From positions 1-21,700 of IMG/VR virus record IMGVR_UViG_3300008416_000028: a stretch of 21,700 nt of DNA; one strand, given 5' to 3'. Positions 1 through 21,700 of this stretch are shown here, piece by piece; within the stretch, counting starts at the first letter, position 1, and every line of letters starts with the position of its first letter. This DNA is from a virus. The translations under genes were made by a program, and so were the position numbers. The notes under the pieces are model-generated. The model was not told where the DNA came from, searched no databases, and saw only the letters and a list, made by a program, of their open reading frames with translations.

Positions 1-185
1 GGGTAAATCAGCGGCTCGTGCGCGACAAGTACGAACATCGCGACACCCCTATCGAAACGATGATGAATTTCACCCAGGGCAAGGTCCTTGTAATCCGCAC
101 CGACACAGACGAGACAATCGAGGACCGCGATATGATGGAGTCCGAAAAACAGCAGCAGATAGACTTCGAGAAGAACAAAAAGTAG
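1..185 (+). CDS. C-terminal end of an unknown protein (5' truncated)
   Basis: The frame starting at base 3 is open from the window edge to a TAG at 183-185 and encodes about 60 residues beginning VNQRLVRDKYEHRD and ending in a charged tail (EKQQQIDFEKNKK). The start lies outside the window. It is followed after 4 bases by the HNH gene on the same strand, which supports it as the end of a co-transcribed gene. I do not recognise the family; the visible part is hydrophilic, without membrane segments or Cys motifs. Confidence 0.6.
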   Translation, partial: VNQRLVRDKYEHRDTPIETMMNFTQGKVLVIRTDTDETIEDRDMMESEKQQQIDFEKNKK

Positions 186-189
186 GTCA

Positions 190-612
190 ATGAAGGAAAT
201 ACCGCTCACACAAGGCTTTGTAGCACTGGTTGACGACGAAGATTATGAGCGTCTGGCGTGCGTGGATTGGCACGTTGCGTTCCACAGCGGCCATCCTTAT
301 GCCGAACATTCACATAAAGGCGAGATTATCAAAATGGCCCGGTATATCGTCAATGCACAGACAGGCGAAGATGTTCACCATATTGACGGCGATAGTTTGA
401 ACAACCAGCAAGAGAATCTGCACAGGTGTAATCGATCTGAACACATGATGCTACACAAGCCAGGGCCGCTTTCAGAGATAATGGTCGGAAAAATGGTCAA
501 AGATTACTACGACCCTGCCGAGTTATCAACAAATGTGGATGAGTTATGCACAATCTCACAATTCGCAGCATCCAGCATGATGAAAACTAATGGTGACATC
601 GAGCAAACTTAA
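190..612 (+). CDS. HNH endonuclease (phage homing-type)
   Basis: A 140-aa protein with the HNH_3-like pattern of phage free-standing HNH nucleases: an N-terminal part ending in W..Y....G....MARYI, then VHHIDGDSLNNQQENL at residues 62-77 and SEHMMLHK at 83-90. The paired His (63/64), the Asn cluster (71-76) and His85 match the metal-binding beta-beta-alpha core. Known members nick or cut DNA and often spread as selfish genes. The C-terminal 45 residues (from about 95) are not recognised and may help bind DNA. The start is the ATG after AGTAGGTCA. It is the last gene before a 170-base structured gap, fitting an inserted nuclease between unrelated genes. Confidence 0.85.
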   Translation: MKEIPLTQGFVALVDDEDYERLACVDWHVAFHSGHPYAEHSHKGEIIKMARYIVNAQTGEDVHHIDGDSLNNQQENLHRCNRSEHMMLHKPGPLSEIMVGKMVKDYYDPAELSTNVDELCTISQFAASSMMKTNGDIEQT

Positions 613-766
613 CAAAAAACCTAACAAGCTCTATAAAGTCTAATCGTAGATTGAGACAGGACTTATGCCAGAAGCAAGAATTTCACAAGGTCTGATACTG
701 ATAGGTTAGGCTCTGATTTGTTTTTTAGACTTACAGTATTCCGCTGCGCTCCATACTGTAAGTCTT
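613..766 (+). promoter_or_regulatory. Structured intergenic leader before the radical SAM gene
   Basis: No gene is visible here. CCTAAC near 620 can pair with GTTAGG near 705. Inside it, GTCTAATC and GATTGAGAC around 637-656 form a hairpin with a GTA loop and one bulge. A second, perfect hairpin follows at 727-765. No sigma70 promoter is obvious. It could be a leader RNA or simply hairpin-rich spacer; I do not recognise a riboswitch class. Confidence 0.35.
727..765. repeat. Perfect 13-bp inverted repeat (hairpin)
   Basis: AGACTTACAGTAT at 727-739 is exactly complementary to ATACTGTAAGTCT at 753-765, with a 13-base loop (740-752) that reads TCCGCTGCGCTCC. The T-run lies before the hairpin on the plus strand (721-726), so neither strand gives the hairpin-then-T order of an intrinsic terminator. 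It ends 1 base before a possible GTG start and 16 bases before the preferred ATG of the radical SAM gene, so it may affect translation. The GC loop with an AT-rich stem is reminiscent of REP-type palindromes. Confidence 0.75.
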
Positions 767-781
767 GTGGAAAAAGCACTT

Positions 782-1591
782 ATGATACGAGTATTCGCCA
801 GAAGGACGAAAAAGAGCCCGACAGACGAGAACGCTTATTACGGTGGGCCGCCGCTGTGGCGTATCGAGACTGACGAGCCCGTTCAAATATCCTGCACATT
901 CACCTATGACCGCTCCAGGGCCGAAATGCTGAGAGATACCTGGGAGGATGCGGGGTATCAAACCATGCTCGGCGGGCCAGCTTACGGCACAACGGCCGAC
1001 GGGTTCTTCCCCGGTGTGTTCCTCAAGCCCGGCTGCGTAATCACTTCGAGGGGTTGCAATAACGAGTGTTGGTTCTGCTCAGTGCCGACAAAAGAGGGGC
1101 CGATCCGAGAAATCCCTATTACAGAGGGCTTCGACGTCTGCGACTCAAATCTCCTACAGTGTTCCGAGAAGCATATCCGGGCCGTGTTCAAGATGCTCGG
1201 CAAGCAAAAGCAGAGGGCCACATTCACAGGCGGTCTCGAAGCCGCCCTGCTCAAAGACTGGCATATAGACCTACTCGTCAAGCTCAAACCCGAGACGGTA
1301 TTTCTGGCCTACGATACGCCCGACGATTACGAGCCGCTCAGAGAGGCCAGCAAACTCCTGATCCCGCACGTATTCTCAAAAGAGTCCCACAAAGCTCAGT
1401 GCTACGTCCTGATCGGTTATCCGCGGGATACGATGGATAAGGCCCGAAAGAGGCTTGAGCAAGTCCTCGCTCTCGGCTTAACCCCCTTCGCAATGCTCTA
1501 CAAAGATCAAGACCACGGCCGATCAGAATTCGGTTGGGCCAAATTCCAAAGAGAATTCTGCCGCAAAGCAATAATCTATGGGGGCTTATGA
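782..1591 (+). CDS. Radical SAM protein of unknown substrate
   Basis: A 269-aa protein with the radical SAM signature RGCNNECWFCSVPTKEG (C92, C96, C99 counted from this ATG), which binds a 4Fe-4S cluster and S-adenosylmethionine. Downstream, FTGGLEA fits the GGE-like SAM-amino contact and the segments FLAYD and LIGYPRDTMDKA fit later barrel strands. It is short, so probably a bare barrel with little extra domain. The N-terminus MIRVFARRTKKSPTDENAYYGGPPL looks complete from this ATG; a GTG at 767 would add five residues but sits right against the hairpin. It overlaps the next gene by ATGA, so it is in one operon with a zinc ribbon and a DNA methyltransferase. A role in nucleic-acid modification is an inference from that context. 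Confidence 0.85.
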   Translation: MIRVFARRTKKSPTDENAYYGGPPLWRIETDEPVQISCTFTYDRSRAEMLRDTWEDAGYQTMLGGPAYGTTADGFFPGVFLKPGCVITSRGCNNECWFCSVPTKEGPIREIPITEGFDVCDSNLLQCSEKHIRAVFKMLGKQKQRATFTGGLEAALLKDWHIDLLVKLKPETVFLAYDTPDDYEPLREASKLLIPHVFSKESHKAQCYVLIGYPRDTMDKARKRLEQVLALGLTPFAMLYKDQDHGRSEFGWAKFQREFCRKAIIYGGL

Positions 1592-1734
1592 CAAACCAAG
1601 ACAAGATAATATCGTACCCTCAGTATTGCTTCGACTGTTATTTCTCGTTCGTTTCGGCGGATCGGCACGCAAAATGCCCCCGATGCGGCGGCACGAACAC
1701 CAAAAACTGTTTCGGGGAGCCCTATGAGAAATAG
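1588..1734 (+). CDS. 48-aa zinc-ribbon protein
   Basis: MTNQDKIISYPQYCFDCYFSF... then AKCPRCGGTNTKNCFGEPYEK: two CxxC knuckles (CFDC and CPRC) about 16 residues apart, the pattern of a small rubredoxin/zinc-ribbon fold. The ATG overlaps the stop of the radical SAM gene (ATGA) and its own end overlaps the start of the methyltransferase by 11 bases, so translation is probably coupled. Such ribbons often bind DNA, RNA or a partner protein; here it may be an adaptor for the neighbouring enzymes (inference). The upstream in-frame extension to 1534 lies inside the radical SAM gene and is not needed. Confidence 0.7.
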   Translation: MTNQDKIISYPQYCFDCYFSFVSADRHAKCPRCGGTNTKNCFGEPYEK

Positions 1735-3106
1735 CTGGCAGAATTGCTACGATGACGGCTGGAAGGGCCGGATAGTCGATGAAGCGTTTGCGCACCCGGC
1801 CAAAATGGCCTACGGTCTACTCAAGCGTATATTGGCCCACGCGGCCGCGGAGGGCTGGTTAAAACCGGGGCACATAATAGTCGACCCCTTCGGCGGTATC
1901 GGCTCCACGGGGATTCTGGGTGCTTATGAGGGCTATCAGGTGGTGTGCTGCGAGTTGGAGCAGCGGTTCGTGGACCTTGCCCGGCAGAATTTTGAGCTTC
2001 ACGCCAAGGCGTTAGAGGCCCTGGGCTGCCCGCAGCCTCAGATTATCCAGGGGGATTCGAGGAGGTTGTGCGGGGTAGTGGCCGACTGTATTGTGTCGAG
2101 CCCGCCGTTTCAGAAGGCGCAAACGGGCGGCGGCATTGCCAAGAAGGGATATCATAACGAAGCGATGCGTAGGGGTGTGTTTGACCTGGTCGGCAAGAGG
2201 GCGTATATGCCGGAGAATCAGGGCACAGCAGACGGCAACTTGGCGGCGATGCCGCCGGGGGAGGTTGATGCGGTGATCGGCTCACCGCCTTACGCCGAGA
2301 CTCTCAAGGGGGATGGCACACAGAGCGAGACGGCGGCCGAATCAAGAGACAAAAGAAGGACCGAGGGCGGCTCGCTCGGCCAGAGCCAGCGGACGCAGGG
2401 CTACGGCTCTGACGGCAACTTGGGGAACCTGAAGGCGGGGAGCGTGGACGCGGTTGTGTCGAGCCCGCCATTTTCGAGCCCAGGCTCACAGCCAGCGGGA
2501 AATATGCCCTCGACTCCAATCCGTAGCAAAATACGGAAAATGGGATTGGAGAAGAAAGCCGGTGAGGAATACGGCCGGACCCCCGGCAATCTCGGCAATC
2601 TCAAGCCCGGCGACGTCGATATGATATGCTCAAGCCCACCGTGGGAGAACCAAGAACCGTGCCAAGATGACAATTTCAGGCTATCTGATGGGCGCAAAGC
2701 TCCACCGCAGGGCCAAGGCGGCTATGGGCAAACAGAGGGAAACATCGGTAACGACAAGGGCGAGACCTTCTGGCAGGCCGCTCGGCAGATAGTCCAGCAG
2801 TGCCGTGAAATACTCAAGCCCGGCGGCGTAGCGATTTGGGTAGTCAAGAATTTCGTCCGAAACAAGAAAATAGTGGATTTCACCGGCGACTGGCGGCGGC
2901 TGTGCGAGTCGTGTGGCTTCGAGGCGCTGCACGAACATCACGCAATGCTGGTCAAGGAGACGAAAGAGGCGGGGCTGTTCGGGGAGATTGTCGAGAAGAA
3001 GGAACGCAAGAGCTTCTTCCGCAGGCTGGCCGAGTCCAAGGGCTCGCCGCCGATAGACTACGAAACTGTACTGTGCATGAGGACAGCGGCCCCGCCGATC
3101 ACTTAA
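1724..3106 (+). CDS. DNA methyltransferase with four SPP[FYW] motifs
   Basis: A 460-aa SAM-dependent DNA amino-methyltransferase. DPFGGIGSTG (residues 54-63) is the SAM-binding motif I and CCELEQRFVDLA (75-86) the following acidic motif. The catalytic (S/T)PP(Y/F/W) motif appears four times: SSPPF 125-129, GSPPY 186-190, SSPPF 246-250 and SSPPW 303-307. The last three sit in near-identical repeats (GNL..[LM]..G.VD....SPP) starting at 170, 230 and 287, and a fifth partial copy (EGNIGN) is at 339-344. The fold resumes with REILKPGGVAIWVVKNF (361-377). The SPP form is typical of N4-cytosine or N6-adenine enzymes of the beta/N4C type. Long Gly/Gln-rich linkers separate the copies. It is the last gene of the radical SAM cassette and its end overlaps a small minus-strand gene. 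Confidence 0.85.
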   Translation: MRNSWQNCYDDGWKGRIVDEAFAHPAKMAYGLLKRILAHAAAEGWLKPGHIIVDPFGGIGSTGILGAYEGYQVVCCELEQRFVDLARQNFELHAKALEALGCPQPQIIQGDSRRLCGVVADCIVSSPPFQKAQTGGGIAKKGYHNEAMRRGVFDLVGKRAYMPENQGTADGNLAAMPPGEVDAVIGSPPYAETLKGDGTQSETAAESRDKRRTEGGSLGQSQRTQGYGSDGNLGNLKAGSVDAVVSSPPFSSPGSQPAGNMPSTPIRSKIRKMGLEKKAGEEYGRTPGNLGNLKPGDVDMICSSPPWENQEPCQDDNFRLSDGRKAPPQGQGGYGQTEGNIGNDKGETFWQAARQIVQQCREILKPGGVAIWVVKNFVRNKKIVDFTGDWRRLCESCGFEALHEHHAMLVKETKEAGLFGEIVEKKERKSFFRRLAESKGSPPIDYETVLCMRTAAPPIT

Positions 3107-3170
3107 TCTTGTGAAACACCATACTCAGCGCCGCAAAGAATATACTCACCGCTATTATCGCATAGATCAT
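3099..3170 (-). CDS. 23-aa hydrophobic membrane peptide
   Basis: On the minus strand the ATG at 3170-3168 overlaps the stop of the 47-aa gene (ATGA), with GAGG eight bases upstream. It encodes MIYAIIAVSIFFAALSMVFHKIK: one continuous hydrophobic helix of about 17 residues followed by a basic tail. Size and charge pattern fit a single-pass membrane micro-peptide (toxin-like, lysis-regulator or superinfection-exclusion peptides have this form), but the function is unknown. Its last 8 bases overlap the end of the methyltransferase gene on the other strand. Confidence 0.55.
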   Translation of the reverse strand: MIYAIIAVSIFFAALSMVFHKIK

Positions 3171-3310
3171 ATCATCAGCCTCGGCGCGGCGATGAAACAT
3201 TGGCAGTTATCGGGATCCGACTCTTTGAGACAGCCGCGCCAAACAAACTCACCGTCAATCTCGTAATCCTCGTACCACATACACCCTTGGCATTGAGTCT
3301 CGGTGTCCAT
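3167..3310 (-). CDS. 47-aa Cys-rich hypothetical protein
   Basis: MDTETQCQGCMWYEDYEIDGEFVWRG... with Cys at 7, 10, 27, 36 and 38, ending CQCFIAAPRLMI. The CxxC plus a later CxC suggest a small metal-binding fold. The ATG overlaps the stop of the upstream 98-aa gene (TAATG) and its stop overlaps the next start (ATGA), so three genes are translationally coupled. The longer in-frame reading that starts near 3448 is Arg/Ser-rich and lies inside the upstream gene, so I reject it. No family recognised. Confidence 0.65.
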   Translation of the reverse strand: MDTETQCQGCMWYEDYEIDGEFVWRGCLKESDPDNCQCFIAAPRLMI

Positions 3311-3606
3311 TATGAGCCCCCTTCCGCTTCGGCTATGACTTCTTGGAGTAACATAGGGGCGAGAGCTAACTCGTCGGGGTCTGGTTGAGGCCCTGTACCT
3401 AAAAAATATCGTATGCAAATGCTTAGGGCTTTTTCTGTTTCTTTGCACGCCTTCAGCAAGTCCGGGGCGGCATCGAGAACGGCCAACACCTTGCCGGGTA
3501 CTTCATTCATAAACTGAATGGCCCCGGCGTCCATGTTCGACCGGGCGAAATCCATACAACTGCAAAAATGCTTCCACCCTTTTTCAAATTCCTGTTTGGT
3601 TATCAT
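3310..3606 (-). CDS. 98-aa hypothetical phage protein
   Basis: Starts at the ATG 3606-3604 with AGGG seven bases upstream; a TTG two codons earlier is less likely. Product MITKQEFEKGWKHFCSCMDFARSNMDAGAIQF... then APDLLKACKETEKALSICIRYFLGTG. The middle part resembles the helical 'APDLLEACK' stretch common in small phage proteins of unknown function. Mostly alpha-helical, soluble, with three Cys in the first third. Translationally coupled to the Cys-rich gene downstream. No function can be assigned. Confidence 0.7.
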   Translation of the reverse strand: MITKQEFEKGWKHFCSCMDFARSNMDAGAIQFMNEVPGKVLAVLDAAPDLLKACKETEKALSICIRYFLGTGPQPDPDELALAPMLLQEVIAEAEGGS

Positions 3607-3639
3607 TTTCAAACCCTTTCTAATGGCACTATTGCCAAG

Positions 3640-3680
3640 GCCCCGCCTTGCCTTGAAGCCACGGCCATGCCGGGCGGGGC
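3640..3680. repeat. GC-rich inverted repeat between minus-strand genes
   Basis: GCCCCGCC near 3640-3647 pairs with GGCGGGGC at 3673-3680 across a 25-base loop. It lies between two genes of the minus-strand operon. There is no T-run, so it is more likely an RNA processing or stability hairpin than a terminator. Confidence 0.35.
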
Positions 3681-3700
3681 TTGCAGGCTGTTGATAATGG

Positions 3701-3940
3701 TCAGCTTGGAATATGCACGGTAGTCCGTGCTACTTTGCACTGTGGCTTTCTCTTCTTTCTGCATTTCGGGCAGGTAGCCAAGCCGTCTTTGTGCAGAATC
3801 CAGCCTTTACGATTAGCCCGTCTCGCCGCTACCGCTTGCGTGTTGCCGATGAAGCGGTGGGGGAATTCATGGTCATCGTGTTCGTCAAAGTTGATGTGGT
3901 CGCAGTACAGGTGCATAGTGTATTGGCCGAGTTGTGCCAT
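3701..3940 (-). CDS. 79-aa putative zinc-binding protein
   Basis: MAQLGQYTMHLYCDHINFDEHDDHEFPHRF... then GWILHKDGLATCPKCRKKRKPQC. CPKC (57-60) plus C68 near a basic C-terminus gives a likely half or short zinc ribbon; the His/Asp-rich N-terminal part could supply other ligands. AAGGGG lies about 8 bases before the ATG, which supports this start. Second gene of the minus-strand operon. Small phage proteins with this W....DG...CP.C ending are common but uncharacterised. Confidence 0.7.
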   Translation of the reverse strand: MAQLGQYTMHLYCDHINFDEHDDHEFPHRFIGNTQAVAARRANRKGWILHKDGLATCPKCRKKRKPQCKVARTTVHIPS

Positions 3941-4021
3941 TTTCTTACCCCTTAAAGATCGCCGGGCCCGGACCTGACACCGACTGGCCGGCCCCGACGT
4001 CCATCCGTGTTAGGTTGCTGA

Positions 4022-4204
4022 TTACTGAGGCGGATAAATTGTGCAATCGCCATTAAAACGCTTGTTATGGACATGTTCAGGCCAGCGAACCTCGTAAGTA
4101 ACGTTTGGCTCTATAGCGAAGCCAGCGTGTTCAGACGCGGTATCATCGTCCGCCCAGCGCTCTAACAAATCCGAGCCTTCAATAAACTCCGGTTCATGTT
4201 GCAT
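4022..4204 (-). CDS. 60-aa hypothetical protein, first of the minus-strand operon
   Basis: Chosen start is the ATG at 4204-4202, with AGGG seven bases upstream, giving MQHEPEFIEGSDLLERWADDDTASEHAGF... The frame is open further up to ATG-ATG at 4303, which would add 33 residues (MMTGSINLITSVRRGH...). That upper ATG lies almost exactly where the promoter at 4310-4338 should start transcription, so a leaderless longer product is a real alternative. Acidic, soluble, no motif recognised. Confidence 0.6.
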   Translation of the reverse strand: MQHEPEFIEGSDLLERWADDDTASEHAGFAIEPNVTYEVRWPEHVHNKRFNGDCTIYPPQ

Positions 4205-4309
4205 AATCCTACCCTCGAAAGAACCGCCCAGCGCAGACGACAACCGGCTCAAGGGATGCCCGCGCCGGACGGAAGTAATCAGATTGATTGAGCCAGTCAT
4301 CATAGTTAC

Positions 4310-4338
4310 ATATTACCAGACGGCGGGCGGCTTGTCAA
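4310..4338 (-). promoter_or_regulatory. Sigma70-type promoter of the minus-strand operon
   Basis: Reading the minus strand, TTGACA (4338-4333) is followed by exactly 17 bases and TAATAT (4315-4310). This is a perfect -35 and a 4-of-6 -10 at the ideal spacing. Transcription would begin near 4303 and run through the five small minus-strand genes. It is divergent from the plus promoter at 4464-4491. Confidence 0.8.
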
Positions 4339-4463
4339 GGAAAAAATAAAATAAAATGAATAGCACGGGAGTAGAGCACCGCCAAAAACCCCGTTATTAG
4401 CCAAATGGCCGGGAAAATGCGGCCCGCGTGCGAATAGAATGGGAATAGAGAGCACCTTTATAT
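4339..4463. other. Intergenic region between divergent promoters with repeated motif
   Basis: No gene. It holds an A-rich run (4341-4357), a GGCCG/CGGCC short hairpin (4407-4424), and two copies of GGGARTAGAG(AG)CACC at 4367-4380 and 4441-4456, the second just upstream of the plus -35. Direct repeats in this position may be operator sites for a regulator; this is an inference from position. Confidence 0.35.
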
Positions 4464-4491
4464 TTGACATACTTGAGCGGGTCGGTATAAT
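4464..4491 (+). promoter_or_regulatory. Consensus sigma70 promoter driving the ncRNA/tRNA region
   Basis: TTGACA at 4464-4469, a 16-base spacer and TATAAT at 4486-4491: both hexamers are perfect. The expected start is about 4498. The first protein start codon downstream that looks real is over 600 bases away (5133), so the first product is RNA: the structured region and the tRNA, possibly continuing into the terminase genes. Confidence 0.88.
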
Positions 4492-4497
4492 TCAAGG

Positions 4498-5024
4498 TTG
4501 CTAATTGGAAACCGCTAACTGAAAGGGTAGTCCGATGTCATAGTCAAGGTGTTTGGCGTACAATTCTGCACGGACAACACAGTATGCAGAATCAAACCGG
4601 CTCTTTGTAATCAGTGAATATGTGCAGTGTGCGGCGGTAAGACACACGGCGGTGCGGTCAAGGTGTTGTAAAGCATTAAGGAAAGACTCCGCATGGAAGT
4701 GCAGAACCTCGATAGGACTGAACACCTATCCTGCCCACTGCATTAGCTCTTTGATAAGCGGGTATATCAGTGGTGATACGAAGCTACTAAGTAGAAGAAA
4801 GGCACTCCGGTAAGGGAGGGCCTCAAACATAGGTGGTAGCGGCCAGACGTTGATAACTTACTTACTAGGGTTACGCAACAATTGGTTGACCGATTCCGAC
4901 CACTGATACCAAATACCGGGGGCCAAACGGCTACGGCGGCGACACAATGTGGCTCCAATTGCGGAGTCGGATGGAAACGCAAGAAACGCCCTGCTGCCTC
5001 TCTCGCAAGAGCCCCTGATTTTAT
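4498..5024 (+). ncRNA. Candidate large structured non-coding RNA (class not identified)
   Basis: About 530 bases with no credible protein in any frame, behind a perfect promoter and directly before a tRNA. Many local and long pairings are visible: ATTCTGCA 4563-4570 with TGCAGAAT 4585-4592, extended by GTTTG 4551-4555 with CAAAC 4593-4597; GTGTG 4627-4631 with CACAC 4643-4647; GTGCGG 4652-4657 with CCGCAT 4689-4694; GATAGG 4711-4716 with CCTATC 4725-4730 inside GTGCAG 4699-4704/CTGCAT 4738-4743; GGC-A-CTCC 4801-4808 with GGAG-G-GCC 4815-4822; GTAGC 4836-4840 with GCTAC 4930-4934 around CAAC/GTTG 4876-4888; GGCTCC 4951-4956 with GGAGTC 4963-4968; CTCT/AGAG 5000-5011. An 11-base motif GTCAAGGTGTT occurs twice (4543, 4657). 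Known large phage RNAs next to tRNAs are GOLLD and ROOL; membership is an inference needing covariance-model search. The 3' end is unknown and may include the tRNA. Confidence 0.7.
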
Positions 5025-5095
5025 CGCCGCGTAGAGTAGAGGCCACTCGCCAGGCTCATATCCTGGAAACGTCGGTTCGATTCCGGCCGCTGCAA
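5025..5095 (+). tRNA. tRNA-Met (anticodon CAT), initiator-like
   Basis: Cloverleaf by eye: acceptor 5025-5031/5088-5094, D stem GAGT/ACTC (5034-5037/5045-5048) with a 7-base loop, anticodon stem CCAGG/CCTGG (5050-5054/5062-5066) with loop CTCATAT (anticodon CAT 5057-5059), 4-base variable loop, T stem GTCGG/CCGGC (5071-5075/5083-5087) with loop TTCGATT. Position 1 is C opposite A72, and the D stem has A11-U24: both are hallmarks of bacterial initiator tRNA. The third hallmark, three G-C pairs at 29-31/39-41, is only partly met (A29-U41). The acceptor stem has one further mismatch (C4/U69), and CCA is not encoded. It may be a working tRNA or a tRNA-like domain of the upstream RNA. Confidence 0.8.
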
Positions 5096-5132
5096 ATAAC
5101 TAAACTCACGGCACATTTTGGAACAAGAATAA

Positions 5133-5651
5133 ATGGCTAACACCCCCACCAAGACACGCTTTTGGGACAGGCAGGAGAGATTCCTTGACGAACATATCGC
5201 TACCGGCCTCAAAGACCCTGTTACGGCGGCTATAGTGGCGGGGTACAGTAAAAAGACAGCCCGTGTCCAAGCGTTCCAGCTCTTAGCACGTCTTAGCATA
5301 CAGGAGAGACTGGCCGTCAAGCTCGAACCGTTACTCACCAAGTACAGCGTAGATCAAGACAGGGTGATGCAGGAGCTTGTTGCTTTGGGCTTCGGCCGCA
5401 TTACAGATGTCTGCGAAATCGGCCCGGCCGGCGTCAAGATTAAAGAGGGCAGCGAGTTGAGCGATGAGGCTATTGCCACAATATCAGAGGCAAGCGATCA
5501 CTTCGGCTCGGACGGCCGTCGAGGCGTCAAGGTGAAACTCCACGACAAGATCAAGGCGCTGACTCTACTAACACAGATATTACAGATGGTTCAAGACAAG
5601 GGGCAGGGTGACGTAAACTTGACTTTCAACATTGTCAATTACGCAGGATAA
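5133..5651 (+). CDS. terS: Terminase small subunit
   Basis: A 172-aa protein matching the XtmA-type small terminase. The N-terminal helix-turn-helix part reads FLDEHIATGLKDPVTAAIVAGYSKKTARVQAFQLL (about residues 17-51), the family's 'ATxAAIxAGYSxKTA' signature that recognises phage DNA. The C-terminal KVKLHDKIKALTLLTQILQM (about 132-151) is the usual oligomerisation/large-subunit end. It recruits phage DNA to the packaging motor. The start is the ATG at 5133, with a weak GGAAC upstream, 37 bases after the tRNA. The large subunit begins one base past its stop. Confidence 0.92.
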   Translation: MANTPTKTRFWDRQERFLDEHIATGLKDPVTAAIVAGYSKKTARVQAFQLLARLSIQERLAVKLEPLLTKYSVDQDRVMQELVALGFGRITDVCEIGPAGVKIKEGSELSDEAIATISEASDHFGSDGRRGVKVKLHDKIKALTLLTQILQMVQDKGQGDVNLTFNIVNYAG

Positions 5652-5652
5652 T

Positions 5653-6999
5653 ATGGTCGCCCCCACAATACCGTATCACTTCACGCCGCGCGATTATCAA
5701 GTGCCTATTCTTCGCGCCATGGACAAAGGCTGTAAACGTGCCGTTGGGGTTTGGCATCGGCGGGCGGGCAAAGACAAGACATTTCTCAACTACATGATTA
5801 AGCGGATGGTGGAGCGTGTCGGCCAGTATTACTACTGGTTCCCGTTCGCACAGCAGGGCCGCAAAGCACTGTGGGAAGGTATCGACCGCGACGGCTTCAG
5901 ATACATCAATCATTTCCCCAAAGAGTTGATCGCCAACCTGAACAATCAGGATATGTCTTTGCGGTTCAAGAACGGCTCGATATTCAGGGTATTGGGCACA
6001 GACCGCCTCGAAGTGGTCGGCCCTAATCCTGTCGGCTGTGTGTTCAGCGAGTACAGCTTGCAGCACCCGAAGGGCTGGACCTACGTCCGGCCGATTCTTG
6101 CGGAAAATGAAGGTTGGGCAATGTTCAACTTCACGCCCCGCGGCCACAACCACGGATTCAAGCTCTACAAAATGGCTAAGACAAACCCCGACTGGTTCTG
6201 TGAGAAATTGACGGTTGACGATACCCGTGCAATAACACAAGAGGCAATCGACGCCGAGCGCCGCGCCGGTATGTCTGAGGAAATGATACAGCAGGAATTC
6301 TACTGTTCGTTCGAGCGCGGCATGGAAGGGTCGTATTACGGCAAGTGTCTCGCCAAGCTCTACGATCAGGGCCGCATCAGGCCCGACGTTCTATTCAACG
6401 CCAGCTTGCCGGTCTATACTGTCTGCGATCCCGGCTTCCATTGGGCCGTATGGTTCTTTCAGCGGATCATTACAGACGTTGTATTCTTGCGGTGCTATGA
6501 AGATATAGGATTAGGGGTAGAGGAGCACGCTCAGAAGCTCAAGGACATTGCAAAGGAACACGGCTATCGATACGGCGCTCATTTCGCCCCGATGGACACT
6601 GAGAGCAACAACGCATACAGGGCCGTCGCCGGTAAGAGCTTGTTTGAACACGCCGCCGAGAACGGCCTAGACTTCACCATCTTAAAGCCCGAACTCAGGG
6701 TAAAGGACGGCATCGAGCGCACCCGACATTTTCTCTACCGCTGCCTGTTCAACGAGACTGACTGTGAGTTGGGCATCAACGCCCTTGAGGACTATCAGGC
6801 CCGACGCATCGAGCGGATAAGCACTGAGGACCGCGGCTTCTACGTTGACGAACCGGCCGATAATTGGGCTATTCACTTGGCAGACGGCATGCGATACGCT
6901 TCAAAGGCAATAGATCAACTGCCGAGCGGCGACACAATAGCCCGACAACAGGCCCACAAAGAACTACAGGAACTCTACCGCTCACCCTTCAATATGTAG
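5653..6999 (+). CDS. terL: Terminase large subunit (packaging ATPase/nuclease)
   Basis: A 448-aa motor protein from the ATG at 5653, which has AGGA just upstream; a TTG at 5632 would overlap terS. ATPase: the deviant Walker A WHRRAGKDKT (residues 34-43), Walker B GCVFSEYSLQHP (128-139) with its catalytic Glu, and the coupling motif FNFTPRG (158-164). Nuclease: RNase H-like acidic residues in VCDPGFH (D259), APMDTES (D315) and NWAIHLADGMRY (D411). It pumps DNA into the prohead through the portal and cuts the concatemer. Arrangement and motif forms match the podovirus-type TerL seen beside P22-like portals. Length is normal for the family and the reading frame is intact. Confidence 0.95.
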   Translation: MVAPTIPYHFTPRDYQVPILRAMDKGCKRAVGVWHRRAGKDKTFLNYMIKRMVERVGQYYYWFPFAQQGRKALWEGIDRDGFRYINHFPKELIANLNNQDMSLRFKNGSIFRVLGTDRLEVVGPNPVGCVFSEYSLQHPKGWTYVRPILAENEGWAMFNFTPRGHNHGFKLYKMAKTNPDWFCEKLTVDDTRAITQEAIDAERRAGMSEEMIQQEFYCSFERGMEGSYYGKCLAKLYDQGRIRPDVLFNASLPVYTVCDPGFHWAVWFFQRIITDVVFLRCYEDIGLGVEEHAQKLKDIAKEHGYRYGAHFAPMDTESNNAYRAVAGKSLFEHAAENGLDFTILKPELRVKDGIERTRHFLYRCLFNETDCELGINALEDYQARRIERISTEDRGFYVDEPADNWAIHLADGMRYASKAIDQLPSGDTIARQQAHKELQELYRSPFNM

Positions 7000-7008
7000 G
7001 AGAATAGT

Positions 7009-7278
7009 ATGGCTAAATTCAGAAAGAAACCGATAGTAATTGACGCAGTACAACTTCGATGGGATACTTGGAGTGAAATGTGTAAGTTTGCCGGGGTAGG
7101 CAAGCTCACAGACGGCAAACCGCAGGGTCAACAGGACGGAGAAGCCATTGGTCTTGATATTCCTACCCTTGAGGGCCTTATGCACGTCGATGAAAATGAC
7201 TGGATTATTAAGAGCGTCAAGGGTGAGTTCTACCCCTGCAAACCAGACATATTCGAGGCAACATACGAAGCAGTGTAG
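7009..7278 (+). CDS. 89-aa conserved phage protein of unknown function
   Basis: MAKFRKKPIVIDAVQLRW... IPTLEGLMHVDENDWIIKSVKGEFYPCKPDIFEATYEAV. This is the widespread small phage family beginning 'FRKKPVVIEA' and ending 'GDWII.GV.GEFYPCKPDIFE.TYE', known from many tail and accessory regions but without an assigned function. The sequence is complete at both ends. TAGGAG overlaps the terL stop codon and lies 7 bases before the ATG, so the two genes are coupled. Confidence 0.85.
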   Translation: MAKFRKKPIVIDAVQLRWDTWSEMCKFAGVGKLTDGKPQGQQDGEAIGLDIPTLEGLMHVDENDWIIKSVKGEFYPCKPDIFEATYEAV

Positions 7279-7291
7279 GAGAATAACAACC

Positions 7292-7435
7292 ATGACTTTA
7301 GTACGGAAAATATCAATACCGTTTGTCGTTATTGGTTTTGTGATGACGTTCTTGTGTGGGGATAACTTGGGAGTCGTTATTGGTGGGGCTATTGCTGTTG
7401 TTGTCGGTGTTGCGATGATGGTGGGGGGAGAATAA
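7292..7435 (+). CDS. 47-aa two-helix membrane protein
   Basis: MTLVRKISIPFVVIGFVMTFLCGDNLGVVIGGAIAVVVGVAMMVGGE: two hydrophobic stretches (about 8-22 and 27-44) with a short GDN turn. Start is the ATG preceded by TAGGAGAATAACAACC, a close copy of the ribosome site of the previous gene. The longer open frame from 7148 overlaps the preceding gene and has no ribosome site. The hairpin topology is like small holins or antiholins, but nothing specific is seen. Confidence 0.65.
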   Translation: MTLVRKISIPFVVIGFVMTFLCGDNLGVVIGGAIAVVVGVAMMVGGE

Positions 7436-7436
7436 C

Positions 7437-7463
7437 ATGGGGCCGCACAAAATCTCCAAATAG
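7437..7463 (+). other. 8-codon mini-ORF behind a strong ribosome site (possible relic)
   Basis: A third copy of the GGGAGAATAAC leader is followed by ATGGGGCCGCACAAAATC and a stop after 8 codons, right before the -35 box at 7467. It may be a decayed gene start cut off by recombination, or a leader peptide. No function is claimed. Confidence 0.25.
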
Positions 7464-7466
7464 CCC

Positions 7467-7494
7467 TTGACAACCCATCCGGGCCGGATAGAAT
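7467..7494 (+). promoter_or_regulatory. Sigma70-type promoter
   Basis: TTGACA at 7467-7472, 16-base spacer, TAGAAT at 7489-7494. One mismatch in total from consensus, with the same 16-base spacing as the promoter at 4464. Transcription would start near 7501, about 15 bases before the next ATG (7516). Confidence 0.75.
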
Positions 7495-7515
7495 ACGCCG
7501 AAATTGGGGAACGAA

Positions 7516-7761
7516 ATGCCCAGCACAATCAAAGTAACACCGCAAATCAAGGAAATAGTCCAGGCGGCGTACAATTTGGGGTATCACGATGGCCAGACGG
7601 CCGGACGCGCGTCTAATAGCCAGACCGGACGGTTATCACGGGCCGCCCCTGAAGCTCAAGTACAAGCTGAAACGTTTGAACTTACACGGTCCGATATACA
7701 TCATGGAGAGGGGCTCTCGGGGCCACTGGAAGCGATACGGCAAATATGCCAGCGAAGATGA
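7516..7761 (+). CDS. 81-aa hypothetical protein
   Basis: MPSTIKVTPQIKEIVQAAYNLGYHDGQTAGRASNSQTG... starts at an ATG with GGGGAACGAA upstream, just after the promoter at 7467. The first 30 residues look like real helical protein; the later part overlaps the next gene in another frame for 173 bases and looks less natural. It could be a genuine overlapping gene or one whose end has been altered by a frameshift. No family recognised. Confidence 0.5.
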   Translation: MPSTIKVTPQIKEIVQAAYNLGYHDGQTAGRASNSQTGRLSRAAPEAQVQAETFELTRSDIHHGEGLSGPLEAIRQICQRR

Positions 7762-7804
7762 GGCCATTGACGTCTTGGCCCGGCTTATGGGCGTAGAAAT
7801 ATAG
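7589..7804 (+). CDS. 71-aa basic hypothetical phage protein
   Basis: MARRPDARLIARPDGYHGPPLKLKYKLKRLNLHGPIYIMERGSRGHWKRYGKYASEDEAIDVLARLMGVEI. The C-terminal half (Y/I-I-x-E-R...W..YG.YASEDEAID.LARL) looks like a small compact domain often found in phage accessory proteins. The start has GGGG seven bases upstream. It begins inside the preceding gene in a different frame. Confidence 0.6.
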   Translation: MARRPDARLIARPDGYHGPPLKLKYKLKRLNLHGPIYIMERGSRGHWKRYGKYASEDEAIDVLARLMGVEI

Positions 7805-7814
7805 ATAAAACGGC

Positions 7815-7842
7815 TTGACATCGCCGATACAAGCAGTAAACT
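7815..7842 (+). promoter_or_regulatory. Probable sigma70-type promoter before the portal operon
   Basis: TTGACA at 7815-7820, 16-base spacer, TAAACT at 7837-7842. Perfect -35 and a 4-of-6 -10. It lies in a short gap before the gene at 7876 and the portal gene. Confidence 0.6.
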
Positions 7843-7875
7843 ACGGGCGGGGTGATGGCTGAAAGGAGTTCAGCC

Positions 7876-8049
7876 GTGACTGAGCGGCAGTTAGCACAAC
7901 GCGAGATTGACCGATTCTGGCGAGAGGGCTGGACATTCGAATACGAGACGCGCAAGCTGCACCCCACAGAGGAGGCAATGCAGGATGCGGCGTACCGTGA
8001 GTTCGTGGGGGAGAATTTGTATCGCGAATTACAGGAGTTCAGTCGATGA
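7876..8049 (+). CDS. 57-aa hypothetical protein upstream of portal
   Basis: The GTG at 7876 has AAAGGAG with a 7-base gap, better than the in-frame GTG/ATG at 7852/7855. The product MTERQLAQREIDRFWREGWTFEYETRKLHPTEEAMQDAAYREFVGENLYRELQEFSR is charged, helical and soluble. It overlaps the portal start by four bases (ATGA). Small proteins at this site may be portal or packaging accessory factors, but there is no direct evidence. Confidence 0.7.
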   Translation: MTERQLAQREIDRFWREGWTFEYETRKLHPTEEAMQDAAYREFVGENLYRELQEFSR

Positions 8050-9989
8050 GCAAGGATGGCGAATTAAAGTCAGAATACAGCGATCTGCACCGCGACTATT
8101 CGAGTTATTGGGACCCGTTCCTACTTTGGGCTCAGGCTTATACAGAGATGCACTTAGGTGTCCACTTCAGCGCCAAGCAAGTCGCCGCCGCTAAACGCAT
8201 CAACCGCACATTATACCCCTTCAACGACACTCACAGGCAGGTTGATATATTATCAGGTTTGGAGATACAGGACCGCCACGTCATCAAGATAGGTCCGGTA
8301 GGCAAAGAGGACGATGAGGCCGCCAACCAGCACACGGGGATCATAATGCAGCAGATGGCCGCTGGTGGACATTTGATGCGCAGCGAGTGCTTCAAATGGG
8401 GCAGCTTAGTCTCGGGCTCGAACTTGCTGGACATATACAACGACAGGGAGGGTGTGAGGCGATTCGCCCGCCGCCCTTACAACAGTTTTCTGCTCGATCC
8501 GTCCTTCCGCAACCCCGATCTATCCGACTGCCGCAACATACTGACAGGTCAATGGCTCCATGAAGATACGGTCAAGATGCTACTGCCTGAAAAGGCGGAC
8601 TCGATAGACAAAATCCCATCGTCAACAGGTATGCGATGGCGAGACACCCCCGACACGGCCCGCCAGGAATATACCAGGCTGTACGAGGAATGGTGGGGCT
8701 TAGAGACCGGCTTCGAGAACACTGTGATAAACAGGCTCACGGGCCAGCAGATGAAGCTCAAGGACTTCCAGGCCCACCCGGACGTCGGCGGGGCCGCCGC
8801 CGCCACTGATATTATCGACAATATGCGCAGCCCCAGGGGCGGGCCGGTATGGTCGAAATTCCAAAAGCCTTACAAACGGGTGTTCTTACGGATATTCGTA
8901 GATGACGAGTTGGTTTTCAACGGCTACAACCCCACAAAGCTCGACGAGTACAATTTCGTATGGTTTGCTGGTGAATGGTGTCCCGAAGCGCTCCAGCCGG
9001 AAGCAGCCTTGCGGAGTATCACCGGACGGCTGTATTGGCCTCAGACCGCCCGCGACAAGAGGTTGAATCAACTGCTCGACATCATCGAGAACTCCATCCA
9101 ATCTGCTAAGGCAGTCAAGACGGATTCATTAGAAAACGACGACGACGCGTACAAGACAGGACAGACCGGCCCTATATGGATTAAGAAGAACTTTCCGGGC
9201 TCGGCTGCCGACGCTATTCATCAAATGGCCGGCCCGAATGTGCCCGCCGGCATCTTTCAGGCCATAGACTTACTGGACAAACAAGAAAACAGGGCGGTCG
9301 GCCTAAACGATGCAATACTCGGCGACGACAACAGCAAGGACATTCCCGCCCTACTAGACGAATACCGCACGAGCAAGGCCGTATTAGGTCAAGGCGGCAT
9401 TTTTCAGAGCTTTCGATTCTCCAGTAGCCAAATGGGCCGCAAGATGGTCAAGATGAATCAGATTTGGAAAAGCCCCAAGGCCGTGATGCGTCACTTAAAC
9501 GAGCGGCCCGCCCCCGGTTTCTACAAGCCTGACTTCACACGCTTCGATTCATTCTCGATTCAGGGCCTCTTGACAGAATCACAGCGCCAGCTTAACTTCA
9601 TCCAACTCAGGGAATTGTATAAGATGTTCCCGGACAAAATCCCGGCGTCATTAGTTATCCAGGCCGTACCGGTGCAGCAGCCCAAAGAATTGATTCAGGC
9701 GGTCAAGAGCCAAGAGCAGCAACAGTCACAGATGATGCAGCAGCAGTTACAGACCAAGACCATCATGGAAAAGATGATGATGGCCCAGGCCGAGCTTGAT
9801 ATGGCAAAAGCCCGCGGTGAAATCACCGATGCCACATACGACCGGGCAAAGACACTGGTAGAGATGCAGAAAATCCAGGGCGAGCCGCAATTAGGTCTAA
9901 TTGACAGATATTTGAAGTACATCGAACTCATGGAACAGAGCAAGCAGGCGCAAATCCAGGCCCGCCAGGGCGCAGGAGCTACGAGATAA
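8046..9989 (+). CDS. Portal protein (P22-like)
   Basis: A 647-aa protein that forms the dodecameric DNA gate at the head vertex, docking the terminase on one side and the head-tail adaptor on the other. The P22-like pattern is visible: NRTLYPFNDTHRQVDILSGLE near 53-73, then KWGSLVSGSNLLDIY (117-131) and RRPYNSFLLDPSFRNPDLSDCRNI (142-165). The C-terminal 90 residues are Gln/Met-rich (SQMMQQQLQTK..., EKMMMAQAELDMAKARGEI), predicted as a long coiled coil like the P22 portal barrel that reaches into the capsid. Length is close to the family norm. Position directly after the packaging genes supports the call. Confidence 0.9.
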   Translation: MSKDGELKSEYSDLHRDYSSYWDPFLLWAQAYTEMHLGVHFSAKQVAAAKRINRTLYPFNDTHRQVDILSGLEIQDRHVIKIGPVGKEDDEAANQHTGIIMQQMAAGGHLMRSECFKWGSLVSGSNLLDIYNDREGVRRFARRPYNSFLLDPSFRNPDLSDCRNILTGQWLHEDTVKMLLPEKADSIDKIPSSTGMRWRDTPDTARQEYTRLYEEWWGLETGFENTVINRLTGQQMKLKDFQAHPDVGGAAAATDIIDNMRSPRGGPVWSKFQKPYKRVFLRIFVDDELVFNGYNPTKLDEYNFVWFAGEWCPEALQPEAALRSITGRLYWPQTARDKRLNQLLDIIENSIQSAKAVKTDSLENDDDAYKTGQTGPIWIKKNFPGSAADAIHQMAGPNVPAGIFQAIDLLDKQENRAVGLNDAILGDDNSKDIPALLDEYRTSKAVLGQGGIFQSFRFSSSQMGRKMVKMNQIWKSPKAVMRHLNERPAPGFYKPDFTRFDSFSIQGLLTESQRQLNFIQLRELYKMFPDKIPASLVIQAVPVQQPKELIQAVKSQEQQQSQMMQQQLQTKTIMEKMMMAQAELDMAKARGEITDATYDRAKTLVEMQKIQGEPQLGLIDRYLKYIELMEQSKQAQIQARQGAGATR

Positions 9990-10237
9990 TGCTGTTTACA
10001 ATAGATACGCTATGCAGTGGCCCAGTTGCCATTAACCCGGAGTATGTTGTAAGTCTGTTATGGGTAACGATGGGCAACAGTTCCAATAAGTATCTGGTCG
10101 AGAGAGAATACACCGCGATCAATATGGTAAACAGCTTACAGTATGCTGTTGATATATCTCTTGAGGATGCGACCCGCAAAATCAACAATGCAGTAGAGCT
10201 ATTCGGTACTCGGGCACAAGGGGCGGCTAATAGATGA
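9989..10237 (+). CDS. 82-aa hypothetical protein (FlbD-like?)
   Basis: Overlaps the portal stop as TAATG. MLFTIDTLCSGPVAINPEYVVSLLWVTMGNSSNKYLVEREYTAINMVNSLQYAVDISLEDATRKINNAVELFG. The core 'INPEYVVSL..............V.REY...N...S' recalls small FlbD-like proteins found in phages, but the match is weak. Soluble; function unknown. Confidence 0.65.
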   Translation: MLFTIDTLCSGPVAINPEYVVSLLWVTMGNSSNKYLVEREYTAINMVNSLQYAVDISLEDATRKINNAVELFGTRAQGAANR

Positions 10238-10383
10238 AAGAAACGAAACGCAAATGGTTGACTTTGTTGGACGTTCCCTCAAAAGAGACAGGCTTCGAGA
10301 TCATTAAGAAATACGGTGAGCGGACTATTGCGATGGGCAAGAAGTCCGTCGATACAACTAAAGCCGCACAAAGGACAGCATAA
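10234..10383 (+). CDS. 49-aa basic hypothetical protein
   Basis: The ATG overlaps the previous stop (ATGA). MKETKRKWLTLLDVPSKETGFEIIKKYGERTIAMGKKSVDTTKAAQRTA: short, Lys-rich and helical. Coupling on both sides (its TAA overlaps the next ATG as TAATG) is the main support. Nothing recognised. Confidence 0.55.
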   Translation: MKETKRKWLTLLDVPSKETGFEIIKKYGERTIAMGKKSVDTTKAAQRTA

Positions 10384-10517
10384 TGCCCCAACATAAGAAA
10401 AAACGATATGTATGCCCACGATGCGGCGGTTACAAAACAGAAGGCCGGACTTGTACCTTGTGTATTGGTGTGGGCTATTTGTATAACAAAATTAGTAAGG
10501 CGGAAAGGCAAGGATAA
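10383..10517 (+). CDS. 44-aa zinc-ribbon protein
   Basis: MPQHKKKRYVCPRCGGYKTEGRTCTLCIGVGYLYNKISKAERQG. CPRC (11-14) and CTLC (24-27) form a compact double-CxxC zinc ribbon with a basic N-terminus. AAGGACAGCATA precedes the ATG, and the same leader is reused for the next gene. Such ribbons may bind nucleic acid; the partner is unknown. Confidence 0.65.
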   Translation: MPQHKKKRYVCPRCGGYKTEGRTCTLCIGVGYLYNKISKAERQG

Positions 10518-10527
10518 GGACAGCATA

Positions 10528-10860
10528 ATGAACGCAGGAATCCGCGGCATATTCATTGACGTATCACTTATTGTAGTCATAGCTATAAGTTTCCTTTTTG
10601 CGGTCCCCGCTGGCTTTCGTTGGGTGCTTACGGGAAAACCTCTACAACCTGCTAACCCTGTCCGTTTCTATACCGAAGACGGCCGCGAATTACCATTAAA
10701 CGAACCGATGGGCGTAGAGATGGAAGTGTTGCCCCGCAAAGCCTCGTTATGCGGCAACTGCGAGCCCTGCCCAAAATGTCAAAAAATAGAATTCCAATGC
10801 CTACTGAACGTGGATGCAAACAGCGCTAATATAATTGATATTGATATGGAAGGTCTCTAA
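10528..10860 (+). CDS. 110-aa membrane protein with CxxC cluster
   Basis: MNAGIRGIFIDVSLIVVIAISFLFAVPAGFRWVLTGK: one membrane helix at about 9-27, then a soluble part containing FYTEDGRELPLNEPMG and the Cys cluster CGNCEPCPKC (about 74-83). The C-terminus is acidic. The start has AGGA-CAGCATA-ATG. Reading from an upstream start at 10408 would overlap the zinc-ribbon gene in another frame and is rejected. Function unknown; the Cys cluster would lie on the side of the C-terminal domain and might bind metal. Confidence 0.6.
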   Translation: MNAGIRGIFIDVSLIVVIAISFLFAVPAGFRWVLTGKPLQPANPVRFYTEDGRELPLNEPMGVEMEVLPRKASLCGNCEPCPKCQKIEFQCLLNVDANSANIIDIDMEGL

Positions 10861-11039
10861 TGGACATAGAAAAATGGAGTAAGAAGGCGAAGATCGCGGG
10901 GTTGACAATCCTCACTGTCGAGGGCCTTGTGCTATTGGGCCACATTGACCCCAAGCTCGGCACAATAGCCCTGATTGTAGTGGCCAGCGTCTATTTGGCG
11001 GGCCAGAGTTTAGTTGACATGATTCACGCAAAGAAGTAA
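10860..11039 (+). CDS. 59-aa two-helix membrane protein (holin-like)
   Basis: Overlaps the preceding stop as TAATG. MDIEKWSKKAKIAGLTILTVEGLVLLGHIDPKLGTIALIVVASVYLAGQSLVDMIHAKK: helices at about 11-28 and 33-50, charged N- and C-termini. Topology and size fit a class II holin, but a generic phage membrane protein is equally possible, and no endolysin gene lies nearby. Confidence 0.6.
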   Translation: MDIEKWSKKAKIAGLTILTVEGLVLLGHIDPKLGTIALIVVASVYLAGQSLVDMIHAKK

Positions 11040-11040
11040 C

Positions 11041-11343
11041 ATGGGAAAAATGCCCCTCAGCTCGCAGATGCTCCAGAACTTGATGGCGAGTAAGCGGACC
11101 AGGAACGTCACTATAGTCCGGCCGTGTGAGTTAGGTTGGAACTCATTGACGCCCGAGGCGTTAGGTTACGTTAAGGACGTCGTGCAAACGTCCGCCGAGA
11201 AGCACGGCTGCTCGCCGGACAAATTCTGCGTAGTGGCCCACATACAAGAAGGCTCACCGCTACCTCTGGTTCAGGTATTCAGAAAGGACAGATATGGCAA
11301 CAAAAAGAAAAAGTCGTGGTTCCGACGCCTGCTCAAATTGTGA
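11041..11343 (+). CDS. 100-aa hypothetical protein
   Basis: MGKMPLSSQMLQNLMASKRTRNVTIVRPCELGWNSLTPEALGYVKDVVQTSAEKHGCSPDKFCVVAHIQEGSPLPLVQVF, then a strongly basic tail (KDRYGNKKKKSWFRRLLKL). One base separates it from the previous stop. The alternating beta/alpha pattern suggests a small folded domain; the basic amphipathic end could touch membrane or nucleic acid. No family recognised. Confidence 0.65.
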   Translation: MGKMPLSSQMLQNLMASKRTRNVTIVRPCELGWNSLTPEALGYVKDVVQTSAEKHGCSPDKFCVVAHIQEGSPLPLVQVFRKDRYGNKKKKSWFRRLLKL

Positions 11344-11506
11344 GTTTTGGCATGTATTCCCTTTGAATAAGCGGCTCGGGCATTGCTGGCGCTTCCCGCC
11401 CTCGCCGGATGCAACGCCGAACAACCAAGATATGCCCGCCGTAACCACCCCGGATAGGTGTTGCGGCGAACACAAACGAATCAAGGAAGCAACGAAAGGA
11501 AAGTAA
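11294..11506 (+). CDS. 70-aa Cys-rich phage protein
   Basis: Begins 50 bases inside the previous gene, with AAAGGACAGAT before the ATG. Cys13 and Cys16 (CSNCEFW), Cys31 (GHCWRFPP) and Cys56/57 (CCGEH) follow the pattern of a common phage family 'C.NC.FW......G.C...PP......T..DWCGE', probably a small metal-binding domain. Its function is not established. Confidence 0.75.
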   Translation: MATKRKSRGSDACSNCEFWHVFPLNKRLGHCWRFPPSPDATPNNQDMPAVTTPDRCCGEHKRIKEATKGK

Positions 11507-11507
11507 C

Positions 11508-12002
11508 ATGAAGCACGCAATAATTGGAATCGGAATATTATTGTTGGTAGTGGGCTGTCAAGAGGCCCAGAAACAGGATTACACAGAGCATTACTTGATG
11601 CCCGCCGCAGGCAGTCCGGCCCACAAGAACTGGGTGGATAATTTCGGCGATAGCCCGGACAGTTGGCTGGCGTTTACGGTCGGCTTTCACACCAAGTATT
11701 TGCAAGAGGTGGACACGAGAATCAAGGCGATAACAGCTAAGTTGGCTACCTACCCAGACCCGAACGAGATAATCAGCGACCCGAACGAAATCAGAACAAT
11801 AATGTTTGAAACGCCGCTCGACTGGAAGGCTAAGAATATCCGCGATTGGCAAGTATGGAACGCGGGCGAAACATTTCTCATGGCGAAACACAATGGGCTC
11901 ATACGAACAATGACACTGGACGAAGTTGCTCGCCTGGATTACAATGATGAAAGAGGCTATTTTCTGTGTGACCCCGATGGCGCAACTGCTAAAACAGATT
12001 GA
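11508..12002 (+). CDS. Putative lipoprotein, 164 aa
   Basis: MKHAIIGIGILLLVVGCQEAQ: a short basic n-region, hydrophobic core and a lipobox LVVGC with Cys17, so the mature protein should be lipid-anchored after export. The remaining sequence is soluble and acidic, with a repeated DPNEI (two copies near residue 85-94). AAAGGA lies 7 bases before the ATG. Phage lipoproteins are often Rz1-like spanins or superinfection-exclusion proteins; this one is longer than Rz1 and not Pro-rich, so exclusion or an envelope role is more likely (inference). Confidence 0.75.
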   Translation: MKHAIIGIGILLLVVGCQEAQKQDYTEHYLMPAAGSPAHKNWVDNFGDSPDSWLAFTVGFHTKYLQEVDTRIKAITAKLATYPDPNEIISDPNEIRTIMFETPLDWKAKNIRDWQVWNAGETFLMAKHNGLIRTMTLDEVARLDYNDERGYFLCDPDGATAKTD

Positions 12003-12129
12003 AGGAATCTTGGCGAAGTTACCGAAGAGACTGACCGGCTCGCTGGTTCTTGAGATACACTTCAGGGACGGCAAGCCGAAGCGTATAGACAAAGAAGTTG
12101 TTAAGAGCAACGAGAGGGTGCAAGACTAA
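11977..12129 (+). CDS. 50-aa YezD-like (DUF2292) protein
   Basis: MAQLLKQIEGILAKLPKRLTGSLVLEIHFRDGKPKRIDKEVVKSNERVQD. The pattern 'I..ILA.L....GSL.LE..F.DGK..RI.KE..K' matches the YezD/DUF2292 family of short beta-hairpin proteins seen in bacteria and phages; function unknown. It overlaps the end of the lipoprotein gene. In-frame ATGs at 11944/11947 would add a less natural N-terminus. It is the last gene before the terminator. Confidence 0.65.
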   Translation: MAQLLKQIEGILAKLPKRLTGSLVLEIHFRDGKPKRIDKEVVKSNERVQD

Positions 12130-12161
12130 AAACTTAATATAGCCACAGGACACGCTGGAAT

Positions 12162-12208
12162 AGGCCCCTGTTTATCATCGACGTAGATGGTATGCAGGGG
12201 CCTTTTTT
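12162..12208 (+). terminator. Rho-independent terminator
   Basis: AGGCCCCTG (12162-12170) pairs perfectly with CAGGGGCCT (12195-12203), followed by TTTTTT to 12208. The loop can itself pair (ATCATC with GATGGT). It ends the transcription unit of small genes and separates portal from scaffold and capsid genes. The next gene starts 21 bases later, without a clear promoter, so read-through may set capsid levels. Confidence 0.88.
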
Positions 12209-12228
12209 CGTTTATAGGAGCAAGTAAG

Positions 12229-13002
12229 ATGCCAGAAGAAGAAACAGTTGTAAGCCAGGTCACGACTGGCGAGGGCGTGAAAGACGGTCAACCCGCCTCT
12301 GACCCAGGTGTAGTGGAGCCGGACCCTGCGGCCGAACAACAAGTACCATATAGTCGCTTTAAGGAGATCAACGACGCCAAGAACGTCGCCGAGCAAGATG
12401 CCGCAAGTTTACAGACTCAAGTGCAGACCTTACAGCAGCAAATGACCCTACTGGCCAATCAAACAGTCAAGCAGATGCCACAACAGGCAAGGGACCATTT
12501 TGCCGCCGCAGGGCTTGAAGACGGCGACTATCCTACCGTCCAACAAATCAGGCAGTATAAGGCGGAGATAGACATTCAGACTCGCGCACAGCAGGCGGTA
12601 AGCGCTGCCGATACGTTCGTCGCCGGCAAAGGCGATTACGACGAGTTGGTAGGTTTGCCCGATGCTATGGGGAATTGGAAACCGTCGGCGTTCTTTACCG
12701 AGGTCCTCAAAGACGACCCCTCAATCAGTCGGCTTATGAATGATCCCAGAACGGCGCGGCAGATAGCCTACAAGGCGGCTAAGAGTTACCAGCGCAAGCA
12801 GAAATTAGCTGAGTTGGAAACCACAGAAGAAGAAAGAGAGGCGCAAGCAAAAGCGGAGTTACTAACAAATCCACAAACCGCATCCTCGGCCGGCGGCGGC
12901 ACAGGTCGCGACACCAAGAGGCTCGATGCTAACAATCCAGAGGACGTTAAGCGGGTACTCCACAGAGCGGAGCAGATGCGGGAAGGAGCGTATGACACTT
13001 AA
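12229..13002 (+). CDS. Scaffold protein
   Basis: A 257-aa acidic, helical protein directly upstream of the major capsid gene, the usual place of the internal scaffold. N-terminal disordered acidic stretch (EEETVVSQVTTGEGVKDGQPASDPGVVEPDPAAEQQ), then coiled coil from about 50 to 90 (AEQDAASLQTQVQTLQQQMTLLANQ), a globular middle and a second coil (about 190-218), and a basic C-terminal helix (PEDVKRVLHRAEQMREG). P22-like scaffolds bind coat with such a basic tail. AGGAG stands 8 bases before the ATG; the longer frame from 12187 runs through the terminator and is rejected. Confidence 0.8.
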   Translation: MPEEETVVSQVTTGEGVKDGQPASDPGVVEPDPAAEQQVPYSRFKEINDAKNVAEQDAASLQTQVQTLQQQMTLLANQTVKQMPQQARDHFAAAGLEDGDYPTVQQIRQYKAEIDIQTRAQQAVSAADTFVAGKGDYDELVGLPDAMGNWKPSAFFTEVLKDDPSISRLMNDPRTARQIAYKAAKSYQRKQKLAELETTEEEREAQAKAELLTNPQTASSAGGGTGRDTKRLDANNPEDVKRVLHRAEQMREGAYDT

Positions 13003-13013
13003 GGAGACAAAAA

Positions 13014-13943
13014 ATGCCAAGAAGCATGATGACTACAGATGGCCACGAACATCCGGTCAACATAGAATTCCAAAACCAGTTCCTCGCCTACAAGGTCGGC
13101 GCAACGCCGCACAGTAGGTGGGCGAAGAAAACAACGATAGGCGCACACAAAGGCGTTAAGGCCAAGTGGCGGAGATTCTCGAAACCGCTGGCCCAGACCA
13201 CACCGCTGTCTGAGACGGTTGACCCCAACCCGATCATACCCGGCAAGACGGACTTGACCGCAGAGGTGCTTGAGTACGGGGCGCAAACGCCGGTCAGTAG
13301 GTGGTTGGATTTGACCACCATAAGCCAGGAAGGCGCTGAGCTAACCAAATGGCTCGCCGATACACACACCCTCACCATTGACACACTCGATAGAGAGACC
13401 TTGGCGACCGGTGCGACATCCCTGGCCTGCTCCAACGGGTCGGCCACAGCTACGGACCTCAACGCAATCGACTGCGACATTGCCGTCCAAACCCTTATGA
13501 ATCAGGACGCCATGCCGATTACGTCCATGATGGGCGCTTCGACAAAAGTAGGGACCTCGCCTTTGATGCCGTCTTACGTCGGCATTATCGATTCGGCCCT
13601 CTGGCGGACGTTGAAGGCGGTTGCAGGCTTCCGCGAAGTGAAGAACTACGCAAGCCAAGGCGATATGCTCGAAAACGAGATCGGCGCAACCGATTTCATT
13701 CGCTGGGTTATGACCTCACGCGGCTACGTTTCGAGCGGCACATACTACCTGCCGATCATAGGCAAGGATGCGTATGGCAACGTGAGAATCCCCGGCGGCG
13801 ACAAGTTGGTCGGCTACACTTCACCCGAAAACGCGGGCAGCGATATGAACCGCTACGGCGTGTACTACTGGCTCGCCAACTACGTCAGTAGGATTCTCGA
13901 TGACAGCAACATTTTAACGCTTACGTGCACGGCTATCAGCTAA
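13014..13943 (+). CDS. Major capsid protein (N4gp56 family)
   Basis: A 309-aa coat protein forming the icosahedral shell with an HK97-type fold. The N4gp56-family pattern is visible: KWRRFSKPLAQTTPLSETVDPNP (about 50-72), then LTAEVLEYGAQTPVSRWLDLTTIS (82-105), and later PSYVGIIDSALWRTLKAV (190-207) and a C-terminal strand set. GGAG lies 8 bases before the ATG. It is the largest-copy structural gene, preceded by scaffold and followed by further structural genes. No prohead-protease gene is seen, consistent with a scaffold-directed head. Confidence 0.88.
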   Translation: MPRSMMTTDGHEHPVNIEFQNQFLAYKVGATPHSRWAKKTTIGAHKGVKAKWRRFSKPLAQTTPLSETVDPNPIIPGKTDLTAEVLEYGAQTPVSRWLDLTTISQEGAELTKWLADTHTLTIDTLDRETLATGATSLACSNGSATATDLNAIDCDIAVQTLMNQDAMPITSMMGASTKVGTSPLMPSYVGIIDSALWRTLKAVAGFREVKNYASQGDMLENEIGATDFIRWVMTSRGYVSSGTYYLPIIGKDAYGNVRIPGGDKLVGYTSPENAGSDMNRYGVYYWLANYVSRILDDSNILTLTCTAIS

Positions 13944-13981
13944 GTGGCGGACAGTAAACTGATTATATAAGGAGAAAGAAA

Positions 13982-14665
13982 ATGGCAACACGATCAATAG
14001 TAGGACACTGGCTCGGCGACGGTGGCGACGTTTACATCCCCGTTGGATTCGTGCCGGATTTCCTTTTGGTAATCAATATGTTGGCGACGAATCCCATCAT
14101 CTACATTTGGTGGGAACGGCAAGAGGACGATGAGGCCAGCGGTTACCAGGAAGGTATGACGATTCCAGGGACCGGCGGCACAGTCGATCAACTCGCCGAC
14201 GACGCAGGTATTAAGGCCTATGATACCTCGGCCCGCCGACCGGAAATAGGAAACTGGGCCGCTACCAGTTCCACACTGACGGCTATCAGCGGCACTACCC
14301 TAACCATTGCCGCCCGAACGGCTACCGCCGACGGCACACTTGTGCGAGGCACAACTTCCGGTGTGGATGCAACAGGCGCACAGGTGGACCGCGAAGCGCT
14401 GTTCGAGTGCGTGGTAACAAGCGGCAACACCGGCTCAGCCGAGCCTACGTGGCCCGTCCAAGTCGGCGATCAGGTTGTGGACGGTTCAGTTACTTGGGAA
14501 CTCGTCGTAGATCAGGCCCACAGCCGCTCCGGGTACAAGGGATTCTTGTTTGCCGACAATATCAACACTAACAGCGAGGAATTCTATTTTCTCGCCATCC
14601 AAGCCGATGATTCGATTGACTTTGGCGACGTTGAGGGTTGGGTAGGCGGCGTCCAAAATGCGTAG
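13982..14665 (+). CDS. 227-aa structural protein (probable head decoration or fibre accessory)
   Basis: Follows the coat gene by 38 bases with AAGGAG near the ATG. An initial beta-rich part (residues 1-55) is followed by a Thr/Ala-rich linker region and the motif SGNTGSAEPTWPVQVGDQVVDGSVTWELV (about 145-173), the 'G.TG..EP.WP...G..V.DG.VTW' module that recurs in phage structural proteins, often as a surface-exposed immunoglobulin-like or carbohydrate-binding piece. Position suggests a decoration protein on the capsid; this is an inference. Confidence 0.65.
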   Translation: MATRSIVGHWLGDGGDVYIPVGFVPDFLLVINMLATNPIIYIWWERQEDDEASGYQEGMTIPGTGGTVDQLADDAGIKAYDTSARRPEIGNWAATSSTLTAISGTTLTIAARTATADGTLVRGTTSGVDATGAQVDREALFECVVTSGNTGSAEPTWPVQVGDQVVDGSVTWELVVDQAHSRSGYKGFLFADNINTNSEEFYFLAIQADDSIDFGDVEGWVGGVQNA

Positions 14666-14685
14666 AACCTGAAAGGAATAGTGCT

Positions 14686-15366
14686 ATGGGATCAGAATTA
14701 GCAACAAAAGAATATGTGCCATTGACAGAGCGTTCAAAACCGGAGCTTCAAGAATTTGCCAAGAAACTCGGGCTCAACTTACCGCCCACTCTCGGCGTTA
14801 AGAAACTCGCTTATGCCATCAAGGTCGAACAGACCAAGCAGAATCTTCTCGCCGAGAAAGAGGCTATGACCCAAATCGACGCCGACGAACGCGAGCGATT
14901 AGGGCTCAGAGACCATGCCAGTCGTAACCCCAGCTTAGAGGAAATATGTATCTATGGCGGGGTGTGGAAGAAGAAGGTCAGAGGCGTGGTCACAGAGATA
15001 GAGTATGAGCGGAGCCCGGTAAGACGGGTAACTTTCCTCAACACTGAGGACCCCGGTGCGGATGTTAAGTTCAGCAAGGGCGGGATATTCTTTCACATTT
15101 TCGATAAGGACGCGAAGAAACAGCAGTGCATCAACATCATGCCCGCCTGTCTATTCTCGAAAGAGAAAAGATATGCGCAGATTTCCCTTGCCTCGCCGGA
15201 TCGCGGCATCCCCGTCTTTGCGGATGTCAAGCAACAAGGGGGTGAAGTAGTCAGCGAGATTGTGGGGCGCACGCCGCGCTTCCAATTCATCGACTTGGGT
15301 CCGGCCCCAAAGGACGCTGAATTTGGCTTATATCTAAAGGAGTCTGAAGATGACGATAATAATTAG
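14686..15366 (+). CDS. 226-aa protein of the head region, function unknown
   Basis: Starts at the ATG with AAAGGA upstream. An N-terminal lysine-rich helical domain (ERSKPELQEFAKKLGLNLPPTLGVKKLAYAIK) resembles a SAP/HeH-like nucleic-acid or protein-binding helix pair; the rest (from about 85) is beta-rich. The order capsid, small protein, this gene, then the fibre-like gene suggests a head completion or decoration role. No known family identified. The C-terminus is acidic (KESEDDDNN). The next gene starts inside its end. Confidence 0.6.
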   Translation: MGSELATKEYVPLTERSKPELQEFAKKLGLNLPPTLGVKKLAYAIKVEQTKQNLLAEKEAMTQIDADERERLGLRDHASRNPSLEEICIYGGVWKKKVRGVVTEIEYERSPVRRVTFLNTEDPGADVKFSKGGIFFHIFDKDAKKQQCINIMPACLFSKEKRYAQISLASPDRGIPVFADVKQQGGEVVSEIVGRTPRFQFIDLGPAPKDAEFGLYLKESEDDDNN

Positions 15367-18300
15367 AAAAGACGACGTGCCTCTCGGACACTGCAACGAT
15401 TTCGGGGAAGTTAATAAAATCATCCACGACCTCTATCGCATAGTCCGCGAGCAGAACGAAGCAATCGAAGAAATGAGAAAACCTAAGAAAAAGACGAAGA
15501 AAATGAAAACTGAGAAGAAAACCGGCAAAACGTCAAAGAAGTTGAAAACCGTAGTCAAGTTGGTAATCCTGTTCGTGCTGTTGTTCGGGTCCGTTGCCAA
15601 TGCGGCAAGACCCTGGCGATGGGATATTGGCGGAACCGATGCGTGGGACCGCTTCATGCGCGACCCTCAGTTCCCCGGCCCTATGCGATTTCAGGGGATT
15701 ATCACGCTCGAAAACGGCCTGACAATCGACAACGACACCAACAACGCCTTGGAGTTCAACGAGAACGACGATGAGTTGATTCTGACGTTCGGCAGCAATA
15801 CGGTGACTATGAGCAGCGGGGATTTGACCAGTTTCAGTTTCGGCACAATTCCCGTCGATTTGGACCAGTTCATAAGCAATGCGGTCACTTACACCCTGCC
15901 TACTGCGGACAGTTCGGCCGGGTATCAGTTGACGACCAACGGCTCCGGCGTTTTAAGTTGGGCCGCAGCCGGCAGCGCTTCAGCCGGGGGTAGCGATACG
16001 CAGATTCAGTACAACAACGGCGGATCGACCCTCGGCGGTATCACCGGCTTTATCTGGGACGATACCAATATCGAGGTTGCCGACGATGTTAATATGGTCT
16101 GGGGCACAGACGGCAACTGGGAGGCCCATTATGGCGAATCGGTTGACGACCAAATGGTATGGCTTACCACGGCCACTACGGCGATTGCAGATACCGACCC
16201 GATGTTTGAAATCGTGGTTGATAGCGGTAATGCCCTGGGCTCCGGTATGGACGCCGATCAACAGGTATTCGGCGTTGCCAAGGGTACGCAGGCCAGTAAT
16301 ACACCCCTATTGACGCTCGACGAGGACGGCGATTTCATAGTCGCCGCCACTATCACCGGAACGGCTATTACCGGGACCGATATTACAGCGACCGGCAATG
16401 TTATTTTCGGCGATGCCACGACGGACACTGTTACCGTCACCGGCTACATTGTCGCCGACCTGTCCCTGGACGACGGCTCGGGTGCTCCGCCTTCGCTGAT
16501 ATTTAGGGACGGAAGCGACGAGACTGCCACATTCAACAAGGCCCTGTCCGGGTATTTGAGCCTTACTACGCAGGCTGCCGACGGGCTGAGAGTCATGGTC
16601 GGTAACTTGAGAGTAGGCGACGGCTCGCCCGGAACTGCGCCGATGGACGGTGAGGATGCCTATTTCGAGGGCCAAGTCGAATTCGACTCCCAAACGACCC
16701 ATGACGCCGTAACGGTTATGAATGAGTGGCTCGACCTTAACGAGGAACTCGATATAGATATGGACAACAACGACGAGACGGTCGAGATTACCACTTCGGT
16801 AACAGATTACACGGCCGACTCCGCCGTCGTTCATATCCATTCGTCCGGGGCCGGGGCCACTAATAACACCTACCTGCTGCGATTGGAGAACGAAACCGCT
16901 AATGACGCCCAAGATCACTTCCTGGTCTTGGAGAACAACAGCGGCGACGACGTTTTCGCCATAAACAGCGGCGGCGTGACTACATGGAGCATGGAAGCGA
17001 CCGGGACCGTCCTAATCGACGGCGATACGGTAGCCAATACCACCACTACAGGCTTACTGGACATCGAGTATCAGACGGCCACGAACAACGGTATCGGTGT
17101 TTCACTTGTCGTACAGCAAGAGGAAGGCGCTAACCAGGCTTACGGCTTGAAGATTGACCTTGACGACGATACTTCCGGGGGGCAGGAAACGTTCGATGCC
17201 ATCAGTTTGACGAACGATGGTTCGGCGGCTGTTGCCCGCGGTTTGGTCATTCCGAATACTATCACGGATGGTATTGTCAACACGGTAGGCGCAGCTTTTC
17301 AGTCGATGGTAGTCGATGCCAAGTCCACTGCGAATACAGGGACGTCCGGCGTATTCGACCTCAGCTTTCAGTCGGCCACGCATAACGGCAGACTCTTTGA
17401 CCTGGATGTCCAAATGGGCAACGCCGGTCTAAACGATAAGGTCTATGGCATACGCATTGCGCTGGATGACGATGATTCAGCCGCAGCCGGCGGCGAGGAA
17501 TTGATTGGAATTGATGTCAATGCAGTCGATGTAACAGGGAACGCACTGGTAGTCGCCTATCATGTCTCTGCCGCCGACGTTGCTTTTCAGGCCGACACCG
17601 GTTATCTCCGAATCGGGACCGGAAGTTCACCGACTATAACCCCAGGCGATGACGATGCGTATATCGAGGGCACGCTTGAAGCGGACGGCAATACTCAATT
17701 CGATAGCGGAACAATGACCTTAGATAATGGCATTACCGTTACGACATCGACCAACGAGAAAATCACATTCGCCGATACCGAAGATTTAACTATCAATTTG
17801 ACCGGTGCGGATGTAATCCTTTTCGAGAGCAGCACGTCGGCCGTAAGCTGGGATTTCGGGACTGTCGATAGACTGATCGGTGTAGAGTCGATTACGGCCG
17901 ACGATGGTCAGCAAATAAATTTCGCCTACAATAACGCCATTGAGTTTATCGAGAACTCCGACCAAATCGGCTTTATCTTCGGCAGTAACAAGATAGAGTT
18001 GGCTGCAGGGGCGCTCGGGGTAGTCGAATTGGACTTCAACGACATCGACGTTCTATCCGATATCGAGACTCTCGACTCCGGTACAGACGCCTACATGAAG
18101 TGGTTGACCAACGGCAAGTCGCGGAAGATCGAGTACATCAATCTCTGTTATATAAGCGCGACGGAGATCCGAGCGACCTCGCCCGGCACAGGAATGTTGT
18201 GTGTAGGGTTGGCCGGTGTTGACGACTTGTTCAGCACTGAAGGGTATATAGACTTGAGCGACGGGACGGATTACGTTCGCTTCGCTATCCAAATACCTTC

Positions 18301-18634
18301 GGACTTTATCGACGCGGGTAACGCTCAGGACTTCCAGATCGAGTTCGATATGCACGAACAAGCCGGCGAGGAAGTTAATCTTGAAGTGCGTTTCTTCCAA
18401 TATGCCGATACCACGGCATTCTATACAGACACCATCCTAATTGCGGACAGTGCATCGAGGGCGTGGAGTACGCTGGTAACGGCATCGACGGGTATCGGGA
18501 ACGATGGGGATATTTCGGCCGACGATCTTCTCTATGTTGAAATAACACAGGAAGGGGCCGACCACGCCGAAGACGTGTACATCTACGGCTGCCGCATCAC
18601 CTATGAAACAGGAATTGAGAACACTGGAACCTAA
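15350..18634 (+). CDS. 1094-aa fibre-like surface protein with internal signal/anchor segment
   Basis: AGGAG-TCTGAAG precedes the ATG inside the end of the previous gene. Residues 1-45 are soluble and partly coiled coil, 46-66 very Lys-rich, 67-84 hydrophobic (VVKLVILFVLLFGSVANAA), which looks like a signal peptide with an ANA|A cleavage site or a membrane anchor. The rest is a low-complexity beta-rich stalk with internal repeats: NNALEFNENDDELILTFGSN (131-150) and NNAIEFIENSDQIGFIFGSN (861-880); LRVGDGSPGTAPMDGEDAYFEG (420-441) and LRIGTGSSPTITPGDDDAYIEG (753-774); and two ~70-residue units around 567-640 and 665-740. The last 180 residues (from 911) look like a jelly-roll, carbohydrate-binding-like head. 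Likely an adhesin or tail/head fibre. Confidence 0.7.
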   Translation: MTIIIRKDDVPLGHCNDFGEVNKIIHDLYRIVREQNEAIEEMRKPKKKTKKMKTEKKTGKTSKKLKTVVKLVILFVLLFGSVANAARPWRWDIGGTDAWDRFMRDPQFPGPMRFQGIITLENGLTIDNDTNNALEFNENDDELILTFGSNTVTMSSGDLTSFSFGTIPVDLDQFISNAVTYTLPTADSSAGYQLTTNGSGVLSWAAAGSASAGGSDTQIQYNNGGSTLGGITGFIWDDTNIEVADDVNMVWGTDGNWEAHYGESVDDQMVWLTTATTAIADTDPMFEIVVDSGNALGSGMDADQQVFGVAKGTQASNTPLLTLDEDGDFIVAATITGTAITGTDITATGNVIFGDATTDTVTVTGYIVADLSLDDGSGAPPSLIFRDGSDETATFNKALSGYLSLTTQAADGLRVMVGNLRVGDGSPGTAPMDGEDAYFEGQVEFDSQTTHDAVTVMNEWLDLNEELDIDMDNNDETVEITTSVTDYTADSAVVHIHSSGAGATNNTYLLRLENETANDAQDHFLVLENNSGDDVFAINSGGVTTWSMEATGTVLIDGDTVANTTTTGLLDIEYQTATNNGIGVSLVVQQEEGANQAYGLKIDLDDDTSGGQETFDAISLTNDGSAAVARGLVIPNTITDGIVNTVGAAFQSMVVDAKSTANTGTSGVFDLSFQSATHNGRLFDLDVQMGNAGLNDKVYGIRIALDDDDSAAAGGEELIGIDVNAVDVTGNALVVAYHVSAADVAFQADTGYLRIGTGSSPTITPGDDDAYIEGTLEADGNTQFDSGTMTLDNGITVTTSTNEKITFADTEDLTINLTGADVILFESSTSAVSWDFGTVDRLIGVESITADDGQQINFAYNNAIEFIENSDQIGFIFGSNKIELAAGALGVVELDFNDIDVLSDIETLDSGTDAYMKWLTNGKSRKIEYINLCYISATEIRATSPGTGMLCVGLAGVDDLFSTEGYIDLSDGTDYVRFAIQIPSDFIDAGNAQDFQIEFDMHEQAGEEVNLEVRFFQYADTTAFYTDTILIADSASRAWSTLVTASTGIGNDGDISADDLLYVEITQEGADHAEDVYIYGCRITYETGIENTGT

Positions 18635-18644
18635 AGATGATGAC

Positions 18645-18704
18645 AGTTGGGCGGCCCCGGGCGCGGGGCCGCCCAACTCTTGAGGTACTCTTATGAGTTG
18701 GGCG
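18645..18704 (+). promoter_or_regulatory. Two mutually exclusive hairpins over the adaptor start
   Basis: AGTTGGGCGGCCCCG (18645-18659) pairs perfectly with CGGGGCCGCCCAACT (18664-18678), loop GGCG, with no T-run. The second arm's CGCCCAACT (18670-18678) is also perfectly complementary to AGTTGGGCG (18696-18704), codons 2-4 of the next gene. That alternative hairpin would place the ribosome site GAGG (18682-18685) and the ATG in its 17-base loop. Confidence 0.7.
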
Positions 18705-19730
18705 CTATCTGATATAAGGGCCAAAGTCCGGCTATTGTCCGGTCGGGGCTCGACGGACGACATAACCAACAATAACGTCGATCTTGAGATCAACAGATAT
18801 TATCAGGAAGATTTTCCCGTAGATATTCGGGCCGATGCGGCCTTGGCCGACTACACCAAGGAAATCGTGGTGTCCGACAGCGGCGAGTACAGCCTGGCCG
18901 ATACGGTCCTGGATTTGAATAGCCCGTGGACCGCCAACCAGTACGATTTGGAGCTATACAACGACCGCGAGCGGTTCTTCGCGGACTATCCGGTCAACGA
19001 CGGCGAGCAGTTCATTACGCAGCCCACTTTGGCGATAGGCTCCGGCGATAGCACGAAAGTCAAGTGTGCGGCCTTCAGCTTCAGGATAGCCGAGTGGACT
19101 TACGATAAGGCAAGCGCAGAGACGGCTTTGTCGGGCGACACCGTACCCCAGAGCAAGTACGGGGCCTGGATGCTGTCTGTGGATGCAGATGGTGCGGTTA
19201 CGATAACCGAGGCCGATGCTAACGCCACGGGCTACGCCACGCCGGGCCTGGCTGTCAATGGTATTCCGTCCGTTGGGGCCGATCAGGCGATAATGGGCTT
19301 TGTAACCGCCATCAATACAGGCGGCACGTTCATACCCGGCACTACAGATTTGGCTACAGGGGGAACCGTAACGGCCACTTACACCGACGGCGACCCCGGC
19401 TTGAGGAATATCCCGGCCGCGGCGTGCGTAACGGACGGTAAGTTGTTCATCAGGCCGAAACCGATGGACAAATACCTTGTAAGGGCCAAATCCTCACTAT
19501 CAGCCCCCGCAACCCTATCGGGCTCGGCTACGGCCGTAGATGAGACTTGGGGGCCTCTGATAGCCTGTGGCGCGGCGATTAGGATACTTGCCGAGCGGGC
19601 CGATACCACCAGAGCCGCCGAGGTCTTCGGCGACGTCAATATAGCGGGAACATACGAATACCACCGATTACGAATAATAAAAAAGCGAATCAAACAGGAT
19701 TCAAACCGAGAATGCCAGAGATCGTGGTAA
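18693..19730 (+). CDS. Head-tail adaptor protein (P22 gp4-like/adaptor family)
   Basis: A 345-aa protein. The N-terminus MSWALSDIRAKVRLLSGRGSTDDITNNNVDLEINRYYQEDFPVDIR has the 'IR..VR.L.G..S...I....LD..IN..Y...FP' pattern of phage adaptors that form a ring under the portal. C-terminal residues 270-335 (LSGSATAVDETWGPLIACGAAIRILAERAD...) are helical, as in other adaptors, with a basic end. The middle carries a long beta-rich insertion (about 120-240). The ATG has GAGG-TACTCTT before it. Confidence 0.75.
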   Translation: MSWALSDIRAKVRLLSGRGSTDDITNNNVDLEINRYYQEDFPVDIRADAALADYTKEIVVSDSGEYSLADTVLDLNSPWTANQYDLELYNDRERFFADYPVNDGEQFITQPTLAIGSGDSTKVKCAAFSFRIAEWTYDKASAETALSGDTVPQSKYGAWMLSVDADGAVTITEADANATGYATPGLAVNGIPSVGADQAIMGFVTAINTGGTFIPGTTDLATGGTVTATYTDGDPGLRNIPAAACVTDGKLFIRPKPMDKYLVRAKSSLSAPATLSGSATAVDETWGPLIACGAAIRILAERADTTRAAEVFGDVNIAGTYEYHRLRIIKKRIKQDSNRECQRSW

Positions 19731-19740
19731 GGAGCTTCTA

Positions 19741-20934
19741 ATGAAACGAATACTATTAGTAATCTTGCTGTTTACTGCTATAGCTCGCGGTGCGAGCCCT
19801 TGGTATGTGACGCATAACGCCGGTGGCGGAGGGGTAGGTTCGAGCGGCGACCCTTGGACATTGACCGAGGCTATTGATACGGTGGCGGCTGGCGAGACGG
19901 TCTATGTTAAAGCCACTGGCGCATATCAAACCGAGTATGCTACAGGGGGTGGGAAGGGCTCGGTTATGTATTTCGCCACAGATGGTACGGCGGCTCTGCC
20001 AATTCATTGGATTGGCTACAAGACAACAGCGGGCGACGGTGGAGTGGTCACGATTGACGCGGACAGCGCCCTGGACGAGGCGGGCGAGGCAGGTGCAGGC
20101 GATTATCATATCATCGAGAACTTTACATTCATTGGAGCTAATCGTATCGGCTTTAATGCACAAAATATGGCAAAGACTGTCTGGAAACGATGTAGCTTTG
20201 GTCCGTCTCCCTGGGCCACGATGTATCAGCCGGAATCTCAGAATACATTTATTGCATGTCGTTTCCACGATGGCACGGTTGAGGGAGTAGACTGCACAAA
20301 TAGTCAACAGACGTTTATTGGATGTGTTTTTGAAGGTAATGGGAAAGAAGGTATTCATTGCACTATCAGCACTTTCTTTGCATTTTGCGATTTTTATGAT
20401 AATGGCAAGACATCGGATTTTAAGCATGTTCTTTTTAATTCATCAGCCGCACAGCCTGTTTTTGTGAACTGCACTTTCGACGGTGAAAATACCGGCAACT
20501 CTTTTTATCAATTAGGCACATGGGCAAATACACCAATTTTTGTCAATTGCATCGTGTACGACAACGCTAACGCCCTTGATGGCGCGGCATCCGGCACAGC
20601 CTTAGCAATGTTTTGTGTGAATAACAGTAATACAAATTTCACTAATAATATATTGCCGGTCCCTACAAACGGGGATGGTGTAGGGGATGATGGTAATGTA
20701 ACGGGTGCGCCGACTTTTACAGCCGAAGCGTCCGACGATTATAGTTTAGCGTCCGGCTCATCGGCCATCGGGGCGGCTTTTAACGCGCAATGGACAAGGG
20801 AGTTTTGGGCCGATTTCGATGGTGCAACGAATCCGCCAACGGTCGGGGCGACTAACGGCGATATTGGCGGCGAGCAATCGGCGGCGGCGGTGACGACCGT
20901 TAAAATCATCAACAAATCTGGAGGCAAACAATGA
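19741..20934 (+). CDS. Secreted right-handed beta-helix protein (pectate-lyase-like)
   Basis: 397 aa. Signal peptide MKRILLVILLFTAIARGA|SPW, then repeating beta-helix rungs (HIIENFTFIGANRIGFNA, VWKRCSFGPS, NTFIACRFHD, QTFIGCVFEG, FFAFCDFYDN, VFVNCTFDGE, IFVNCIVYDN), spaced about 23 residues, with a Cys ladder. This fold is used by polysaccharide lyases and phage tail spikes. The end (DDYSLASGSSAIGAAFNAQ ... GATNGDIGGEQ) matches the 'D..L...S.AI..G ... DIG..E' module common after beta-helices in Bacteroidetes and Planctomycetes exoproteins. AGGAG precedes the ATG. Bases 20100-20700 are clearly more AT-rich than the flanks. Likely a spike or depolymerase; catalytic residues are not identified. 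Confidence 0.75.
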   Translation: MKRILLVILLFTAIARGASPWYVTHNAGGGGVGSSGDPWTLTEAIDTVAAGETVYVKATGAYQTEYATGGGKGSVMYFATDGTAALPIHWIGYKTTAGDGGVVTIDADSALDEAGEAGAGDYHIIENFTFIGANRIGFNAQNMAKTVWKRCSFGPSPWATMYQPESQNTFIACRFHDGTVEGVDCTNSQQTFIGCVFEGNGKEGIHCTISTFFAFCDFYDNGKTSDFKHVLFNSSAAQPVFVNCTFDGENTGNSFYQLGTWANTPIFVNCIVYDNANALDGAASGTALAMFCVNNSNTNFTNNILPVPTNGDGVGDDGNVTGAPTFTAEASDDYSLASGSSAIGAAFNAQWTREFWADFDGATNPPTVGATNGDIGGEQSAAAVTTVKIINKSGGKQ

Positions 20935-21700
20935 GAAAGCTCCTAACAATTCTAATCGTTTTAGCGTTGACCTCGGCCGCTTACGGCGTCAAGTTGATAG
21001 CTAACGGCGCTACGAGCCAAAGTATTACCGTTGTCATTACCGATGACGACGGCGATCCCAATACCGGCGTTACGATTACCGACCTGGATTTCTATTGCCA
21101 GATAGACGGGGCCGGGGCGCAATCGACCAAGGTCGATATTACCGCCTTGGCTACGGCCGACACGGCTTGGGACGACTACAAAGCAATCCATGTAGGCAAC
21201 GGTCTGTATCGGGTTGACATTCCCGACGCCAATCTCTCGGATGGTGTCGGCGTACTGCTGACTTATATCATCGCAGACGCGGGCACAAGTAACCGCACAG
21301 CCTATTACGAGGTCCAACTTGACGCGCCGACGGCGAACACAGCGGCTATTCTGACGGATACGGCGGCAATGCAGCCGATTGTTGCGGACCTGGCCGGGAT
21401 TTCACAGATAGGCGATAAGGTCCAGGCCGATATGGATGCGAATAGCTTGCTGGTGAACTGGACGGCGGCGCGTGCGGCGATTCTATCCGAGACTCATCTA
21501 AGCGCCATCGGTGATAAGGTCCAGGCCGATATGGATGCTAATTCGGCCGATTTCAATACGATTGTAACCGCTACCGCAGCCGCAGGCATAAGAACATCGG
21601 TATGGACTGCGGCGGCAGCCAGTTATACCGTTGAGGATTCGTTCGGCAATATCATCAATAACGTATTCAGCGAAGACGCGGGAACCGGCTTGTATTACAT
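20931..21700 (+). CDS. Exported beta-rich structural protein, 3' incomplete
   Basis: The ATG overlaps the previous stop (ATGA) with GGAGG just upstream. MRKLLTILIVLALTSAAYG|VKLIANGATSQSITV: a classic signal peptide. Next comes an Ig-like/fibre domain (ITVVITDDDGDPNTGVTITDLDFYCQIDG... GLYRVDIPDANLSDGVGVLLTYII... TAYYEVQL, about 30-130), the 'G.Y.VDI' pattern of BppU-like phage baseplate N-domains, then repeats of IGDKVQADMDANS. The frame runs off the window without a stop. Likely part of a fibre or baseplate. Third exported product in this module. Confidence 0.75.
   Translation, partial: MRKLLTILIVLALTSAAYGVKLIANGATSQSITVVITDDDGDPNTGVTITDLDFYCQIDGAGAQSTKVDITALATADTAWDDYKAIHVGNGLYRVDIPDANLSDGVGVLLTYIIADAGTSNRTAYYEVQLDAPTANTAAILTDTAAMQPIVADLAGISQIGDKVQADMDANSLLVNWTAARAAILSETHLSAIGDKVQADMDANSADFNTIVTATAAAGIRTSVWTAAAASYTVEDSFGNIINNVFSEDAGTGLYY
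21414..21538 (+). repeat. Direct repeat of 26 bases in the last gene
   Basis: GATAAGGTCCAGGCCGATATGGATGC-type sequence occurs at 21414-21439 and again at 21513-21538, 99 bases apart (33 codons), encoding DKVQADMDA twice. It marks recent duplication of a 33-residue unit and may be the beginning of a longer repeat array beyond the window. Confidence 0.8.

Follow-up and report, generated by a model that had tools for sequence, protein, structure and literature searches.

A candidate structured leader RNA and an initiator-like tRNA between the head-gene promoter and terS of a phage fragment

Organization of the locus

The window, that is, the whole stretch of DNA analysed here, is a phage fragment of 21.7 kb (IMG/VR virus record IMGVR_UViG_3300008416_000028). 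Along the window, a group of small minus-strand genes is followed by a leftward promoter, a rightward promoter, about 530 nt between the promoter and a tRNA, the tRNA itself, and the genes terS and terL, downstream of which lie the portal and head genes. The main features of the junction are:

4310-4338, minus strand: divergent promoter, directed leftward, for the small minus-strand genes, TTGACA-17-TAATAT
4464-4491, plus strand: promoter of the terS/head-gene operon, TTGACA-16-TATAAT
4498-5023, plus strand: candidate leader RNA, non-coding, about 526 nt
5024-5096, plus strand: tRNA-Met (CAU) with initiator-type signatures
5133-5651, plus strand: terS, terminase small subunit (PF03592)
5632-6999, plus strand: terL, terminase large subunit (phrog_2)

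An earlier, sequence-only reading of this DNA had described a perfect promoter and a non-coding stretch ending at a tRNA beside the terminase genes. Both descriptions hold: the hexamers at 4464-4491 match at 12 of 12 positions, at a place that is conserved in relatives, and the tRNA ends shortly before terS. The 5' end of the candidate RNA (4498) was placed from the promoter and its 3' end from tRNA processing. A promoter similar to the leftward one is present in the related phage L091 at 3911-3883. Further to the left, a DNA methyltransferase (PF01555) is encoded at 1724-3106; the related phage L094 carries a relative of it (47%), equally placed upstream of small minus-strand genes. GC-rich inverted repeats starting AAGGCCCCG are located between the minus-strand small genes of the window (3637-3690) and recur in the related phages (L091 at about 3781, L094 at 7949, L096 at about 220 and 538); perhaps they are terminators or processing hairpins.

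The tRNA was identified by a tRNA search and by alignment to the Rfam model. It shows a C1-A72 mismatch, A11-U24 and the pairs G30-C40/G31-C39, which we take to be initiator-type marks. Its departures are an A rather than a G at position 29 and a second acceptor mismatch, C4-U69; a CCA end is not encoded. The best phage matches are annotated as tRNA-Met. Such initiator-type marks are unusual for a lone phage tRNA ahead of head genes.

The junction in related phages

A single-sequence search with TerL yielded relatives that are 40-48% identical, and the corresponding search of GTDB genomes returned one weak partial relative and no host. Closer phages (L091 to L096) were found via portal alignment: L091 (portal 57%, head protein 64% identical), L092 (TerL 75%, portal 54%) and L093 to L096 (portal 54-55%). 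We note that the terminase genes differ widely among phages whose portal or head proteins are 54-64% identical. TerL is 75% identical in L092, while L091 and L094 have another TerL type; the terminase module has therefore been swapped within the group.

Five of these phages (portal 54-57% identical) share the gene junction of the window, with a TTGACA-16-TATAAC or TATATC promoter. The short promoter/terS-position junctions are:

L091, 3947-3984
L093, 2831-2868
L094, 8117-8154
L095, 4164-4201
L096, 706-743

The mRNA of the terS-position gene should be nearly leaderless in these five phages, because the gene starts 9 nt past the -10 hexamer; the corresponding distance in the window is 641 nt. 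The approximately 530 nt together with the tRNA are thus a cassette that is extra relative to the near relatives and lies within the leader of the operon carrying the head genes. Since a similar promoter drives terS directly in the relatives, the promoter at 4464-4491 is not a dedicated RNA promoter, and the RNA would form the leader of this operon. In L092 a reading frame rather than a non-coding stretch precedes terS, and L088, which has a related head module, harbors neither a tRNA nor a similar stretch.

More distant TerL relatives also have long ORF-poor stretches ahead of terS. Eight of them (L053, L056, L057, L062, L065, L071, L023 and L030) share a sequence-conserved non-coding block that occupies about the last 300 nt before terS and contains the motifs GGGGCCC..., AGT-G-TCTGCGGGG and CCAAT-AATA-AATATGC-AATAA. 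The block folds without covariation support and looks like a candidate packaging site. It occupies the same genomic slot as the stretch in the window and both are non-coding; however, the block is conserved as plain sequence, and its motifs are missing in the window. Because the conserved blocks are absent from the window, the stretches of the distant relatives lend no support to a shared RNA, and homology of 4498-5023 to their long gaps was rejected on sequence comparison.

The block nevertheless bears on a different explanation, namely that 4498-5023 is itself a site for DNA packaging, of the cos or pac type with TerS-binding repeats, and that its inverted and direct repeats act as DNA and not as RNA. 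Packaging sites often adjoin terS, and the conserved, non-covarying block of the distant relatives resembles such a site in the very same slot. The window stretch also contains direct repeats, GTCAAGGTGTT at 4543 and 4657 and GCTCTTTG at 4600 and 4746. We consider a packaging site improbable, as the conserved blocks are missing here, the phage with the closest TerL (L092) has the reading frame noted above before terS, and 530 nt would be long for such a site.

Coding potential and homologues of the stretch

The statement that about 530 bases downstream of the promoter hold no credible protein is borne out. Six stop-masked frames of 4498-5024 gave no significant match in PHROGs or Pfam, and residual similarity to a decayed protein was likewise not detected in these two collections. 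A scan with all 4227 Rfam families, at the gathering threshold and then at a permissive setting (E up to 5), returned the tRNA as its sole match. The models of GOLLD, HEARO, OLE and the group I and group II introns are thus unmatched, as is that of ROOL (RF03087), whereas the same ROOL model recovers the known ROOL of pMP1046A as a positive control. Membership in ROOL or GOLLD, which had been put forward as one option, is therefore not borne out by the covariance models, nor is membership in HEARO, OLE or any other Rfam family. The loci of the relatives gave nothing in the Rfam scan.

Searches by DNA similarity in phages and plasmids yielded no relative of the stretch, with only short chance matches at E 10. 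Back-translated peptide patterns, drawn from 12 sites along the stretch for IMG/VR and from 6 for GTDB genomes, gave no relative either; such scans detect close relatives only. No homologue of 4498-5023 was found in the 166 loci compared, and a single-sequence covariance model of 4765-4908 matched only itself over 87 sources. By these comparisons the 530-nt stretch appears to be an orphan, encountered in no other record among IMG/VR, GTDB genomes, phages and plasmids.

Such a distribution is what one would see if the stretch were passenger or decaying DNA, a recent insert beside the tRNA whose 530 nt are functionless as RNA or DNA. The relatives manage without the cassette, and its folding energy is ordinary (see below). 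We regard this explanation as unlikely: no protein similarity remains, complementary arms are in excess, and phage genomes rarely let half a kilobase without function stand between terS and a promoter.

Predicted structure

Folding of the stretch suggests three consecutive domains and one competing helix (all on the plus strand):

4501-4543: 5' hairpin domain (prediction only)
4548-4917: central multi-branched domain with closing helix GGTGTTTGG/CCAAATACC (4548-4556/4909-4917; prediction only, pair probabilities 0.97-0.98)
4563-4592: hairpin ATTCTGCA/TGCAGAAT (inverted-repeat listing and fold prediction)
4765-4774/4899-4908: inner helix TATCAGTGGT/ACCACTGATA (predicted)
4918-5016: 3' domain (prediction only)
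4931-5034: alternative helix between CTACGGCGGCGA (4931-4942) and positions 5024-5034 on the 5' side of the tRNA, seen as an inverted repeat and in the minimum free energy (MFE) folds of 4498-5096 and 4918-5096

In the predicted fold, the 3' strand of TATCAGTGGT/ACCACTGATA directly abuts that of GGTGTTTGG/CCAAATACC, and several arms branch within the central domain. A long-range closing stem had earlier been proposed around 4836-4934; in the prediction, the central domain is closed instead by the helix at 4548-4556/4909-4917. Arms of up to 13 paired bases do not hold up either. The longest perfect arms comprise 10 nt (4765-4774/4899-4908) and 9 nt (4685-4693/4960-4968), and the sole 13-nt arm, which extends into the tRNA, has a complementarity of 85%.

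The alternative helix would mask the tRNA, and the MFE fold prefers it over the 3' domain when the tRNA is included. The stretch could accordingly be read as a cis-acting leader, in which the 3' domain and the tRNA-masking helix form a switch controlling either the maturation of the tRNA or read-through into terS. We consider such a switch improbable: the two folds are close in energy and come from a single sequence, the 430 nt upstream would be unneeded, and a terminator was looked for in the leader and none was found.

The description of the stretch as dense with complementary arms stands when arms must be strictly Watson-Crick and 7 nt or longer; there are 15 such arms versus 5.4 expected (reached by a fraction of 0.0005 of 2000 shuffles). 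The z value for these arms is the highest among 78 windows of the record. The excess is clear at one of the three lengths tested, the shuffle fraction being 0.045 at 8 nt and 0.085 at 6 nt. The description does not extend to arms counted with G-U pairs (9 versus 10.0, no excess over shuffles) or to folding energy, which is ordinary for 4498-5024 (z -0.78) and likewise unremarkable in local windows. GNRA-capped hairpins on the plus strand number 3 versus 0.5 expected (0.02 of shuffles), and the definition of the fold is weakly better than that of shuffles (p 0.09-0.15). Better statistics for the central domain were discounted, because this domain was chosen from the fold.

As a control, the genuine ROOL on a Ligilactobacillus salivarius plasmid has an energy z of -1.46, no excess of Watson-Crick arms and a fold that is less defined than that of the candidate RNA; the candidate equals or beats a genuine ROOL on the same single-sequence measures. 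Since a genuine ornate RNA is equally unremarkable, single-sequence statistics cannot decide for or against such an RNA.

A model of the cassette

In our preferred explanation, 4498-5023 is a transcribed, structured, non-coding leader RNA, a reading for which we see the case as evenly balanced. It is favored by a perfect promoter at a conserved junction, the lack of a protein, the excess of arms and of GNRA hairpins, and the tRNA at the 3' end; against it count the lack of a homologue in the collections searched, the ordinary energy, the weak fold definition and an arm excess that is clear at one length and absent with G-U pairs. The stretch then belongs, with the tRNA, to a cassette that separates terS from the promoter of the head-gene operon. 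The operon promoter would give rise to a single long transcript from about 4498. The 5' end of a tRNA is a ready RNase P site, and host RNase P would cut there (at about 5024), so that the leader RNA, about 526 nt long, is probably released as the 5' product of tRNA maturation. Once freed, it would adopt a multi-branched fold. The remainder of the transcript would yield the mature tRNA and serve for translation of terS-terL. The freed RNA would then work in trans in the late phase of infection, comparable to the tRNA-linked phage RNAs ROOL and GOLLD and yet outside those families.

ROOL and GOLLD RNAs are carried by phages and linked to tRNAs, and they form ordered multi-copy cages of unknown function; GOLLD is expressed during lysis, and many GOLLD RNAs exceed 800 nt (PMC12286853). 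Like ROOL, the stretch described here is phage-borne, holds no protein, adjoins a tRNA (5024-5096) beside head and packaging genes, and is of similar length (about 526 nt versus 574 positions of the RF03087 model). It differs in that it sits in the leader of a head-gene operon and its structure is predicted only. We do not file it as ROOL, because the covariance model finds no match despite the similar location and size. With GOLLD it shares the phage location and the link to a tRNA, but it is shorter and again has no match in Rfam. By analogy, the candidate RNA may work like ROOL and GOLLD without belonging to either.

More tentatively, and with the chances against it, the stretch might represent a large, ornate phage RNA of a new, tRNA-punctuated class, which the head-gene promoter would produce in bulk late in infection and tRNA processing would set free. 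The initiator tRNA before the head genes is of interest by itself, and related phages with and without the cassette provide a natural comparison. If the reading as a new class is true, the cassette would be a further, unrelated case of such RNAs, tied to a head-gene operon and an initiator-like tRNA, which would argue for a role in the late stages of infection.
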